A model generated the notes under the pieces. That model was not told the DNA's origin, searched no databases, and saw only the letters and a list, made by a program, of their open reading frames with translations. Positions 1 to 64,000 of a stretch of 64,000 bases of DNA are shown one piece after another. This DNA is from Lentzea tibetensis (GTDB lineage: Bacteria; Actinomycetota; Actinomycetes; Mycobacteriales; Pseudonocardiaceae): assembly GCF_007845675.1 (NCBI RefSeq), contig NZ_VOBR01000024.1, positions 1-64,000 on the forward strand, written 5' to 3'. The number at the start of each line of letters is the position of its first letter. Position 1 is the stretch's first letter. The position numbers were made by a program, and so were the translations under genes.

Positions 1-108
1 ACCGAGCGCACTGCCGCCCTTGCTCCCTGGCTCGAGTACTACAACACTCGACGCCGCCACAGCGCGCTCGGAGGCTGCCCGCCCATCAGCCGACTGTCAC
101 CAACCTGA
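1..108 (+). mobile_element. IS481-like transposase, C-terminal fragment at window edge
   Basis: The reading frame enters from the left edge and codes for a stretch containing WLEYYNTRRRHSALGG and PPISRL before a stop at 106-108. This is the usual end of the integrase-type catalytic domain (DDE family, after the last catalytic Glu) in IS481-type transposases. Members I know often end in a VTNLM-type tail; here that tail (VTNLMARYT, stop at 123-125) is present but in another frame, so the last codons may carry a small indel. Nothing of the rest of the element is in the window, and no terminal inverted repeat is obvious downstream. Family assignment is from motif memory. Confidence 0.75.
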
Positions 109-121
109 TGGCCAGATACAC

Positions 122-928
122 CTAGGGCGCGACGGCCGCCCATTCGAGGGAGATTTCCCCGAGCCGCCACCGCCGCCGGTCGTCGACGACGGGCCAGCCG
201 CGCGAAGCGAGCAGCCGGACCGACTCCACCCACCGGGCCCGAGGCCCGAACGGTGCGAACGGCGCCGCGGTGGCCCAGCAGGCGTCCAGCTCGGCGAGCA
301 ACGAGTGCACGCGCTCACCCGGCACGTTGCGGTGGATCAACGTCTTCGGCAACCGCTCGGCGAGATCGCCGGGCACGTCGAGATCAGCGGGCAGGCAGGC
401 GAGGGTGAACGTCTGCGGCCCGTCAACCGAGAGCGTCACCCAGCAGCACCGCCGCCCGATCTCGTCGCACGTGCCCTCGACCAGCAACCCACCTGGCGCG
501 AGCCGGGACACCATCGTGTCCCACGCCTCGAAGGCCTGCTCCTCGGTGTACTGCCGCAGCACGTTGAACGCCCGCAACAACACCGGCCGCGCGCCTGCCA
601 GCTCGAAGCCGCCGCGCCGGAAGTCGAGCAGCGGCGGGTCGGCGACGGCCTTGCCCGCGTCGACGCGGTCCTGGTCGATCTCCAGCCCCAGCACGCGCAC
701 GGACGGCAGCACGGCGCGCAGCCGCGCGGCCATCTCGACGGTGGTGATCGGCGACGAGCCGTAGCCGAGGTCGACGACGAGCGGATCGGGGAACGAACCG
801 AGGAACCCAGCCAGCGTGCCCGCCATCCAGCGGTCGACGCGGCGCAGCCGGTTCGGGTTGGTCGTGCCGCGCGTGGGCAGCCCGAGCGCCCGCGCCCGGC
901 CGGCGGCTAGGCGCGGTTTGCGAGCCAT
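122..928 (-). CDS. Class I SAM-dependent methyltransferase
   Basis: A 268-residue protein with a Rossmann-type methyltransferase core: motif I VVDLGYGSSP at residues 51-60 and an acidic residue ending strand 2 in LGLEID at 80-85. The substrate cannot be told from sequence. The start was set at the ATG at 926-928 because the protein then begins MARKPRLAAGRARALGL and the extension further upstream is antisense to the preceding gene. It overlaps the end of the DUF2505 gene by 22 bp, so the two are probably co-transcribed. It faces the transposase fragment tail to tail with 13 bp between them. Confidence 0.8.
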   Translation of the reverse strand: MARKPRLAAGRARALGLPTRGTTNPNRLRRVDRWMAGTLAGFLGSFPDPLVVDLGYGSSPITTVEMAARLRAVLPSVRVLGLEIDQDRVDAGKAVADPPLLDFRRGGFELAGARPVLLRAFNVLRQYTEEQAFEAWDTMVSRLAPGGLLVEGTCDEIGRRCCWVTLSVDGPQTFTLACLPADLDVPGDLAERLPKTLIHRNVPGERVHSLLAELDACWATAAPFAPFGPRARWVESVRLLASRGWPVVDDRRRWRLGEISLEWAAVAP

Positions 929-1401
929 TCCGACGTGAACTCGCTCTCCTTGTCGAGCAGCACGATCACCTGCTCGGCGATGACCTTCTCCAGCTTGCCG
1001 CCCATCAGCGGGATGCTGACCTTGACCTGGCCGTCCAGCACGAGCTTGCTGCCGGAGCCGTTGGCGACGAGCGAGAACGTGCCGTCCAGCCGTCCGGGCA
1101 CGCCGTTGAGCGTGACCTCGACGGTGCCGGTGTGCCCGGCCTCGGTCCACGACTCGACGCGCTGGATCACCAGGTCGCCGCCGAGCAGGCTCTTCGCCAT
1201 CGACGGCAGGTGCTCCGCGGGCACGCCCTGCTTGAGCTGGTAGGAAGTCTTGCCTCCGCCGCTCGAGTACGTCACGAGCTCGGCGTTGTTGCCGCCGATG
1301 GCGGCCAGACGGTCCCGCAGGTACGTCTCGTCGACCATCGCGCCGAAGACCAATTCGGCCGAATGGGGCGACGTGGTGTGGTGCTCGATGCGGCGTGCCA
1401 T
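907..1401 (-). CDS. DUF2505 family protein (SRPBCC-like fold)
   Basis: A 164-residue protein with no signal peptide. The pattern of a START/SRPBCC barrel is visible: N-terminal MARRIEHHTTSPHSAELVF, central strands with VTLNGVPGRLDGTF, and a C-terminal amphipathic helix. Members of DUF2505 are found beside murB in actinobacteria, including, as I recall, Rv0481c next to murB of M. tuberculosis. The function is unknown; a small hydrophobic ligand is only an inference from the fold. The gene is divergent from murB with 25 bp between start codons. A TAGCCT box lies 7 nt upstream of the ATG, suggesting a leaderless transcript. Confidence 0.8.
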   Translation of the reverse strand: MARRIEHHTTSPHSAELVFGAMVDETYLRDRLAAIGGNNAELVTYSSGGGKTSYQLKQGVPAEHLPSMAKSLLGGDLVIQRVESWTEAGHTGTVEVTLNGVPGRLDGTFSLVANGSGSKLVLDGQVKVSIPLMGGKLEKVIAEQVIVLLDKESEFTSEWLANRA

Positions 1402-1408
1402 GTCGCGG

Positions 1409-1418
1409 AGGCTACCGT
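1409..1418. promoter_or_regulatory. Overlapping divergent -10 boxes (DUF2505 / murB)
   Basis: On the minus strand TAGCCT (1409-1414) lies 7 nt before the DUF2505 ATG. On the plus strand TACCGT (1413-1418) lies 8 nt before the murB GTG. The two boxes share two bases, so the promoters should exclude each other. No clear -35 element was seen for either. Confidence 0.5.
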
Positions 1419-1426
1419 TGACGGTC

Positions 1427-2497
1427 GTGACCACCACGCAGTCCGTGCCTCTCGGCGAGCGCACCACGCTCCGGCTCGGTGGACCGGCCGCGCGGTTCGT
1501 CCACGCCACCACCGCAGCTGAGCTGGTCGAAGCCGTGCGAACAGCCGACGCCTCCACCGAACCCGTGCTGCTGCTCGGCGGCGGCTCGAACCTGGTGGTG
1601 GCCGACAGAGGTTTCGACGGCACCGTCGTCCACGTGGCGACGAAGGGCTGGCGCGCGGACCCGCTGGGTGGCGGCATCGTGCAGTTCACCGTCGAGGCGG
1701 GCGAGGACTGGGACGGCGTCGTCGCCGAAGCCGTCGCGCAGGGCCTGGGTGGCCTGGAGTGCCTGTCCGGCATCCCCGGACTGGTCGGCGCGACCCCGGT
1801 GCAGAACGTCGGCGCGTACGGCGTCGAGATCGCCCAGGTGCTCACGTCCGTCGACCTGCTCGACCGGCGCAGCGGCAAGGTGCACCAGGTGCCCGCCGCG
1901 AAGCTCGGACTCGCCTACCGCACCAGCGTTCTGAAGGGCACCGACCAGGCGGTCGTGCTGCGCACCAGGTTCGCGCTGACGGCCGGTGGGATGTCCGCCC
2001 CGATCCGCTACGCCGAGCTGGCCCGCACGCTGGGCGTCGACCAGGGCGAGCGGGTGCCCGCGGACGCGGCCCGCAAGGCCGTGCTGGAACTGCGGCGCGG
2101 CAAGGGGATGGTGCTCGACTCCGCGGACCACGACACGTGGAGCGCCGGCTCGTTCTTCACGAACCCGATCATCGACGACGCGACGTTCACCGGCGTGCTC
2201 ATCCGGATCGCCCAGGTGCTCGGCTCGGACGTCGACGTGCCGACCTACCCGGCCGGTCAGGGACACCGCAAGCTCTCCGCCGCGTGGCTCATCGAGCGCG
2301 CCGGCTTCCGCAAGGGGCACGTGGGACCTGGCGGGCGAGTGGCGCTGTCGAGCAAGCACACCCTGGCTTTGACGAATCGCGGTGGCGCGACGACAGAGGA
2401 CCTGCTCGACCTCGCCCGCGAGGTCCGTGACGGGGTACGTGCGGCGTTCGGTGTCGAGCTGCACCCCGAGCCGGTGTTCATCGGCTGTTCACTCTGA
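1427..2497 (+). CDS. murB: UDP-N-acetylenolpyruvoylglucosamine reductase MurB
   Basis: FAD-dependent cytoplasmic enzyme that reduces UDP-GlcNAc-enolpyruvate to UDP-MurNAc with NADPH, the second committed step of peptidoglycan synthesis. The 356-residue protein has the FAD-binding motif LLLGGGSNLVVAD near residues 48-60, the SGIPGLVGATPVQNVGAYG segment near 115-135, the catalytic serine region SAGSFFTNP near 238, and the conserved Glu of EPVFIG at the C-terminus. All hallmark residues are present. The GTG at 1427 gives the usual short N-terminus (VTTTQSVPLGERTTLRLGG); longer starts run into the divergent gene. The pairing with an L,D-transpeptidase gene downstream matches the mycobacterial order. 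Confidence 0.95.
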   Translation: MTTTQSVPLGERTTLRLGGPAARFVHATTAAELVEAVRTADASTEPVLLLGGGSNLVVADRGFDGTVVHVATKGWRADPLGGGIVQFTVEAGEDWDGVVAEAVAQGLGGLECLSGIPGLVGATPVQNVGAYGVEIAQVLTSVDLLDRRSGKVHQVPAAKLGLAYRTSVLKGTDQAVVLRTRFALTAGGMSAPIRYAELARTLGVDQGERVPADAARKAVLELRRGKGMVLDSADHDTWSAGSFFTNPIIDDATFTGVLIRIAQVLGSDVDVPTYPAGQGHRKLSAAWLIERAGFRKGHVGPGGRVALSSKHTLALTNRGGATTEDLLDLAREVRDGVRAAFGVELHPEPVFIGCSL

Positions 2498-2578
2498 ACG
2501 GCCGAACGGGTGACTCCATGTGACCAATTGCCTACGAACCGTGTTTCATGGTGGTAGAAGGATGTCACGGAGGTCGCC

Positions 2579-3598
2579 ATGGCCTACCTCGATGAGCACG
2601 AGCGGGCCGTAATCAGGCCGATCAAGCGCATGGTCGAGGACGAGTTCCTGTCCCGGCCCGGCGTGATCGGTGTCGACATCGGCGAGAAGTTCACCGGTGG
2701 CCGTCCGACGGGACGGGCGGCGATCGTCGTCTACGTGTGCGCGAAGGGCTCCCACCACCCGCAGCAGATCCCCGCCTCGGTCGAGGGGATCCCGACTGAC
2801 ATCGTCGCCGAGAGCATCGTGCTGCACCGCGCGCTGCTGTCGCCGGACGAGCACCAACCTGTTGTCGCGGAGCGGCACGCGGTGCTGCGCGGGGGCATCA
2901 GCATCGGCCCGTCGCGCGCGGTGCGCGTGGTGCCGCCGGACGTCTCGGTGCCCGGCGACTACGTCATCGTCGGCACGCTGGGCGCGCTCGTCGTGTCGCG
3001 CACCGAGAAGCTGGTGATGGGGCTGACCAACTTCCACGTCGGCTGCGTCGACGACGCGTGGATGGTCGGCGACCGGATGGTCCACCCGTCCAGAGTGGAC
3101 GGTGGTGTGCAGAACCTCGACGACGTCGGCGAGCTGAACCGCGCCGCGCTGTCGGGGTCGGTCAACGCGGCTGCCGTGCTTCTCGACCCACAGCGCCCCT
3201 GCCGGGCCGAGATTCTCGACATCGGTGCGGTCACCGGAAGTGCTCCCGCTCCCGTGGGCACCCCGGTGCGCAAACGCGGCCGCACCACCGCGTTGACGCA
3301 CGGCGTCGTCGTGTCCGGCGACGCGACGATCGCCGTCGACTTCGGCGACGGCATCGGCGTGCGCAAGCTGCGCGACCAGCTGCGGATCGAGTCGTGCGCG
3401 GGCCGCTTCGGCGACCACGGCGACTCGGGCTCGGTGCTGGTGGACGTGGAGAACCGGGTGGTGGGCCTCTACTGCGCGGGCACCGCGTCCGGGTCGACGG
3501 GGTTCGCGAACCCCATCGACCGCGTGCTGGACCAGCTCGACGTGGACGTGCTCACTCCCGATGTGCCCGAGTCGCGGAAGCCTGAGCCCGCGGCTTGA
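2579..3598 (+). CDS. Trypsin-like serine protease, apparently cytoplasmic
   Basis: A 339-residue protein with two recognisable halves: an N-terminal domain (about 1-125; PGVIGVDIGEKFTGG and IVVYV) and a chymotrypsin-like domain. The histidine is in TNFHVG (about residue 153) and the nucleophile in GDHGDSGSVL (about Ser283), followed by the TGFANPIDRVL end typical of trypsin-like folds. There is no signal peptide or membrane segment, so an intracellular role is likely. The layout resembles the Nal1-like trypsin proteases known from plants and bacteria, but that is a tentative match. An RBS (GGAGG) precedes the ATG by 5-6 nt. The 3' end overlaps the SDR gene on the other strand by 47 bp. Confidence 0.75.
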   Translation: MAYLDEHERAVIRPIKRMVEDEFLSRPGVIGVDIGEKFTGGRPTGRAAIVVYVCAKGSHHPQQIPASVEGIPTDIVAESIVLHRALLSPDEHQPVVAERHAVLRGGISIGPSRAVRVVPPDVSVPGDYVIVGTLGALVVSRTEKLVMGLTNFHVGCVDDAWMVGDRMVHPSRVDGGVQNLDDVGELNRAALSGSVNAAAVLLDPQRPCRAEILDIGAVTGSAPAPVGTPVRKRGRTTALTHGVVVSGDATIAVDFGDGIGVRKLRDQLRIESCAGRFGDHGDSGSVLVDVENRVVGLYCAGTASGSTGFANPIDRVLDQLDVDVLTPDVPESRKPEPAA

Positions 3599-4283
3599 GC
3601 ACGATCGAGTCGAGGTTGACGTGTGCGGGCCGGGTGACCGCGAACGCGATCACGTCCGCCACGTCGTCCGCGGTGAGCGGCTGGATGCCCTCGTAGACCT
3701 TGGCCGCGCGCTCGGCGTCGCCGTCGAAGCGGTTGACCGAGAAGTCCGTCTCGACCATGCCCGGCAGGATCTCGGTGACCCGCACCGGCTTGCCCAGCAG
3801 CTCACCCCGCAGCGTGCGGTGCAGCGCGCTCTGCGCGTGCTTGGCGGACGTGTAGCCGGAGCCGTTGTCGTAGGCCTCGAACGCGGCGATGGACGTCACC
3901 GTGACGACGTGCCCGTCACCGGAGGCGATCAGCTTCGGCAGCAGCGCCTTGGTGACCTTGAGCGTGCCGAGGACGTTCGTCTCCCACATCCACCGCCACT
4001 CCTCCTCGTCGCCGTCCGCGACGGTCGAGAGGCCGCGAGCGCCGCCCGCGTTGTTGACGAGGACGTTCGCGGCCGGGATCTCGTCGGCGAACGCGGTCAC
4101 CGACGCGGTGTCCGTGACGTCCAACTCGATCGCGGTCCCGTCGATCTCCTTCGCGATAACGTTGAGGCGGTCCAGTCGGCGTGCCCCCAGCACGACGTGG
4201 AACCCCTTGGCGGCGAGATGCCGCGCGGTGGCTTCGCCGATGCCCGCGCTTGCTCCGGTCACAACTGCGACAGGTCGATTCAC
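3552..4283 (-). CDS. Short-chain dehydrogenase/reductase
   Basis: A 243-residue classical SDR using NAD(P)H. The cofactor motif TGASAGIG is at residues 9-16, NNAG at 77-80, the catalytic serine in TVTSIAAF at 131, and the YTSAK pair (Tyr144, Lys148) is intact. The substrate is not predictable. It corresponds in position to the SDR gene beside murB in M. tuberculosis (Rv0484c, from memory). The GTG at 4283 was chosen because the protein then starts VNRPVAVVTGASAGIG and because a TACGAT box lies 7 nt upstream, fitting a leaderless message. It overlaps the serine protease gene tail to tail. Confidence 0.92.
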   Translation of the reverse strand: MNRPVAVVTGASAGIGEATARHLAAKGFHVVLGARRLDRLNVIAKEIDGTAIELDVTDTASVTAFADEIPAANVLVNNAGGARGLSTVADGDEEEWRWMWETNVLGTLKVTKALLPKLIASGDGHVVTVTSIAAFEAYDNGSGYTSAKHAQSALHRTLRGELLGKPVRVTEILPGMVETDFSVNRFDGDAERAAKVYEGIQPLTADDVADVIAFAVTRPAHVNLDSIVLKPRAQASATRAHRE

Positions 4284-4290
4284 ATCGTCG

Positions 4291-4296
4291 ATCGTA
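4291..4296 (-). promoter_or_regulatory. -10 box of the SDR gene (leaderless type)
   Basis: On the minus strand TACGAT is followed by 7 nt and then the GTG start codon. This is the TAnnnT arrangement seen before many genes here. No -35 element was identified. Confidence 0.45.
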
Positions 4297-4372
4297 GGCT
4301 TTGTTGATGTGTGACCGACGTCACTCGCACCGGGGCGGTGGTCTGGACGTCCTCTTAGTTGGAGGTCTAACC

Positions 4373-5512
4373 GTGAAACGAACCCTGGGTGCACTGCTCG
4401 TCGGGCTGGTCCTGCTGACCGGCTGCGCGAGTGTGGAGTCCGGCACCCCGAAGGTGGACAGCACGCTACCCACCGCGAAGGTCACCACGGAGCCCGCGGA
4501 CGGCGCGAAGGACGTCGCCGTGACCGCGCCCGTGCAGGTGACCGTCACGGACGGCACGATCGAGTCCGTCGCGTTGAAGTCGCCGGAGGGCAAGGACGTC
4601 GCGGGCAAGGTCACCGAGGACAAGAAGGGCTGGACCTCGACCGAGCCGCTCGGCTTCGGCAAGACCTACACCTACTCCGGCAAGGTCACCGGTACCGACG
4701 GCAAGTCCGTCGAGATCAAGGGCTCGTTCGGCACGCTGGCGCCTGGTTCGCAGACCCGCGCGACGCTGTTCCCGAGCGACGACCAGACCGTCGGCATCGC
4801 CGTCCCGATCATGGTCAAGTTCGAGGCGCCGGTGCAGGACAAGGCGACCGTCGAGAAGGCGCTGAAGGTCACCAACTCGGCGAACGTCGAGGGCACCTGG
4901 GCCTGGCTGACCGACCAGGAGGTGCACTTCCGGCCGGAGAAGTACTGGCCGGCGAACACCAAGGTCAAGGTCGAGGCGAAGCTCTACGGCGTCAACTACG
5001 GCGGCGGTGCGTTCGGCAAGGCCGACGTGACCAGCGACTTCACCATCGGCCGCAGCCAGATCGTGAAGATCGACAACCCGACCCACCGGCTCGTCGTGAT
5101 CCGCGACGGCAAGGAGGCCGCGTCCTACCCGGCGTCGTTCGGCAAGGACGCCGACCCGGAGCTGACCACGCCGAACGGCACGTTCGTCGTGATGGCGAAG
5201 AACGACACCTTCAGCTTCGACAACCCGCGCTACGGCTACACCAACGTCGTCAAGAAGTGGGCCGTGCGGTTCTCCAACCACGGCGAGTTCATCCACGAGA
5301 ACAACGACAACGCCGGCAACATCGGCAGCAACAACACCTCGCACGGGTGCGCCAACCTGCTGGAAGCCGATGCCAAGGCGTACTACGACTCGGCGATGAT
5401 CGGCGACCCGGTCGAGGTCACCGGCTCCATCACCACGCTGCCCGCCCAGTTCGACTGGTACGACTGGCAGATCCCGTGGGCCCAGTGGAAGTCGAAGTCC
5501 GCGGTCAAGTAG
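4373..5512 (+). CDS. L,D-transpeptidase lipoprotein (LdtMt5-like)
   Basis: A 379-residue lipoprotein that would make 3-3 cross-links in peptidoglycan on the outer face of the membrane. The N-terminus is a lipoprotein signal peptide ending in the lipobox LLTGC (Cys18). Two Ig-like domains follow (about 35-230), then the YkuD catalytic domain with the histidine in EFIHEN and the nucleophile in SHGCANL (Cys326). The third motif residue is Ala, a variant of the usual SHGCxN. The GTG at 4373 follows an AGTTGGAGG RBS and starts directly at the signal peptide. It occupies the place of Rv0483 (LdtMt5) next to murB and an SDR gene. A terminator hairpin follows immediately. Confidence 0.92.
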   Translation: MKRTLGALLVGLVLLTGCASVESGTPKVDSTLPTAKVTTEPADGAKDVAVTAPVQVTVTDGTIESVALKSPEGKDVAGKVTEDKKGWTSTEPLGFGKTYTYSGKVTGTDGKSVEIKGSFGTLAPGSQTRATLFPSDDQTVGIAVPIMVKFEAPVQDKATVEKALKVTNSANVEGTWAWLTDQEVHFRPEKYWPANTKVKVEAKLYGVNYGGGAFGKADVTSDFTIGRSQIVKIDNPTHRLVVIRDGKEAASYPASFGKDADPELTTPNGTFVVMAKNDTFSFDNPRYGYTNVVKKWAVRFSNHGEFIHENNDNAGNIGSNNTSHGCANLLEADAKAYYDSAMIGDPVEVTGSITTLPAQFDWYDWQIPWAQWKSKSAVK

Positions 5513-5524
5513 CCCAACTTCGCG

Positions 5525-5561
5525 AAGATCCCCTTCGGCCGGCGCGGCCGGAGGGGATCTT
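5525..5561 (+). terminator. Rho-independent type terminator after the L,D-transpeptidase
   Basis: AAGATCCCC at 5525-5533 pairs with GGGGATCTT at 5553-5561, with further GC-rich pairing inside, followed by TTTC. It ends the transpeptidase transcript 12 bp after the stop codon. Confidence 0.75.
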
Positions 5562-5569
5562 TCTGCGTC

Positions 5570-6145
5570 ATGGGTTGGTACACGAGTGGTCCCGACGGGC
5601 TCCGGTACAGGTCGGGTGACGTCTTCGCGGTGGCGGCGGCGAGCGGGCTCGGCACGTTGTGGGTGACGCCGTGGGTCGGTGCGGTGGACGCCGACGGCGA
5701 GCCGGTCGAGATCGAGGGCCTCATGCTGCTCGGCGACGTCCAGCAGGGCGTCGAACGAGCGGGACTGCCGTGGGAGCGCGTGGAGCTCGACGGTGACCGG
5801 ATGCGAGTGCCGTTGGACGTCGACGTGGCTGACCTGCTGGACGAGCTGTCCTACCAGCTCTCCTCGTACTCCAGGTCGGTGCGCCGGGTGCTGGCTGACG
5901 CCGTCCGGCGACCGCTCGAAGTCGCGGAGCTGTCCGTGCGGATCGAGGCCGAGTGGGGTGTCCCGCCGGAGGGGTACCCGGACCTCGAGGCGTGGCTCGA
6001 CGAGCCGTCCGAGCAGGACCGGCCGCGTGATCTGGCGGCCGCGGGACTGGCGCACGCCCTGCGATCCGGCGAGGAGCTCTTGTTGCACATGCCGAGCGAC
6101 GTGCTGGAGGTCGTGGCCTGGAACCGCGACGAGGACGACGACTAG
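5570..6145 (+). CDS. Hypothetical acidic cytoplasmic protein
   Basis: A 191-residue protein I do not recognise. It has no signal peptide, no membrane segment and no cysteine motif. The first half is mixed alpha/beta with short tryptophan-containing segments (GTLWVTPWVG); the second half is helical and acidic, ending NRDEDDD. It begins 9 bp after a terminator and ends just before the alpha/beta hydrolase-mshA operon, so it is probably its own unit or the first gene of that unit. Base composition matches the neighbours. The ATG at 5570 has no strong RBS; an internal start is possible. Confidence 0.6.
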   Translation: MGWYTSGPDGLRYRSGDVFAVAAASGLGTLWVTPWVGAVDADGEPVEIEGLMLLGDVQQGVERAGLPWERVELDGDRMRVPLDVDVADLLDELSYQLSSYSRSVRRVLADAVRRPLEVAELSVRIEAEWGVPPEGYPDLEAWLDEPSEQDRPRDLAAAGLAHALRSGEELLLHMPSDVLEVVAWNRDEDDD

Positions 6146-6150
6146 GGAAT

Positions 6151-6166
6151 GTGCGCACGTGCGCAC
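6151..6166. promoter_or_regulatory. 16-bp perfect palindrome before the hydrolase-mshA operon
   Basis: GTGCGCACGTGCGCAC reads the same on both strands. It lies between the stop codon of the upstream gene and the most likely start of the hydrolase gene, where an operator would be expected. No regulator is identified. Confidence 0.45.
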
Positions 6167-6180
6167 TCGTTGATCCGAGA

Positions 6181-6945
6181 GTGCAGCTGACACACGTGAC
6201 GTCGGCCGGTGGGGGACAGCTGGCCGTCCGTGAGGCAGGCCCGACAGAAGCCCCGCCGGTGGTGCTGATCCACGGCTGGGCCCAGTCGGGCGCCGTCTGG
6301 GATCTCCCGGACTTCCACACCTACGCCGTCGACCTGCGCGGACACGGCCTGTCCGACGACTTCGGCGACTACCGCGACTCCGCGCAGTGGGCGGCTGATC
6401 TGAAGGCCGTCCTCGACCACACCGGCCCGGCCACGGTCGTCGGCTGGTCGTACGGCGGCCTGGTCATCACCGACTACCTGCGCGTTCACGGCACCCGGAA
6501 CATCACGGGCCTGGTCCTCGTCGGCGCCATCACCGAGATCGGCCGCGACCGTCCGGGTGGCGCGACCGGGCCGGTCATGCGGGCCGCGCTGCCCGCCGCC
6601 ATCGAGGACGACGACGCGATGCGCGAGTTCCAGGCGAAGCTCGCGCCCCACCTGCCAGTTGAGACGGTCGGACAGCTCACAGCGACCGCGCTGAAAGTTC
6701 CACCTAGAGTTCGAGGCGAGCTGTTCCGCAGGGACGTGAACAGCGCCGACGTGCTCGCCGCCGTCGACGTGCCGACGCTCGTCGTCCACGGCAAGTCGGA
6801 CGAGGTGGTCGCGCCTTCCGCCGCCGACTACGCGCTGGCCAACATCCCCGGAGCCCAGGTGAGCTGGTACGACGACACCGCGCACGCGCCGTTCCTCGAA
6901 CGGCCCGCGGAGTTCGCGCGCGACCTCGCGAGGATCGCCCGGTGA
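6181..6945 (+). CDS. Alpha/beta hydrolase
   Basis: A 254-residue alpha/beta-hydrolase with all three catalytic positions: the nucleophile elbow GWSYGG (Ser90), an acid in HGKSDEVV and the histidine in [10 protein letters not shown] near the C-terminus, plus the oxyanion HGW at 31-33. The substrate is unknown; esterase or haloperoxidase-like chemistry would fit. The start is uncertain: GTG codons at 6151, 6181 and 6196 are in frame, and 6151 lies inside a palindrome, so 6181 is preferred. The stop codon overlaps the mshA GTG by 4 bp, implying translational coupling with mycothiol synthesis. Confidence 0.85.
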
Positions 6946-8195
6946 AGCGCGTCGCGGTGCTGAGCGTCCACACGTCGCCGCTCGAGCAGCCCGGCACTGG
7001 CGACGCGGGCGGCATGAACGTCTACATCGTGCAGACGGCCACGCGCATGGCGCAGCGGGGCGTCGAGGTCGAGATCTTCACCAGGGCCACGTCGTCCGAC
7101 CTGCCGCCGGTCGCCGAGCTGGCGCCGGGCGTGCACGTGCGGCACGTCGTCGCCGGGCCGTTCGAGGGCCTCGGCAAGGAGGAGCTGCCCGGCCAGCTCT
7201 GCGCGTTCACCGCGGGCGTCTTGCGCGCCGAGGCGCACCACGAGCCGGGCTACTACGACGCGATCCACTCGCACTACTGGCTGTCCGGCCAGGTCGGCTG
7301 GCTCGCCCGCGAACGCTGGGGCGTGCCGCTCGTGCACACCGCCCACACGCTCGCCAAGGTCAAGAACGCCGCGCTCGCCGATGGCGACACCCCGGAGCCG
7401 CGCATGCGGGTCATCGGCGAGGAGCAGGTCGTCGCCGAGTCGGACCGGCTCGTCGCGAACACCGACGTCGAGGCGACCGAGCTGATCAAGCTGTACGACG
7501 CCGACCCGGCGAAGGTGCTGGTCGTCCCGCCCGGCGTCGACCTCGAACGCTTCACACCCGGCAGCCGCTCGAAGGCACGCGCGCGCTTCGGCCTCGCCGA
7601 GGACGCCGTGGTGCTCGCGTTCGTCGGCCGCATCCAGCCGTTGAAGGCGCCGGACGTGCTGCTGCGCGCGGCCGCCGAGCTGCTGGTGCGCGACCCCGGT
7701 CTGCGCGGCAGGCTGGTGGTGCTGGTCGTGGGCGGACCGTCCGGGACGGGACTGGAGCAGCCGAAGGCGCTCGAGGAGCTGGCCGGGCAGCTCGGCATCG
7801 CCGACGTCGTGCGCTTCCTGCCGCCGCAGCCCGGCGACGCGCTGGCGCAGGTGTACCGCGCGGCGGACCTGGTCGCCGTGCCGTCGTACAACGAGTCGTT
7901 CGGCCTGGTGGCGCTGGAAGCGCAGGCGTGCGGGACACCGGTCGTCGCCGCTGCCGTCGGTGGCCTGCCGGTGGCCGTGCACGACGGTGTGTCCGGCGCG
8001 CTCGTCGACGGGCACGACCCGGCCGAGTGGGCCGCGGCGCTGGGTCGTCTCGCGCTGAACCCCGCCTATCGGGAGACGCTGGCGGGCAACGCGGTCGGGC
8101 ATGCGCGACGCTTCTCCTGGGACCGCACGACTGATTCCCTGCTCACCGGGTACCAGGAAGCGGCAGAAGCGTTCCGCAGGGAGGTCTTCGCTTGA
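6942..8195 (+). CDS. mshA: D-inositol-3-phosphate glycosyltransferase MshA
   Basis: GT4-family enzyme joining GlcNAc from UDP-GlcNAc to 1L-myo-inositol 1-phosphate, the first step of mycothiol synthesis in the cytoplasm. The 417-residue protein starts [18 protein letters not shown] and has [10 protein letters not shown], the loop typical of MshA, the nucleotide-binding [15 protein letters not shown] region, and the C-terminal EX7E-type motif in [20 protein letters not shown]. Length matches the family. It overlaps the hydrolase upstream and the YbjN-type gene downstream by 4 bp each. The neighbourhood mshA - YbjN - gpm - senX3 is conserved with mycobacteria. Confidence 0.95.
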
Positions 8196-8674
8196 CCGAC
8201 GGCATCGACTCCATCATCAAGTCCACTTTGGACGAACGAGAGCTGAAGTACGACCGGCCGGACGAGGGCAAGTTCTTCGTCACGCTGCCCGGCACCAAGA
8301 AGCTGCAGACGAACTGCTGGCTGGTGGCGGGCAGGCACGCGCTGCTCGTCGAGGCGTTCGTGTGCCGCCGCCCGGACCAGTCGTTCGAGGAGGTGTACCG
8401 CTTCCTGCTGCGCCGCAACGCGCGGCTCTACGGGGTGCACTACACGCTCGACGCGCAGGGCGACATCTACCTCGTCGGCCGCATCGGCCTGCACGCCGTG
8501 ACGCCGGACGAGCTCGACCGCGTGCTCGGCCAGGTGCTCGAGGCGGCGGACGGCGACTTCAACGCGCTGCTCGAGATCGGCTTCGCGGACGCCATCCGGC
8601 GCGAGTGGGCGTGGCGCGTCTCGCGGGGCGAGTCGCTGGCCAACCTCCAGGCCTTCGCGCATCTGGTCGATTAA
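8192..8674 (+). CDS. YbjN domain-containing protein
   Basis: A 160-residue cytoplasmic protein of the YbjN/type III chaperone-like fold, as encoded directly after mshA in mycobacteria (Rv0487, from memory). It has the family-like segments [16 protein letters not shown] and [22 protein letters not shown], and ends in a helix with [11 protein letters not shown]. The molecular role is not known. It starts with a TTG at 8192 that overlaps the mshA stop by 4 bp, so it depends on coupled translation. The next gene is 61 bp further on. Confidence 0.85.
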
Positions 8675-8735
8675 GAGCCGGTCACGGAAGCGACTCGGCG
8701 CCAACCCGATCTTCCGGTCGTTCCGTCCAGACGGC

Positions 8736-9581
8736 ATGGGCAGACGCTGGTTATGGGTCGTCGTCGCACTGTTCCTCCTCACGGGGTGCGGTGCGGCGTC
8801 GCAGACGAGTTCGGGTGGCGGCGAACAGGCCGCGGCTCCGGCGCAGGCTGACCGCGCTGAGGGGAACACGGGGAACAACACGGGGAACAGCAAGAACGAG
8901 GCCGTGTCGGTGCAGGCCGACCGGCAGCTGATCCGCACCGCCACGGTCGACATCCGCGCGGACGACGTGGACAAGGCGATCGCGGAGGTCAAGGGGAAGG
9001 CGTCGAACGCGGGCGGGTTCTCCGGGCAGGAGAACGCCACCAAGACGTTCGCGAACGTCACGGTGAAGGTGCCGTCGAAGGAGCTCGACCGGATCCTGCA
9101 GGAGCTGGGGTCGATCGGTGAGGTCACGCGACGCGAGGTGCGTGCCGAGGACGTGACCGAGCAGGTCGCCGACGTCGAGGGGCGGCTCGCGTCGCAGCGG
9201 GCGTCCGTCGACCGGGTCCGGGGGTTGCTGGAGCGGGCGTCGTCGACGTCGGAGATCACCCAGATCGAGAGCGAGCTGAACAAGCGGCAGCAGGAGCTGG
9301 AGTCGCTGCAGCGCAGGCACGACTCGCTCAAGGGGCAGGTCGCGATGGCCACGCTGACCGTGTCGGTGTCGCAGAAGTCGGCGCCGGTGCCGGTGGAGCG
9401 CGACGGGTTCCTGGGCGCGCTGCTCGTCGGCTGGGACGTGCTGGTGACGGGGCTCGGCTGGATCATCATCGTGATCGGCGCGGTGCTGCCGTTCGCGGTC
9501 GTGTTCGGCATCCCCACCGCGGCGGCGATCTGGTTCGCACGTCGCCGGAAGCGTGTCACCCGGTCGAGCGAGGCGAGCTGA
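8736..9581 (+). CDS. DUF4349 domain lipoprotein with C-terminal membrane helix
   Basis: A 281-residue envelope protein. The N-terminus is a lipoprotein signal peptide (lipobox LLTGC, Cys18), followed by a Gly/Ala/Gln-rich spacer, the DUF4349 region (about 55-210: RQLIRTATVDIRADDVDKA, then a coiled coil around SQRASVDRVRGLL to ELESLQRRHDSL), and a C-terminal hydrophobic stretch (about 230-265) with a basic tail ARRRKR. The lipid anchor and the C-terminal helix imply that both ends are at the membrane with the coiled coil outside. Function is unknown. It is the last gene before a 411-bp gap. Confidence 0.85.
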   Translation: MGRRWLWVVVALFLLTGCGAASQTSSGGGEQAAAPAQADRAEGNTGNNTGNSKNEAVSVQADRQLIRTATVDIRADDVDKAIAEVKGKASNAGGFSGQENATKTFANVTVKVPSKELDRILQELGSIGEVTRREVRAEDVTEQVADVEGRLASQRASVDRVRGLLERASSTSEITQIESELNKRQQELESLQRRHDSLKGQVAMATLTVSVSQKSAPVPVERDGFLGALLVGWDVLVTGLGWIIIVIGAVLPFAVVFGIPTAAAIWFARRRKRVTRSSEAS

Positions 9582-9992
9582 TCCGCTTCTACTGAGAGTT
9601 TCTGGGGCGTGTCACCTTGGGGAGCGCGGGTCCGGCTCGGGAGAGAGGGGGAGTCGCATCGAGCCGGCCCGCGTCAAAGGTCCCCGCTACGACGGATCCG
9701 TGGACGGGGGGAGCCCTGGATCCGAGCGGGTGCACGCGGTTCGACGGGGGATGACGAACCGCGTTCATCGCCTGACGGGCTGTTTGAGTGCGTGGGAGCC
9801 AGCCCGTTGAGGCCTAGCCAACTTCTCAGAAACATCGTTGCACTCACAAGGGGTTTGGTTACTCCATTCGTGTGTACTTAGCCGCGATAAGTAACGTCTC
9901 TGTAGCGATCCGGACTGCCTTGACCGCGTCGAGTGGCCTGGCTCACGATGGCCTGACCAGCTTGGTGTACAGCGAGTGAATGAGGCAGCCGC
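9582..9992. other. 411-bp intergenic region with structured DNA
   Basis: No convincing gene. Its left half holds four consecutive hairpins (see 9626-9807). Its right half (9810-9992) is less GC-rich than the surroundings, with segments such as GGTTACTCC and GATAAGTAACG, and probably carries the promoter of the acyl-CoA ligase gene at 9993, whose ATG is preceded by GAGGCAG. Confidence 0.6.
9626..9807. ncRNA. Candidate structured RNA: four tandem hairpins
   Basis: Four stems follow one another. Stem 1: 9626-9639 with 9660-9672, 13 bp with one bulged base. Stem 2: 9683-9699 with 9718-9730, 13 bp with a 4-nt bulge at 9689-9692. Stem 3: ACGCGGTTCG (9734-9743) with CGAACCGCGT (9755-9764), perfect. 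Stem 4: ACGGGCTG (9775-9782) with CAGCCCGT (9800-9807), perfect. Loops 1 to 3 contain runs of five or six G on the plus strand, which would be C-rich loops if the minus strand is transcribed, as in the actinobacterial 6C RNA. Strand and identity are open; a small RNA, a leader or a protein-binding array all fit. Confidence 0.55.
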
Positions 9993-11558
9993 ATGGTCTT
10001 TCGCAGTTCGTTCCCTGACGTCGAGATCCCCGATGTCTCACTCCACGAGCTGTTGTTCGGCGACCTCGGCGACCGCGCCGACCGCGTCGCGCTCGTCGAC
10101 GGTGCCTCCGGCGCGTCGCTGACCTACGGCCAACTCGCCACCTACGTCGACCGGCTGGCCGCCGCACTGGCCGCCCGCGGCATCGGCAAGGGCGATGTGG
10201 TCGGCATCCTCAGCCCGAACACGCCCTACTACGCCGTGGTCTTCCACGGCATCCTGCGCGCGGGCGCCACCGCGACCACGATCAACGCCCTCTACACGCC
10301 GGACGAGGTCGCGCACCAGCTGCACGACGCGGGCGCGAAGATGCTGTTCACCGTGTCCGTGCTGCTGCCGAACGCGGCTCCGGGCGCCGCCAAGGCCGGC
10401 GTCACCGACGTCTTCGTGCTCGACCAGGCCGACGGCTACCCGTCGCTGGCCGAGCTGCTCGCCAACGACCACCCCGTGCCGTCGGTGGAGATCGATCCGG
10501 CCGAGGACATCGCGGTGCTGCCGTACTCGTCCGGCACGACCGCGCTGCCCAAGGGCGTGATGCTGACGCACCGCAACCTGGTCGCGAACCTCGCGCAGTG
10601 CGGGCCGCTGCTGAACCTCACCCAGGACACCCGCATCCTCGCGGTGCTGCCGTTCTTCCACATCTACGGCATGCAGGTCCTGATGAACAACGGCCTCTAC
10701 GTCGGCGCGACCGTCGTGACCATGCCGAGGTTCGACCTGGCCGAGTTCCTGCGCGTGATCGCCGAGCACAGGACCGACCGCGTCTACATCGCGCCGCCGG
10801 TCGCCGTGGCGCTGGCGAAGCACCCGCTGGTCGACCAGTACGACCTGTCGCCGCTGAAGACCCTGTTCTCCGGCGCCGCGCCGCTCGACGTCGAGCTCGC
10901 GGACGCGGTGCGCAAGCGCCTCGGCTGCCGCGTGTCGCAGGGCTACGGCATGACCGAGATGTCGCCCGTCTCGCACGCGATCCCGGACAGCCGCGACGAC
11001 ATCTCCGTCGGCACGGTCGGCCTGATCGTGCCGAACCTGGAGTGCAGGCTGGTCGACCCGGCCACCGGCGAGGACGTCGGCGTGGACGAGCGCGGCGAGC
11101 TGTGGTGCAAGGGCCCCAACATCATGAAGGGCTACCTGAACAACCCGGACGCCACCGCGGCCACCATCGACGACGAGGGCTGGCTGCACACCGGTGACGT
11201 GGCGGTGATCGACGCGGACGGCATCGTGTCGATCGTCGACCGGGTCAAGGAGCTGATCAAGTACAAGGGCTACCAGGTGCCGCCCGCCGAGCTGGAGGCC
11301 GTGCTGCTGACCCACCCCGAGATCGCCGACGCGGCGGTCGTCGGGGTGCGGGACGAAGACGGCGAGGAGGTGCCCAAGGCGTTCGTCGTGCTCCAGGCCG
11401 GGTCGTCGATCTCCGGTGCCGACATCATGGAGTTCGTCGCCGCGCACGTGGCGCCGCACAAGAAGGTCCGCGTGGTCGAGTTCATCGAGGCGATCCCGAA
11501 GTCCGCTTCGGGCAAGATCCTCCGCAAGGACTTGCGCGCCCGCGAGGCCGCCAAGTAG
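9993..11558 (+). CDS. 4-coumarate/fatty acyl-CoA ligase family enzyme (ANL superfamily)
   Basis: A 521-residue adenylate-forming ligase that activates a carboxylic acid with ATP and transfers it to CoA. The phosphate-binding loop YSSGTTALPKGVMLTH is at about 177-192, the aryl/acyl pocket region PFFHIYGMQVLMNNGLYVG follows, the GYGMTEMSPVSH motif is at about 316-327, and the C-terminal catalytic lysine is in SASGKILRKDL. The sequence is closest to the 4CL-like group, but the acid substrate is not evident. It is preceded by the hairpin region and closed by a 19-bp perfect hairpin shared with the convergent TetR gene. Confidence 0.9.
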   Translation: MVFRSSFPDVEIPDVSLHELLFGDLGDRADRVALVDGASGASLTYGQLATYVDRLAAALAARGIGKGDVVGILSPNTPYYAVVFHGILRAGATATTINALYTPDEVAHQLHDAGAKMLFTVSVLLPNAAPGAAKAGVTDVFVLDQADGYPSLAELLANDHPVPSVEIDPAEDIAVLPYSSGTTALPKGVMLTHRNLVANLAQCGPLLNLTQDTRILAVLPFFHIYGMQVLMNNGLYVGATVVTMPRFDLAEFLRVIAEHRTDRVYIAPPVAVALAKHPLVDQYDLSPLKTLFSGAAPLDVELADAVRKRLGCRVSQGYGMTEMSPVSHAIPDSRDDISVGTVGLIVPNLECRLVDPATGEDVGVDERGELWCKGPNIMKGYLNNPDATAATIDDEGWLHTGDVAVIDADGIVSIVDRVKELIKYKGYQVPPAELEAVLLTHPEIADAAVVGVRDEDGEEVPKAFVVLQAGSSISGADIMEFVAAHVAPHKKVRVVEFIEAIPKSASGKILRKDLRAREAAK

Positions 11559-11567
11559 CTCGCACTG

Positions 11568-11620
11568 CCACGAGGGGAGCTTTCCCGGCGCTGTGACCGC
11601 TGGGAAAGCTCCCCTCGTGG
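11568..11620. terminator. Bidirectional terminator, 19-bp perfect stem
   Basis: The arm at 11568-11586 (starting CCACGAGGGGAGC) is perfectly complementary to 11602-11620, with a 15-nt loop. It lies between the convergent acyl-CoA ligase and TetR genes and would act on both. There is no long T-run. Confidence 0.8.
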
Positions 11621-11624
11621 CGTG

Positions 11625-12218
11625 TCAGCGCAGCAGTGACGCGCAGAGCGTGCTCGTCAGCCAGTACCGGTAGCGGTCCTCCGGCCAGCCGAGCAGGTGG
11701 TGCAGGTGCGGCGAGCACAGCCCGACGATGATGTCCGCGACCTCGGACGTGCTGAAGTCGGGACGGACCGAGCCGGTGTCGACGAGCGCCTTGGCGATGG
11801 TGCCGAGCGTGGCGCGCTGGGCGGCCTCGCCCTCGTGGGCGACGGCCATCATCTCCGGGTCGGCCCCGGACGACTGGATGCCCACCATGATCAACGCGCC
11901 CGCGCGGCCGAGCAGTGCCGCAGCCCCCGCGGCGGTGGTCTCGATGATGTCGTTGGCCCGCAACGGGGTCAGCAGGGCGGTCGCGTCCGCCCGGTCGGAG
12001 ACGGGCGCGGGTGGGGTTTCGGCAGGCCGACCCGCGATCGCCGTGTTCAGCGCGTCCCGGTACAGGGCCGCCTTGCTGGGGTAGTGCGTGTGGACGGTCT
12101 CTTCGGACACTCCCAGGTCCGCGGCGACCGCCGCCATCGAAGTCGCGGCGTAACCGTTGGCGACGAACAGCCGGTGCCCTGCGTCACGCACCTGTGTGCG
12201 AGTGACCTCTGCGCTCAT
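11625..12218 (-). CDS. TetR family transcriptional regulator
   Basis: A 197-residue repressor-type protein. The N-terminal helix-turn-helix is clear (RDAGHRLFVANGYAATSMAAVAADLGVSEETVHTHYPSK, residues about 12-50), with the tail pattern HTHYPSKAALY typical of the family; the remainder is an all-helical ligand-binding domain without recognisable specificity. The ATG at 12218 gives MSAEVTRTQ; an ATG two codons upstream (12224) is also possible. It is divergent from gpmA with about 20 bp between start codons and convergent with the acyl-CoA ligase, either of which could be its target. Confidence 0.88.
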   Translation of the reverse strand: MSAEVTRTQVRDAGHRLFVANGYAATSMAAVAADLGVSEETVHTHYPSKAALYRDALNTAIAGRPAETPPAPVSDRADATALLTPLRANDIIETTAAGAAALLGRAGALIMVGIQSSGADPEMMAVAHEGEAAQRATLGTIAKALVDTGSVRPDFSTSEVADIIVGLCSPHLHHLLGWPEDRYRYWLTSTLCASLLR

Positions 12219-12238
12219 GAGCATGGCAGGCTAACGGC

Positions 12239-12985
12239 ATGGCTGTCGGAACCTTGGTGCTGCTCCGCCACGGCGAGAGCACGTGGAACGCGGAGAACCT
12301 GTTCACCGGATGGGTGGACGTTCCCCTGTCGGAGAAGGGCGAGCGCGAGGCGCGCCGCGGTGGCGAGCTCCTCAAAGCCGCCGACGTGCTGCCGGAGGTG
12401 CTGCACACGTCGCTGATGCGGCGGGCCATCTCGACGGCGAACCTGGCGCTGGACGCGTGCGACCGGCACTGGATCCCGGTCCGGCGCGACTGGCGGCTCA
12501 ACGAGCGGCACTACGGCGCGTTGCAGGGCAAGAACAAGAAGCAGACGCTGGAGCAGTACGGCGAGGAGCAGTTCATGCTCTGGCGCCGCTCCTACGACAC
12601 CCCGCCGCCGCCCATCGAGCCCGGCAGCGAGTTCAGCCAGGACACCGACCCGCGCTACGCGGACCTCGGCCCCGACCTGCCGCTGACCGAGTGCCTGCTC
12701 GACGTGGTCAAGCGGATGGTCCCGTACTGGGAGTCCGCGATCGTGCCCGATCTGCGCACCGGCAAGACGGTCCTGGTGGCCGCGCACGGCAACTCGCTGC
12801 GCGCGCTCGTGAAGCACCTCGACGGCATCTCGGACACCGACATCGCGGGCCTCAACATCCCGACCGGCATCCCGCTGCGCTACGACCTCGACGAGGAGCT
12901 GAAGCCGCTCAAGCCGGGCGGTGAATACCTCGACCCGGAGGCCGCTCGAATCGCCGCGGAAGCGGTCGCGAACCAGGGTCGCTGA
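12239..12985 (+). CDS. gpmA: 2,3-bisphosphoglycerate-dependent phosphoglycerate mutase
   Basis: Cytoplasmic glycolytic enzyme interconverting 3- and 2-phosphoglycerate. The 248-residue protein has the phosphohistidine motif LLRHGEST (His11), the [16 protein letters not shown] segment, [15 protein letters not shown] and the second histidine in [10 protein letters not shown], all as in the dPGM family. Length is normal. Gene order gpm - senX3 - regX3 is that of mycobacteria. A CAGGCT box lies 6 nt before the ATG, so the message may be leaderless. A 20-bp perfect hairpin follows the stop codon. Confidence 0.96.
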
Positions 12986-12992
12986 CCGGTTT

Positions 12993-13045
12993 GACGCGAA
13001 AAGCACGTTCAGCTCCTCAGTGGATCTGAACGTGCTTTTCGCGTC
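12993..13045 (+). terminator. Terminator after gpmA, 20-bp perfect stem
   Basis: The arm starting GACGCGAAAAGCACG at 12993-13012 is perfectly complementary to 13026-13045, loop of 13 nt. The stem itself supplies an A/T-rich centre, but no T-run follows. Confidence 0.8.
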
Positions 13046-13160
13046 TCAGGACACGACTGGGTGAACAAGGTCTGACCAGGGCACGAACAACCTGGTCAAC
13101 AGGTGTCGCGGGTATCACGGTTCACGCTCGTGCACTAGGCCAGGACACGTACGCGCTGCT

Positions 13161-13166
13161 TACTAT
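13161..13166 (+). promoter_or_regulatory. -10 box of senX3-regX3 (leaderless type)
   Basis: TACTAT, a near-consensus -10 hexamer, is followed by 6 nt and then the GTG of senX3. No RBS is present in between, so transcription probably starts at or next to the start codon. Confidence 0.6.
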
Positions 13167-13172
13167 TCGCCT

Positions 13173-14333
13173 GTGACGGCTGCGGGTTTCCTCGCTGTTT
13201 CGCTGGGCGTAGCGCTCATCTGCGCGCTCGGCGGATTTTTCATTGGCCGATCCACCGCGTCCAAAGCGCCGAGGCAGCCGGAAGGGCTGACGGTCGCGGA
13301 CCTGATGCAGAAGGTCGTGCAGGGCTCGCACGACGGCATCGTGGTGCTCAACTCGTTCGGCGACGTGGTGCTGCACAACCCGCGCGCCGAGGAGCTCGGG
13401 GTCGTCCGCAACAACCGGGTCGACGACCGGGCTCGCAAGGCCGCGCAGGCGGTGCGGGACACCAACGAGATCGTCTACGTGGACCTGTCGCCGCTGGAGG
13501 CCAAGGGGCGCCAGCCGGAGGCCGTGCACGCCGAGGTGCGCCAGCTGACCGACGGCTTCACGGTCGTCGACGCGACGGACGAGTCCGAGGCCGTGCGGCT
13601 GGAGAAGACCAGACGCGACTTCGTGGCCAACGTCAGCCACGAGCTCAAGACCCCGGTCGGCGCGCTCGCGCTGCTCGCCGAGGCCGTGCTGGACGCGAGC
13701 GACGACCAGGACGAGGTCCGCCGGTTCAGCGCGAAGATCATGCAGGAGGCGACCCGGCTCGGCACGCTCGTGACCGAGCTGATCGCGCTCTCCCGGTTGC
13801 AGGGTGCGGAGAAGCTGCCCGAGCTCACCGAGGTCGAGGTCGACGTGGTGATCTCCGAGGCGCTGAGCCGCTCCAAGCTGGCCGCTGAGTCGGTCAACAT
13901 CGACATCGCCACCGACGAGCCGAGCGGCCTGCTCGTGCCGGGTGACCGCACGCTGCTGGTCACCGCGCTGAGCAATCTGCTCGACAACGCTGTCGCCTAC
14001 TCCCCGCCCGGCAGCCCGGTGAGCGTCAGCCGCAGGCTGATCGACGGGCACGTGGAGATCGCCGTCACCGACCGCGGCATCGGCATCGCGGCCGACCAGC
14101 AGGTCAGGGTGTTCGAGCGGTTCTACCGGGTGGACAAGGCCCGATCGCGCGCGACCGGAGGCACCGGCCTCGGTCTCGCGATCGTGAAGCACGTCGCCGC
14201 CAACCACGGCGGCGAGGTGAAGCTGTGGAGCCTGCCAGGAACGGGATCCACCTTCACGCTGCGGCTTCCGGCCGCGGCACAGGAACCCAACCTCGTCGCG
14301 AGCGGCGCGAGTGATCACGGAGGAGAGCTGTGA
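13173..14333 (+). CDS. senX3: Sensor histidine kinase SenX3
   Basis: A 386-residue membrane kinase of the phosphate-starvation system SenX3-RegX3. One hydrophobic segment (about 3-25) precedes a PAS-like domain (about 40-140), then HisKA with the phospho-acceptor in ANVSHELKTPVGAL (His156) and a HATPase domain with the N box (LSNLLDNAVAYSPPG), G1 (DRGIGIA), F box (FERFYRVDKARSR) and G2 (GGTGLGLAIVK). Mycobacterial SenX3 is usually drawn with two membrane passes; only one is clear here. The GTG stop-start overlap with regX3 is 4 bp. Its job is autophosphorylation and control of RegX3. Confidence 0.93.
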   Translation: MTAAGFLAVSLGVALICALGGFFIGRSTASKAPRQPEGLTVADLMQKVVQGSHDGIVVLNSFGDVVLHNPRAEELGVVRNNRVDDRARKAAQAVRDTNEIVYVDLSPLEAKGRQPEAVHAEVRQLTDGFTVVDATDESEAVRLEKTRRDFVANVSHELKTPVGALALLAEAVLDASDDQDEVRRFSAKIMQEATRLGTLVTELIALSRLQGAEKLPELTEVEVDVVISEALSRSKLAAESVNIDIATDEPSGLLVPGDRTLLVTALSNLLDNAVAYSPPGSPVSVSRRLIDGHVEIAVTDRGIGIAADQQVRVFERFYRVDKARSRATGGTGLGLAIVKHVAANHGGEVKLWSLPGTGSTFTLRLPAAAQEPNLVASGASDHGGEL

Positions 14334-15010
14334 CCAGAGTGCTCATCGTGGAGGACGAGGAGTCCTTCGCCGATCCGCTTGCCTTCCTGCTCCGCAAGGA
14401 GGGGTTCACCGCCGCGCTGGCCGCCACCGGCCAGGAGGCGCTGGAGGAGTTCGACCGCAACGGCGCGGACATCGTGCTGCTGGACCTGATGCTGCCCGGC
14501 ATGAGCGGGACGGACGTGTGCAAGCAGCTCCGCCAGCGCTCGGCCGTGCCGGTGATCATGGTGACCGCCCGGGACAGTGAGATCGACAAGGTCGTCGGCC
14601 TGGAGCTGGGCGCGGACGACTACGTCACGAAGCCCTACTCGGCGCGCGAGCTCATCGCGCGCATAAGGGCCGTGCTGCGCAGGGGCGGTGAGTCCGAGGA
14701 CCTCCTTCCCCAGATCCTCGAGGCCGGTCCGGTGCGCATGGACGTCGAGCGGCACGTGGTAACTGTCAACGGAACGGACATCAGCCTCCCGCTCAAGGAG
14801 TTCGACCTCCTGGAGTACCTGCTGCGCAACGTCGGACGCGTGCTCACCCGCGGTCAGTTGATCGACCGGGTGTGGGGCGCTGACTACGTCGGCGACACGA
14901 AGACGCTGGACGTTCACGTCAAGCGGCTCCGTTCCAAGATCGAGCCGGACCCGTCGACGCCGCGGCACCTGGTGACCGTGAGGGGCCTCGGTTACAAGTT
15001 CGAGTCCTAA
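14330..15010 (+). CDS. regX3: Response regulator RegX3
   Basis: A 226-residue OmpR/PhoB-type response regulator. The receiver domain has the acidic pair VEDEES, the phospho-acceptor in VLLDLMLPGMSG (Asp52), the conserved Thr in MVTARDS and Lys in YVTKPYSARELIARI. The C-terminal winged helix contains LPLKEFDLLEYLLRN, VWGADYVGDTKTLDVHVKRLRSKIE split around the recognition helix. It is translated in coupling with senX3 (GTGA overlap) and controls phosphate-responsive genes in relatives. All key residues are present. Confidence 0.95.
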   Translation: MTRVLIVEDEESFADPLAFLLRKEGFTAALAATGQEALEEFDRNGADIVLLDLMLPGMSGTDVCKQLRQRSAVPVIMVTARDSEIDKVVGLELGADDYVTKPYSARELIARIRAVLRRGGESEDLLPQILEAGPVRMDVERHVVTVNGTDISLPLKEFDLLEYLLRNVGRVLTRGQLIDRVWGADYVGDTKTLDVHVKRLRSKIEPDPSTPRHLVTVRGLGYKFES

Positions 15011-15024
15011 CGGACACGACCAGG

Positions 15025-15030
15025 TACCGT
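15025..15030 (+). promoter_or_regulatory. -10 box of ppx (leaderless type)
   Basis: TACCGT is followed by 7 nt and the GTG start of the Ppx/GppA gene, giving a separate promoter within the 27-bp gap after regX3. Confidence 0.45.
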
Positions 15031-15037
15031 TCAGCTC

Positions 15038-16018
15038 GTGCGCCTGGGCGTTCTCGACGTGGGTTCCAACACCGTCCACCTACTCGTGGTGGACGCGCAC
15101 CGTGGTGCCCACCCGACCCCGATGAGCTCCGAGAAGACCGTGCTGCGCCTCGCGGAGCAGCTCAACGGTGACGGAGAGCTCACCAAGGCGGGCGCGGACC
15201 AGCTGGTCCGCGCCGTCGCCGCGACCAAGGCGTCGGCCAAGCGCTCGGGCTGCGAGGACCTGATGGCCTTCGCCACCTCGGCGGTGCGCGAGGCCAGCAA
15301 CTCGGCCGACGTGCTCGACCGGGTGCGCAGCGAGACGGGCGTCGATCTCCAGGTCCTCTCCGGCGACGACGAGGCGAAGCTCACTTTCCTCGCGGTTCGC
15401 CGCTGGTACGGCTGGTCCGCGGGCAAGCTGCTCTGCCTCGACATCGGTGGCGGCTCGCTCGAGCTCGCGATCGGCAAGGACGAGGACCCCGAGCTGGCGT
15501 TCTCCGTCCCGCTCGGTGCGGGCAGGCTGACCAGGACGCGGTTCCGCAAGGACCCGCCCGGCCGCACCGCCATCCGCGAGACCACGGAGTGGCTCGCCGA
15601 CCAGCTCGCGCCGGTCGCCCGCAAGCTCAAGCGAGCGGGTGAACCCGATCGGGTGGTTGCGACCTCCAAGACCTTCCGCACGCTGGCCCGGCTCACCGGC
15701 GCGGCGCCTTCGTCCGCCGGTCCACGCGCTCGTCGCGTGCTCACCGACGCCGGCCTGCGGCAACTGATCGCGTTCATCTCCAGGATGTCGGCGAACGACC
15801 TCGCTGAGCTGGAAGGTGTGAGCGCTTCCAGGGCTCATCAGCTCGTCGCGGGCGCGCTCGTCGCGGAGGCGTCGATGCGAGCCCTGTCACTCACGCAGTT
15901 GGAGATTTGCCCCTGGGCGCTGCGGGAGGGTGTCATCCTTCGACGGCTGGACCACACTAATGGCACGGACCGGAGCGATACTGGACGGACTGGCCAGCAC
16001 GGGGCACGGTGGAGTTGA
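15038..16018 (+). CDS. Ppx/GppA family exopolyphosphatase
   Basis: A 326-residue actin-fold phosphatase that would hydrolyse polyphosphate or pppGpp. The first phosphate loop is LDVGSNTVHLLVVDA (residues about 4-18), FATSAVREASN and the second loop LLCLDIGGGSLELAIG are present, as is the adenosine/C-terminal region ISRMSANDLAELEGVSASRAHQLVAGALV. It is a short form without the HD-type C-terminal domain, like the two-domain actinobacterial Ppx (Rv0496, from memory). Placement after the phosphate-sensing SenX3-RegX3 pair makes a polyphosphate role plausible. It overlaps the next ATG by 1 bp. Confidence 0.9.
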   Translation: MRLGVLDVGSNTVHLLVVDAHRGAHPTPMSSEKTVLRLAEQLNGDGELTKAGADQLVRAVAATKASAKRSGCEDLMAFATSAVREASNSADVLDRVRSETGVDLQVLSGDDEAKLTFLAVRRWYGWSAGKLLCLDIGGGSLELAIGKDEDPELAFSVPLGAGRLTRTRFRKDPPGRTAIRETTEWLADQLAPVARKLKRAGEPDRVVATSKTFRTLARLTGAAPSSAGPRARRVLTDAGLRQLIAFISRMSANDLAELEGVSASRAHQLVAGALVAEASMRALSLTQLEICPWALREGVILRRLDHTNGTDRSDTGRTGQHGARWS

Positions 16019-17220
16019 TGAGTCGAGAGAGCGGATCGGAGCACACGCAGCGCACGGTCGCGGAGTTGCTCGCCCAGTACGGCGGCAGCCCGGACGGTGC
16101 GCCTCGTCGGCGACGCCGCCGCGCGGCCGAGGAAGAAGAGTCGCCCGAGACCACCGCCCCGCAGACGATCATCGAACGGGTGCTGTCCGACAGCGGCAGG
16201 CTCATGCCGATCAGGGACGAGCCCGCCGACGGTCACCCGGCGCCCCCGCCGCCTCCGCCACCCGCGGCCGGTCCGCCGCGTCCGGCACCGGCTCCCGCGG
16301 GTTTCCAGCCCCAGCCCCCACCGCCCGGCCGCAGACCCAACCGGGCGGAGGAGACCAGGCAGGTCCCGCCGTTCAAGGACGCCCAGCCGTCCCGTCCCGA
16401 CCTGCCGCGTCCGGACCCGGCGGCGACGCGCGTCGACCCGCTGCGTCCTGACCCGAACGCGGTCAAGTCCCGCCTCGACCCCGGTCCGCCGCCCAGGCTG
16501 GACCCGCCGTCGCGCTCCGACGTGCCGCGTCCCGACGCGTCGCGGTCGAACATCGCGCGCCCGCCGAAGCCGACGCCTCCGCCGCCCGCCGGGCCTCCGC
16601 GCGAGGCGATGACGGAGGTGCTGCCGCGCATCCCGGCGAAGGCGCCGGTCGACCAGATCGCGTCGCTGGAGACCGAGTCGGTCCTGATCGTGCCGCCCGC
16701 GCCGCCGAGGCTGCCGGAGCCGCTGCCCGACCAGAACCCCGAGGACTGGTTCGGCGACGACGACGAAGACCCGCAGCTCTCGCCGATGGAGCACACCCAG
16801 GCGCATCCGGCCCCGTACCTCGACGACGACGAGGACGACTACGCCGACAACTACACGCCGAACTACGCGGCGGAAGAGGACTACCTCGCGGACGACGAGG
16901 AACCGGCCGGCCTGGACGCCGATGACGAGCTGGACGACGCCGACGAGGCGCCGCGCTCGCCCGGCAAGGAGTGGCTGGTCATGATCGCCCAGCTCGCCGT
17001 CGGCGTGCTCGGCGGTGCCGCGCTGTGGCTCGGCTTCAACTGGCTGTGGCGGGAGGCGGCCGTGGCCGCACTCGTCGTGGCGCTTGCCGTTACCGTTGGA
17101 CTCGTGCTTCTGGTCCGGAAGATCCGCCGTGCGGACGACCTGCAAACAACAATTCTCGCGGTGCTGGTCGGTCTGATCGTCACCGTTTCGCCAGCGGCCA
17201 TGCTGCTGGTGAAATCTTGA
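16018..17220 (+). CDS. Proline-rich, acidic membrane protein (Rv0497-like)
   Basis: A 400-residue protein with three parts: a short head with a basic cluster (RRRRRRAAEEEE at about 30-41), a long disordered Pro/Arg/Asp-rich region (about 60-300) turning strongly acidic towards its end (DDDEDDYADN), and a C-terminal membrane domain with about three hydrophobic helices (about 320-400) with an RKIRR loop. It lies between ppx and the TIM-barrel isomerase as in M. tuberculosis. Function is unknown; the layout suggests a large cytoplasmic disordered tail on a membrane anchor. The ATG at 16018 overlaps the ppx stop (TGATG); an in-frame GTG at 16009 is the alternative. Confidence 0.75.
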   Translation: MSRESGSEHTQRTVAELLAQYGGSPDGAPRRRRRRAAEEEESPETTAPQTIIERVLSDSGRLMPIRDEPADGHPAPPPPPPPAAGPPRPAPAPAGFQPQPPPPGRRPNRAEETRQVPPFKDAQPSRPDLPRPDPAATRVDPLRPDPNAVKSRLDPGPPPRLDPPSRSDVPRPDASRSNIARPPKPTPPPPAGPPREAMTEVLPRIPAKAPVDQIASLETESVLIVPPAPPRLPEPLPDQNPEDWFGDDDEDPQLSPMEHTQAHPAPYLDDDEDDYADNYTPNYAAEEDYLADDEEPAGLDADDELDDADEAPRSPGKEWLVMIAQLAVGVLGGAALWLGFNWLWREAAVAALVVALAVTVGLVLLVRKIRRADDLQTTILAVLVGLIVTVSPAAMLLVKS

Positions 17221-18029
17221 TCCCCCGCATCCCGGTCGGGCTGTCCACGGCGTCGGTGTACCCGCAGCCTGCCGGAGCCGCGTTCGAGATGGCTTCCGAG
17301 CTGGGCTTCGACGGCGTCGAGCTGATGGTGTGGGCGGACCCGGTCAGCCAGGACGTGCGCGCGATCGACCGGCTCTCGCAGCGCAGCGGTGTGCCCGTGC
17401 TCGCGGTGCACGCGCCGTGCCTGCTGATCAGCCAGCGCGTGTGGTCACCCGATCCGGTGGAACGCCTGCGCCGCAGCGTCCGCGCCGCACAGGACCTCGG
17501 CGCGCGCACAGTCGTGCTGCACCCGCCGTTCCGCTGGCAGCGCCGCTACGCCGACGGCTTCGCGCAGATGGTCGCCGACCTCGAGGAAGCCAGCGGCATC
17601 GACATCGCGGTCGAGAACATGTTCCCGGTGCGCAGGCCACTAGGCCGCGGCCGCTCCGTCGAGGTGAGCGCGTTCCGCCCGTCGATCGACCCGACCGACG
17701 TCGGCCACGCCCACTACACGCTCGACCTGTCGCACGCGGCCGCCGCGCACATGGACGCGCTGGAGCTCGCGAAGCGCATGGGTGACGGCCTCACGCACAT
17801 CCACCTCGCGGACGGCAGCGGCGCACCCAAGGACGAGCACATGGTGCCCGGCCGCGGCACCCAGCCGTGTGCCGAACTGTGCGAGACGCTGGCGCGTGGC
17901 GGGTTCGACGGTCAGGTCGTGCTGGAGGTCAACACCCGGCGTGCGAACAGTCCCGCGCAGCGCGCCGAGATGCTCGCCGAGTCGCTGCTGTTCGCTCGCC
18001 TGCACCTGGACTGGCCCGTCGAGGGCTGA
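17217..18029 (+). CDS. Sugar phosphate isomerase/epimerase family protein (TIM barrel)
   Basis: A 270-residue xylose-isomerase-like TIM barrel. The N-terminus reads LIPRIPVGLSTASVYPQ, with metal-ligand type residues on barrel strands: FDGVELMVW, VLHPPFRW, DIAVENMFP, YTLDLSHAAAA, THIHLADGS and VVLEVNTRR, the pattern of a divalent-metal-binding isomerase. The substrate is unknown. The TTG start at 17217 overlaps the previous stop by 4 bp, so it is in the ppx operon. It is the counterpart of Rv0498 by position. Confidence 0.85.
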   Translation: MIPRIPVGLSTASVYPQPAGAAFEMASELGFDGVELMVWADPVSQDVRAIDRLSQRSGVPVLAVHAPCLLISQRVWSPDPVERLRRSVRAAQDLGARTVVLHPPFRWQRRYADGFAQMVADLEEASGIDIAVENMFPVRRPLGRGRSVEVSAFRPSIDPTDVGHAHYTLDLSHAAAAHMDALELAKRMGDGLTHIHLADGSGAPKDEHMVPGRGTQPCAELCETLARGGFDGQVVLEVNTRRANSPAQRAEMLAESLLFARLHLDWPVEG

Positions 18030-18080
18030 CGCGCTGGGTTGATTTCGCGCTGATTCAGGCCCAACTGCCGCTCAGGCACC

Positions 18081-18150
18081 GGAATTGTCGGTGTCGGCTG
18101 GGAGAATCAAGTCAGGGGCTCCCCTGGCGGGGGACGCCTGCGTGAGCGCG
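18081..18150 (+). repeat. Dispersed repeat, copy A
   Basis: Begins GGAATTGTCGGTGTCGGCTG and continues through a GGGAGAATCAAGTCAGGGG block and a CCCC/GGGG hairpin to CGCCTGCGTGAGCGCG. It matches copies B and C at roughly four of five positions by eye. Confidence 0.65.
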
Positions 18151-18224
18151 GCTTCGCCCTCTGCGGGCGCGCCTCGGTTTGCCGAGGTTTGGCCCGAAGT
18201 TGGCCGAACCCCGCCGCGAGGGCC

Positions 18225-18295
18225 GGAAATTGTCGGTGTCCGCTGGGAAAATCAAATCAGGGGGTCCCCTGGGCGGGGACGCCCGCGCCAGCACG
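18225..18295 (+). repeat. Dispersed repeat, copy B
   Basis: Begins GAAATTGTCGGTGTCCGCTG, with GGGAAAATCAAATCAGGGGG and the hairpin GTCCCC-TGGGC-GGGGAC. It lies about 144 bp downstream of copy A in the same orientation. Confidence 0.65.
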
Positions 18296-18413
18296 CCGAG
18301 CCGCCGCACAGCCAAACCCGCCGCAACAGCCACAACCCACCGCAATCCGCCGCCGCAACCAGCCGCAGCCCACCCAATCCGCAGGTCTGCGTGGCGCTCA
18401 GCCCGCCGAGGGT

Positions 18414-18419
18414 TAAGGT
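18414..18419 (+). promoter_or_regulatory. -10 box of the proline dehydrogenase gene (leaderless type)
   Basis: TAAGGT is followed by 7 nt and the GTG start codon. There is no RBS between them. Confidence 0.5.
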
Positions 18420-18426
18420 TCTGGCC

Positions 18427-19329
18427 GTGAACCCGTTGCGCGCGTTGATCATGGCCGCGGCTCGCAACGAGGCGGTGCGCTCGCTCGTCGCGTCCGCCCC
18501 CATCAGCAGAGACGTCGTGCGCCGCTTCGTCGCGGGCGAGACCACCCAGGACGCGGTCGCGGTGACGCGCGAGCTCGGCCTGCCGGTGACGCTGGACTAC
18601 CTCGGCGAGGACACCACGGACGAGGCGCAGGCCGAGCAGGTCGTGCGCGCCTACCTCGAACTGCTGGAGGCGTTGCACGCCGCCGGGCTGGCGTCGAAGG
18701 CCGAGGTGTCGGTGAAGCTGTCGGCCGTCGGTCAGGCGCTGGACGAGTCGCTCGCGCTGACCAACGCGTCGCGCATCTGCGCGGCCGCCGGGCAGGTCGG
18801 CACCACGGTCACCCTCGACATGGAGGACCACACGACGACGGACTCGACGCTGCGCGTGCTGACCGAGCTGCGCGAGCAGTGGCCGTGGGTCGGCGCGGTG
18901 CTCCAGGCGTACCTGCACCGCACGCTGGACGACTGCAAGTCGTTGTCCGGCAACGGTTCCCGCGTCCGGCTGTGCAAGGGTGCGTACGCCGAACCGGCGA
19001 GTGTCGCCTACACCGACCCGCACGAGGTCGACCTGAGCTACGTCCGCTGCGTGAACGCTCTCATGGCGGGCGACGGCTACCCGATGTTCGCGACGCACGA
19101 CCCGCGCCTGATCGAGATCATCGGCGAGCGGGCGCGCTGGTACGACCGGGCGCGCGACTCATACGAATACCAGATGCTGTACGGCATCCGGCAGGCCGAA
19201 CAACGTCGCCTTGGAGCCCGCGTTTATGTCCCCTATGGCGAGCAGTGGTACGGATATCTCATGCGGCGACTCGCGGAACGACCAGCCAACGTGACCTTCT
19301 TCCTGCGGTCACTGGTCAGCCGCTCATGA
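18427..19329 (+). CDS. Proline dehydrogenase
   Basis: FAD-dependent enzyme oxidising proline to pyrroline-5-carboxylate at the membrane surface. The 300-residue protein is the short monofunctional type. Family features include EVSVKLSAVG, VTLDMEDHTTTDSTLRV, VGAVLQAYLHRTLDD, RVRLCKGAYAEP, FATHDPRLIEI, YEYQMLYGIR and the C-terminal VYVPYGEQWYGYLMRRLAERPAN, which carries the substrate-binding Arg pair. The GTG at 18427 was chosen because the longer frame runs back through the repeat region. It overlaps the thioesterase gene by 4 bp; proC lies one gene further, so proline breakdown and synthesis are encoded together. Confidence 0.93.
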   Translation: MNPLRALIMAAARNEAVRSLVASAPISRDVVRRFVAGETTQDAVAVTRELGLPVTLDYLGEDTTDEAQAEQVVRAYLELLEALHAAGLASKAEVSVKLSAVGQALDESLALTNASRICAAAGQVGTTVTLDMEDHTTTDSTLRVLTELREQWPWVGAVLQAYLHRTLDDCKSLSGNGSRVRLCKGAYAEPASVAYTDPHEVDLSYVRCVNALMAGDGYPMFATHDPRLIEIIGERARWYDRARDSYEYQMLYGIRQAEQRRLGARVYVPYGEQWYGYLMRRLAERPANVTFFLRSLVSRS

Positions 19330-20111
19330 CCTTCACCAAGTCCAGCGCGGTCCGCCCGCTCGGTGACGGCACCTACACGGCGTCGTTGCCAGCGGAGTGG
19401 ACCGTCGGTCCCAAGCCGCACGGCGGCTTCCTGCTCGCGGGGATGACCCGTGCCGCGGTGTCCGAGGCGGGGGACGGCGACCCGCTCGCCGTGTCCGCGC
19501 AGTTCCTCCGCGCGCCCGAGGTCGGCCCGGTGCTGATCCGCACGTCGGTGCGCAAGGCGGGCCGCACGGCGACCGTCGTGGCCGCGTCGCTGGAGCAGCG
19601 CGGGCAGGTGTGCGTCGAGTCGTCGATCACCGTCGGCCGGATACCCGAGCTGCGCGCCGACTACGCGGACCTGCCGTCGATGCCGTCGTCCCCGCCGCCC
19701 GGCGCGGTCGACCTGTCGGCGTTGCCGTCGGCGCAGTTCTACAAGGTCGGCTCCGCGTGCGACGTGCGCGTCGACCCCGCGTCGGCAGGGTTCCTGACCG
19801 GGCGGACCGACGGGCCGCTCACGCTGCGCCTGTGGGCTCGTCCGCACGAGGAGCAGCCGGACCCGTACTTCGCGCTCGTCGCCGGGGACCTCTCGATGCC
19901 CGTGACGTTCAACCTCGGCCGGGTCGGCTGGTCGCCCACGGTGCAGCTCACCGCGTTGCTGCGGGCTCGGCCCGCTCCTGGGTGGCTGCGGATCCACGTG
20001 ACGTGCCAGGCGGTGCACGGCCAGTGGTTCGACGAGGACGCGACCGTGATCGACTCGGCGGGGCGGCTCGTCTGCCAGGCCAGGCAGTTGGCGCTCACGC
20101 CTGCCTCGTGA
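19326..20111 (+). CDS. Acyl-CoA thioesterase family protein (double hotdog)
   Basis: A 261-residue protein with two tandem hotdog folds. The first begins YTASLPAEWTVGPKPHGGFLLAGMTRAA, where the HGGFL segment is typical of TesB-like thioesterases; the second holds the SMPVTFNLGRVGWSPTVQLT region and ends GQWFDEDATVIDSAGRLVCQARQLAL. It probably hydrolyses acyl-CoA, substrate unknown. The ATG at 19326 overlaps the proline dehydrogenase stop, so it belongs to that transcript. Confidence 0.85.
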   Translation: MTFTKSSAVRPLGDGTYTASLPAEWTVGPKPHGGFLLAGMTRAAVSEAGDGDPLAVSAQFLRAPEVGPVLIRTSVRKAGRTATVVAASLEQRGQVCVESSITVGRIPELRADYADLPSMPSSPPPGAVDLSALPSAQFYKVGSACDVRVDPASAGFLTGRTDGPLTLRLWARPHEEQPDPYFALVAGDLSMPVTFNLGRVGWSPTVQLTALLRARPAPGWLRIHVTCQAVHGQWFDEDATVIDSAGRLVCQARQLALTPAS

Positions 20112-20133
20112 TGGCGTGGCAAGCTTTACGGCC

Positions 20134-20943
20134 ATGACGAAGATTGCCGTGCTGGGTGCGGGCAAGATCGGTGAGGCGCTGCTGTCCGGGCTGCTGAGCG
20201 CGGGCCGCAGCGCCGACGACCTGATGTTCACCGAGAAGCACCCAGGACGGGCCGAGGCGCTCGAGAAGCAGTACGGCGTCGAGGGCCTGGACGTCGCGGG
20301 CGCGGCGGCCAAGGCGGACGTCCTCGTCGTGGCCGTCAAGCCGCAGGACATCGAGCCGCTGCTCGACGAGCTGGCTCCCGTCATCCGGCCCGGCACGCTC
20401 GTCGTCTCGCTGTGCGCGGGCCTGCCGACGAAGCTCTTCGAGCGGAGGCTGCCGGACAGCACGCCGGTGGTGCGGGTGATGCCCAACACGCCGATGCTGG
20501 TCGGCGAGGCCATGAGCGCGATCTCAGCGGGCAGCAACGCGGGTGAGGAACACCTCAGCACGGTCGAGGAGCTGCTGACCGCCGTCGGCAAGGTCGCGCG
20601 CGTCCCGGAGAACCAGCAGGACGCGGTGACCGCGCTCTCCGGCTCCGGCCCCGCGTACTTCTTCTACCTGGTCGAGGCCATGATCGACGCGGGCATCCTG
20701 CTCGGCATCCCGCGCGACCTGGCGAGCAGGCTGATCATCCAGTCCGCGGTGGGCGCGGCGACCATGCTCGCCGAGGGCGGCCAGCACCCCGTCATCCTGC
20801 GTGAAGCGGTCACGTCACCTGCGGGAACGACGATCATGGCGATCCGCGAGCTGGAGAAGCACGGCGTGCGCGCGGCGATGCTGGCCGCCATCGAGTCGGC
20901 GCGCGACCGCTCGATCGAACTGGGCCGACAGCACGAAGACTGA
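20134..20943 (+). CDS. proC: Pyrroline-5-carboxylate reductase
   Basis: Cytoplasmic enzyme completing proline synthesis with NAD(P)H. The 269-residue protein starts MTKIAVLGAGKIGEALLSGLL with a Rossmann GxGxxG, has VVAVKPQDIEPLL, VRVMPNTPMLVGEAMSA, and the C-terminal dimerisation domain with TALSGSGPAYFFYLVEAM and VTSPAGTTIMAIRELE. Length and motifs are standard. The ATG at 20134 is chosen over one six codons upstream because it starts exactly at the fold. Confidence 0.95.
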   Translation: MTKIAVLGAGKIGEALLSGLLSAGRSADDLMFTEKHPGRAEALEKQYGVEGLDVAGAAAKADVLVVAVKPQDIEPLLDELAPVIRPGTLVVSLCAGLPTKLFERRLPDSTPVVRVMPNTPMLVGEAMSAISAGSNAGEEHLSTVEELLTAVGKVARVPENQQDAVTALSGSGPAYFFYLVEAMIDAGILLGIPRDLASRLIIQSAVGAATMLAEGGQHPVILREAVTSPAGTTIMAIRELEKHGVRAAMLAAIESARDRSIELGRQHED

Positions 20944-21063
20944 CCCGACTTGGACGTCGCAGGAGTCACACCAGTCCCGCTACTCTCGACAGCAGCACGT
21001 GCGTGTCGAACCGTCGGTGGGGAAGACCGACGGCACGACACGTGTCGAAGGATGCGGTGATAC

Positions 21064-21267
21064 ATGCCTGCGAAGGAGAACGATCTCGCTCAGGTCCAGT
21101 TCCTGACCGTGGCCGAGGTGGCCTCGAAGATGCGTGTCTCGAAGATGACCGTGTACCGCCTGGTGCACTCGGGAGAGCTGCCCGCGGTGCGCGTCGGCAA
21201 GTCGTTCAGGGTTCCCGAGAAGGAGGTCTACTCCTACCTCGAGAACGCTTACTACGACGCTGGTTAG
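21064..21267 (+). CDS. Small excisionase/MerR-type helix-turn-helix protein (Rv0500A-like)
   Basis: A 67-residue DNA-binding protein consisting of one winged helix-turn-helix: FLTVAEVASKMRVSKMTVYRLVHSGELPAVRVGKSFRVPEKEV. This is the excisionase-type domain also used by BldC. It sits between proC and the bS22 gene as Rv0500A does in M. tuberculosis. Its targets are not known. It starts at the ATG at 21064 behind AAGGATG. A perfect 7-bp inverted repeat lies 26 bp after the stop codon. Confidence 0.88.
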   Translation: MPAKENDLAQVQFLTVAEVASKMRVSKMTVYRLVHSGELPAVRVGKSFRVPEKEVYSYLENAYYDAG

Positions 21268-21293
21268 GGTCGATCGGACGAGGCGGGTAAACT

Positions 21294-21315
21294 GGTAGGC
21301 CGTTGCGTGCCTACC
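21294..21315 (+). terminator. Inverted repeat after the small HTH gene
   Basis: GGTAGGC at 21294-21300 pairs perfectly with GCCTACC at 21309-21315, loop of 8 nt. It may be a weak terminator or attenuator ahead of the bS22 gene; no T-run follows. Confidence 0.45.
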
Positions 21316-21391
21316 GGCGAGTCGTGCTTGACATGACCCTTCTTGTGGAGGCGCGTCAGACCCACCAACGTCTAGAGCTAAGGAACCCTTC

Positions 21392-21493
21392 ATGGGCTCG
21401 GTCATCAAGAAGCGCCGCAAGCGCATGTCTAAGAAGAAGCACCGCAAGCTGCTGCGCAAGACCCGTGTCCAGCGTAGGAAGCGCGGCAAGTAA
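21392..21493 (+). CDS. Ribosomal protein bS22 (AURKAIP1/COX24 domain)
   Basis: A 33-residue, extremely basic protein beginning [18 protein letters not shown] and ending RVQRRKRGK; almost two thirds of residues are Lys or Arg. It matches the actinobacterial small-subunit protein bS22, related to the AURKAIP1/COX24 domain of mitochondrial ribosomes and found on mycobacterial ribosomes. The position after proC and the small HTH gene equals Rv0500B. An AAGGAA-type RBS precedes the ATG by about 8 nt. A GC-rich terminator follows. Confidence 0.92.
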
Positions 21494-21510
21494 GCCCGCT
21501 GGCGCTCTCA

Positions 21511-21541
21511 CCGCCGCCGGTCCCGACGGGGCCGGCGGCGG
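21511..21541 (+). terminator. Terminator after the bS22 gene
   Basis: CCGCCGCCGG at 21511-21520 pairs with CCGGCGGCGG at 21532-21541, followed by TTGCGTTTT. This is the most classical intrinsic terminator in the window. Confidence 0.8.
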
Positions 21542-21726
21542 TTGCGTTTTGGCAACTGTTTCACCCCTTGGGACATCCCGTGGGAACCACGGGAACGGTC
21601 GCCTCCGTTCGGGTGATTAGCCGGTAAAGCCTGCGTGACCTGCGTCAAGGGGGCGTTCCGGAACGCCTCAGTCACAAATTCGGCTTGTAGCATCGACCAG
21701 TCCCACGCACCTGAGCTTGGAGCCGC

Positions 21727-22764
21727 ATGACGCCCAAGGTCGTCCTCGTCACCGGAGTCAGTCGCTTCCTCGGCGGCCATCTCGCCGCGCGGTTCGCCGC
21801 CAACCCCGAGATCGAGCGGGTGCTCGGTGTGGACACCGAGCCGCCGCCACGTGATCTCCTCCGCCGGATGGGACGCGCGGAGTTCGTCCGCGCGGACATC
21901 CGCAACCCGCTCATCGCCAAGGTCATCTCCACCGCGGGCGTCGACACCGTCGTGCACGCCTCGGTCACCGCCAACCCGGCCGGGCCCACCGGCCGGACGG
22001 CGATGAAGGAGATGAACGTCATCGGCACCATGCAGCTGCTGGCCGCGTGCCAGAAGTCGCCCAAGGTGCAGAAGCTCGTCGTGAAGTCCACCTCGGCCGT
22101 CTACGGCACCAGCTCGCGCGACCCCGCGGTGTTCACCGAGGGCATGGGCCCGAAGGACCTGCCGTCGAGCGGCTACGCCAAGGACGCCGTCGAGGTCGAG
22201 GGCTACGTCCGCGGGTTCGGCCGCCGCAGGCCGGACGTGAACGTGACCACACTGCGGTTCACGAACTTCATCGGACCGCGCATCGACACCGTGCTCACCA
22301 GGTACTTCGCCCTGCCCGTCGTCCCGACGGTGCTCGGCTACGACGCCAGGGTGCAGCTGCTGCACTCCGAGGACGCCCTGGCCGTGCTGGAACGGGCGAC
22401 CCTGCACGACCTGCCCGGAGTGTTCAACGTCGGCGGAGACGGGGTACTCCTGCTGTCCCAGGCGATCCGCCGGGCCGGTCGGGTCAACCTGCCGGTGCCC
22501 AGTTTCGCCGTGCCGACCGTCGGGGGCTTCTTCCGCAGCGCCCGGCTCGTCGACTTCTCGCCCGACCAGATGAGGTTCCTCAACTGGGGCAGGGTGGTCG
22601 ACACAAGTCGCCTGAAGAGCGAGTTCGGGTTCACGCCGCGGTGGACCACGCAGCAGGCCTTCGACGACTACGTGAGCGGCAGGGGACTGCGCCCGCTCAT
22701 CGATCCAGAGACGGTTGCCGCCGCCGAGCGCACGCTGCTCGACACGGCCGCCAAGCTCCGCTGA
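21727..22764 (+). CDS. NAD-dependent epimerase/dehydratase family protein (GalE2-like)
   Basis: A 345-residue extended SDR protein. The nucleotide-binding motif is VTGVSRFLGGHLAARF (residues 8-23), followed by GVDTEPPP and ADIRNPLIAKV. The active-site tyrosine is in SGYAKDAVEVEGYVRG, where the lysine expected four residues after Tyr is absent (Tyr-Ala-Lys-Asp-Ala), so classical catalysis may be altered. It matches the place of Rv0501 (galE2) beside a PlsC-like gene. A separate promoter is expected in the 233-bp gap upstream; the ATG has a TTGGAG RBS. Confidence 0.85.
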   Translation: MTPKVVLVTGVSRFLGGHLAARFAANPEIERVLGVDTEPPPRDLLRRMGRAEFVRADIRNPLIAKVISTAGVDTVVHASVTANPAGPTGRTAMKEMNVIGTMQLLAACQKSPKVQKLVVKSTSAVYGTSSRDPAVFTEGMGPKDLPSSGYAKDAVEVEGYVRGFGRRRPDVNVTTLRFTNFIGPRIDTVLTRYFALPVVPTVLGYDARVQLLHSEDALAVLERATLHDLPGVFNVGGDGVLLLSQAIRRAGRVNLPVPSFAVPTVGGFFRSARLVDFSPDQMRFLNWGRVVDTSRLKSEFGFTPRWTTQQAFDDYVSGRGLRPLIDPETVAAAERTLLDTAAKLR

Positions 22765-22790
22765 CGGACTATTTGTAGGAGATGGACGCT

Positions 22791-23750
22791 GTGGCAGGAG
22801 CACGCGTTATCCCGATTCACGGCGGTGCCGAACAGGCCCGCCAGCGCCGGGCCACGAGACCGCAGGTGGAGGTCGTGCCTCCTCCGGAGCCTGCCGAGAC
22901 CGCTGTTCCGGACTGGGAGCGCAGGCTGGCCGACGTGCTCGCGTTCGCCCGGCGCCGCATCGCGGGCGAGTACCAGGTCGACGAGTTCGGGTTCGACCAG
23001 GACCTGACCGACAACGTCCTGATGCCGCCGCTGAAGCCGTTGTACGAGAAGTGGTTCCGCGTCGAGACGATCGGGATCCACAACATCCCGTCCTCCGGCG
23101 GCGCACTGATCGTCGCCAACCACTCGGGCACGTTGCCGCTCGACGCGCTGATGACGTCCTACGGCATTCACTCCGAGCACCCCAACGAGCGCCACATGCG
23201 CATGCTCGGCGCGGACCTGGTGTTCCGGACGCCGATGCTCGGCGCTCTCGCGCGGAAGTCCGGGCAGACCCTGGCGTGCAGCCCCGACGCCGAGCGGCTC
23301 CTCTCGTCCGGCGAGCTCGTCGGCGTGTGGCCCGAGGGGTTCAAGGGCATCGGCAAGCCGTTCAAGGACCGCTACAAGCTGCAGCGGTTCGGGCGCGGCG
23401 GGTTCGTCTCCGCCGCGCTGAAGACCGGGGTGCCGATCATTCCGTGCTCGATCGTGGGCGCCGAGGAGATCTACCCCATGCTCGGCGACATCAAGGCTCT
23501 CGCCCGGCTGTTCGGGTTCCCCTACTTCCCCGTGACGCCGTTCTTCCCGCTGCTCGGTCCGCTCGGAGCCATTCCGCTGCCGTCCAAGTGGTACATCGAG
23601 TTCGGTGAGCCCATTCGGACGGACGCGTTCGGGGACAACGCGGCTGACGATCCGATGCTCGTCTTCAACCTCACCGACCAGGTGCGGGAGACGATCCAGC
23701 AGACTCTCTACCGGTTGCTGACGCAGCGGCGGAACGTGTTCTTGGGCTGA
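22791..23750 (+). CDS. Lysophospholipid acyltransferase family protein (Rv0502-like)
   Basis: A 319-residue acyltransferase of the PlsC/LPLAT superfamily, expected to acylate a lysophospholipid or glycolipid at the inner membrane face. The acceptor motif is ANHSGTLPLDAL (about 108-118), the second block is MLGADLVFRTP, and the phosphate-binding block is VGVWPEGFKGIGKPFKDR, then VPIIPCSIVGAEE. The GTG at 22791 is favoured because the RBS TAGGAG (22776-22781) overlaps an ATG at 22782 but is well spaced for the GTG. The epimerase gene lies 26 bp upstream and a 13-bp perfect stem follows. Confidence 0.88.
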   Translation: MAGARVIPIHGGAEQARQRRATRPQVEVVPPPEPAETAVPDWERRLADVLAFARRRIAGEYQVDEFGFDQDLTDNVLMPPLKPLYEKWFRVETIGIHNIPSSGGALIVANHSGTLPLDALMTSYGIHSEHPNERHMRMLGADLVFRTPMLGALARKSGQTLACSPDAERLLSSGELVGVWPEGFKGIGKPFKDRYKLQRFGRGGFVSAALKTGVPIIPCSIVGAEEIYPMLGDIKALARLFGFPYFPVTPFFPLLGPLGAIPLPSKWYIEFGEPIRTDAFGDNAADDPMLVFNLTDQVRETIQQTLYRLLTQRRNVFLG

Positions 23751-23756
23751 GGGGTT

Positions 23757-23799
23757 GGGTGGGGAGGGCTTCGCTTGATCGGCGAGGCCCTCCCCACCC
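23757..23799 (+). terminator. Terminator after the acyltransferase gene, 13-bp stem
   Basis: GGGTGGGGAGGGC at 23757-23769 pairs perfectly with GCCCTCCCCACCC at 23787-23799, just after the stop codon. Confidence 0.75.
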
Positions 23800-23941
23800 C
23801 GGCCCTTCGGATGCTTGGGATCGTTCGGCCGCCGGTTTGTGTTGTGGGGCCGCACCCGTTGGGCAGTGCGGGGGTCGCCGGTGCGGCGGGCGCTCCTTCT
23901 TCGCTGCCTGCCGGTTTCGCTTCGCTCGCGGTCCCAGGCCA

Positions 23942-24010
23942 GGAATTGTCGGTGCTCGCTGGGAGAGTGGAATCAGGGTGCCCCTGGGCGGGGACCCCTG
24001 CGTGAGCACG
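23942..24010 (+). repeat. Dispersed repeat, copy C
   Basis: Begins GGAATTGTCGGTGCTCGCTG, then GGGAGAGTGGAATCAGGG and CCCCTGGGCGGGGA, ending CCTGCGTGAGCACG. It is in the same orientation as copies A and B, 5.7 kb away from them. Confidence 0.65.
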
Positions 24011-24065
24011 GCCGAGGGGCAGGATGAGCCTCCGCGTCCGCGACCACCGACCACGGGAGCAACCG

Positions 24066-24419
24066 ATGACTCCTCACCGCATCGTGCCGAACCTCAACGT
24101 CGACGACGCGACCACGGGCCACGACTTCTACGAGGACTTCCTCGGCCTGAAGAAGCAGTTCGACATGGGCTGGGTGGCAAGCTTCCGCTCACCCACGCAC
24201 CCGAGCGTGCAGGTGACCCTCGTCTCCGGCGACGCCACCGCACCCGAGCAGTCGTCGCTCAGCATCCACGTGGCCGACGTCGACGCCGCCTACGCGGAGG
24301 CGCAACGCCGCGGCTACGAGATCGTCCACCCGCTCACCCAGGAGCCGTGGGGCGTGCGCCGGTTCTTCGTCCGGGACCCGCACGGCGTCGTGATCAACAT
24401 CCTCGAACACGCGGACTGA
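24066..24419 (+). CDS. VOC family protein (glyoxalase/bleomycin resistance fold)
   Basis: A 117-residue single-domain VOC protein: IVPNLNVDDATTGHDFYEDFLGL at the start, a central LSIHVADVDAAYAEAQRRGYEIV, and FFVRDPHGVVINILEH at the end, which carries the metal-ligand Glu position. It may be a dioxygenase, a glyoxalase-like enzyme or a drug-binding protein; the sequence does not decide. The ATG at 24066 has a GGGAG RBS. It ends 2 bp from the serB-like gene on the other strand. Confidence 0.85.
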   Translation: MTPHRIVPNLNVDDATTGHDFYEDFLGLKKQFDMGWVASFRSPTHPSVQVTLVSGDATAPEQSSLSIHVADVDAAYAEAQRRGYEIVHPLTQEPWGVRRFFVRDPHGVVINILEHAD

Positions 24420-24421
24420 AG

Positions 24422-25327
24422 CTAGCGGCCCTTGCGGCGGTAGGCGAGACCCACCGCGATGGCACCGGCCACGGCACCCGCGCCCAGCACCGAGGGCACG
24501 CCGATCTTGGCCGCCTTGCGCCCGGTGCGGAAGTCGCGGATCTCCCACCCGCGCTTGCGGGAGATCTCCCGCAGCGCCGAGTCGGGGTTCACCGCGACCG
24601 CGGTCCCCACGGCCGAGAGCATCGGCACGTCGTTGGACGAGTCCGAGTAGGCCGTGCACCGCTTGAGGTTGAGCCCTTCCTTGGCCGCCAGCGAGCGCAC
24701 GGCCTGGGCCTTGGCCTTGCCGTGCAACAGGTCCCCGACGAGCCGTCCGGTGTAGACACCGTCGACGGACTCGGAAACGGTGCCCAGTGCACCGGTCAGG
24801 CCCAGCCGCCTGGCGATGATCGTCGCCAGCTCGACCGGGGTCGCGGTGACCAGCCAGACGCGCTGGCCGGCGTCCAGGTGCATCTGCGCCAGTGCCTGGG
24901 TGCCCGTCCAGATGCGGTCGACCATGAGCTCGTCGTAGATCTCCTCGCCCAGCGACACCAGTTCGGCGACGGAGCGGCCGGCCACGAAGGACAGTGCCTG
25001 TTCGCGTGAGGCCTTGACGCTCTCGGGGTCCTCGGCGCCGCCGATGCGGAACTTCAGCTGCTGCCAGACGAAGCCCGCCAGGTCGGACGTCGTGAAGTAC
25101 TTGCGCGCGGCGAGGCCGCGGGCGAAGTGGAATATCGACGCGCCCATCATCATCGTGTTGTCGACGTCGAAGAACGCCGCCGCGGTCAGATCCGTCGGCA
25201 CGGTCAGCGAGGCCTCGAGTTCTGGTGCCGCCGCCGCTGCCACGGCAGCCTCGGCCGACGCCTCACCGGCGACCCTCGCCGCCAGGTCGCGATCAGCCGC
25301 GCTCTCCACCTCACGCCTCCGTGACAT
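24422..25327 (-). CDS. HAD-IB family hydrolase, SerB1-like phosphatase
   Basis: A 301-residue HAD phosphatase. After an Ala-rich N-terminal stretch (about 1-45) come motif [12 protein letters not shown], motif [13 protein letters not shown], the motif III lysine in [11 protein letters not shown] and motif [17 protein letters not shown]. The protein ends with a hydrophobic helix ([22 protein letters not shown]), suggesting membrane association. In M. tuberculosis the gene in this place (Rv0505c) is called serB1, but phosphoserine specificity is not proven by sequence. A TAGGCT box lies 6 nt before the ATG. Confidence 0.87.
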
Positions 25328-25333
25328 GGGACC

Positions 25334-25339
25334 AGCCTA
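25334..25339 (-). promoter_or_regulatory. -10 box of the SerB1-like gene (leaderless type)
   Basis: Minus-strand TAGGCT is followed by 6 nt and the ATG start codon. It lies within the 16-bp gap behind the anti-sigma gene. Confidence 0.45.
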
Positions 25340-25343
25340 GCGA

Positions 25344-26402
25344 TCAGTTCCCGAAACTGATTCCGGGCAGTCCGGGAAGGGAAATGCTGGGCAGGGGCAA
25401 CGGCAGCGGGATCGTGATCCCCGGCTTGGTCGTCGGGTTGCTGACCGGCGGCAACCCCGGCACGGTCGGCAGCAGTCCCGGTGACGGGGGCTGTGCCTGC
25501 TGCGGTGGGCTCGGCTGGGTCGGGGACACCGGCACCGAGGACGGCGGCGTCGACTGGGTCGGCTGGCCGGACGGGATCCGGCTCGACGACGAGTTCGGGT
25601 CGACGATCACCTTCGAGCAGTCCTGAGCGGGCAGCGGGCCGAGCGCGTCGGTCTCGCCGCTCGTGATCGGGGAACAGCCCGCGCGGGCGTCCAGGTCGTC
25701 GGCGCGCTGCGCGATGGCCGTCAGCAGGGCCAGCGAACCATCGGTGCGTTCGGCGACGTCCACGGGCAGCCTGGGGCGCAGTCCGGTGAGCCTGGTGTGC
25801 TGCGCGGTCGCCCAGTCGCTCAGCGACGGCAGCACGCGGCCGTCGGCGTTCGCGCCGTACGTGGTGAGGCGGTTCGAGCCCTCGGTCGCGTCGGCGTCCA
25901 GGTCGTTCAACGCTCTCAGGTGGTCACCGCTGGGCGCGCCGCGATCGGCGAGCGCCTCCATCTCGGAGATCCGCGCCGCGGCGAACTCGAGGTGCTTGAG
26001 CGCGCGCCCCTCCTCGTCGAACACGAACCCGAGCGATGCCGACTCCGCGGTGCGCTTGACGCCGTAGAGCGCGTCACCGGGCAGCGCGTCCCTGCTGAGC
26101 AGGACGCTCATGCCGGCGAGCGACATCAGCAGGCACAGCACGGCCGCGGCCGCGACGGCTAATCGCGCACGCGCGCTGATCCGCCGGACCGGGGCTACCG
26201 GTACGGGAGGCGGCGCGGTGAGGACGCGCTGCCTGATTCGATCTCTGGTGGCCTGGTCGGGACCTGCCTGCACGCTCCTGAGCAGCGCGACGACCGCCAG
26301 TTCGTCGGCCAACTCGTCGGAGTGCGGACCGCCTTCGACCGCACGGGCGAATCGCTCGTGCTCCCTCTGTCGCCACCGAGGCGTCTGTCTCTTGCCTGCC
26401 AT
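25344..26402 (-). CDS. DUF5667 domain membrane protein, probable RsbN-like anti-sigma factor
   Basis: A 352-residue protein: an N-terminal cytoplasmic helical part (about 1-75) with DELADELAVVALLRSVQ, one membrane helix (about 83-103), an external DUF5667 domain (LPGDALYGVKRTAESASLGFVFD, then long helices to about 235) with a Cys pair (AGCSPI, PAQDCSK), and a Pro-rich tail. In Streptomyces the anti-sigma factor RsbN is encoded beside its sigma factor BldN, and this gene follows the sigma gene by 66 bp on the same strand, so it is probably that anti-sigma factor. The assignment is inferred from position and architecture. Confidence 0.72.
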   Translation of the reverse strand: MAGKRQTPRWRQREHERFARAVEGGPHSDELADELAVVALLRSVQAGPDQATRDRIRQRVLTAPPPVPVAPVRRISARARLAVAAAAVLCLLMSLAGMSVLLSRDALPGDALYGVKRTAESASLGFVFDEEGRALKHLEFAAARISEMEALADRGAPSGDHLRALNDLDADATEGSNRLTTYGANADGRVLPSLSDWATAQHTRLTGLRPRLPVDVAERTDGSLALLTAIAQRADDLDARAGCSPITSGETDALGPLPAQDCSKVIVDPNSSSSRIPSGQPTQSTPPSSVPVSPTQPSPPQQAQPPSPGLLPTVPGLPPVSNPTTKPGITIPLPLPLPSISLPGLPGISFGN

Positions 26403-26468
26403 CTCGACCCGAGTAACGAAGTTGATCTCGCGCTGGTTACGCGAGTGCGGTGATGATCACCGCATGGG

Positions 26469-27089
26469 TTAACGCAGCCAGCCCGGCAAGATCTGCGCGA
26501 GCCGGCGAACCGCCCTGTGCTGGAGCGCCTTGACGGCGCCTTCGTTCCGGCCCATCAGCTCGGCCGTCTCCGAGACGGACAGCCCTTGGATGAACCGCAG
26601 AACAATGCATTCACGCTGGTCATCGCCCAGTTGGTGGACGCAGCGGAGCAGTTCCGCGTTGGCCGCCTCAGCCATGACCTCCTGTTCGGGGCCTGCCGTC
26701 ACCTCGCGGTTGTCGGCCAGCTCCGGTGTCGTGATCTCCAGCCGGTACCTGCTGGACTTCACGTGGTCGAAAACGATGTTGCGGGCGATGGTCACGAACC
26801 ACGCGCCGACGTCACGCCCCTGGTAGCTCACCTTGGCGATGCTGCGCAGCGCGCGCAGGAACGTCTCGCTGGTGACGTCCTCGGCCAGGCTCCGGTCGCC
26901 GCCGACGCGGAACAGCACGTAGCGGAACACCATGTCGACGTACCGGTCGTAGAGCAGCCCGAACGCGTCGGTGTCACCCTGCTGGGCGGCCTGAACGAGC
27001 TGCCACGGCTCGTCTGCGGCGTTGTCGGTCTGACCTCCCGTCATGTTCCGGGTGGTCCTGATCGTGGTCGGTTTAGCCCTGGCGGTCAT
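26469..27089 (-). CDS. RNA polymerase ECF sigma factor, BldN-like
   Basis: A 206-residue group 4 sigma factor. Region 2 is DAFGLLYDRYVDMVFRYVLFRVGGDRSLAEDVTSETF split over about 50-95; region 4 is LGDDQRECIVLRFIQGLSVSETAELMGRNEGAVKALQHRAVRRL near the C-terminus. The NEGAVKALQHRA recognition helix is like that of BldN. Start codons are ambiguous: the ATG at 27089 has a GGAGG 12 nt upstream, and the ATG at 27047 (MTGGQTDN) is the alternative. Streptomyces bldN lies near rex and hem genes, as here. The DUF5667 gene downstream is its likely anti-sigma factor. Confidence 0.85.
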   Translation of the reverse strand: MTARAKPTTIRTTRNMTGGQTDNAADEPWQLVQAAQQGDTDAFGLLYDRYVDMVFRYVLFRVGGDRSLAEDVTSETFLRALRSIAKVSYQGRDVGAWFVTIARNIVFDHVKSSRYRLEITTPELADNREVTAGPEQEVMAEAANAELLRCVHQLGDDQRECIVLRFIQGLSVSETAELMGRNEGAVKALQHRAVRRLAQILPGWLR

Positions 27090-27259
27090 CGGCTGGCGGC
27101 ACCTCCACCAAGTCGCCGTGGCGGCAGCATACGTGTGGTTACTCCGTAGTAGGTAGCGGCGGGACGTCTCGAATGTGCGACGGGCTCCACGCCGCTTCGT
27201 GACGCTGGCCACGCATGGAAGACTGACCCGCGCGTCCATTTGTTCATGAGGAGGCCACT

Positions 27260-28732
27260 TTGACTTCCGCTCGCAATGTCGCTGACCTTGTTCGTGCCTC
27301 GGCGCGTCGTGGTCCCCAACATGCAGCCCTTATCGACGTCGCGAGTGGCGCGAGTTACACCTGGGAAACCATCGACGGTGCGGTCGACGCTTTCGCCCGC
27401 CGTTTGGCGGATTCCGGCGTGGAACCCGGCGACCGAGTGGCCGTACGCATGCCAACCTGTCCCGAATTCGCGGTTGCGGTGTGGGGTGTCCTGCGCGCGG
27501 GTGGCGTGGTCGTGCCGATCGGCACCGGCCAGCCGGCCCGTGAGCTGCAGCGGCTGCTCGCGGACAGCGGCGCCGAGCTGGTCGTCGGTGACGGCGAGGG
27601 CTCGGACGCGTCCGTGCTGGCTGCTCCGGTGATGAGCGAGCAGGGGCCCGAGTTCGAGTCCGTGCGCGGTGGCGAGGATCTCGCGGTGCTCGGCTACACG
27701 TCCGGCACCTCCGGGAGCGCGCGTGGCGTGATGCTGTCGCACCGCGCGTTGCTGTCAAACGTCGAGCAATGCGCGTCGCTGCGCCCGGCCCCGGTGACCC
27801 CAGGCGACCGCGTGCTGCTGGCGTTGCCGCTGTTCCACGTCTACGGCCTCGGCCCCGGTCTGCTGCAGGTCGCGGGCGCGGGCGCCACGGCCGTGCTGCT
27901 GGAGCGCTTCGACCCGGCCGCCGCGCTCGAGGTCATCGAGGCGCACCGCATCACCACGATGGTCGGCGTCCCGCCCATGTACCGGGCGCTGCTCGCGGCG
28001 CCGACCGAGGTGCTGCGGGAGAAGCTGGCCACGGTCCGACTCTTCACGTCGGGCGCGGCACCGCTCCCGGCAGGGGTCATCGACGAGATGCGCACCGCCA
28101 TCGGCATCCCCGTGTACGAGGGTTACGGCCTCACCGAGACCGGCCCGGTCCTGACGTCCACGCTGGTCGGCGGCGTCCCGAAGCCGGGATCGGTCGGCAG
28201 GGCGCTCCCCGGTGTGGAGATCCGCCTCGTCGACACCGACGGCAGCCCGCTGGACCTGGACGAGGACGAGCCGGGCACCGGACTGGTCTCCGCGCGCGGC
28301 GCGAACCTGTTCAGCGGCTACTGGCCGGACGGCGCGCACGGCCCGGACGCGGAGGGCTGGTTCCGCACCGGTGACGTGGGCTTCATCGACGAGGACGGCG
28401 ACCTGCACCTGGTCGACCGGGCGGGCGACCTGATCATCGTCAACGGCTTCAACGTGTACCCGCACGAGGTCGAGCAGGTGATCGGCGAGCTGTCCGAGGT
28501 CGTCGAGGCCGCCGCGGTCGGCATCCCGGACGAGAAGACCGGCGAGTCCGTCAAGGTCGTGCTCGTTCTGCACGACGGTGCCGAGCTGACCCCGGAGAAG
28601 GTGATCGCGCACTGCGCCGAGCGGCTGGCGAAGTTCAAGGTGCCGACCGCCGTGGAGTTCGCTCCCGCCCTGCCGCACTCGCCCACCGGAAAGCTGGCAC
28701 GGGCCATCCTGCGCAAGCCGCTGGGTGCCTGA
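27260..28732 (+). CDS. Class I adenylate-forming enzyme, fatty-acid-CoA ligase type
   Basis: A 490-residue ANL enzyme. The P-loop is LGYTSGTSGSARGVMLSH (about 150-167), ALPLFHVYGLGPGLL follows, the A5 motif is YEGYGLTETGPVL, the hinge is LVDRAGDLIIVNGFNVYPHEVE and the C-terminal lysine is in HSPTGKLARAILRK. It activates an unidentified acid. The start is a TTG at 27260 placed after a strong GAGGAGG (27248-27254); the N-terminus then reads LTSARNVADLVRASARRGP. It overlaps the glutaredoxin gene by 1 bp (TGATG). Confidence 0.88.
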   Translation: MTSARNVADLVRASARRGPQHAALIDVASGASYTWETIDGAVDAFARRLADSGVEPGDRVAVRMPTCPEFAVAVWGVLRAGGVVVPIGTGQPARELQRLLADSGAELVVGDGEGSDASVLAAPVMSEQGPEFESVRGGEDLAVLGYTSGTSGSARGVMLSHRALLSNVEQCASLRPAPVTPGDRVLLALPLFHVYGLGPGLLQVAGAGATAVLLERFDPAAALEVIEAHRITTMVGVPPMYRALLAAPTEVLREKLATVRLFTSGAAPLPAGVIDEMRTAIGIPVYEGYGLTETGPVLTSTLVGGVPKPGSVGRALPGVEIRLVDTDGSPLDLDEDEPGTGLVSARGANLFSGYWPDGAHGPDAEGWFRTGDVGFIDEDGDLHLVDRAGDLIIVNGFNVYPHEVEQVIGELSEVVEAAAVGIPDEKTGESVKVVLVLHDGAELTPEKVIAHCAERLAKFKVPTAVEFAPALPHSPTGKLARAILRKPLGA

Positions 28733-28965
28733 TGCACCACGTGACGATCATGAGCAGGGCCACCTGCCACGCGTGTGACGTGGCCAAGGAGGAGGTGGCC
28801 CGGATCTGCGACTCGGTCGGGGCCACCTGGTCCGTCGAGGACGTCGACACCGATCCCGAGCTGCGCGCCGAGTACGGGGACCGGGTGCCGGTGTTCCTGG
28901 TCGACGGACGGGAGCACGGGTACTGGAAAGTCGAGGAAGAGCGCCTCCGCGCGGCCCTCGTCTGA
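28732..28965 (+). CDS. Glutaredoxin-like thioredoxin-fold protein
   Basis: A 77-residue protein beginning MHHVTIMSRATCHACDVAKEE, with a CHAC redox pair at residues 12-15 and the cis-proline in DRVPVFLVDG. It is the glutaredoxin-like protein that lies upstream of hemA in M. tuberculosis (Rv0508, from memory). A mycothiol- or thioredoxin-dependent reductase role is plausible given mshA in the same window. Translation is coupled to the ligase gene upstream. Confidence 0.9.
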   Translation: MHHVTIMSRATCHACDVAKEEVARICDSVGATWSVEDVDTDPELRAEYGDRVPVFLVDGREHGYWKVEEERLRAALV

Positions 28966-29022
28966 TTACCGGGTGCTTACGGACCGCGCGAACCGGACGG
29001 CTCCGGGTGTCGAATTAGAGGC

Positions 29023-30501
29023 ATGAGGCCCGTGAAAGCTGCCCTGGTCGGAGTGCTCGCCGTGATCGCCGCCTTGGCGGCGGGTCACCTGGTCGCGGCA
29101 CTGGTGGGCCTGAGCGCCTCCCCGTACCTGGCCGTCGGCAACACCGCGATCGACCTGACGCCGAGCTGGCTGAAGGACTTCGCGGTCACCACGTTCGGCA
29201 CGTACGACAAGCTCGTGCTGCTCAGCGGCATGGCCGTGGTCATCCTGGGCCTGGCGATCACGGCCGGGATCCTGAGCCGGACCAGCCCGACTCCGGGCTC
29301 CGTGATGGCCGTCGTGCTCGGCCTCGTCGGCATCGGCGCGGTGCTGACCAGGCCGGACGTCGGCCAGCTCGGCGTGGTGGCCCCGATCGCCAGCCTCTTC
29401 GTCGGCCTGTGGACGTTCCGCTGGCTGCACGGCAAGGCGGTGGAGGAACCCGAGGTCACCGGCAGGCGCGAGTTCCTGATCACCGCGGGAGCGGCGGTGG
29501 TGGCCGGAGCGGCAGGTCAGCTGCTGGGCAACCGGGTCGACGTGCAGAGCTCCAGGGAAGCGGTGGGCACGATCAAGGCGAGCAAGCCCGCCCCCGAGAT
29601 CCCGATGACCGCGGACTTCGCCAAGGACGGCACGCCCACCTTCATCACGTCGAACAAGGACTTCTACCGGATCGACACGGCGCTGACGGTCCCGCGCCTG
29701 CGCGCCGAGCAGTGGTCGCTGCGCATCCACGGCATGGTCGAGAAGCCGTTCATCCTCCGCTTCGACGACATCATGAAGCGCGAGCTCGTCGAGGAGACGG
29801 TCACGCTGACCTGCGTCTCCAACGAGGTGGGCGGCCCGTACATCTCGACGGCGAAGTTCATCGGCATCCCGATCGGCGACGTGCTGCGCGAGGCCCAGCT
29901 CAAGAGCGGCCCCGACCAGCTGTTCAGCACGTCCAGCGACGGCTTCACGGCCGGTAGCCCGCTCGACTACGTGCTCGAACGCGGCATGATCGCCATCGGC
30001 ATGAACGGCGAGGCGCTGCCGCAGGAGCACGGGTTCCCGGCGCGCCTGGTGGTCCCCGGCCTGTACGGCTACGTGTCGGCGACGAAGTGGGTCACGGACC
30101 TCAACATCACCACGTTCGACAAAGAACAGGGCTATTGGATTCCGCGCGGCTGGGGCGTCCGAGCGCCGATCAAGACCATGTCCCGGATCGACCGGCCGAA
30201 GGGGCTTTCCCGCACCGACGGGAAGACCACGGTCGCGGGCACCGCGTGGGCGCAGCCGAAGGGCGTCGCCAAGGTCGAGATCCGGATCGACGGCGGGCCG
30301 TGGCAGGACGCCGAGCTGGGCGCGGACGTCAGCGACAGCACCTGGCGGATGTGGCGCAAGGACGTCGAACTGCAGCCCGGCAGCCACACGGTCGAGTGCC
30401 GCGCCACGGACAAGTCCGGCTACACGCAGGACCAGGCGCGCCTCGCGCCCATTCCGGACGGCGCGACCGGGTGGCACTCGATCTCGTTCACGGTGCAGTA
30501 A
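29023..30501 (+). CDS. Membrane-bound molybdopterin-dependent oxidoreductase (sulfite oxidase family)
   Basis: A 492-residue protein. The first 170 residues hold about five hydrophobic segments, the last following TGRREFLITAGAAVVAGAAG, which looks like an internal twin-arginine type motif. The catalytic domain is of the SuoX/YedY type with the molybdenum-ligand cysteine in TLTCVSNEVGGPYIS (about Cys264), the SSDGFTAG loop and PARLVVPGLYGYVSATKWV; a C-terminal Ig-like dimer domain (from about 390) ends SISFTVQ. The active site should face the outside. The physiological substrate is unknown. The fasciclin lipoprotein gene lies 83 bp downstream. Confidence 0.9.
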   Translation: MRPVKAALVGVLAVIAALAAGHLVAALVGLSASPYLAVGNTAIDLTPSWLKDFAVTTFGTYDKLVLLSGMAVVILGLAITAGILSRTSPTPGSVMAVVLGLVGIGAVLTRPDVGQLGVVAPIASLFVGLWTFRWLHGKAVEEPEVTGRREFLITAGAAVVAGAAGQLLGNRVDVQSSREAVGTIKASKPAPEIPMTADFAKDGTPTFITSNKDFYRIDTALTVPRLRAEQWSLRIHGMVEKPFILRFDDIMKRELVEETVTLTCVSNEVGGPYISTAKFIGIPIGDVLREAQLKSGPDQLFSTSSDGFTAGSPLDYVLERGMIAIGMNGEALPQEHGFPARLVVPGLYGYVSATKWVTDLNITTFDKEQGYWIPRGWGVRAPIKTMSRIDRPKGLSRTDGKTTVAGTAWAQPKGVAKVEIRIDGGPWQDAELGADVSDSTWRMWRKDVELQPGSHTVECRATDKSGYTQDQARLAPIPDGATGWHSISFTVQ

Positions 30502-30584
30502 TCCGATCGTGTGAAAGCCGAACCGGGTCACTTCTCAATTCGAATGTCTCAGTGAACATCGAAACATTCCAAGGAGTGATCTCC

Positions 30585-31223
30585 GTGCGGAAGACCCTTG
30601 CGGTTCTCGGCGCCCTGGCAGCACTCGGCGTCAGCGCCTGCAGCAGCAACGACATGGCGTCCACGGCCACGAACACGCCGGCGCCGACCACCACGAAGCC
30701 GAGCGCGACAGCGGCCGCGGACGGTGTGACGAAGACGAGCGACGTGTTCGGTGCCGGGTGCGCCGGAGTCCCTCAGGACCCCGCGAACAAGGGGTCGCTG
30801 GCGGGCATGGCGATGGACCCGGTCGCGACGGCCGCCAGCAACAACCCGCTGCTCACGAAGCTGGTGGCGGCGGTGAAGGCCACGAACCTGGTGGACACGC
30901 TGAACTCGCAGGAGGCGATCACCGTGTTCGCGCCGGCCGACCCGGCGTTCGCGGAGCTGGGTGACGCGAAGTTCGCCGAGCTCGCCGCCAACCCCAACCA
31001 GTTGGCGCCGATCCTGCAGTACCACGTGGTCGGCAAGCGCTACGACGCCAAGGGCCTGGAGCAGGCGGGCAGCGTCAAGGCGCTCAGCGGCGGCGACCTC
31101 AAGATCGCCGGCAGCGGTGACTCGCTGACCGTCAACGGGGCCCCGGTGCTCTGCGGGAACATCCCCACGAAGAACGCCACGGTGTTCGTGATCGGCAAGG
31201 TGCTCACGCCGCCCGCGGCCTGA
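30585..31223 (+). CDS. Fasciclin domain lipoprotein (MPT70/MPT83-like)
   Basis: A 212-residue surface protein. The signal peptide ends in a lipobox (GVSAC), followed by a Thr/Ala/Pro-rich spacer and one FAS1 domain (about 75-212) with the H1 motif SQEAITVFAPADPAFAEL and H2 region LAPILQYHVVGKRYDAKGL. FAS1 domains mediate adhesion; in mycobacteria MPT70 and MPT83 belong to this type. The GTG at 30585 follows AAGGAG (30571-30576) with 8-nt spacing. Two cysteines outside the lipobox (AGCAG, VLCGN) may form a disulfide. Confidence 0.9.
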   Translation: MRKTLAVLGALAALGVSACSSNDMASTATNTPAPTTTKPSATAAADGVTKTSDVFGAGCAGVPQDPANKGSLAGMAMDPVATAASNNPLLTKLVAAVKATNLVDTLNSQEAITVFAPADPAFAELGDAKFAELAANPNQLAPILQYHVVGKRYDAKGLEQAGSVKALSGGDLKIAGSGDSLTVNGAPVLCGNIPTKNATVFVIGKVLTPPAA

Positions 31224-31249
31224 ACGAACCGGCGACGAATCGACACAGG

Positions 31250-31283
31250 AGCCCTGCGTGCTGGAGCGACGGCGCGTAGGGCT
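31250..31283 (+). terminator. Hairpin after the fasciclin gene
   Basis: AGCCCTGCG at 31250-31258 pairs with CGTAGGGCT at 31275-31283 apart from one position (G-T). It is a moderate terminator candidate without a T-run. Confidence 0.5.
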
Positions 31284-31345
31284 CTCGCGTGTCACCCGGT
31301 ACGTGACGAGCCCAAGCACGGTGTGTGACCAGCGATCCGCCGACT

Positions 31346-31363
31346 TTGTGCATGCGTTCACAA
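31346..31363. promoter_or_regulatory. Rex operator upstream of rex
   Basis: TTGTGCATGCGTTCACAA matches the Rex operator consensus TTGTGAAnnnnTTCACAA at all defined positions but one (C for the first A). It lies 72 bp before the rex start codon, so autoregulation of the rex-hem unit by NADH/NAD+ ratio is likely. Confidence 0.8.
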
Positions 31364-31434
31364 GCGGTACGGTGTGAGCATCACTCCGCGGAACTCGTCT
31401 CCTGCGGACAAGCACACCCTGAGGAGCTGGCAGC

Positions 31435-32184
31435 GTGGCATCACAGCGGGGCGAAGGTGAACTGACCACCACCCCACTGGAGCCTGCCGACCGGGAACGG
31501 GCTCGTGCCATCCCGGAGGCGGCCGTCGCCAGGCTCGCCGTCTACCTCCGCGTGCTGTCCGGCATGGTCGACCAGGGTGTGACCACCATCTCCAGCGAGG
31601 AACTGAGCCAGGCCGCCGGGGTCAACTCGGCGAAGCTCCGCAAGGACCTCAGCTACATCGGCTCGTACGGCACGCGCGGCGTCGGTTACGACGTCGAGGT
31701 GCTCGTGAGTCACATCGAGCGCATCCTCGGACTGACCCGCAAGCACTCCGTCGCGGTCGTCGGAATCGGTAACCTTGGTCACGCCCTCGCGAACTACGGC
31801 GGCTTCCCCGGCCGTGGTTTTCCGGTCACCGCGCTCTTCGACGTCGACGAGGATCTAGTGGGTGTGCCGGTAGGAGGCATACCGGTCAACCACATCGAGG
31901 ACATCACCACGGTGTGCGCCGAGCGCGAGGTCTCGATCGGCGTCATCGCGACGCCGCCCCCCGCCGCCCAGGCCGTCTGCGACCGTTTGGTATCTGCGGG
32001 CGTCCAGTGCATCCTGAACTTCGCACCCGTTGTCCTCCAGGTTCCGGACAACGTCGAGGTGCGCAAGGTCGACTTGGCGGTCGAGATGCAGATCCTCTCG
32101 TTCCACGTGGCACGCCGGGCCGACGAAGCAGCGAACGACCTGGTGAACGGAATCGGTGTGGACGGGATGGTGATTCGCCCGTGA
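31435..32184 (+). CDS. rex: Redox-sensing transcriptional repressor Rex
   Basis: A 249-residue NADH/NAD+ sensor. The winged-helix domain (about 20-95) contains [24 protein letters not shown] and [12 protein letters not shown]; the Rossmann domain has [19 protein letters not shown] (GxGxxG), [16 protein letters not shown] and ends in the domain-swapped helix [10 protein letters not shown]. All DNA-contact and cofactor residues of the family are present. An operator lies upstream. In Streptomyces the gene order rex-hemACD is the same, so Rex probably ties heme synthesis to respiration. Confidence 0.96.
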
Positions 32185-32221
32185 GCGTGAGCCGGATGGC
32201 TCCGGGAGACGTGGTGACAGC

Positions 32222-33529
32222 ATGAGCGTGCTCGTCGTCGGTCTCTCGCACCGCACCGCACCCGTCCCGGTACTCGAACGCGTCACCGTGGCGGCCCCTG
32301 ACCTGCCCAAGGTCCTCGACCAGCTCCTCAAGAGCCCGAGCGTCTCCGAGGCGATGGTCCTGTCGACCTGCAACCGGGTCGAGGTCTACGCCGTCGTCGA
32401 GACGTTCCACGGCGGCATGTCCGAGGTCGTCGACGTCCTCGCGCGGCACGCCCAGGTCGAGCCCGCCGCGCTGTACGAGAACTTTTACGTGCATTACGCG
32501 GCCGCCGCCGTCGAGCACTTCTTCTCCGTCGCGGCGGGCCTCGACTCGATGGTCGTCGGCGAGACGCAGATCATCGGCCAGCTCCGCGGCGCCTACGCGG
32601 CCGCCGACGAGGCGGGCACCGTCGGCAAGACGATGCACGAGCTCACCCAGAACGCTCTCCGCGTCGGCAAGCGCGTGCACAGCGAGACGGACATCGACCA
32701 CGCCGGTGCGTCGGTCGTGTCCGAGGCGCTCGGTGATGCGGAAGCTGAGCTCGGCACGCTCATCGGCCGCCGCGCGCTGCTCGTCGGCGCCGGTGCGATG
32801 GGCGGCCTGGCCGCCGCGTACCTGCGGCGCGCGGACATCGGCGAGGTCGTCATCGCCAACCGCACGCCCGCGAACGGCGAGCGACTGGCCGCCGCGATGC
32901 ACGCCGAGGGCGTGCCCGCGAAGGCGACCGGGCTCGGCGACCTGGCCGACGAGATCGCGCAGGCGGACGTGCTGTTCGCGTGCACCGGCTCGATCGACGT
33001 GGTCGTGCCCGCGTCCGCGATCACCGCGCGCACCAAGCCGCTGGTCGTGTGCGACCTCGGCCTGCCGAAGGACGTCGACCCCGCCGCGGCCGAGCTGCCC
33101 GGCGTGCGGGTCGTCGACCTGGAGACGTTGCAGCGCAGGCTGACCGAGGCCCCCGCGGGCCAGGACACCCGCCGCGCCGCGCTGATCGTGGCCGAAGAGG
33201 TCAAGACCTACCTGGCGAGCCAGCGCTCCGCCGGTGTCACGCCGACCGTGACGGCGCTGCGCAAGCGCGCCGCCGAGGTCGTTGACGCCGAGCTGCTGCG
33301 GCTCGACTCGCGCCTGCCCGAACTGGACGACGCCGTGCGCGGCGAGCTGCAGAAGACGGTGCGCCGCGTCGTCGACAAGCTGCTGCACACGCCGACCGTG
33401 CGCGTGAAGGAGCTCGCCTCCTCGCCCGGCGGCACCGAGTACGCGGAGGCGCTCCGCGAACTGTTCGGACTCAACCCGGCGGCCCCGGCCGCAGTTTCCC
33501 AATCCGCTGTGGACGGTGAAAAGCGGTGA
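32222..33529 (+). CDS. hemA: Glutamyl-tRNA reductase
   Basis: First enzyme of C5 heme synthesis, reducing glutamyl-tRNA to glutamate-1-semialdehyde with NADPH. The 435-residue protein has [17 protein letters not shown] at the N-terminus, the nucleophile in STCNRVEVY (Cys50), [15 protein letters not shown], the NADPH-binding [16 protein letters not shown] and a C-terminal dimerisation helix region. Feedback control by heme is usual at the N-terminus, though no CP motif was noted. It overlaps hemC by 4 bp and follows rex by 37 bp. Confidence 0.96.
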
Positions 33530-34461
33530 ACCGCACTCTCAGGATCGGTACCCGAGGCAGTGCGCTCGCACTGGCGCAGACGGGGACCGTGGCCGACGCG
33601 CTGAAGCGCGCGGGCGCCGAGGTCGAGATCGTCGTGATCAAGACCCCAGGCGACCTGTCGGACGCGCCCATCGCGCAGATCGGCATCGGCGTTTTCACGT
33701 CGGCGTTGCGCGATGCGTTGGCGGCCAACGAGATCGACGTCGCCGTGCACTCCTACAAGGACCTGCCGACCGCGCCGGACCCGCGACTCGTGATCGCGGC
33801 CGTGCCGCAGCGCGAGGACCCGCGTGACGCGCTCGTCGCCCGTGACGGACTGACGCTCGGCGAGCTGCCGAACGAGTCCACCGTGGGCACCGGCTCGCCG
33901 CGCCGCGCCGCGCAGCTCGAGGCTCTCGGCCTCGGTCTGAACGTGGTTCCGCTGCGCGGCAACGTGGACACCCGCATCGGCAAGGTCACCAGCGGCGAGC
34001 TCGACGCCGTCGTGCTGGCCCGTGCCGGCATCGCGCGCCTCGGTCGCGCTGCGGAGATCACCGAGACGCTGGAGCCGATCCAGATGCTTCCCGCACCCGC
34101 CCAGGGTGCGTTGGCAGTCGAGTGCCGGGTCGACGACGTCGACGCCGAGCACCTGATTCAGTCCACTTTGGACGACCCGGCCAGCCGGGCCGCTGTGACC
34201 GCTGAGCGCGCCATGCTGGCCGCACTCGAGGCGGGCTGCAGCGCGCCGGTCGGCGCGCTGGCCGATGTGGTGGAAGATCTCGACGACGAGGGCAAGGTTG
34301 TTCACCGCCTCTCGTTGCGCGGGGTCGCCGCGACGCCGGAGAACCACCTTCTCCGTGCATCCGCCACCGGTGACTTGACCGCAGCTGAGGAGCTCGGCCG
34401 GGCGCTGGCCGCCGAGTTGCTCGACCTCGGGGCCGCGGTGCTCAGCGGCCCAGAGGCGTAA
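33526..34461 (+). CDS. hemC: Porphobilinogen deaminase (hydroxymethylbilane synthase)
   Basis: Polymerises four porphobilinogens to hydroxymethylbilane. The 311-residue protein shows [58 protein letters not shown] and the dipyrromethane-cofactor cysteine in [10 protein letters not shown] (about Cys238). Length and motifs are normal. The GTG at 33526 overlaps the hemA stop; hemD starts 3 bp after its stop codon. Confidence 0.96.
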
Positions 34462-34464
34462 TCG

Positions 34465-36012
34465 ATGGGGAGTGCCCTGATGACCCGCGCACGAAAGACC
34501 CCCGGCCGCATCGCTTTTGTGGGCTCCGGCCCCGGCGACACCGGGTTGCTCACCGTCCGGGCCCACGACTTGCTCACCAGGGCGGAACTCGTGGTCACCG
34601 ACCCCGACGTCCCCGCTGAGGTCGTCGCGACGGTGCCCGAGGGCGTCGAGGTGCGACCCGCCGTCGGCGAGGCAGCCGACGTCGCGAAGGACCTGGTGGC
34701 CGAGGCGAAGAACGGACACACGGTGGTCCGGCTCGTCGCCGGTGACCCGCTGACGCTCGACTCGGTGGTGAAGGAAGCGCAGGCCGTCGCGAAGACGTCG
34801 ATCCCGTTCGACGTCGTGCCCGGTGTGCCTTCCGGTACCGCGGTTCCGGCATACGCCGGTGCCGCGCTGGGTGCCGTTCACACCGAGGCCGACGTCCGCG
34901 GCGTGACCGACTGGGCCGGACTCGCGTCCGCACCCGGCACGCTGGTGCTCCACGCGACCGGCAGCTACCTCGCGGAGGCGGCTTCCAACCTCGTCGAGGC
35001 AGGCCTCGCACCGCAGACCCCGGTCGCGGTGACCGCCGAGGGCACCGGATTCCAGCAGCGCACCATCGACACGACGCTCGCGTCGGCGGCCGCTGACGCC
35101 GGTGACCTCAACGGCCCGCTGGTCGTGACGGTCGGTGCCGCAGCCGCGGCGCGCTCGAAGCTCTCCTGGTGGGAGTCGCGGGCGCTGTACGGCTGGCGAG
35201 TGCTCGTCCCGCGCACCAAGGAGCAGGCGGGCGCGATGAGCGACCGGCTGCACAGCCACGGAGCGATCGCGGTGGAGGTCCCGACCATCTCGGTCGAGCC
35301 GCCCCGCAGCCCCGCGCAGATGGAGCGCTCGGTCAAGGGCCTGGTCGACGGCCGCTACCAGTGGGTCGTCTTCACCTCGACCAACGCCGTGCGCGCCGTG
35401 TGGGAGAAGTTCCGCGAGTTCGGTCTGGACGCCCGCGCGTTCTCCGGCGTGAAGATCGCCTGCGTCGGCGAGGCCACGGCCGCGAAGGTGCGTTCGTTCG
35501 GCATCATCCCCGAGCTCGTGCCGTCCGGTGAGCAGTCCAGCGAAGGCCTGCTGAACGACTTCCCGCCGTACGACGACATCCTCGACCCGGTCGACCGCGT
35601 GCTCCTGCCGCGGGCCGACATCGCCACCGAGACGCTGGCCGCCGGCCTGCGTGAACGTGGCTGGGAGATCGACGACGTGACGGCCTACCGCACCGTGCGT
35701 GCGGCGCCGCCGCCCGCCGACACCCGCGAGATGATCAAGTCCGGTGGCTTCGACGCGGTGTGCTTCACCTCGTCGTCGACCGTCCGGAACCTGGTCGGCA
35801 TCGCGGGCAAGCCGCACGCCCGCACGCTCGTCGCGTGCATCGGCCCGCAGACCGCCGAGACCGCGCGGGAGTTCGGGCTCCGCGTCGACGTGCAGCCGGA
35901 GGAGGCGAACGTCCCGGCGCTGGTCGACGCGCTGGCCGCGCACGCCGCCCGCCTGCGCGCCGAGGGAGCCCTTCCCCCTCCGCGCAAGACCAAGCGTCTG
36001 CGCCGTTCCTAA
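34465..36012 (+). CDS. hemD: HemD with N-terminal methyltransferase-like domain (uroporphyrinogen-III synthase)
   Basis: A 515-residue fusion. The N-terminal half (about 8-235) has the tetrapyrrole methyltransferase fold: IAFVGSGPGDTGLLTVRAHDLL, VVRLVAGDPLTLDS and VVPGVPSGTAVPAYAGAALG. The usual GGDPF core is here AGDPL and other SAM-site residues look altered, so activity as SUMT is doubtful. The C-terminal half (about 250-500) is the HemD domain, with LVPRTKEQAGAMSDRL, VFTSTNAVRAVWEKF, CVGEATAAKVRSFG and FDAVCFTSSSTVRNLV. It closes the macrocycle to uroporphyrinogen III. The tail is basic (PPPRKTKRLRRS). Confidence 0.9.
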   Translation: MGSALMTRARKTPGRIAFVGSGPGDTGLLTVRAHDLLTRAELVVTDPDVPAEVVATVPEGVEVRPAVGEAADVAKDLVAEAKNGHTVVRLVAGDPLTLDSVVKEAQAVAKTSIPFDVVPGVPSGTAVPAYAGAALGAVHTEADVRGVTDWAGLASAPGTLVLHATGSYLAEAASNLVEAGLAPQTPVAVTAEGTGFQQRTIDTTLASAAADAGDLNGPLVVTVGAAAAARSKLSWWESRALYGWRVLVPRTKEQAGAMSDRLHSHGAIAVEVPTISVEPPRSPAQMERSVKGLVDGRYQWVVFTSTNAVRAVWEKFREFGLDARAFSGVKIACVGEATAAKVRSFGIIPELVPSGEQSSEGLLNDFPPYDDILDPVDRVLLPRADIATETLAAGLRERGWEIDDVTAYRTVRAAPPPADTREMIKSGGFDAVCFTSSSTVRNLVGIAGKPHARTLVACIGPQTAETAREFGLRVDVQPEEANVPALVDALAAHAARLRAEGALPPPRKTKRLRRS

Positions 36013-36081
36013 CTGAAGCCGTTGGGGCCACTCGGATTCCGGGTGGCCCCTTCGACGCCTCCACGGCAGGGAGTACCGCCA

Positions 36082-37056
36082 GTGTTCCCATCACACCGGC
36101 CCCGGCGTCTGCGCACGACGCCCGCAATGCGTCGCCTGGTCTCCGAGACCGACGTTCGCCCCAGGCAGCTCGTGCTGCCGATGTTCGTCAAAGAAGGCCT
36201 GAGCGAGCCCGCCGAGATCGCGAGCATGCCGGGCGTCCACCAGCACACCCGTGAATCACTGCGCAAAGCCGCCGTCGACGCCGTCCAGGCGGGAATCGGC
36301 GGCATCATGCTGTTCGGCGTCCCGTCCGAACGCGACGCGGTCGGCTCCGGCGGCACCGACCCGGACGGCATCCTCAACGTAGCCCTGCGGGACCTGCGCC
36401 AAGAACTCGGCGACAGCACCGTGATCATGTCGGACTGCTGCCTCGACGAGTTCACCGACCACGGCCACTGCGGCGTGCTCGCGGCCGACGGCACCGTCGA
36501 CAACGACGCGACGCTCGAGGTGTACGCGGAAATGGCCGTGGCGCAAGCGAAAGCGGGCGCGCACGTGGTCGGCCCGAGCGGCATGATGGACGGCCAGATC
36601 GGCCACATCCGCAGCGCGCTGGACGAGGCCGGCTACATCGACACCGGCATCCTCGCCTACTCCGCCAAGTACTCGTCCGCGCTGTACGGCCCGTTCCGCG
36701 ACGCGGTCGAGTCGCAGCTGAAGGGCGACCGCAAGACCTACCAGCAGGACCCGGCGAACGCCCGCGAGGCGCTGCGCGAGGTCGAGCTGGACCTCGCAGA
36801 GGGCGCGGACATGGTCATGGTCAAGCCAGCCATGTTCTACCTGGACGTGCTATCCGAGGTCGCCAAGATCTCCGACGTTCCCGTTGCGGCGTACCAGATC
36901 TCGGGTGAGTACGCGATGATCGAGGCCGCCGCGCGCAACGGCTGGATCGACCGCGAGCGCTCCGTTCTCGAGTCGCTCACGAGCATCCGGCGCGCGGGCG
37001 CGGACATCGTGCTGACCTACTGGGCCGGGGAAGCTGCCCGGTGGCTCGACCGGTAA
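36082..37056 (+). CDS. hemB: Delta-aminolevulinic acid dehydratase (porphobilinogen synthase)
   Basis: Condenses two 5-aminolevulinate molecules to porphobilinogen. The 324-residue protein has [18 protein letters not shown], the metal site [15 protein letters not shown] (two Cys ligands kept, one replaced by Asp as usual in actinobacteria), the lysine in [17 protein letters not shown] and the Schiff-base lysine in [13 protein letters not shown]. The GTG at 36082 was chosen because AGGGAG lies 10 nt upstream and the ORF before it is not conserved. It overlaps the next gene by 16 bp. Confidence 0.95.
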
Positions 37057-37553
37057 CAACTCCACCGAAGGTGCTCGACGTGGCGCGCTGGCTGTGGATC
37101 GCCAGCGCGCTGCTCGGTCTGGTGCAGGTGATGGTCGACCTGTCCGACCGCGACACGCTGATCGCCGAGATCCGCAAGCGCGATCCGGGCATGAGCCAGG
37201 ACGAGATCGACGCGGCCGTCCAGGCCGGACTGCTCTTCACGCTGCTCATCGCCGGCCTGATCGTGCTGGTGTACGTCAAGATCGCGAACCGGATGGCGTG
37301 GGGCCGCAACTGGGCGCGCATCGTGCTCACCGTGCTGGGCGCCGGGTCCGTGGGGTTCGGGCTGCTTCAGCTGCTCGCGCACGCCAGCGGGGTCGCCGCT
37401 GTGTTCGGCGTTGCGCTCGACCCGGTGGACGCGTCGTTGACGGTGGCGGGGATCGGGTTGGACGGCACAGCGATCGTGCTGATGTTCCTGCCCGCGGCCG
37501 CTGCGCACTTCAGGCAGCCTGTCGCGGTGGACCGGGTTCCTGACCAGTCGTAG
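37041..37553 (+). CDS. Four-helix membrane protein (Rv0513-like), founder of a local family
   Basis: A 170-residue integral membrane protein with four hydrophobic segments (about 14-33, 63-84, 95-115, 130-150). Between helices 2 and 3 it carries [18 protein letters not shown], a motif repeated in several neighbours. The loop after helix 1 contains [27 protein letters not shown]. tuberculosis has a membrane protein gene (Rv0513) in the same place after hemB. The GTG at 37041 lies within the hemB end. Its own 3' half reappears as decayed copies just downstream. Function unknown. Confidence 0.8.
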
Positions 37554-38400
37554 GTTTCCGCGCATCGCGCATCGCGCATCGCGCATCGCGCACCGCGCAC
37601 CGCGCTGCTTGCTGCTCGCGCACGCCAGCTCGCCGCTGAGCTCGGGGTCGCGCTGGACCCGGCGGACCCGTTGCTGCCCGCGGCCGCCGCGCGCCGCGCA
37701 TCGCGCACGCCAGCGGCTTCGCGCACGATGCTGCTCGCGCACGACGCTGCCCAGGCACCAGGCACCAGGCACCAGGCACCACGTTGCCCACGCCCGCAGC
37801 GGCGTCGCCGCCTGCTCGGGTCGTGGTGGACCCGGCGAACGCGTAGCTGCCCGCAGCCGCCGCGCGCTCAGGCGGCGTGTGCCAGCGGACCGGGTTCCTG
37901 GCGAGCCGGAGGTTTCCGCGCACCGCGCACGACGCTGCTCGCGCACGACGCAACCCATGCACGCCAGCGTCGCCGCTGCGCTCGGGGGCGCGCTGGACCC
38001 CGCGGGCCCGTTGCTGCCCGCGGCCGCCGCGCACCGCACTGCGTACCGCACCGCGCCGCGCGCCGCGCATCGCGCACGCCAGCGGCTTGGAGCACCGCGC
38101 TGCTCGCGCACGACGTTGCTCGCGCACGCCAGCGGCTTCGCGCACCACCAGCCCACGCACGCCAGCGGCTTCGAGCACCGCGCTGCTCGCGCCCGACGCT
38201 GCCCAGGCATCAGGCACCACACCAGCCCACGCACCACACTGCTCACGCACCACCAGCCCGCACACCACCAGCCCACGCACGCCAGCGGCGTCGCGGGCGC
38301 CCAGGGTCGCGCTAGACCCGGCGGACCCGTCGCCGCCCGCGGCCGCCGGACATTTCAGGCAGCGTGTCCTGGTGGACAGGGTCCCTGACCAGCCCTAGCG
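37554..38400 (+). repeat. Field of decayed tandem copies of the upstream gene's 3' end
   Basis: About 850 bp without a believable gene, built from reiterated blocks. A short run of GCGCATC/GCGCACC heptamers starts at about 37559. Blocks resembling the gene's CTGCTCGCGCACGCCAGC segment recur near 37612, 37730, 37935 and 38110. A GGACCGGGTTCCTG ... GGTTTCCGCGCAC block at about 37888-37930 matches the gene end at 37529-37572. The last copy (about 38281-38398) retains the CAGGCAGCGTGTC ... CCTGACCAGCCCTAG end of the gene. Premature stops and frameshifts break every copy. Open frames across it are by-products of the composition. Confidence 0.75.
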
Positions 38401-38407
38401 TTCGGGC

Positions 38408-38914
38408 GTGACCACTCCACAGGAACCCGAGGGCCGGGAACCTTTCCCGGCACCGCCACCACTCCCGCCGCTGGACGAGCCGGCTGCCACCGCGCAGCCA
38501 CGCGAGGTGCAGCTGGCGTTCTGGCTGTGGATCGCGACGGCCGTGCTCATCTTCGTCACGTCGGCGATCCTGTTCTTCGGCCGGAACACCGCCGCGGAGC
38601 AGGCCCGCAACTCACAGGTCCAGGGCATGTCGCCCGAGCAGCTCGAAGCGGCGTCGGTGCTGGCCGCGATCGTGCTGTCGCTGGTCGGTGTCGTGCTCGC
38701 GGCGTTCGTCGGGTGGACCGCGACGAAGCTGCGCACCGGCGCCACGTGGGCGCGGATCTCGCTCACGATCGCCGGTATCGCGATCATCCTGTTCAACATG
38801 ATCGGGTTTTCGGCGCTGGGTCTGCTGACGGCGTTCGCCGCGTTCGGCGGCATCATCATGATGTACCTGAAGCCGGCGAACGACTTCTTCGTCGCCGCGA
38901 AGCAGCGTCGATGA
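38408..38914 (+). CDS. Four-helix membrane protein with Pro-rich N-terminus
   Basis: A 168-residue membrane protein. The first 35 residues are Pro-rich (FPAPPPLPPLDEP). Helix 1 is at about 37-57, helix 2 about 85-105, then TKLRTGATWARISLTIAG, helix 3 and helix 4 to about 152. The loop QGMSPEQLEAASVLAAIV matches the equivalent loop in the 37041 protein. It belongs to the same local paralogous group. GTG start at 38408; 4-bp overlap with the next gene. Function unknown. Confidence 0.78.
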   Translation: MTTPQEPEGREPFPAPPPLPPLDEPAATAQPREVQLAFWLWIATAVLIFVTSAILFFGRNTAAEQARNSQVQGMSPEQLEAASVLAAIVLSLVGVVLAAFVGWTATKLRTGATWARISLTIAGIAIILFNMIGFSALGLLTAFAAFGGIIMMYLKPANDFFVAAKQRR

Positions 38915-39315
38915 CCGAGCCCACCGCCCCGCCGACGGCGGTTCGCGTCGCGGCGGGGCTCTGGCTCGCCACCGCGGTCTTCGCGGTGCTCACTCTGATC
39001 GGCATCTGGGTGCTGCGCGACGACCTGGCCCGCCAGGCCGGTGTGCAGGTCGGTGACGTCACGAGCGTGCTGATCGCGTTGACGATCGTGACGCTGGCGT
39101 TCGGTGCCGCGTACGTGTGGCTGACCTCGAAGCTCTACCAGGCGCGGAAGTGGGCGCGCATCGGGCTGTCCGCGATCGGCGTCGTGCACATGCTGTGGCT
39201 GCTCGTCACGGGTGTCAGCGCCGCGAGCCTGGTCACTCTGGTGCTCATCTCCGTCGCAGTCGTGCTCACGTGGCAGCCGAGTACGGCAAAGTGGATGGCG
39301 GAGGTGGGGGAATGA
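38911..39315 (+). CDS. Small four-helix membrane protein, paralogue
   Basis: A 134-residue membrane protein with four hydrophobic segments and the family motif SKLYQARKWARIGLSAIG between helices 2 and 3. The short N-terminus is MTEPTAPPTAVRVAAGLWLATAV, like that of its neighbours. Both ends overlap the flanking genes by 4 bp, so the cluster is one translationally coupled unit. Function unknown. Confidence 0.78.
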   Translation: MTEPTAPPTAVRVAAGLWLATAVFAVLTLIGIWVLRDDLARQAGVQVGDVTSVLIALTIVTLAFGAAYVWLTSKLYQARKWARIGLSAIGVVHMLWLLVTGVSAASLVTLVLISVAVVLTWQPSTAKWMAEVGE

Positions 39316-39887
39316 CAGAACCTCAGGAACCGTCGAGATACCAGGTCACCCAGATGCAGCCGGGGTACGGCTGGGCCCCGGTGCCGATGCCGTCAGTCAC
39401 GCCGTACGAGCTGAAGCCGCCACGACCCGCGACGCTCACCACCGCGTCCTGGGTGTGGCTCGCCGCGACGCTGCTCGGCGTGCTGTCCATGCCGTTGCTG
39501 CTGTGGGTCAACTCTGAGTCGATCGCGACGAGCATCTTCGAGGACTCGCGCCACCAGCCGGAGCCGTTGACGCTGGAGGAGGCGCGGATCACCGTGACCG
39601 TCCTCGTGTTCCTGGCGCTGTTCGGCGCGCTGGTCCTGTCGATCCCGTTCGTGATCGGCGCGCTCAGGCTCCGGTCCGGCAAGAACTGGCCGCGGGTGAT
39701 GCTCTCCGTGCTCGGTGGCGTCACGCTGATCTACGACCTGGCGCTGTTCGCCGGGTCGCTCGCGGCGGGCCAGTGGCAGTACGGGGTGGTCATGGCGGTC
39801 GCGACGGCCGGTCTCACCATCGCGGGCATCGTGCTGATGTTCCTGCCGCCGTCGAACGCCTACGTGTCGATGTCGGACTTCCGGTGA
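39312..39887 (+). CDS. Four-helix membrane protein, paralogue with YxxP-rich N-terminus
   Basis: A 191-residue membrane protein. The N-terminal 40 residues are Pro/Tyr/Gln-rich (SRYQVTQMQPGYGWAPVPMP), then four hydrophobic helices with the motif LRLRSGKNWPRVMLSVLG between helices 2 and 3 and a C-terminal FLPPSNAYVSM. It shares the order and motif of the 37041 family. It overlaps the next ATG by 1 bp. Function unknown. Confidence 0.78.
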   Translation: MTEPQEPSRYQVTQMQPGYGWAPVPMPSVTPYELKPPRPATLTTASWVWLAATLLGVLSMPLLLWVNSESIATSIFEDSRHQPEPLTLEEARITVTVLVFLALFGALVLSIPFVIGALRLRSGKNWPRVMLSVLGGVTLIYDLALFAGSLAAGQWQYGVVMAVATAGLTIAGIVLMFLPPSNAYVSMSDFR

Positions 39888-40375
39888 TGCAGCCGCCGGA
39901 GGAGCCCCGCAGATACCAGGCGCAGCCCTACCAGCCCGGTGTCCCGCAGTACGGCGGCATGAACGAGGTGCAGACGTCGTACACCCGCATCGTGCGGCCG
40001 CCGACCGTGGTCGCCGCGGCGGTGGTCTGGCTGCTCGCCGCGCTCGCGTGGCCGCTCGGCCGGATCGTCGTGCGGCTCGCTGAGGGCGACGCGGACAAGC
40101 TGTGGTGGACCGCCAACGTGTTCCTGACGGTGTGCGTCGTGGCCGCGGTGACGTGGCCGGTCGTGCGGTTCCTCCAGGGCAGCTTCCAGTCGCGGCTGGT
40201 GCTGACGCTCGTCTCGCTGCTGTTCGAGGTCCTCGCGTTCGCGTTCCTCGTCAGCGCGATCCCGGACACCGATCTCGTTGTGCTGCAAGTGATCCGGCTC
40301 GTGCTGCCGCCGGTGGCGATCGTGCTGAGCTTCCTGCCCGGCTCACGCGGCTACTTCGCCGCTAACCTCCACTGA
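39887..40375 (+). CDS. Four-helix membrane protein, divergent paralogue
   Basis: A 162-residue membrane protein with a Pro/Tyr/Gln-rich head (PRRYQAQPYQPGVPQYGG), four hydrophobic segments, and an end FLPGSRGYFAANLH that matches the FLPPSNAYV end of the previous protein. The inter-helix motif is reduced to FLQGSFQSRLVLTLVSLL. It appears to be the most diverged member of the series. Function unknown. Confidence 0.76.
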   Translation: MQPPEEPRRYQAQPYQPGVPQYGGMNEVQTSYTRIVRPPTVVAAAVVWLLAALAWPLGRIVVRLAEGDADKLWWTANVFLTVCVVAAVTWPVVRFLQGSFQSRLVLTLVSLLFEVLAFAFLVSAIPDTDLVVLQVIRLVLPPVAIVLSFLPGSRGYFAANLH

Positions 40376-40377
40376 CT

Positions 40378-40806
40378 GTGGACGACGTCGTGTACTCCGA
40401 GCCCGGCAGCAGCTGGTGGCCGGTGCTGTGGGGGCCTGCCTTCGCGGTCGCCGGGTACCTGCTCGAGCTGCTGACCGGGCCGGCCAGCGGCGCGCTGTGG
40501 TCGTTCGTCGGGCTCGGCCTGATGCTCGGCGCGGTCCTGTGGGTCAACGGACGCCGCCGCATCTCGTCGGTCCGGCTCACCGCCGAGGACCTGTTCCAGG
40601 GCCGGGAACGGCTGTCGGTCGAGAAGATCGCGAAGTTCGAGGACGTGGGCCTGCCGACTGGGGCGCGGGTGCTCGGCGGCGCCTGGACGGCCCCGCGCGG
40701 CACGACCGGGGTGCCGCTCCAGCTGTCCGACGGGACGGTCGTGCTCGGCTGGGCGCGCGATCCCGAAGCCTTCCTGCGTGCGCTTCGCGGGGTCGTGAGA
40801 GGCTGA
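40378..40806 (+). CDS. Two-helix membrane protein resembling DUF3093
   Basis: A 142-residue protein with two hydrophobic segments (about 12-33 and 39-56) followed by a soluble domain: [30 protein letters not shown] and [16 protein letters not shown]. This layout is that of DUF3093-type proteins, but the match is by architecture only. GTG start 2 bp after the preceding stop. Function unknown. Confidence 0.7.
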
Positions 40807-40811
40807 CCGCC

Positions 40812-41126
40812 GTGACCGCAGCCGTTCCCAGCCTGCACCAGCCGAAGCGGGCGTTGATCGCCGCCGGGGAGGTGGCCGCGGTCGTGCTGCTCGGCTTCGC
40901 CGCCCACTGGTGCTGGCAGCGCGGCGTCGTCCGGCTCGAGTACCCGGTCGAGAACGGCGCACCGCTCGTGTCCACCCGCTACCACGGCAACTGGATCGGC
41001 GGCGCGATCGCGTTGGTCACGCTGGCCGCCGTGCTCGTGCTCGACGTGGTCCGGCAGACCGTGCTGGCGGTGAGAGCCAGGCCACGCAAGGCGCCCGCCG
41101 AGAAGGACGCCGAACCGGACGTGTGA
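40812..41126 (+). CDS. Two-helix membrane protein, hypothetical
   Basis: A 104-residue protein with hydrophobic segments at about 14-32 and 60-84, an external loop of about 25 residues rich in Tyr, His and Gly ([13 protein letters not shown]), and a basic/acidic tail ([17 protein letters not shown]). It ends 11 bp before the chosen hemL start. I do not recognise a family. Confidence 0.7.
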
Positions 41127-41137
41127 GACTGGGGTAC

Positions 41138-42433
41138 GTGACTGCGAGTCGATCCCAGGCGTTGTTCGAGCGCGCGTCGGTCGTGACCCCAGGCGGGGTC
41201 AACTCACCGGTGCGGGCGTTCCACTCCGTCGGCGGCACGCCGCGGTTCATGGTGCGCGGCGAGGGCCCGCACCTGTGGGACGCCGACGGCAACCGGTACG
41301 TCGACCTGGTGTCGTCGTGGGGGCCGATGATCCTCGGGCACGCGCACCCCGACGTGGTCGGCGCCGTCCAGAAGGCCGCCGTCGACGGCCTGTCGTTCGG
41401 CACGCCGACCGAGGGCGAGATCCTCCTCGCTGAGGAGATCATCAACCGGGTCGAGCCGGTGCACCAGGTGCGCCTGGTCAACTCGGGCACCGAGGCGACG
41501 ATGAGCGCCATCCGCCTCGCCCGCGGCTTCACCGAGCGCCGCAAGATCGTCAAGTTCGCCGGCTGCTACCACGGCCACGTCGACGCGCTGCTCGCCCAGG
41601 CGGGCTCGGGCGTCGCGACGCTGGGGCTGCCGACCTCGCCCGGCGTCACGGGCGCGCAGGCCGCGGACACGATCGTCCTGCCGTACAACGACATCGAGGC
41701 CGTGCGGAAGGCGTTCGCCGAGAACGACGGCGAGATCGCCTGCGTGATCACCGAGGCCGCCGCGGGCAACATGGGCGCCGTCGCGCCGAAGAAGACGTTC
41801 AACGCCGAGCTGCGTGAGCTGTGCCACGCGAACGGCGCGCTGCTGATCATGGACGAGGTGATGACCGGGTTCCGCGTCTCGCGGGCCGGCTGGTACGGCC
41901 TCGAGCGCGTCCAGGGCGACCTCTACACGTTCGGCAAGGTCATGTCCGGCGGGCTCCCGGCGGCCGCGTTCGGCGGCCGCACCGACGTGATGGCCAAGCT
42001 GGCGCCGTCCGGTCCCGTCTACCAGGCGGGCACGCTGTCCGGTAACCCCGTCGCCGTCGCCTCGGGTCTCGCGACCCTGCGCGCGGCCACCGACGAGGTG
42101 TACGAGGCGCTGGACCGCAACGCCGCACGCCTGGGCGGGCTGTTCAAGGACGCGCTGACCACGGCCGGTGTCGAGCACCGCGTGCAGTTCGCGGGCAACC
42201 TGGTGTCGGTCTTCTTCACGGCCGACGAGGTGCACGACTACGCGGGCGCCCAGGCCGCCGAGACGTGGCGCTTCCCGCCGTTCTTCCACGCGCTGCTGGA
42301 GCGCGGCGTGTACGCGCCGCCGTCGGCGTTCGAGGCGTGGTTCGTCAACGCCGCCATGGGCGAGGAAGAGTTCTCGATCATCGCCGACGCGCTGCCGCAC
42401 GCGGCCCGCGCCGCCAAGGAGGCTCGTCAGTGA
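41138..42433 (+). CDS. hemL: Glutamate-1-semialdehyde 2,1-aminomutase
   Basis: PLP enzyme of class III aminotransferase fold making 5-aminolevulinate from the product of HemA. The 431-residue protein has [53 protein letters not shown] and the PLP lysine in [17 protein letters not shown] (Lys267). The GTG at 41138 gives the usual N-terminus; a GTG five codons upstream (41123) overlaps the previous gene. It restarts the heme/cytochrome block after the membrane protein insertion and overlaps the phosphatase gene by 4 bp. Confidence 0.95.
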
Positions 42434-43062
42434 CCACCCGCACCGTCGTCCACATGCTGCGCCACGGTGAGGTGCACAACCCGACCGGCATCCTGTACGG
42501 CCGCATCCCCGGCTTCAAGCTGTCCGAGCGCGGGCAGAAGCAGGCGCTGACCGTCGCGGAGACGCTGGCGGAGAACGACATCGTGCACGTCGTCGCGTCC
42601 CCTTTGGACCGTGCTCAGCAGACCGCGTCGCCGATCGCGTCGTCGCACCGCCTCGATCTGGCGACCGACCCGGACCTGATCGAGGCGGACAACCAGTTCG
42701 AGGGCCTGCGGGTGTCCGTCGGGGACGGTGCGCTGCGCTCGCCGAAGCACTGGCCGAAGCTGATCAACCCGTTCAAGCCGTCGTGGGGCGAGCCGTACAT
42801 CGAGATCGCGCACCGCATGCTCGCGGCCGCGCAGCGCGCCCGTGCCGCCGCCGAGGGCCACGAGGCCGTCTGCGTGTCGCACCAGCTGCCGATCTGGACG
42901 CTGCGGCTGTACCTCGAGGGCAAGCGGATGTGGCACGACCCGCGCCGCCGCGAGTGCTCGCTGGCGTCGCTCACGTCGCTGGTCTTCGAGGACGAGCGCT
43001 TCGTGAAGGTCGTCTACTCCGAGCCGGTCGGCGCGACGAACCCGAGGGTGACCGGGGCATGA
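42430..43062 (+). CDS. Histidine phosphatase family protein
   Basis: A 210-residue phosphoglycerate-mutase-like phosphatase with the phosphohistidine motif [21 protein letters not shown] at the start, [10 protein letters not shown], and the second histidine in [16 protein letters not shown]. The substrate is unknown; it is not a glycolytic mutase because gpmA is elsewhere. It lies between hemL and tlpA exactly as Rv0525 does, so a link to cytochrome c or heme maturation is possible but unproven. It overlaps both neighbours by 4 bp. Confidence 0.88.
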
Positions 43063-43637
43063 AGCGGCTCGCCCTCGCGCTGGTCCTGCTCATCGGCGCC
43101 TGCTCCACCGGCGACGACGCGGCGCCGATCGCGGGCGGCGAGTTCCAGCTCGTCGCACCGGGCGGGCAGGTCAAGCTGCGCTACCCCGTCGCCGAGCGCA
43201 AGCCGTTGCAGGCGCTCTCCGGCGAGTCGCTGCTGGAGCCCGGCAAGACGGTCAACCTCGGCGACTACGCCGGCAAGATCGTCGTGGTCAACATCTGGGG
43301 CTCGTGGTGCCCGCCCTGCCGCACCGAGGCACCCGAGCTGCAGAAGATCCAGGACGCGGGCACGGCACAGGTGCTGGGGCTGGACGTGAAGGAGACCTCG
43401 CCGGACCACGGCAAGGACTTCCTCGTCGACCGCGGCCTGAACTACCCGTCGATCTACGACCCGTCGGGCCGTTCGCTGCTGGCGTTCAAGGGCCTTTCGC
43501 CGAACGCGGTGCCGTCCACCTTCATCCTGGACGAGCAGCACCGCGTCGCGGCGGTGTTCCTGGTCGGAGTGCTGGCCTCCGACCTGGAACCGATCATCGC
43601 TGAGCTGGCTGCGGAGAGCTCGGCTCGTCCATCTTGA
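43059..43637 (+). CDS. TlpA/ResA-type thiol-disulfide lipoprotein
   Basis: A 192-residue extracytoplasmic thioredoxin-fold protein. The N-terminus is a lipoprotein signal peptide (LLIGAC, Cys15). The redox site is NIWGSWCPPCRTEAPEL and the cis-proline is in NAVPSTFILD. In system II cytochrome c maturation this protein reduces apocytochrome heme-binding cysteines, with electrons from CcdA. Its 3' end overlaps the peptidase gene on the other strand by 44 bp; ccdA, resB and ccsB follow beyond that gene. Confidence 0.92.
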   Translation: MKRLALALVLLIGACSTGDDAAPIAGGEFQLVAPGGQVKLRYPVAERKPLQALSGESLLEPGKTVNLGDYAGKIVVVNIWGSWCPPCRTEAPELQKIQDAGTAQVLGLDVKETSPDHGKDFLVDRGLNYPSIYDPSGRSLLAFKGLSPNAVPSTFILDEQHRVAAVFLVGVLASDLEPIIAELAAESSARPS

Positions 43638-44592
43638 TCTTGGCCTCGAACGCCTTGATCATCGCGTCCCGGCCGATCAGGTTGAACTGCTTGCCCAGCG
43701 TGCGCATGATCGAGTTCGACGTCGGCCGGTAGAGCCCGAGCTTGTAGTAGCGGGCACCCTCGAAGGCACCGATCTGCCCACCGTCGGGCGAGTCCTTGCC
43801 GAGGTACGCGGACCACTTGGTCCCGTTCGGGTTCTTGGTGACGTTCGGCTCGCTGGGCTCGCCACCGGTGTACTGGTTGTACGGGTACTCGTACTCGTCG
43901 GCGAGCCCGCCGATCGAGTGGCCCAGCTCGTGCACGGCGATCTGGCCGGACTGGGCGTTGCCGCCTGCCGCCGTCGCGACGCTGCCACCCGCGCCGCCGT
44001 ACTTGGTGGTGTGGCCGAGCGCGATCACCTGGTCGACACCGGGTGCGAGTGCCGCGAACTGCTTGGCCTTGGCCTCGTTGACGCACAGCAGGCGCTCGGT
44101 GTTCGGGTCGCGGCCCTGGCACCAGAAGCCCATGTCCAGCGCGGTGACGCGGTCGACGCCGAGCCCTGGGTCGTTGTCCACACCGGATTCGGGGGAGACG
44201 ACGTTGACCTGCCACACGTTGAAGTACTTCTTGTACGACAGGAAGGGCTCGACGGCCGACAGCTCGTTCCACTTGGACAGGACGTCCTGCTTGTAGGCGT
44301 CCAGGTCGTTGGCCGTGTAGCCGTCACCGACGAAAACCAGGTCGAACCGCGCGTCGGACGCACCGGTGACCTGGATGGGGATGACGTCAGCTGCGACGAG
44401 CGCCGATCTGAGCGTCACTTCGACTTTTGGGGCGGCGATCACCAGCTTCTTGGTGATCGAACCGTCCTGGGAGAACACCTCGCGCCACTCGCGGTCCGTG
44501 GGCGGACCTTCCACGGCGCCACTGGGCACCGGGGCGAAGAGGGCCGCGGCGGCGACGGTCAACACCGGCAAGATCAGCCTGGAAGGGCGCAT
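43594..44592 (-). CDS. Secreted M64-family (IgA peptidase-like) metallopeptidase
   Basis: A 332-residue protein with a Sec signal peptide (cleavage near APVPSGA, about residue 25), a short N-terminal domain, then the catalytic domain: FDLVFVGDGYTANDLD, NVWQVNVVSPESG and the zinc site VHELGHSIGGLADEYEY (HExxH plus a downstream acidic ligand). Two cysteines lie in FWCQGRDPNTERLLCVN. Members cleave host or environmental proteins, but the substrate here is unknown. It is on the strand opposite to the cytochrome genes and splits tlpA from ccdA. A TAGCGT box lies 6 nt upstream of its ATG. Confidence 0.9.
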   Translation of the reverse strand: MRPSRLILPVLTVAAAALFAPVPSGAVEGPPTDREWREVFSQDGSITKKLVIAAPKVEVTLRSALVAADVIPIQVTGASDARFDLVFVGDGYTANDLDAYKQDVLSKWNELSAVEPFLSYKKYFNVWQVNVVSPESGVDNDPGLGVDRVTALDMGFWCQGRDPNTERLLCVNEAKAKQFAALAPGVDQVIALGHTTKYGGAGGSVATAAGGNAQSGQIAVHELGHSIGGLADEYEYPYNQYTGGEPSEPNVTKNPNGTKWSAYLGKDSPDGGQIGAFEGARYYKLGLYRPTSNSIMRTLGKQFNLIGRDAMIKAFEAKIKMDEPSSPQPAQR

Positions 44593-44598
44593 GCGATG

Positions 44599-44604
44599 AC
44601 GCTA
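44599..44604 (-). promoter_or_regulatory. -10 box of the M64 peptidase gene (leaderless type)
   Basis: Minus-strand TAGCGT is followed by 6 nt and the ATG. Confidence 0.45.
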
Positions 44605-44706
44605 GGGAACCGCCCTATCACCCACAAGGCTGCGTTCGTAGGTACTTTCGAGTGTGACCGATGACCGAAGTCCAGGACCGGTCGTCACGTGATCTGGGCA
44701 ACTACC

Positions 44707-44712
44707 TACTCT
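44707..44712 (+). promoter_or_regulatory. -10 box of the ccdA-resB-ccsB operon (leaderless type)
   Basis: TACTCT is followed by 7 nt and the GTG of ccdA, so these genes have their own promoter, separate from tlpA. Confidence 0.5.
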
Positions 44713-44719
44713 GAACTGT

Positions 44720-45496
44720 GTGGATCCCACTCAACTGGCCACCAGCGGACCATTGCTGCTGGCCACCGGGGTAGCACTGCTCGCAGGCCTCGTCTCGTTC
44801 GCGTCACCGTGCGTGGTGCCGCTCGTACCCGGCTACCTGGCGTACCTCGCCGGGCTGGTCGGTGCCGAAGCGCCCGCGGTGAGCACCGGCGAACCGGCCA
44901 AGGCCGGCCGGTGGCGCGTCGCCGGTGCGGCGCTGCTCTTCGTGCTCGGCTTCACCGTCGTCTTCGCGCTGACGTCCGTCGCGGTGCTCGGCGCCACCGA
45001 GTTGCTGTGGTTCAACGAGGCGACGTTCCAGCGCATCGGCGGCGTCATCACGATCGCGATGGGACTGGTCTTCATCGGACTCGTCCCGATGTTGCAGAAG
45101 GACGTTCGCCTGCACACGAAGCCGAAGGCGGGGCTGCTCGGCGCACCGCTGCTCGGCGCGGTCTTCGGGTTCGGCTGGGCGCCGTGCGTCGGTCCCACGC
45201 TCGCCGGTGTGCTCGCCATGGCGCGCAGCACCGAGGTCGGCAGCGCGGCGGGCCGCGGGATCGTGCTGATCCTCGCCTACTGCCTCGGCCTCGGCGTGCC
45301 GTTCGTGCTCATCGCGCTCGGCGCGCGCTGGGCGCTCAAGATGACCGGCTGGCTGCGCGCGCACACCCGTCAGGTGCAGATCTTCGGCGGCGTCATGCTG
45401 GTGCTCGTCGGTGTCGCGCTCGTCACCGGGCTCTGGGGTGACTTCGTCGGCTGGCTGCGCATCGTGGTCGTCAACGACGTGGAGTTGCCGCTCTAG
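44720..45496 (+). CDS. ccdA: Cytochrome c biogenesis protein CcdA
   Basis: A 258-residue membrane protein with six hydrophobic segments that carries reducing equivalents across the membrane to the TlpA-type protein. The redox cysteines are in SFASPCVVPLVPGYL (helix 1) and GFGWAPCVGPTLAGVL (helix 4). A loop of about 20 residues (VGAEAPAVSTGEP) follows helix 1. It overlaps resB by 1 bp. Confidence 0.95.
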   Translation: MDPTQLATSGPLLLATGVALLAGLVSFASPCVVPLVPGYLAYLAGLVGAEAPAVSTGEPAKAGRWRVAGAALLFVLGFTVVFALTSVAVLGATELLWFNEATFQRIGGVITIAMGLVFIGLVPMLQKDVRLHTKPKAGLLGAPLLGAVFGFGWAPCVGPTLAGVLAMARSTEVGSAAGRGIVLILAYCLGLGVPFVLIALGARWALKMTGWLRAHTRQVQIFGGVMLVLVGVALVTGLWGDFVGWLRIVVVNDVELPL

Positions 45497-47007
45497 TGAC
45501 CGCCTTCCTCCGCAACACCTGGCGCGGCCTCACGTCGATGCGCACCGCGCTCATCCTGCTGTTCCTGCTCGCGCTCGCCGCGATGCCGGGCGCGTTGCTG
45601 CCGCAGCTCTCGCTCAACGCCCAGAAGGTCGACGAGTACGTCGCGCAGCACGGCTGGTGGGGCCGGTTCCTGCTGAAGCTGGGCTTCTTCGAGGTCTACG
45701 CGACCCCGTGGTTCGCCGCGATCTACCTGCTGCTGTTCGTCTCGCTCTGCGGCTGCCTGCTGCCGCGCACCTGGGAGTACTTCAAGCAGGCCAGGGCGAA
45801 GCCGGTGCTCACGCCGCGCAACCTGTCCCGGCTGCCGCACCACGCGCAGGCCGAGACGGACGAGTCGCCGGACGAGGTGATCGCACGCGCTGGGAAGCTG
45901 CTCGGCGGCTGGCGCAAGAACACCGGCGACGCCACGATCAGCGCCGAACGCGGGTTCCTCCGCGAGACCGGCAACCTCGTCTTCCACTTCGCGCTGCTCG
46001 GCCTGCTCGTGTCGTTCGCCACCGGCAAGATGGTCGGCTACGAGGGCCAGGTCATCGTGCAGGCCAACGGCGGCCAGTTCTGCAACGGCGGCATCCTCAA
46101 CTTCGACACCTTCCGCCCCGGCCTCCGCGTCGACGGCAGCGACCTCACCCCGTTCTGCGTCAAGGTCGACGGCTTCAAAGCCGAGTACCTCGACAACGGG
46201 CAGGCCAAGAGCTACCAGGCGGACATCGAGTACCAGTCCGGTGCGGACCTGGATGCCGGCACCTGGCGGCCGTTCAACGTCCAGGTCAACAAGCCGCTGC
46301 GCACCGAGGGCGACCGGGTCTACCTGCTCGGCCACGGCTACACGCCGAAGTTCACGGTGACCTTCCCGAACGGCGTGCAGCGCACCAACGCGACCCAGTG
46401 GGTGCCGGTCGACCAGTTCACGCTCGCGTCCGAGGGGGCGACGAAGTTCGACCCGCCGCTCACGGACGCGGAGGAGCGCCGCAAGAACCAGATCGCGGTC
46501 ACCGGCCTGCTGGCGCCGAGCCCCGCGATGCACGGCACGATCCTCACCTCGCGCTTCCCGGCGCTGAACGACCCGATGGTTGCGATCGACGTCTACCGCG
46601 GTGACCTGGGTGTTGACGACGGCCGGGGCCAGTCGATCTTCTCGATCGACCAGGGCATGGTCGAGCAGGGACGACTCAAGAAGGTCGCCCGCAAGAACCT
46701 CGCGGTCGGCGAGGAGGTGGCGCTCGACGACGGCACGAAGGTCCGCTTCGACGGCGTCAACGACTGGGTGTCGCTGCAGGTGTCCCACGACCCGTCCCAG
46801 GTGTGGGTGCTGATCTTCGCCATCCTGATCATCCTGGGACTCGGGGTGTCCCTCACCGTCAAGCGCCGCCGCTTCTGGGTGCGCGCGACCCGTCAGGACG
46901 ACGGTCGTACATTGGTCGAGGTCGGCGGCCTCGCGAGAACCGACCAGGCCGGGTACGGCGAGGAGTTCACCCGCCTGGCCGCGGTGCTGTTGAGCAAGGA
47001 GACGTGA
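45496..47007 (+). CDS. resB: Cytochrome c biogenesis protein ResB (Ccs1)
   Basis: A 503-residue subunit of the system II heme lyase. Membrane helices are at about 15-35, 75-95, 155-175 and 435-455, with a large external domain between the third and fourth (about 180-430). The N-terminus RNTWRGLTSMRTALILLFLLALAAMPGALLPQ is typical of actinobacterial ResB. With CcsB it moves heme outside and attaches it to apocytochrome c. Stop-start overlap with ccsB. Confidence 0.94.
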   Translation: MTAFLRNTWRGLTSMRTALILLFLLALAAMPGALLPQLSLNAQKVDEYVAQHGWWGRFLLKLGFFEVYATPWFAAIYLLLFVSLCGCLLPRTWEYFKQARAKPVLTPRNLSRLPHHAQAETDESPDEVIARAGKLLGGWRKNTGDATISAERGFLRETGNLVFHFALLGLLVSFATGKMVGYEGQVIVQANGGQFCNGGILNFDTFRPGLRVDGSDLTPFCVKVDGFKAEYLDNGQAKSYQADIEYQSGADLDAGTWRPFNVQVNKPLRTEGDRVYLLGHGYTPKFTVTFPNGVQRTNATQWVPVDQFTLASEGATKFDPPLTDAEERRKNQIAVTGLLAPSPAMHGTILTSRFPALNDPMVAIDVYRGDLGVDDGRGQSIFSIDQGMVEQGRLKKVARKNLAVGEEVALDDGTKVRFDGVNDWVSLQVSHDPSQVWVLIFAILIILGLGVSLTVKRRRFWVRATRQDDGRTLVEVGGLARTDQAGYGEEFTRLAAVLLSKET

Positions 47008-47927
47008 TGCCGGTCAACGAGACGCTGTCGACGTACAGCGACTGGACGTACAACAGCGCCGCCGGCGTCTACGTCTTCGCGATCATGCTGTACCTGGTCG
47101 AGCAGGCCTTCACACGTGCTCCGCGCAAGGAGGCCGTCGCCGCGGGCCGGATCCCCGGCCTCGTCGAGCAGCCGAAACCGCCGAAGCAGGAGCTCACCCG
47201 CTCCGAGCGCTTCGGTCGCATGGGCGCCGCGCTGACCGTGCTCGGCGCGGGTCTGCACCTCGCGTCGCTGGTGCTGCGCGGTGTCGCGACCGGCCGCGCG
47301 CCCTGGGGCAACATGTACGAGTACATGTCGCTGCTGTGCCTCGCGGCCGTGGTGACGTGGGTCGTCTTGATGACCAAGTTCCCGATCCGCAAGCTCGGCG
47401 GGTACGTGCTCGCGCCGATCGTGGTGCTGATGTTCCTCGGCGGCACCGTGCTGTACGCCGAGGCCGCGCCCGTGATGCCGGCGCTCCAGTCGTACTGGCT
47501 GGTGATCCACGTCTCGGTGATCTCGATCAGCTCCGGCATGCTGCTCATCCCCGGTGTCGCCAGCATCCTGTTCCTGATCAAGAACAAGAATCCGGAGAAG
47601 TTCCCCAAGCTGCCGTCCGCCGACGTGCTGGACCGCATCGCCTACCGCAGCACCGTGGTCGCGTTCCCGCTGTTCACGGCCGGGATCATCTGCGGAGCGA
47701 TCTGGGCCGAGGCCGCGTGGGGCCGGTTCTGGGGCTGGGATCCCAAGGAGACGGTCGCGTTCGTCTCGTGGGTCGTGTACGCCGCGTATCTGCACGCGCG
47801 CGCGACGGCGGGCTGGCGCGGTTCCGGCGCGGCGTGGATCAACTCGCTCGGCTTCGCGTTCACCGTGTTCAACCTGTTCTTCATCAACTTGGTGACGAGC
47901 GGGTTGCATTCGTACGCCGGGTTGTAG
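47007..47927 (+). CDS. ccsB: Cytochrome c biogenesis protein CcsB (heme lyase subunit)
   Basis: A 306-residue polytopic membrane protein of the CcsA/CcmC family with about eight hydrophobic helices. The heme-presenting WWD-type motif reads WGRFWGWDPKETVAFVSW, and flanking histidines are in YWLVIHVSVISIS and LHARATAGWRG, HSYAGL. It forms the synthetase with ResB. The ATG at 47007 overlaps the resB stop by 1 bp. It is the last gene of the cytochrome operon. Confidence 0.95.
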   Translation: MPVNETLSTYSDWTYNSAAGVYVFAIMLYLVEQAFTRAPRKEAVAAGRIPGLVEQPKPPKQELTRSERFGRMGAALTVLGAGLHLASLVLRGVATGRAPWGNMYEYMSLLCLAAVVTWVVLMTKFPIRKLGGYVLAPIVVLMFLGGTVLYAEAAPVMPALQSYWLVIHVSVISISSGMLLIPGVASILFLIKNKNPEKFPKLPSADVLDRIAYRSTVVAFPLFTAGIICGAIWAEAAWGRFWGWDPKETVAFVSWVVYAAYLHARATAGWRGSGAAWINSLGFAFTVFNLFFINLVTSGLHSYAGL

Positions 47928-48027
47928 CGACTTCTCACCCCAGGTCGTGGGAACCGTCGCACGTTGCGTACCGTCGCAACGTGGGGGTCGGGGAGGTCTC
48001 GATCCGCCTTGCTCAGGAGGCCACACG

Positions 48028-49311
48028 GTGACATGGCAACCACCGGGTGAGGAACCGGGCTCCGGCCCGCAGTACGTGGACCCGACGACCGATTTCATCG
48101 ACCGCGCCCAGAACGATCCGGCTCAGCAGTCCGGCCCGCAGCACGTGTCCGGGCCGTACCCCGTGAGCGGTGGGCAGTCGGGCCCGTATCACGTCGGTGG
48201 TGCCCAGTCGGGCCCGTACCAGGTCAGCGGTGGACAGTCAGGTCCGTACCACGTGAGCGGCGGGCAATCCGGCCCGTACCACGTGGGTGGGGGACAGTCG
48301 GGCCCGTACCAGGTGGACCCGTCGCAGTCGGGGCCGTACCAGACTCCTTACCCGAACAACTTCCCGCAGCGGCAGTACCAGGCAGGCGTGCCGCCGCGCG
48401 CGCAGGACGTCTCGTCGCAGCAGCTGATCAAGCAGGAGAAGCGGCCGCCGTCCTCGGGCTGGCGCAAGACGCTGCACTCGGCGTCCGGCGGGCTGGTCAA
48501 CCTGGGCGAGAGCCCCGCTGACCTGCGGCGCCGTGAGCTGATCACGCGCATCAACCAGCCGCTGCGCGGGTGCTACAAGATCGCGATGCTGTCGCTGAAG
48601 GGCGGCGTCGGCAAGACGACGACGACGACCACGCTCGGCTCGACGTTCTCGTCGTTGCGCGGCGACCGGGTCATCGCGGTCGACGCGAACCCGGACCGCG
48701 GCACCCTCGCGTTGAAGATCCCGCGGGAGACCACGGCGACGGTGCGGCACCTGCTGCGCGACGCGTCGGCGATCACGAAGTACAGCGACGTCCGCCGCTA
48801 CACCTCGCAGTCGCCCAGCCGCCTCGAGGTGCTGGCGTCCGAGCAAGACCCGGCGGTGTCCGAGGCGTTCAGCGACAAGGACTACCTGCGCACGGTCGCG
48901 CTGCTCGAGCACTTCTACAACATCGTGCTCACGGACTGCGGCACCGGACTCATGCACTCGGCCATGAAGGGCGTGCTGGACCAGGCGGACTCACTGGTCC
49001 TCGTGTCGTCCGGCTCGGTCGACGGCGCGCAGACCTCGGCCGCCACGCTGGACTGGCTGGAGGCGCACGGCTACCGCGACCTCGTCGCCAAGTCCGTCGC
49101 GGTGATCAACTCGGTGCGCCCGAAGTCCGGCAAGGTCGACCTGGACAAGCTGGCCGCGCACTTCGCGTCCCGCTGCCGCGCGGTCGTCCGGATCCCGTTC
49201 GACGAGCACCTCGAAGAGGGCGCGGAGATCGACCTGAACAAGCTCGCGCCGGACACCCGGCTCGCCATGCTGGAGCTCGCCGCCGTCGTGGCGGACGACT
49301 TCCCCAGCTAG
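48028..49311 (+). CDS. ParA/MinD-like ATPase with Gly-Gln-Ser-Gly-Pro-Tyr repeats
   Basis: A 427-residue protein. The N-terminal 130 residues are disordered and contain about eight copies of an 8-10 residue unit (GGQSGPYHV and variants). The C-terminal half is a deviant Walker ATPase: LSLKGGVGKTTTTTTLGSTF, VIAVDANPDRGTLALKI and IVLTDCGTGLMHSAMKGVL. No parB, centromere or replication gene is nearby. This layout, a disordered head on a MinD-like domain, recalls ESX-associated EspI-type proteins; an equivalent gene (Rv0530) follows ccsB in M. tuberculosis. The GTG at 48028 has AGGAGG 7 nt upstream. Confidence 0.85.
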   Translation: MTWQPPGEEPGSGPQYVDPTTDFIDRAQNDPAQQSGPQHVSGPYPVSGGQSGPYHVGGAQSGPYQVSGGQSGPYHVSGGQSGPYHVGGGQSGPYQVDPSQSGPYQTPYPNNFPQRQYQAGVPPRAQDVSSQQLIKQEKRPPSSGWRKTLHSASGGLVNLGESPADLRRRELITRINQPLRGCYKIAMLSLKGGVGKTTTTTTLGSTFSSLRGDRVIAVDANPDRGTLALKIPRETTATVRHLLRDASAITKYSDVRRYTSQSPSRLEVLASEQDPAVSEAFSDKDYLRTVALLEHFYNIVLTDCGTGLMHSAMKGVLDQADSLVLVSSGSVDGAQTSAATLDWLEAHGYRDLVAKSVAVINSVRPKSGKVDLDKLAAHFASRCRAVVRIPFDEHLEEGAEIDLNKLAPDTRLAMLELAAVVADDFPS

Positions 49312-49322
49312 CTGGAGGTGCG

Positions 49323-49356
49323 AAATGGGCCCCACGAATTTTCGCGGGGCCCATTT
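49323..49356. terminator. Bidirectional terminator, 11-bp stem
   Basis: AAATGGGCCCC at 49323-49333 pairs with GGGGCCCATTT at 49346-49356, followed by TC on the plus strand and flanked by A/T on both sides. It serves the convergent ParA-like gene and small membrane protein gene. Confidence 0.8.
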
Positions 49357-49361
49357 TCAGG

Positions 49362-49535
49362 TCACTCCTCGTTGCCCTTGCGGCGCTTCTCGTCGAGCTT
49401 GCGCAGGAACTCTGGATCGTCGTCGGGCGCGATGGTCTTCCGCCCCGGCGTGAACTCCGTTTGCTGCGGGGCGAAAGCACGCCACACCAGCACTGCCACG
49501 GTGAGCGCACCGATCGCGGCGAGTAGGTAGATCAC
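49362..49535 (-). CDS. Small single-helix membrane protein
   Basis: A 57-residue protein beginning with a hydrophobic helix (VIYLLAAIGALTVAVLVWRAF) followed by a charged cytoplasmic tail with DDDPEFLRKLDEKRRKGNEE. The GTG at 49535 is preferred over one three codons upstream (49544) because the strong RBS GGAGG (49546-49550) is 10 nt away from the former and only 1 nt from the latter. The gene lies 56 bp downstream of bldC and may be co-transcribed with it. Function unknown. Confidence 0.72.
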   Translation of the reverse strand: MIYLLAAIGALTVAVLVWRAFAPQQTEFTPGRKTIAPDDDPEFLRKLDEKRRKGNEE

Positions 49536-49590
49536 GGACGCCACACCTCCTTTGCCACGACATTACTCGCGGCACAGGGGTACTACGGGT

Positions 49591-49794
49591 TCAGTGGCGA
49601 ACGGGTTCAGTGGCCTCGGTCGTCAACTCGTTGAGCAGCGCCTTGACCTCCGTCTCGCGGAACCGGCGGTGGCCGCCCGGTGTGCGGATGGAGCCGATGC
49701 GGCCCGCTGTCGCCCAGCGTGTCACGGTCTTCGGGTCGACCCGGAACAGGTTGGCGACTTCCCCAGGGGTGAGCAGACGTTCGGACGCGGTCAC
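49591..49794 (-). CDS. bldC: Developmental transcriptional regulator BldC
   Basis: A 67-residue MerR-like winged-helix DNA-binding protein: RLLTPGEVANLFRVDPKTVTRWATAGRIGSIRTPGGHRRFRETEVKALL fills almost the whole length and matches Streptomyces BldC closely from memory. BldC binds direct repeats cooperatively and delays development in Streptomyces. The GTG start has GGAGGA 6 nt upstream. It is divergent from the Lrp gene with 144 bp between. Confidence 0.9.
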   Translation of the reverse strand: MTASERLLTPGEVANLFRVDPKTVTRWATAGRIGSIRTPGGHRRFRETEVKALLNELTTEATEPVRH

Positions 49795-49925
49795 TCGTCC
49801 TCCTCAGATCAGACGTACCGCCCGCATCGTGTCATCTCACCCGGCAGGTACTCGAACACTTGTCTGAAGGTAAAGAGGAAGTAAGGGACGAAAAGTCTGC
49901 TTTCGGACATCCATCCCCAGCCCTC

Positions 49926-49931
49926 TAAGCT
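49926..49931 (+). promoter_or_regulatory. -10 box of the Lrp/AsnC gene (leaderless type)
   Basis: TAAGCT is followed by 7 nt and the GTG start codon. Confidence 0.45.
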
Positions 49932-49938
49932 GTCGCGG

Positions 49939-50385
49939 GTGGATGCCCTTGATCGTCAGATCATCGCCGCCTTGCGCGCCAACGGGCGCGCCACCTACGC
50001 CGATCTCGGCCGCCAGGTGGGGTTGTCCGCCTCCGCGGTGCACGAACGGGTCGGCAAGCTCGAAGCTACCGGCGTGATCGTCGGATATCACGCGGTCGTG
50101 GACCCGAGTGCCGTCGGACTCGGGGTCACCGCGCTGATCGGCATCCACCCCACCGACACCGCCGACGACAACGACCTGGCCGACTCGCTGGCCGAGCTCA
50201 TCGAGGTCGAGTCCTGCTACCGGGTCGCAGGCGACGAGTCGTTCATCGTGAAGGTGCGCGTCGCCACGGTCGACGACCTGGAGCGGTCTCTCGGCCGCCT
50301 GCGCCGCATCCCCGGTGTCGCGCGCACCCGCACGACGGTCGTGCTGTCGACACGCTTCGAAGGACGCCCGAACACGTCCGAGTAA
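49939..50385 (+). CDS. Lrp/AsnC family transcriptional regulator
   Basis: A 148-residue regulator. The helix-turn-helix is LDRQIIAALRANGRATYADLGRQVGLSASAVHERVGKLEATGVIVGYHAVVD (about 3-54), followed by the RAM ligand-binding domain (GVTALIGIH, VESCYRVAGDESFIVKVRV and the end TTVVLSTRFEG). The amino-acid effector and the target are unknown. Likely leaderless. It lies 9 bp upstream of the DUF4229 gene, which however has its own -10 box. Confidence 0.92.
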   Translation: MDALDRQIIAALRANGRATYADLGRQVGLSASAVHERVGKLEATGVIVGYHAVVDPSAVGLGVTALIGIHPTDTADDNDLADSLAELIEVESCYRVAGDESFIVKVRVATVDDLERSLGRLRRIPGVARTRTTVVLSTRFEGRPNTSE

Positions 50386-50388
50386 CCT
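50383..50388 (+). promoter_or_regulatory. -10 box of the DUF4229 gene (leaderless type)
   Basis: TAACCT overlaps the Lrp stop codon and is followed by 6 nt and the GTG start. Confidence 0.45.
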
Positions 50389-50394
50389 GGTGAC

Positions 50395-50637
50395 GTGCAC
50401 CTTGGTCGTGATGTGACGCTCTACGTCCTCGCCCGGCTGGGCCTCGTCGCCCTCGTGGCGGGCGGTCTGCTGCTCGTCGAGGTGCCGCTCGTGGTCGCGC
50501 TGGCCGTCGGTGTCGTCGTCGCGCTGCCGGTGTCGCTGTTCCTGTTCCGCGGACTGCGCCAGCGCGTCGCCGAGGGCCTCAACGAGCGTCAGGTCGAACG
50601 CGCGAAGCTGCGTGCCGAGCTGCGCGGGGACGCCTGA
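50395..50637 (+). CDS. DUF4229 domain membrane protein
   Basis: An 80-residue protein with two adjacent hydrophobic helices (about 8-28 and 30-50) and a charged C-terminal helix (LRQRVAEGLNERQVERAKLRAELRGDA). This is the pattern of DUF4229, widespread in actinobacteria and of unknown function. GTG start directly behind a -10 box. Confidence 0.82.
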   Translation: MHLGRDVTLYVLARLGLVALVAGGLLLVEVPLVVALAVGVVVALPVSLFLFRGLRQRVAEGLNERQVERAKLRAELRGDA

Positions 50638-50680
50638 GACACCACCGATCGGGCAAGGTGTTTGGCCCCAATCCATAGCC

Positions 50681-50686
50681 TAGCTT
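50681..50686 (+). promoter_or_regulatory. -10 box of the XRE/DUF397 operon (leaderless type)
   Basis: TAGCTT is followed by 7 nt and the ATG of the XRE regulator gene. Confidence 0.45.
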
Positions 50687-50693
50687 CGGCCGT

Positions 50694-51551
50694 ATGACCT
50701 GCATTGCCTCCACGCCATACAGCCGGGATCTCGGCGATGAGCTGCGCCGACTGCGCGAAACGGGGACCCGGTACAACGGCAGGTGCTTCGCCACCGCCTT
50801 GAACTGGGACCAGAGCAAGGTCTCCAACATCGAGAACGGCAAGGTCCACGCCAGCGAGATCGACCTCGTCCAGTTCCTCACCGCGTGCGGCAAGGACCGC
50901 GACTTCATCAACGCGTTCCTGGAGCGGTACCGCGACGCCTTCAACCTCTACTTCGTGCAGGTGCCGCAGAACCTGCGCACGATGGTGATGGCCGAGACGT
51001 CGGCCTCCGCGATCACCAGCTACGACAACGTGGCGATTCCGGGTTTGCTCCAGCTTGAGGAGTACACGCGAGAGCTCTTTAGGTTGGGAGGGCTCGCGTC
51101 GGATGAGGAGATCGAGGCGGGTATCCGCAATCGCATGGATCGCCAGGCCATTCTGCGGCGGTTCGATCGGCCCACCGCCACGTTCTTCATCCACGAGAAC
51201 GTGCTGCAGATGAAGGTCGGCGGCGATGAGCTGATGGCACGGCAGATCAGGCGGATGCTCCACAACACCCACACCGTGCGCCTCATCCCGGCATCTGTCG
51301 CGATCCCGTTCTCGGCGAGCTACGTGCTCTGGGAGTACGAGAGGACAGCGCCGGTCGCCTTCACCTCCAACGACATCGCGAAGGTGTTCGCGCAGGATCC
51401 GGCCGCTGTCGCCACGGTCAAGTCGATCTTTCAGCGGCTGGATGCCGTGGCTTTGGATGCGGGACAATCGCGACGCGAGCTGTCGAAGCTCGTGATCATT
51501 TCGCGAGAGGAACGCGATGCTCCAGGACTCGTGGCGGAAGAGCAGCTATAG
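50694..51551 (+). CDS. XRE-family regulator with DUF5753 (Scr1-like) domain
   Basis: A 285-residue protein: an N-terminal helix-turn-helix (about 10-65; ELRRLRETGTRYNGRCFATALNWDQSKVSNIENG) and a DUF5753 sensor-like domain with YDNVAIPGLLQLEEYTRELF and a repeated helical core. Such genes pair with a small DUF397 gene in actinobacteria, and the pair behaves as regulator and antagonist. Here the DUF397 gene overlaps its 3' end by 35 bp. Streptomyces examples (BldB/WhiJ-type systems) influence development; whether this one does is unknown. Confidence 0.9.
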   Translation: MTCIASTPYSRDLGDELRRLRETGTRYNGRCFATALNWDQSKVSNIENGKVHASEIDLVQFLTACGKDRDFINAFLERYRDAFNLYFVQVPQNLRTMVMAETSASAITSYDNVAIPGLLQLEEYTRELFRLGGLASDEEIEAGIRNRMDRQAILRRFDRPTATFFIHENVLQMKVGGDELMARQIRRMLHNTHTVRLIPASVAIPFSASYVLWEYERTAPVAFTSNDIAKVFAQDPAAVATVKSIFQRLDAVALDAGQSRRELSKLVIISREERDAPGLVAEEQL

Positions 51552-51684
51552 CGGTGCCACCGTGGACGACAACTGCGTCGAGGTGGCGTTCTCCGAGGCT
51601 GTGCGCGTGCGTGACTCGAAGAACACCACCGGTCCCACCCTGACCTTCTCGCCGGAAGCGTGGCGGGAGTTCGTCAGCCGCTGA
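51517..51684 (+). CDS. DUF397 family protein
   Basis: A 55-residue protein with the DUF397 signature: SWRKSSYSGATVDDNCVEVAF, a central VRVRDSKN and an end [14 protein letters not shown]. The ATG at 51517 lies inside the XRE gene in another frame, ensuring coupled translation. DUF397 proteins are the usual partners of DUF5753 regulators and may counteract them. Its 3' end overlaps the ADP-ribosylglycohydrolase gene on the other strand by 11 bp. Confidence 0.9.
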   Translation: MLQDSWRKSSYSGATVDDNCVEVAFSEAVRVRDSKNTTGPTLTFSPEAWREFVSR

Positions 51685-52618
51685 GCGCCTCAAGGCCTTC
51701 TTTGCCCAGCCGTTCGATCACTTCGCGGAGCTCCAGCGGCTCCAGCCAGTGCGAAGGAATGGCGCCGGCGCCGTCGCGCGCGCCGAGGATGTTTCCGCAG
51801 ATGGCACCGGTCGAGTCGCTGTCGCCGGAGTGGTTGACCGCGAGGAGCAGTCCGTCGGCCAGGTTGTCCGCGTGGATCGCGCACAGCAGTGAGATCGCGA
51901 GCGCCTCCTCGCCGACCCAGCCGCCGCCCAGCTCGGACTCGATCAGCTCGGGCGTGGGCCGTCCGAGGCCGGCGACCTTGTCGAGCAGTGCCGTCTGCTC
52001 CTCGTGTCCCTGGTGGCCGACCAGGATCTGGCGGGCGAGTCCGGTGGCCGTGACGACGTCCGCGCCGCGCAGCACCTGGTGCACGATCACCGCGAGCACG
52101 CCCGCCGACAGGTAGCCGCTCGGGTGGCCGTGCGTGAGCCGAGCGCACCCGGCCGCGAGCGCGAACACCTCGGCCGGGTCGTCCGACCAGAGCGCGCACG
52201 GCGCGACCCTCATCACGCCGCCGCAGCCCTTGGAGTTGTTGTTGGCGTCCTTGCGCAGCGCCGTGAGGCACGTGTTGCCGGGCGCGCGCAGCGAGTGCAA
52301 CTCCGGGACGTCGATGAGCCAGCCGTCGTGGGTGGTCTCCGGGCCCTGTTGCGTCTGCAGCCAGCGACCGTAGGCGGCGCGGACGGTGAGCATGGGATCG
52401 ATTCCGTTGCGGCGGGCCAAGATCAGACCCTCCAGGGTGAACAACGTCATCTGGGTGTCGTCGGTGATCGAGCCGAGGCCGTCGAAGGCGGGTGCGTAGT
52501 CGGTGAGTCCGGACGGGCCGTAGCGGGCCCGGATGTCACCGATCCGGTTGAACTCGATGGGTGCTCCGAGCGCGTCGCCGACCGCGCCCGCGAGCAGCGA
52601 TCCGAGAAAGTTCTCCAC
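51674..52618 (-). CDS. ADP-ribosylglycohydrolase family protein (DraG-like)
   Basis: A 314-residue hydrolase expected to remove ADP-ribose from a protein, nucleic acid or small molecule. It has the family hallmarks: [17 protein letters not shown], the metal-site [35 protein letters not shown], and the second metal site [22 protein letters not shown]. All Asp ligands are present. The GTG at 52618 starts directly at the fold; upstream in-frame sequence is antisense to the divergent gene. Its target is unknown; no ADP-ribosyltransferase was recognised in the window. Confidence 0.92.
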
Positions 52619-52624
52619 GGAAGT

Positions 52625-52630
52625 TATGGT
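52625..52630 (+). promoter_or_regulatory. -10 box of the Cds1-like gene (leaderless type)
   Basis: TATGGT is followed by 6 nt and the GTG start. Only 18 bp separate this start from the divergent ADP-ribosylglycohydrolase start, so upstream promoter parts must lie inside that gene. Confidence 0.5.
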
Positions 52631-52636
52631 GCCCGC

Positions 52637-53725
52637 GTGAGTACTTCCGTGGACCGCAGTTGCAGCAGAACGCGTCACTGGGTGTGCGAGGCCGTCAAGA
52701 TCATCGAGGCGGACGCGAACCGGAGCGCGGACACCCACCTGCTGCGGTTCCCGCTGCCGCCGGACTGGGGCATCGACCTCTACCTGAAGGACGAGTCGAC
52801 GCACCCGACCGGTTCGCTGAAGCACCGGCTGGCGCGCTCGCTGTTCCTGTACTCGATCTGCAACGGCTGGGTCGCCGGTGGCACGCCCGTGATCGAGGCG
52901 TCGTCGGGTTCGACGGCCGTGTCCGAGGCGTACTTCGCGCGGCTGCTCGGGTTGCCGTTCATCGCGGTGATGCCGCGTTCGACGAGCGAGGAGAAGGTCG
53001 CGCTGATCGAGCGCGAGGGCGGCCGATGTCACTTCGTCGACTCGCCGAGCGCGATCTACGACGAGTCGCGGCGGCTGGCGTCCGAGCTGGGCGGCCACTT
53101 CATGGACCAGTTCACGCACGCCGAGCGCGCGACGGACTGGCGCGGCAACAACAACATCGCCGAGTCCATTTTCGACCAGATGAAGCTGGAGGCGTCGCCC
53201 GAGCCGGACTGGGTCGTGGTCGGCGCGGGCACCGGCGGCACGTCGGCGACCATCGGCCGCTACATCCACTACCGCAAGCTCAACACGCGCCTGGCCGTCG
53301 TCGACCCGGAACACTCGGTGTTCTTCGACGCCTGGAACAACTCGGACCCGTCCCTCATCGGCGCGCGGGGTTCACGCATCGAGGGCATCGGCCGCCCGCG
53401 CGTGGAGCCGTCGTTCGTCGGCCAGGTCATCGACCGGATGATCAAGGTGCCGGACGCGGCGTCGATCGCGACCATTCGTTTCGTCGAGACGTTGCTGGGT
53501 CGCCGGGTGGGCGGGTCGACCGGCACGAACCTGTGGGGCGCGTTCCAGATCATCTCGGAGATGCGCCTGTCCCGGACGCGCGGCAGCGTCGTGACGCTGC
53601 TGTGCGACGGCGGTGAGCGTTATGCGCACACCTACTACGACGACGCCTGGGTCACCGGTCAGGGCATGGACCTGACGCCTTTCCTGGGCAAGCTCCAGGA
53701 TTTCCATTCGACGGGTAAGTGGTAG
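52637..53725 (+). CDS. PLP-dependent cysteine synthase family protein, Cds1-like L-cysteine desulfhydrase
   Basis: A 362-residue fold-type II PLP enzyme. The PLP lysine is in [15 protein letters not shown], the substrate loop is [20 protein letters not shown], and the phosphate-binding loop is [39 protein letters not shown] and [12 protein letters not shown] match what I remember of the M. tuberculosis cysteine desulfhydrase Cds1 (Rv3684), which makes H2S, pyruvate and ammonia. The GTG at 52637 gives a start [21 protein letters not shown]. It may supply or detoxify sulfur compounds. Confidence 0.9.
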
Positions 53726-53795
53726 GCCGGAACCGTACGCTGGCGAGCTGCGTCACAGCGTGGAATCAAGCAGCTCAATCGAGGGGGACGGCGTC

Positions 53796-54101
53796 GTGTC
53801 CTTGCTGTACACCGACCCCGCCGAGCTGCGCGGGTACGCCGAGTACCTGCGCACCGAGGCGGGCGAGTTCGAGACCATCCGCGGCTACGTGCGGGACACG
53901 GCGTGCGACAAGAGCGGGTTCACCGGTCTCCTGACGCTGCTGCAGCCGGGTGTCGACCTCGTGCGCGCGCTGTTCGACGAGACCCTCGACTTCGGCAAGT
54001 CCAAGTTGGAGGGTGCCGCGTCGGCGATCGACGCCACCGCCGACGACTACGACAAGATCGAGCAGGCGCACAAGAAGATGTTCGAGGGGATCCTGCGATG
54101 A
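53796..54101 (+). CDS. EspC/WXG100-like small protein with YxxxE secretion signal
   Basis: A 101-residue helical protein. It begins VSLLYTDPAELRGYAEYLRTEAGEF, has a turn SGF in the centre, where WXG proteins have WxG, and ends with ATADDYDKIEQAHKKMF, giving Tyr85-x3-Glu89, the general type VII secretion signal YxxxD/E. This is the pattern of EspC-type or WXG100 partners of larger effectors. The GTG at 53796 has GAGGGGGA 7 nt upstream. It overlaps the effector gene by 4 bp, so the two proteins are probably made in equal amounts and secreted as a pair. First gene of a six-gene operon. Confidence 0.82.
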   Translation: MSLLYTDPAELRGYAEYLRTEAGEFETIRGYVRDTACDKSGFTGLLTLLQPGVDLVRALFDETLDFGKSKLEGAASAIDATADDYDKIEQAHKKMFEGILR

Positions 54102-57064
54102 GCACGGGTTTCGCGGACCCCCGTCCGATCGCAGACGCACTGCAGCCCCCGGAGATCGACAAGGCGTCGCTGAACGACGTCCTCGAGGACTGCGGCTGGG
54201 AGCTCCAGGCCGTCAACTGGATCTTCGAACAGGTGACCGGCAACAGCCTCGTCGCGACGATCATCACCCCGATCACCGGCGACTGGTCGAAGATCCGCGC
54301 GGACGGCGACGCGTGGCGCAACGTCGGCACCGCCATGAACGACATGTCGTACAACCTGACCCACAACGTCGCTCAGCTGCGCGACAGCTGGGACGGCGAG
54401 GCGGCCAAGGCCCACGAGCGCTACATCGCGCTGGGCTGGAAGGCGGGCCTCCTGGCGGAGATGGGCATCGCCCACGTCATCGCCAAGGGCTTCGACACCG
54501 TCGCCGAGGGCGCCGAGGCCCTGGGCAAGCAGGCCGCTCGCCTGCTGGACTACCTGGTCAAGAAGCTCGTCCAGGCCGCAGCGACCGTGTGGATCCCGGT
54601 CGCGGGCTGGGTCAAGGCCGCCGAGATGGTCTGGAACGCGTACCAGATCTACCAGCGCGTCATGGACATCATCGAGACCATCCAGAAGCTGATCACCGAC
54701 GTGAAGGCCCTCTTCGACGCCGTCGGCAACATCGCTTCCGCTCTCGGCAAGCTGAAGGACGCCGACAGCCTGGCCGAGGCCATGAACGCGACCCAGGAGG
54801 TCGCCGAGGGCGTCCGCGACGTTCGCAACTCGGTCAACGACATCAAGGACGGCGTCCAGTCCGTCAAGGACAGCGCGACCGAGATTCGCGACCGCGGCCA
54901 GGACATCCACAGCTCCGCCCGCGACTACCAGAAGCCCTCTGGCGGCTCTGACGCCACCGGCACCTCTGCCGTGACCTCGCAGAGCGGTCCCGCCGTGTCC
55001 GCTCCGCCTTCGATGCACAGCTCCGACGGCACGCCTTCTTCTTCTGGTCCGGCCCCGTCCGGCGGCCCGGCCCACACCCCGCCCCCCGTGCACGGCTCCG
55101 GCGGCCCGTCCTCGTCGGCCCCGGCTCCGTCCGGCGGCCCGACGCACACGCCGCCTCCGGCGAACCGCGGCGACACGACGCACGCCCAGACGTCGACCCC
55201 CGTGGCCCAGCACCCGACCCCGGCTGGCCCGGCGCCCACGCCGACCGCGTCCCACACGCCGACGCCGACCGCGGGCCCCCAGCACGCTCCTCAGCACGCC
55301 CAGACTCCTCAGCAGCACGCGCCGACGCCTCGGCCGGGCGACTCGACGGGCACCTCGGCCACCGCGCCGCCCCGCACGCCGACCGCGACCCCGCACACGC
55401 CGGGCTCGACCCCGCACGCCCCAAGCTCGCCGAGCTCCACGCCGCACGCGCCGGGTTCGCAGGGCTCGGCTCCGCACACCCCCGGCTCACAGGGCTCGGC
55501 TCCGCACGCGCCGTCCTCCGGCTCCACGCCGACTTCATCGGCGCACACCGGCACCACGCCAGGCTCGCAGGGCTCAACCCCGCACACTCCTGGCTCGCAG
55601 GGCTCGACCCCGCACTCGCCGACGGGTGGCTCAACCCCGCACTCGCCGACGACCGGTACGTCGCCGGGCGCGCCGGGCACGACCCCGCACACTCCTGGCT
55701 CGCAGGGCTCGACCCCACACTCCCCGACCTCGGGCTCCACGCCGGGCTCGCCGACGGGTGGCTCGACGCCGCACGCGCCGGGTTCGACTCCTGGTTCGCA
55801 GGGCACGACGCCGCATTCCCCAACCACCGGCACCACTCCGGGTGCGCAGGGTTCAACCCCGCACACCCCTGGTTCCCAGGGCACCACGCCGCACTCCTCG
55901 ACGACCGGCTCCACGCCGGGCTCGCCGACCGGCACGACGCCCCACACGCCAGGCACCACGCCGCATGCGCCGGGCACGACCCCGCACGCGCCGGAGAGCG
56001 GCTCAACCCCGCACGCGCCGGGCACCACGCCCCACGCACCCGGCACAACGCCGCACACCCCAGGCACCCACGAGTCGACCCCGTCCCACCCGGACGCGAC
56101 CCACGAGTCCACGAAGCCGGACCACCCGACGAAGCCGGACACCGACTCAACCCCGTCGAGCGGCACCGACACCCACGACACCCCGCACGACACCCCGCAC
56201 GACACGAAGCCCCACGACACCCCGGCCCACCCGGACACCCCGGCCACCGGCGACCACCACGACCCGAGCACCCCGAGCAGCCCAACGGGAGACCACGGCG
56301 GCGACACCCCGCCCCCAGCCGAGCACCACACGGGCGGACACGACGATGAAAAGGGCCAGTTCGACAACCAGGCCATGCGCGACGGCGGTCCGAACTACCA
56401 CGAGCAGCTGAACGACCTCATCCCGAACGAGGCCGAGCGTCGTGAGTACGAGGAGATGACGCGCAGGCCGTCGCACGAGCTGACGGAGGACCAGGCGCGC
56501 CGGATCGTGGACGTCCGCAGCCAGATGACAGCTGACGACGGCTCGGTCATGACGAAGGCGCTGCGGCCGGAGGACGTCGACAAGTACTTCAAGGGCGAGT
56601 ACGCGGCGGACAGCGTCCGCGGGTTCGTCGCCCGCGGCCAGGACGTCGCGCCGATCAACACGCCGTCCGGGCTGCACGACGGGCTCGCGCTCGACGACTC
56701 GCCGACCCGTGCGAAGGGCGAGCAGGGCTGGTCCCCGATCCCGGACCGCAACCAGGACTCCGCGATCCAGCTGCGGTGGGCCGTGCAGCCCGACGCCGGC
56801 CGGATGCCGGTCGCGTTCGGCGCGCAGTGGGGTCAGGACGGGACGGCCGACATGATGCGCAACGTCACCGGCAGCGATCCGGTGCGCGGCGACGCGCCGT
56901 ACACGGGCACCGGGCACACCGGTGGCGGTGTGCCGGAGTGGCGGGCGAACGGTGAGAACATGGGTGACCGCGCCGAGATGTGGCGGGTCAACAAGGATGG
57001 CTCCGAAGAGATGTTCGCCTACTACACGCGGGACAACGGGTCGTGGAAGCCGGTCGGATCGTGA
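54098..57064 (+). CDS. Large type VII-secreted polymorphic toxin-like effector
   Basis: A 988-residue protein in three parts. The head (about 1-275) is helical, with LRDSWDGEAAKAHERY (WxG at 98-100), a hydrophobic helix around AAATVWIPVAGWVKAAEMVW and a coiled-coil stretch. The linker (about 280-750) is Pro/Thr/Ser/Gly/His, built of units such as TPHTPGSQGS and TPHAPGT, then DTPHDTPHDT. The C-terminal domain (about 750-988) contains SVRGFVARGQDV (842-853), IQLRWAV, PYTGTGHTGG and AEMWRV (959-964). I do not recognise this domain; it is not the TNT NADase. The head-linker-tail build, with a small gene directly downstream, is that of a polymorphic toxin. Confidence 0.8.
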   Translation: MSTGFADPRPIADALQPPEIDKASLNDVLEDCGWELQAVNWIFEQVTGNSLVATIITPITGDWSKIRADGDAWRNVGTAMNDMSYNLTHNVAQLRDSWDGEAAKAHERYIALGWKAGLLAEMGIAHVIAKGFDTVAEGAEALGKQAARLLDYLVKKLVQAAATVWIPVAGWVKAAEMVWNAYQIYQRVMDIIETIQKLITDVKALFDAVGNIASALGKLKDADSLAEAMNATQEVAEGVRDVRNSVNDIKDGVQSVKDSATEIRDRGQDIHSSARDYQKPSGGSDATGTSAVTSQSGPAVSAPPSMHSSDGTPSSSGPAPSGGPAHTPPPVHGSGGPSSSAPAPSGGPTHTPPPANRGDTTHAQTSTPVAQHPTPAGPAPTPTASHTPTPTAGPQHAPQHAQTPQQHAPTPRPGDSTGTSATAPPRTPTATPHTPGSTPHAPSSPSSTPHAPGSQGSAPHTPGSQGSAPHAPSSGSTPTSSAHTGTTPGSQGSTPHTPGSQGSTPHSPTGGSTPHSPTTGTSPGAPGTTPHTPGSQGSTPHSPTSGSTPGSPTGGSTPHAPGSTPGSQGTTPHSPTTGTTPGAQGSTPHTPGSQGTTPHSSTTGSTPGSPTGTTPHTPGTTPHAPGTTPHAPESGSTPHAPGTTPHAPGTTPHTPGTHESTPSHPDATHESTKPDHPTKPDTDSTPSSGTDTHDTPHDTPHDTKPHDTPAHPDTPATGDHHDPSTPSSPTGDHGGDTPPPAEHHTGGHDDEKGQFDNQAMRDGGPNYHEQLNDLIPNEAERREYEEMTRRPSHELTEDQARRIVDVRSQMTADDGSVMTKALRPEDVDKYFKGEYAADSVRGFVARGQDVAPINTPSGLHDGLALDDSPTRAKGEQGWSPIPDRNQDSAIQLRWAVQPDAGRMPVAFGAQWGQDGTADMMRNVTGSDPVRGDAPYTGTGHTGGGVPEWRANGENMGDRAEMWRVNKDGSEEMFAYYTRDNGSWKPVGS

Positions 57065-57435
57065 TCCCCGAGCACAACGGCCGGCAGGTCGCCGTCTACC
57101 AGGGCAAGCTCTACGAGGTGCTGAACTCGCGCCTCGGCAAGGGGCTCGTCCGGCTCAGCCCCGGCGACGACCACGTCAGCCCGGAGCAGCTGGAGTCCTG
57201 GTACGTCGACCGGGCCGTGTTCACCTGGCGCGGTGAGCCGTTCGACGCCGTGAAGATCGAGGGCGGCCGGGTCACCGGCAGCCACACGGGGCTGGATCTG
57301 AGCAAGGGCAAGGAGCTCGGCCTCGACGGGGACCAGTACAGCGGTTTCGGCGGCACGTTCCCACTCGACGAGGTCGACCTGAAGGTCGAGCGCACCGATC
57401 TACTGGCGCGCTGGAAGGAGAAGCACGCGGGATGA
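57061..57435 (+). CDS. Probable immunity protein of the effector
   Basis: A 124-residue soluble protein starting VIPEHNGRQVAVYQGKLYEVL, with RAVFTWRGEPFDAVKIEGG, LGLDGDQYSGFGG and an end of DLLARWKEKHAG. The family is unknown to me. Immunity function is inferred from its position (GTG overlapping the toxin stop by 4 bp), small size, lack of a signal peptide, and because a homologous domain is fused to a toxin-tail homologue in the next gene (YQG, TWRGxxF and LGL-Y positions align). It overlaps that gene by 4 bp. Confidence 0.6.
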   Translation: MIPEHNGRQVAVYQGKLYEVLNSRLGKGLVRLSPGDDHVSPEQLESWYVDRAVFTWRGEPFDAVKIEGGRVTGSHTGLDLSKGKELGLDGDQYSGFGGTFPLDEVDLKVERTDLLARWKEKHAG

Positions 57436-58418
57436 GCACCCCAGAAGCCACCGACGTGCGCAAGCCGGCCGGTATCGGGCCGCAGACGATCGTGCAAAAG
57501 ATCGTCCACCCGGCGCTGGCCGCGCTGTACCTGGGCAACGTGACCGTGCCGGCGCGCTTCGAGGCGCACCGGGCGGGCGGGTTCGTCACCAGGGGGCAGG
57601 ACTTCCCGGAGGGCACCGCGGACGCGTTCACGGAGGCGTTCGGCGTCGACAAGGTGCCGGGCTGGCCCAAGGGCACCCAGTACCTGCTGCGGTTCTACGC
57701 GCACACCACCACGCTCTTCACGACGACGTTCGGCGGCCGGACGCTCGACAGCGCGCACAAGATGGGCACGAGCACGGTCTACCCGGCGCCCTTCCTCGGC
57801 ACCGGGTACACGCCGAGCAGCAACCCGATCCCCGAGTACTTCATGGAGCTCACCGAGCTCCCCAGCGGCGCGGAGCTGTGGCGCGTCGAGCCGAGCGGCG
57901 AGGCGAAGAGCGTCGGGTTCTACGTGCACCGGCAGATCGGCTGGGTGCCGACGGACGACGTCGCGTTCGGCCCGAGCCGCTTCTGGCCCGCGCCCGCGAC
58001 GTTGCGCATGACCGTCCGACGTGGACTGATCGCGCGCTACCAGGGGCGCGACTTCGACGCGGACTTCGCCAACCGGCCGGGCGAGCTGGTGCTGCACCCG
58101 CTGCCTGGTCAGCAGGCGCCGCAGGACTTCGCTGAGAAGGACGGGGCGCGCTTCCTGCAGGTCCCCGACGTCGCGGTCGACGAGATCGCGGTGCTGCGCA
58201 AGCGTTGCACGTGGCGCGGCGCCGAGTTCGAGCTGCTCGACGTCAGCGGTGACCACGCGGTGCTCAACTTCCTCGGCGAGAACTACGAGGTCGCGGCGCA
58301 GCTCGGGCTGACCGAGGTCGACTACCGCCAGTGGCGCACCGTCGCGCCGCGCGCGGAGCTGACCGACGTCAGAGACGAGACGCGTGCACTGCCGCGTGGA
58401 CTCTTCAGCGCCAACTGA
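57432..58418 (+). CDS. Fusion of toxin-tail-like and immunity-like domains
   Basis: A 328-residue protein without signal peptide or WXG head. Residues about 40-185 align with the end of the effector: GGFVTRGQD (49-57) with RGFVARGQD, YLLRFYA with IQLRWAV, FLGTGYT with PYTGTGHT, AELWRVEPSG with AEMWRVNKDG, and QIGWVP with NGSWKP. Residues about 195-315 align with the putative immunity protein: ARYQGRDF with AVYQGKLY, CTWRGAEF with FTWRGEPF, AQLGLTEVDY with KELGLDGDQY. It may be an antitoxin that mimics the toxin, an inactive decoy or a resident toxin-immunity chimera. The alignment is by eye. Confidence 0.65.
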   Translation: MSTPEATDVRKPAGIGPQTIVQKIVHPALAALYLGNVTVPARFEAHRAGGFVTRGQDFPEGTADAFTEAFGVDKVPGWPKGTQYLLRFYAHTTTLFTTTFGGRTLDSAHKMGTSTVYPAPFLGTGYTPSSNPIPEYFMELTELPSGAELWRVEPSGEAKSVGFYVHRQIGWVPTDDVAFGPSRFWPAPATLRMTVRRGLIARYQGRDFDADFANRPGELVLHPLPGQQAPQDFAEKDGARFLQVPDVAVDEIAVLRKRCTWRGAEFELLDVSGDHAVLNFLGENYEVAAQLGLTEVDYRQWRTVAPRAELTDVRDETRALPRGLFSAN

Positions 58419-58433
58419 TCTGGAAGTGAAGCG

Positions 58434-58877
58434 ATGAGCACCCCGAACGACAGCTGGAAGTCCCCGGAACTGCGTGCCGCCGAGGCGCAGGTCGACGCGA
58501 GACTGGGCGAGGCCCAGCAGTTGGCCGCCCGCCTGCAGTCGCAGCAGCTGCCGCCGCTCCCGCCGCTCGACACGGCCGCGATCGCGGAGCAGGTCGAGCG
58601 GGCCGCCAGTGAGCGCGACGCGCCGGCCGAGCTGAAGGCGTTGAAGCGCAAGGTCGACGCGGGCGACTTCAGCTGGGACGACGTCGTGGGCGGCCGGGCG
58701 GCGGCCGACCCGGACGTGCAGCAGATGCAGCAGGCGAACATGGCCAAGATGCGCCAGGCGTTCCAGATGCTGTCCGAGGGCATGACCGCGGACGAGATCA
58801 TGGACGCCCAGCGCAGGCCGCGCGGTGGCGACGACGATGACGAAGGGCCGTCGGACTTCCGGGAAGACGCGTGGTGA
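58434..58877 (+). CDS. EDAW-tail protein 1, helical, T7SS island
   Basis: A 147-residue soluble, mostly helical protein. The first 70 residues are Gln/Ala/Leu-rich (LGEAQQLAARLQSQQLPPLPPL). The core has LKRKVDAGDFSWDDVVGGRAAADPDV, and the C-terminus is acidic and ends SDFREDAW. The core and tail are shared with the next gene product, including identical spacing from SW to DP. I know no function; adaptor, chaperone or secretion partner of the effector is inference from the operon. ATG at 58434 with a GAAGTGAAG-type RBS. Confidence 0.7.
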   Translation: MSTPNDSWKSPELRAAEAQVDARLGEAQQLAARLQSQQLPPLPPLDTAAIAEQVERAASERDAPAELKALKRKVDAGDFSWDDVVGGRAAADPDVQQMQQANMAKMRQAFQMLSEGMTADEIMDAQRRPRGGDDDDEGPSDFREDAW

Positions 58878-59266
58878 CCTGGCGGACCGCGGACGTGCTG
58901 GCGGCCGAGGACGGCCTCACCGCCGCCGTCGCGTCCGTCGAGAAGGCGATGCGCGAGGCCGCCCAGCTGCGCGGCCGCGAACCGTCCACAGAGGACATAC
59001 GGCGCGTCGTGCAGTTCGCCAAGTCCACCGAGGCGTCGAACGCGATGCGGTCGCTGGCCGACCGCATCGCGCGCGGTGGCCTCAGCTGGCGCCAGGTGCT
59101 CACCGGCGAGGCGTCGCACGACCCGTTGGTGCGCAAGGCGCTGGAGGAGAACCGCTCCCGGCTCGACGAGCTGATCCATGGTGAGCCGGTGCGACCGCCG
59201 CAGCCGCGCAAACCGCTCCGGCGGGACGACGACGAGCCGCAGTCGTTCACCGAAGACGCGTGGTGA
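58874..59266 (+). CDS. EDAW-tail protein 2, paralogue of the preceding gene product
   Basis: A 130-residue soluble helical protein with VTWRTADVLAAEDGLTAAV at the start, the shared core LADRIARGGLSWRQVLTGEASHDPLV and a tail DDDEPQSFTEDAW. It is clearly a diverged duplicate of the preceding protein. The GTG at 58874 overlaps the preceding stop by 4 bp, so both are made together. A long hairpin 25 bp downstream ends the operon. Function unknown. Confidence 0.7.
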   Translation: MTWRTADVLAAEDGLTAAVASVEKAMREAAQLRGREPSTEDIRRVVQFAKSTEASNAMRSLADRIARGGLSWRQVLTGEASHDPLVRKALEENRSRLDELIHGEPVRPPQPRKPLRRDDDEPQSFTEDAW

Positions 59267-59291
59267 TCGACCCTCGCTCGGCCCCTCGGGA

Positions 59292-59340
59292 CGTTAGGGG
59301 CACCCTTGGGACACTTGGCGTCGCAAGGGTGCCCCTAACG
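59292..59340. terminator. Bidirectional terminator, 17-bp perfect stem
   Basis: The arm CGTTAGGGGCACCCTTG (59292-59308) is perfectly complementary to 59324-59340, loop of 15 nt. It closes the toxin island and the convergent lipoprotein gene. Confidence 0.8.
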
Positions 59341-59348
59341 GCAAGCCA

Positions 59349-60047
59349 TCACACGTCCAGGTCGGCGCACGTGGACTCGTCCGGCAGCAGCGGCCGGAAC
59401 ACGACGACGTAACTCCCCTCGCCGCTGCGCCACCGCGTGCCCTTGGGCGTCTCGCGCGCGATCGTCTCGGCCTTCGCCGCGTCCAGCACGACGCAGTTCC
59501 CCTCCTTCGTCCGCTGGTCCAGCGCGGCGAACGGCCACGGGCGGCCCTGCTGCGACGAGTCCGGTGCCCAGCCGACGGCGGCGATCTTCGTCGGCCGGTA
59601 CGGGGTGGCGGGCCCATCCACGTGCAGCGAATCCTGGAAGTCGAGGAGCTCCGAGTCCTCCGGGTTGACGGCCGTGGTGACGAACCGCTGTCCGCCGGAG
59701 TTCAGCACGAACACCTGTGCATACCCGTCTATGACGTGCGTGTTCTCGATCAGCTGGTTCTTCGCCAGCCCGGCGTCGTGCGCGTCCTGGTAGAACTCCT
59801 CCGCCCTGTCCTGTCCTATGTGGACTGACTCGGCGGTCTGCAGCGCGCCGGCCGCGGGACCGGGCCGGAGCACCGTCCCGTCCCCGTAGAGGCTGAACTC
59901 CGGCAGCGCGGCCGGGTTGGGATGGGGCATGCCGACGAGCTTCTGCGTCCGGAACGCGAGACCCTCCGGCATCGGCGGAGCCTGCGCCCCGCACCCGGCC
60001 AGCACGACGGCGATCACCACGAACCAACGCACGATGTTCCCCCTCAT
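59349..60047 (-). CDS. Hypothetical secreted lipoprotein
   Basis: A 232-residue protein with a short lipoprotein signal peptide (VVIAVVLAGC, Cys19), then a mature domain with LPEFSLYGDGTVLR, QVFVLNSGGQRFVTTAV, and two cysteines (GNCVVLD and STCADLDV) that may form a disulfide. I recognise no enzyme motif. Secreted proteins of this build are common in Pseudonocardiales and Streptomyces. It lies 76 bp downstream of the metalloprotease gene on the same strand. No clear RBS was seen. Confidence 0.72.
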   Translation of the reverse strand: MRGNIVRWFVVIAVVLAGCGAQAPPMPEGLAFRTQKLVGMPHPNPAALPEFSLYGDGTVLRPGPAAGALQTAESVHIGQDRAEEFYQDAHDAGLAKNQLIENTHVIDGYAQVFVLNSGGQRFVTTAVNPEDSELLDFQDSLHVDGPATPYRPTKIAAVGWAPDSSQQGRPWPFAALDQRTKEGNCVVLDAAKAETIARETPKGTRWRSGEGSYVVVFRPLLPDESTCADLDV

Positions 60048-60123
60048 GGTGAGGAGACGGAAAGTGCATGGGTTCCGGTTGGCCGAGCCGATCAGGGGAC
60101 CGACCCGGCCAACCGCGGGGGAG

Positions 60124-61068
60124 CTACTTACCGGCGCGGTACGCCGTCCACGCGTTCTGCATGCGGGTGTTCTGGTCGGGGGTGAACTGGTTGTAGCAGT
60201 CGTCGTAGGAGTAGTCCATGTAGTTGTGGATCGGGTCCAGGCCGGGCAGCGAGCATGAGTTGCGGCCCGCAGGGCAGCCCGACGTGGAGCTCGACTGCGC
60301 CGGGGTGTCGGAGACCTCGTCGTTGGTCGACGTGCAGCCGCCCTGGAAGGTGTGCCACAGGCCCATCCAGTGACCCGTCTCGTGGGTCAGCGTCTTGCCG
60401 AGGTTGAAGTTCGTGGCGCTGCCGCCGGGCACGCTGGTGTAGTCGATCACCACGCCGTCGAGCTTCGGGCTGCTGGTGTACCAGGTCGGGAACGTCGCGA
60501 AGCCGAGCCCGTCGATGTTCACCGACCACACGTTGAGCGTGCTCGCGCCGCCGACGCGGGTGGCGCTCTTCATCGCCTTCTCGGTGCTCGCGGTGTCGGT
60601 CTTGGTGAACCAGGTGTTGTTGGACCAGCGCTTGGTCTGCTGCAGCACGAACTTGAACCCGGTCTTCGCCGCGACACCCGGTGCCTCGGCGCCCGCGAAG
60701 CCCGTGTTGAGCACCTTGATCTGCTCCGCGATGGTCGCGTCGGACATCGAGCCCACGCCACCGGTGCCGGTGACGACGTGGAACACGACGTTGATCGTGC
60801 CGCCCGCCATCGCGGTGAACTGCCCGCTTGATGCGGCGACCTTCTGGCGCAGGTCCGCGTTCATGACGGCGGCCATCGCCTGGGAGATCTCGTTGCGGTC
60901 CTGGCCCTGGGTGCCGGGCTTGCCGCGGGCGAGCGAGTGGGTGTCGACGCAGTCGGACTGGCGCGCGGCCGTCGTGTCCACGTCACCGGCCGATGCGGCG
61001 CCGGTCAGGGTGAACGCCGCGGCCACCAGCACGCCGGCGGCGAGTGCGCGCTTCGCAACTTCAGACAT
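60124..61068 (-). CDS. Secreted zinc metalloprotease, M43 (pappalysin) family
   Basis: A 314-residue exported protease. A Sec signal peptide ends near TGAASA (about residue 27), a short propeptide-like region follows, then INVVFHVVTGTGG, and the metzincin zinc site LTHETGHWMGLWHTF (HExxHxxGxxH). Six cysteines cluster after it (GGCTS, SGCPAGRNSCS, DDCYNQF), and DPIHNYMDYSYDDC contains the Met-turn. It cleaves unknown extracellular proteins. The ATG at 61068 has GGAGGA 8 nt upstream. Confidence 0.93.
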   Translation of the reverse strand: MSEVAKRALAAGVLVAAAFTLTGAASAGDVDTTAARQSDCVDTHSLARGKPGTQGQDRNEISQAMAAVMNADLRQKVAASSGQFTAMAGGTINVVFHVVTGTGGVGSMSDATIAEQIKVLNTGFAGAEAPGVAAKTGFKFVLQQTKRWSNNTWFTKTDTASTEKAMKSATRVGGASTLNVWSVNIDGLGFATFPTWYTSSPKLDGVVIDYTSVPGGSATNFNLGKTLTHETGHWMGLWHTFQGGCTSTNDEVSDTPAQSSSTSGCPAGRNSCSLPGLDPIHNYMDYSYDDCYNQFTPDQNTRMQNAWTAYRAGK

Positions 61069-61144
61069 TGTGTGTTCCTCCATGCAGGGTGGAGGAATCC
61101 TGACTGACGACTACGTCCTTTTAGGACTTTAACTTTTAGCAGTG

Positions 61145-61768
61145 TTACGGCGCGGTTTCGCGGAAGTCGATCCGCATGACCACGCGCCGCAGCGTGGGGT
61201 GCGTGATCTCGGTGAACCCGGCGTCCTCGAACACCTGGCGCGCCCCGACGTGCATCTCACCCCACGTGATCTTCTTGCCGGGTGGCGCGATCATCGGGTA
61301 GCCCTCGAGCGCTGCCGCGCCTCTGGATCGGGCGTAGTCGATCGTCGCCTCGGCCAGCAGGTACGTGAGCCCGCGCCCGCGAAAGCCCTTGCGCACGACG
61401 AAGCACGTGATCGCCCAGACGCCGTCGTCGTCCCTGTCCTCGTCCCGCCCGCGCCACAGCATCGGCTTCGAGCGCAGCTTCGGGTACGCCGTCCGCGGCT
61501 CGACGGCCACCCAGCCCGCCGGTTCGCCGTCGACGTAGGCCACGAGCCCGCTGGTGTTCGGCGCGCCCGGTTCGTCGCAGCCGGTCTGCTCGCGGAGCAT
61601 CGCGGTCCGCTCCTCCTGCGTGGAGTCGCGCCAGATCCAGCCGCGCACCTTGAACCGCTGGCACTGGCACCGGCCGGGGTCGCTGGTGCCGAAGATCGCC
61701 GCGAGGTCGGTCCACGACGCCTCGTTGGCGGGGACGACGGTCAGCTGCTCGGTGCGGATCGGGGTCAC
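61145..61768 (-). CDS. GNAT family N-acetyltransferase
   Basis: A 207-residue acetyltransferase. The acetyl-CoA loop is ITCFVVRKGFRGRGLTYLLAEATIDYARSRG with the R/QxxGxG/A-type KGFRGRG motif, and the fold ends in VFEDAGFTEI and RRVVMRIDF. An N-terminal CQCQ cluster (GRCQCQRFKVRG) is unusual and may bind metal or be structural. The substrate is unknown. Start choice: the GTG at 61768 has a TAGCAT box 7 nt upstream; the ATG at 61777 would overlap that box. Confidence 0.85.
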   Translation of the reverse strand: MTPIRTEQLTVVPANEASWTDLAAIFGTSDPGRCQCQRFKVRGWIWRDSTQEERTAMLREQTGCDEPGAPNTSGLVAYVDGEPAGWVAVEPRTAYPKLRSKPMLWRGRDEDRDDDGVWAITCFVVRKGFRGRGLTYLLAEATIDYARSRGAAALEGYPMIAPPGKKITWGEMHVGARQVFEDAGFTEITHPTLRRVVMRIDFRETAP

Positions 61769-61775
61769 GCCCCGC

Positions 61776-61781
61776 ATGCTA
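61776..61781 (-). promoter_or_regulatory. -10 box of the GNAT gene (leaderless type)
   Basis: Minus-strand TAGCAT followed by 7 nt and GTG at 61768. Confidence 0.4.
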
Positions 61782-61825
61782 AGTACGATTCCGGACGTTC
61801 TGCTGCCGGAACGGAGGCCAACACG

Positions 61826-62773
61826 GTGACCACGAGCCCCACGGCACGAGCCCTGCTCGCGCTCGAACTGCTCCAGTCCACACCCGGCATCACCGCGGAC
61901 CGCCTGGCGGGCAAGCTCGGCGTCACCGAACGCGCCGCCCGCCGCTACGTCGGCATCCTGCGCGAAGCGGGTGTTCCCGTCGAGTCCACCCGAGGCCCTT
62001 ATGGCGGCTACCGCGTCGGCCGCGGCCTGCGCCTCCCGCCGTTGATGTTCAGCGCCACCGAGGCACTCGGCCTGGTCATGGCCGTGCTCGACGGCCACCA
62101 CGACGCCGGTGACCCCTCCGGGCCGGTGGGCAGTGCGCTCGGCAAGATCGTGCGCGCACTCCCGGCGCCGGTGGCCGCGCAGGCGGAGGCCGTCCGCCGC
62201 ACCACCGCTCCCGCGCCCGACCGTTCCGCTGCTCGCCCCGAACCCGAGATCACCACCGCGCTCGTCGAGGCCTGCTCCACCCACCGCCGCGTGCGGCTCG
62301 GCTACCGCTCCGAGGCAGGTTCGGAGTGGATCGCCGAGGTCGACCCGTGGGCCGTCGTCGTGCGGCACGGCCGCTGGTACCTGCTGTGCTGGTCGCACAA
62401 GTCGGACGCGCGCCGGGCGTACCGGATCGACCGGGTCCGGTCCGTCTCGCCGTTGCCCGATTCCTTCGTCCCGCCACCGGATCTCGACCCGGTCGCCGTG
62501 CTGGAGGAACACCTCGCCGTCGGCTGGGAGTACGACATCGAGGTCCTCGTCGATGCGCCGGCCGAGACCGTCGCGCGCTGGCTGCCACGGGCGCTCGGCC
62601 TCGTCGAACCGGTCGACGCCGGGACGTCCAAGTTGGTCGGCAGCACGAGCAACCCGGTCTGGTACGCCGAGGAGCTCGCGGTGATCCCGGTGCCCTACCG
62701 GATCGTGCGGTGCCCGGAGCTCAAGCAGTCCGCACGCGCCATCGCCCAACGCATGCTCGCCGCGTCCGAGTAG
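61826..62773 (+). CDS. YafY-type transcriptional regulator with WYL domain
   Basis: A 315-residue regulator. The N-terminal HTH (HTH_11-like; ALLALELLQSTPGITADRLAGKLGVTERAARRYVGILREAGVPVE, about 8-55) is followed by the WYL domain (RVRLGYRSEAG, DPWAVVVRHGRWYLLCWSH, AYRIDRV at about 150-205) and a WCX C-terminal domain ending CPELKQSARAIAQRMLA. WYL domains sense nucleic acids or small ligands. The GTG at 61826 has GGAGG 9 nt upstream. The target is unknown; the SRPBCC-ArsR genes downstream have their own operators. Confidence 0.9.
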   Translation: MTTSPTARALLALELLQSTPGITADRLAGKLGVTERAARRYVGILREAGVPVESTRGPYGGYRVGRGLRLPPLMFSATEALGLVMAVLDGHHDAGDPSGPVGSALGKIVRALPAPVAAQAEAVRRTTAPAPDRSAARPEPEITTALVEACSTHRRVRLGYRSEAGSEWIAEVDPWAVVVRHGRWYLLCWSHKSDARRAYRIDRVRSVSPLPDSFVPPPDLDPVAVLEEHLAVGWEYDIEVLVDAPAETVARWLPRALGLVEPVDAGTSKLVGSTSNPVWYAEELAVIPVPYRIVRCPELKQSARAIAQRMLAASE

Positions 62774-62779
62774 CACCAA

Positions 62780-62799
62780 GTGCAACTCTGGGGTTGCGC
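62780..62799. promoter_or_regulatory. Palindromic operator 1 upstream of SRPBCC-arsR
   Basis: GTGCAAC-TCTGGG-GTTGCGC: two 7-bp arms, one mismatch. It is a near-copy of operator 2, 34 bp downstream. Confidence 0.7.
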
Positions 62800-62813
62800 T
62801 TCGTTGGACCAAT

Positions 62814-62833
62814 GTGCAACTCTGAGGTTGCAC
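62814..62833. promoter_or_regulatory. Palindromic operator 2 upstream of SRPBCC-arsR
   Basis: GTGCAAC-TCTGAG-GTTGCAC with perfect 7-bp arms, 20 bp before the start codon of the SRPBCC gene. It is the probable binding site of the ArsR protein encoded by the second gene of the pair. Confidence 0.75.
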
Positions 62834-62853
62834 ACAATCGGAAGGAGATCCTC

Positions 62854-63291
62854 GTGAACGAGGACAGGATCGAGCGCGAAACGCTGATCGCGGCACCGCT
62901 GGAGCGGGTCTGGTCCCTGATCGCCGAGCCGGGTTTCTGGGTGGCGGACGAAGGCGCGGTGTCCGGCACCGTCGCCGTGGCGGGCGAGACGGTGATCGCG
63001 AAGAACACCGAGTACGGCGAGTTCCCGGTGCGCGTGGAGAAGGTCGAGCCGCCGACGTACCTGGCGTACCGGTGGGCCAGCGCGTTCGCCGGCGAGGAAC
63101 TGCGCGAGGACAACAGCACGCTGATCGAGTTCACCCTGACCCAGGAGGGCGACCAGGTGCGGCTGCGCGTGGTCGAGAGCGGGTTCGCCGCACTGGCGGG
63201 GTCGGACGAGCTGCGCAGCGGGGCGTTCAAGGACAACAGCAGCGGCTGGCCGCAGGTGTTCGACGCCTTCAAGAAGCGCGCCGAGATGTGA
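62854..63291 (+). CDS. SRPBCC (AHSA1-like) domain protein
   Basis: A 145-residue single-domain protein of the AHSA1/START-like fold, with ERETLIAAPLERVWSLIAEPGFW at the start, a central PPTYLAYRWASAF and a final helix SGWPQVFDAFKKR. These proteins are regularly paired with an ArsR regulator in actinobacteria and may bind a hydrophobic ligand. The GTG at 62854 has AAGGAG 8 nt upstream. The stop codon overlaps the arsR start by 4 bp. Confidence 0.9.
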   Translation: MNEDRIERETLIAAPLERVWSLIAEPGFWVADEGAVSGTVAVAGETVIAKNTEYGEFPVRVEKVEPPTYLAYRWASAFAGEELREDNSTLIEFTLTQEGDQVRLRVVESGFAALAGSDELRSGAFKDNSSGWPQVFDAFKKRAEM

Positions 63292-63605
63292 TCGACGAAC
63301 CGGGTGGCGTCATCGTCGCGCTGGCCGACCCGACCCGCCGTCAGTTGCTGGACCTGATGGCGGCGCGGGGTGAGGTCACCGCGACGACGCTCGCCGAAGC
63401 GCTGCCCGTCTCACGGCAGGCGGTGGTGAAGCACCTCGCGGTGCTCGACGCGGCCGGGCTGGTGTCCCGCAGCCGCGCCGGACGCGAGGTGCGGTACGCG
63501 GTGCGGCCCGAAGCGCTGAACGCCACGGCGCGGTGGATGGCGGGGCTCGCGACCGAGTGGGACCGGCGGCTCGCGCGCATCAAGCGCCTCGCCGAGGAGG
63601 CCTAG
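63288..63605 (+). CDS. ArsR family winged-helix regulator
   Basis: A 105-residue regulator: VIVALADPTRRQLLDLMAARGEVTATTLAEALPVSRQAVVKHLAVLDAAGLVSRSRAGREVRYAV is a complete winged helix, with no cysteine metal site, so it is not a metal sensor of the classical type. It probably represses its own operon through the two GTGCAAC palindromes. GTG at 63288; a second GTG seven codons later is possible. It ends 1 bp from the lexA stop on the opposite strand. Confidence 0.9.
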   Translation: MIDEPGGVIVALADPTRRQLLDLMAARGEVTATTLAEALPVSRQAVVKHLAVLDAAGLVSRSRAGREVRYAVRPEALNATARWMAGLATEWDRRLARIKRLAEEA

Positions 63606-63606
63606 T

Positions 63607-64000
63607 TCAGACGCTGCGCAGCACCGAGACGACGGCACCCAGCACGACGGCGTTGTCACCGTCGATCACGTCGTAGTCCGGGTTGCGGGGCTCGAGGAAG
63701 ACGTGGCCGTTGCGGCGGCGGTACACCTTGACGGTCGCCTCGTCGTCGATCATCGCGGCGACGATCTGACCCGAGTGGGCCTCGTGCTGCTGCCGCACCA
63801 CCACGATGTCGCCGTCGCAGATCGCGGCGTCGATCATCGAGTCACCGCGCACCCGCAGCCCGAACACGTTGCCGCGCCCGGTGAGCTCGCGCGGCAGCGT
63901 GAGGATGTCGTCGACGTGCTCCTCGGCCGAGATGGGCGCGCCCGCGGCGATGTGGCCGACGACCGGCACCGGCACCGCGTCGTCCGACGGCTTGGCTGGT
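63607..64000 (-). CDS. lexA: LexA repressor, C-terminal part (runs off the window)
   Basis: The frame enters from the right edge and covers the peptidase half of LexA: the self-cleavage Ala-Gly in [32 protein letters not shown] with the nucleophilic serine, and the catalytic lysine in [10 protein letters not shown], ending VVSVLRSV. The N-terminal DNA-binding half is outside the window. It controls the SOS response and is cleaved on RecA filaments. Confidence 0.93.

Follow-up and report, generated by a model that had tools for sequence, protein, structure and literature searches.

By sequence comparison, the operon g1 to g6 in a 64,000-nucleotide stretch of DNA (the window) from the soil bacterium Lentzea tibetensis is composed of a chassis, namely g1, the head of g2, g5, and g6, and a payload, namely the tail of g2, g3, and g4. 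Within this group of loci, the tail and the toxin domain TNT are interchangeable on orthologous heads. In all likelihood, we are dealing with an ESX polymorphic-toxin locus in which a fixed chassis carries an exchangeable payload, the tail being the predicted toxin, g3 the predicted immunity protein, and g4 a fused cassette. The tail and g3 would therewith constitute a new toxin-immunity family inside a known kind of system. The features of the locus are as follows.

53796..54101, + strand: g1, 101 aa, GTG start, YxxxE near the C-terminus; EspC-like small T7SS substrate or partner, chassis
54098-57064, + strand: g2, 988 aa, an ORF made up of head, linker, and tail
54098..54922, + strand: g2 head, residues 1-275, a helical domain of WXG type for T7SS targeting, with an invariant W-x-G; chassis
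54938..56347, + strand: g2 linker, residues 281-750, a low-complexity stretch, mostly P/T/S/G/H/A
56348..57064, + strand: g2 tail, residues 751-988, a new domain predicted to be a toxin, with TNT in its place in genome G193
57061..57435, + strand: g3, 124 aa, predicted cognate immunity protein; g3-family matches lie behind unfused tails
57432-58418, + strand: g4 (whole ORF), a tail-like half plus a g3-like half
57432..58013, + strand: g4 N-terminal half, the tail domain a second time but lacking a T7SS head, keeps R/D/D/E
58014..58418, + strand: g4 C-terminal half, second (immunity-like) g3 domain copy, by likeness to g3
58434..58877, + strand: g5, 147 aa, acidic C-terminus ending in EDAW, chassis accessory with a homologue in the TNT-type locus of G193
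58874..59266, + strand: g6, paralogue of g5 by alignment, ends in EDAW, chassis accessory with a homologue in G193
59292..59340, + strand: terminator-like 17-bp stem-loop at the end of the operon, not followed by a T-run (fold z = -4.17)

An earlier note, made from the letters of the window, had described a six-gene operon at 53796..59266, and all six ORFs were found there on the + strand, with 4-bp overlaps at four junctions and a 15-bp gap at the remaining one (58419-58433). The 17-bp terminator stem of that note is present at 59292-59340, where an equally good fold arose in 1 of 200 shuffles; no T-run follows it. Its smaller observations also hold, as g1 contains the YxxxE signal in the form Y-D-K-I-E, the low-complexity linker comprises 470 residues, and the EDAW-ending proteins g5 and g6 are paralogous at 28% identity. 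The arrangement is kept beyond chance, since g1-g6 are collinear, behind the same upstream gene, in 18 of the 21 Lentzea-type loci (L101-L120, L122), and the median dN/dS of the operon parts ranges from 0.145 to 0.42 (14 genomes); in the other three loci, the sequence starts within the locus at a contig end.

Although g1 alone gave no match in a Pfam scan, its family aligned with a family containing a Pfam-EspC member (L098, PF10824, 29 bits against a cut-off of 23.5) with an hhalign probability of 97.4 and an E of 1.1e-11. Likewise, the head of g2 scores below the curated cut-offs for WXG100 (12.7 vs 27.3 bits) and WXG100_2 (16.9 vs 27 bits), and yet it has the W-x-G expected of the WXG-type head that had been proposed, as S-W-D-G, whose W and G do not vary among the heads aligned (8 of 8). 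Together, g1 and this head would form an export unit for an ESX machine encoded elsewhere, with g5 and g6 as its probable accessory proteins, judging from their co-occurrence. The latter are assigned to the chassis because a g5 homologue also accompanies the toxin-less EspC-head pairs of L268, L269, L272, and L273. As a refinement of the earlier note, the six genes are better divided into a chassis and a payload than treated as a single unit.

The interchange of payloads is most clearly seen in G193, the Lentzea genome whose head is most similar to that of the window. The DNA of its locus (L255) matches window positions 51688-54923 at 86% and 58431-59266 at 80% (blastn), whereas positions 54924-58430 have no match in G193 on the same strand at a blastn E of 1e-10. 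Despite the different tail, the chassis is conserved, with 84% identity in the head and 78% and 76% in the homologues of g5 and g6, respectively. The replacement segment encodes a TNT domain (PF14021, 105.7 bits), an 87-aa gene resembling genes next to other TNTs, and an 82-aa ORF that resembles one half of g3 (33% identity to a g3 along 53 residues; profile E 4e-7), but neither a full-length g3 nor g4. Since this ORF is kept in a locus whose tail is TNT, g3-like sequence does not fully depart with the tail, which weighs against our reading. The same exchange occurs in the genus g45, where 14 loci share heads that are 81-100% identical and carry either our tail (9 of 14) or TNT (5 of 14; Pfam 123-125 bits), each TNT being followed by a gene similar to the 83-aa gene of L190. 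We call such genes IFT-like on the basis of their position beside TNT and their mutual similarity, not by comparison with IFT. A more distant head, in L267, carries a Toxin-deaminase (53.9 vs 29.6 bits) and another, in L270, a below-threshold YwqJ-deaminase (24.4 vs 25.9 bits), and a six-frame rescan found both TNT and the tail in each of L090 and L189. Within Lentzea, the tail family and g4 are present in 24 of 25 genomes and TNT in one; such near-fixation is unusually stable for a polymorphic toxin and counts against the reading that we favor.

Relatives of g3, the downstream candidate immunity gene of the earlier note, recur as neighbors of the tail. In a six-frame rescan of the fetched loci, 55 of 61 unfused tails have a match to the g3 profile beginning no more than 600 nt behind them. 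This count is tempered by the seeding of the profile from genes next to tails, by the collection of loci through their similarity to the tail or to g4, and by the 18 Lentzea orthologues among the 55. A profile built solely from the C-terminal halves of g4 matched behind 53 of the 61, the count among gene calls was 47 of 52 for the g3 match, and neither profile matched any of the five TNT-type loci of g45. The tail and g3 are the least conserved parts of the locus and diverge together: in 19 Lentzea-type loci, their identities correlate at 0.98 (0.96 as a partial correlation controlling for head and flank), compared with -0.01 for tail and g1 and -0.46 for tail and g5. This correlation mainly reflects four tail types, and within the largest of them the partial value is 0.26 (p 0.049). 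We assign toxicity to the tail and immunity to g3 because of the TNT replacement, the g3 matches behind the tails, and a Bacillota locus, discussed below, with an orphan tail and g3 genes. The replacement on orthologous heads lends strong support to the proposal that the tail, once exported, acts as a toxin, and g3 is, with similarly strong support, the predicted immunity protein of the producer.

What had been listed simply as a fusion protein, g4, is indeed a fusion and can now be described more closely as a half similar to the g2 tail joined to a half similar to g3; 29 further proteins of this type were found. It would represent an orphan toxin-immunity cassette in a single polypeptide, and, as it has no export head, it would remain in the cytoplasm. 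We consider g4 most likely a self-neutralized cassette that either adds to immunity or partners and inhibits the tail, although this is the least secure step of our proposal. A competing view, to which we give somewhat less than an even chance, is that g4 is no latent toxin but a dedicated immunity or anti-toxin layer, in which the tail-like half would serve to bind g3 or the toxin, while neutralization would fall to the g3-like half. Consistent with this view, the N-terminal half of g4 is the best conserved part of the payload (mean identity 0.88 vs 0.73 for the tail in 22 loci; dN/dS 0.145 vs 0.308), its C-terminal half diverges with the tail (partial 0.83), and E947 is gapped in 6 of the 29 other fused proteins and substituted in 2 more. 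However, the g4 of the window keeps R/D/D/E and, with this putative active site, is not obviously an inactive decoy, and the co-divergence, which vanishes within the largest tail type (partial 0.11, p 0.24), may reflect mere linkage.

The tail itself is, as the earlier note had supposed, unrecognized by profile searches. In Pfam and NCBIfam, no match over the cut-offs was obtained for the tail, g3, g4, g5, or g6, nor did PADLOC match any of them at E 1. In PHROGs, which has no cut-offs, the best E was 0.017, for the tail, scanned in place of whole g2, and profile searches of PDB sequences remained at chance level for both the tail (best E 0.066) and g3 (best E 0.26). No relative was found in phage and viral collections with the tail relatives L092 and L289, rather than the window's own tail, as queries. 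Among its conserved residues (R846, D849, D866, E947, and W983), the R/D/D/E set is invariant, which suggests a putative active site and, from conservation, that the tail is probably an enzyme. It could conceivably be an NAD-targeting enzyme, ADP-ribosyltransferase-like or an NADase, that does the work of TNT although its sequence has diverged or is unrelated; we regard this option as rather unlikely. It does sit in TNT's slot on orthologous heads, and, by eye, R846...E947 and a late GVPEW-like motif resemble the R...E arrangements of ADP-ribosyltransferases. However, homology to TNT (PF14021) was rejected at the level of profiles, where an ART-like fold with no likeness in sequence could escape notice, as there was no Pfam hit and the hhalign probabilities were 0.2 and 0.4; the same applies to PF03496, the ADP-ribosyltransferase exoenzyme with the R-S-E motif (no Pfam hit; 0.1 with a nine-sequence alignment). 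Moreover, swapped toxins can differ in mechanism, as the deaminase on a related head illustrates. An adjoining ADP-ribosylglycohydrolase was set aside as a clue to ADP-ribosylation, since its homologues lie beside TNT-type and tail-type loci alike, and Ntox10, matched by one of 18 tail relatives (E 0.01), was dismissed.

Searches of the organism's own genome gave neither EccC nor mycosin on the window's contig (C27), whereas contig C37 has a complete ESX locus with EccB, EccCa/Cb, EccD, EccE, and mycosin, each over its curated cut-off; export by this locus, in line with the suggestion that the machinery lies elsewhere, is predicted. The family extends beyond Actinomycetota, as a T7SSb locus of Agathobacter rectalis contains, beside essC, an orphan tail (tblastn E 5e-9, plasmid collection) together with four genes of the g3 family (E 5e-19 to 7e-11, 11 proteins searched). 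The likeness of this gut Bacillota locus to antagonistic T7SSb loci of S. aureus, for which PMC9484751 describes strings of EsaG/TsaI immunity genes, speaks against the idea that the effector targets eukaryotes such as amoebae, fungi, or nematodes and that immunity merely protects the producer. We hold that idea to be improbable, even though TNT, which can take the position of the tail, needs its immunity factor IFT despite acting on host cells, according to PMC8092274. Least credible of all is the view that the secreted tail has a harmless binding or structural role and that g3 is its folding chaperone: the nearly fixed payload, the internal tails without a g3 match behind them in five giant proteins (L093, L094, L095, L193, L194), and the union of both domains in g4, as in a chaperone-client fusion, would fit, but TNT on orthologous heads and a deaminase on a related head, the orphan tail next to a tandem g3-family array, and the co-divergence of the poorly conserved tail and g3 do not.

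Seen against known systems, the locus and its relatives have a targeting head with a partner, varied tails on one head, a predicted downstream immunity gene, standalone cassettes (12 orphan tails in the tail alignment set, besides the fused g4-type proteins), and machinery in the genome. This agrees with the T7SS polymorphic-toxin reading of the earlier note, for which the TNT replacement, g3 behind tails, co-divergence, and the ESX locus on C37 all argue. The toxins with WXG/LXG heads described by Zhang et al. 2012 (PMC3482391) similarly combine a constant head, an exchangeable C-terminus, an adjacent immunity gene, and standalone cassettes; by comparison, the tail and predicted immunity protein of our locus have no Pfam or NCBIfam match over the cut-offs and the orphan cassette is one toxin-plus-immunity ORF. 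CpnT/TNT with IFT also has a WXG-type head, a C-terminal toxin, and a small adjacent immunity gene, but the Lentzea tail is not alignable with TNT and the payload has g4 in addition. With the EsaG/TsaI strings, the Agathobacter genes share several non-identical paralogues near EssC, a likeness of arrangement, whereas Lentzea has one free g3 and one fused copy.

The results define a predicted toxin domain and immunity family missed by the profile libraries searched, and they extend T7SS payload exchange beyond mycobacteria. The two Lentzea with one chassis and either tail, g3, and g4 or TNT amount to a natural experiment; as the exchange shows where one module stops and the next starts, toxicity can be studied apart from the requirements for export. 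A bolder reading, which we offer only tentatively and think doubtful, is that the tail represents a new family of toxin enzymes in the T7SSs of Actinomycetota and Bacillota, with an R/D/D/E active site and a chemistry unseen among known T7SS toxins, and that g4 is a domesticated, self-neutralized fusion which almost every Lentzea retains for regulation or as a further layer of immunity, and not as a weapon. Why a headless toxin domain joined to its own inhibitor is retained is a question raised by the conserved g4. A literature search for the words 'Lentzea' and 'type VII secretion' returned no paper, although word searches cannot find a domain by its sequence. Finally, a YbaB identity for g5 and g6 was dropped, as there is no Pfam match and the pattern is unlike YbaB by eye; YbaB-like proteins occupy the first position in similar loci of other genera.

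Re-examination of the locus bore out what an earlier note had read there: six ORFs with their overlaps, the WXG-type head and 470-residue low-complexity linker of g2, the EDAW-ending paralogues g5 and g6, and a 17-bp stem. The operon and its neighbor are as follows.

53796-59266 (+): g1 (EspC-like), g2 (effector; tail at residues 751-988), g3 (predicted immunity protein), g4 (fusion protein), g5 and g6
51674-52618 (-): adjoining ADP-ribosylglycohydrolase gene (PF03747, 243.8 bits)

By every genomic feature tested, including the known toxin domain TNT (PF14021) standing in place of the tail in some relatives, this reads as a T7SS polymorphic toxin locus, the class originally proposed. The operon was also found intact in relatives, since the g1-g6 order, with the same PLP-enzyme gene upstream, is kept in 18 of the 21 Lentzea-type loci (L101-L120, L122); in the remaining three a contig end falls inside the locus. 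The named relatives with this arrangement are Lentzea species, and one record (L109) is labeled Nocardia sp. NRRL S-836. Median dN/dS values of 0.145-0.42 across the operon parts (14 genomes) show that these are clearly under coding constraint. At one locus (L073, genome G273), the g2 frame is split, with head plus linker and tail as separate ORFs. The ADP-ribosylglycohydrolase gene flanks both tail-type and TNT-type loci of another genus, g45, and gene calling gave no homologue next to the PLP gene at any of the 18 named loci of Lentzea type that cover this region.

Searches of the genus found the g2 head in 25/25 genomes, and g4 and the tail in 24/25. The remaining genome, G193, has a head closer to the window's than any other (83-84%), and its locus, L255, retains the ADP-ribosylglycohydrolase (85%), the PLP gene (90%), g1 (89%), g5 (78%) and g6 (76%). 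Its effector, however, ends in a TNT domain (105.7 bits) in place of the tail, followed by an 87-aa gene with 36% identity to the TNT-adjoining gene of L190, a g45 locus. At the DNA level, L255 matches the window at 51688-54923 (86%) and 58431-59266 (80%), with no match between 54923 and 58431, and full-length g3 and g4 are absent from it. Because G193 swaps the tail, full g3 and g4 while the rest stays, we assign these three to a predicted payload, and g1, the head, g5 and g6 to a chassis. The interval between the 87-aa gene and g5 does contain an 82-aa ORF (L255 6738-6986, -) that shares 4 bp with the beginning of g5. It is similar to the second half of g3, with 33% identity to the L108 g3 over 53 residues (E 8e-7 within this interval; g3 profile, E 4e-7). 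This ORF could be a relic, or a short immunity gene retained against sister strains; the division into payload and chassis holds in spite of it.

Payload exchange recurs in another genus. All 16 genomes of g45 carry a related head, at 81-100% identity in 14 loci; in the two remaining genomes the closest heads reach 60% and 33%. Nine of the 14 loci bear the window-type tail (L098, L099, L256-L260, L264, L266) and five bear TNT (L190, L261-L263, L265; 123-125 bits). In eight of the nine tail loci, gene calls give the order effector, g3-like gene, orphan tail (one lacking a T7SS head), g3-like gene; at L260, the remaining one, six-frame search revealed the second tail. In the TNT loci a gene resembling the 83-aa gene of L190 takes the place of the g3-like gene, and neither immunity profile matched any of the five. 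Among heads at 60-69% identity, that of L267 carries a Toxin-deaminase domain (PF14424, 53.9 bits) and that of L270 a YwqJ-deaminase match below threshold. In genus g19, heads resembling those of TNT effectors bear the tail (L092, L192), and TNT and a tail occur together in one cluster at L090, L091 and L189. The window's own genome holds a separate CpnT-like locus (L185, contig C24), with the order YbaB-like gene, 104-aa gene, 832-aa WXG100_2+TNT protein and 88-aa gene.

Tail and g3 have diverged more than any other part of the operon (mean identity 0.73 and 0.66, 22 loci; head 0.91 and PLP gene 0.94, 19 loci), and their identities correlate at 0.98 across 19 Lentzea-type loci. Given head and flank, the partial correlation with the tail is 0.96 for g3, 0.77 and 0.83 for the g4 halves, -0.01 for g1, -0.46 for g5 and 0.27 for g6. 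The tail-g3 pattern persists with the window left out. It chiefly mirrors four tail types, however (16, 4, 1 and 1 members): within the largest of them the partial tail-g3 correlation is 0.26 (p 0.049), and that of tail and g4 is not significant. This favors block exchange over residue-by-residue co-evolution.

The downstream immunity gene proposed earlier is a regular companion of the tail. Of 61 unfused tail stretches found by six-frame search in the fetched loci, 55 (18 of them in Lentzea loci) are followed on the same strand, at no more than 600 nt, by the start of a g3-profile match; gene calls give 47/52 for this association. Because tail-adjoining genes had served as seeds for the full profile, a second profile, built from g4-type C-terminal halves alone with no free g3 gene included, matters here, and it gave 53/61. 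The full profile fails at six stretches: L093, L094, L095, L193 and L194, giant proteins with an internal tail, and L286, where the next gene is a g4-type fusion. The first five are proteins or frames of >2200 aa with no g3 match behind them. The fusion protein g4 can itself be resolved further than originally described: its N-terminal half aligns with the g2 tail and its C-terminal half with g3, so that the same domain pair is present twice, as tail plus free g3 and fused as g4. Head-less g4-like fusions occur at L082-L088 and L125-L132, mostly from uncultured Pseudonocardiales, and several lack the stretch bearing the GxGxT and PE motifs. A 249-aa protein (L100:3065-3814) appears by eye to hold two tandem g3-type domains.

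The tail was originally described as new, and it found no match above cut-off in Pfam or NCBIfam, nor did g3, g4, g5 or g6. None of the five had a PADLOC match at E 1, the best PHROGs match reached only E 0.017, and the tail and g3 profiles found nothing above chance among PDB sequences. Profile-profile comparison did not link the tail with TNT (probability 0.2 and 0.4) or with PF03496 (0.1). The predicted toxin and immunity families are absent from the libraries searched. R846 and E947 are present in 38/38 effector tails, D849 and D866 in 37/38, in a set containing many close relatives, and all four occur in 12/12 orphan tails. Because of this conservation, the four residues point to a candidate active site and the tail to a predicted enzyme. 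The window's g4 retains their equivalents; among 29 other g4-type fusions, E947 is gapped in six and replaced in two.

As had been expected from the lack of export genes in the window, machinery lies elsewhere in the 9.36-Mb, 105-contig genome, in which the window is positions 1-64000 of contig C27: contig C37 carries a complete ESX locus (EccB, EccCa/Cb, EccD, EccE and mycosin, all over curated cut-offs). Two genes among them, with sub-threshold WXG100 matches only, look like a substrate pair, the second weakly similar to the g2 head (20%, E 5e-4). We infer that this machine exports g2. The two accessory proteins can be placed more precisely than before, as predicted chassis members: g5 and g6 stay with the chassis in G193, and a g5-like gene also follows EspC-head pairs without a toxin tail (head protein 296-305 aa) on the genome's own contig C44 (L268) and in three relatives (L269, L272, L273). 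L268, a paralogous chassis lacking a toxin, encodes an EspC-like protein, a 296-aa head-only protein and a g5-like protein. In Amycolatopsis antarctica (L121) the g5-like gene lies upstream of g1. Both g5 (58877) and g6 (59266) close with a stretch of acidic residues and a few-residue tag whose last letter is W, as do unrelated YbaB-like genes of some similar loci (L090, L092, L094 and L096), the tags being EDAW/EDKW, GSW, RPW, DGW and QSW; the YbaB-like genes of L093, L098 and L100 lack such an end. This ending is possibly a docking tag.

Across a sample of 396 genomes from the phylum, the tail occurs in five, own genome included. In the others of these five, effector-ending tails are followed by one g3-family gene at L284, two at L283 and a fused g4-like protein at L286. 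Agathobacter rectalis (Bacillota; NZ_CP143948.1) also encodes a tail-like protein, WP_012741507.1, detected by tblastn (E 5e-9) and by a profile run against 11 proteins (E 1.4e-26). Its gene lies amid four g3-family genes, with essC, a WXG100 gene and two Imm59 genes nearby; three of these proteins were scanned in both Pfam and NCBIfam, and none rose above cut-off. The arrangement recalls the strings of immunity paralogues known at S. aureus T7SSb loci (PMC9484751).
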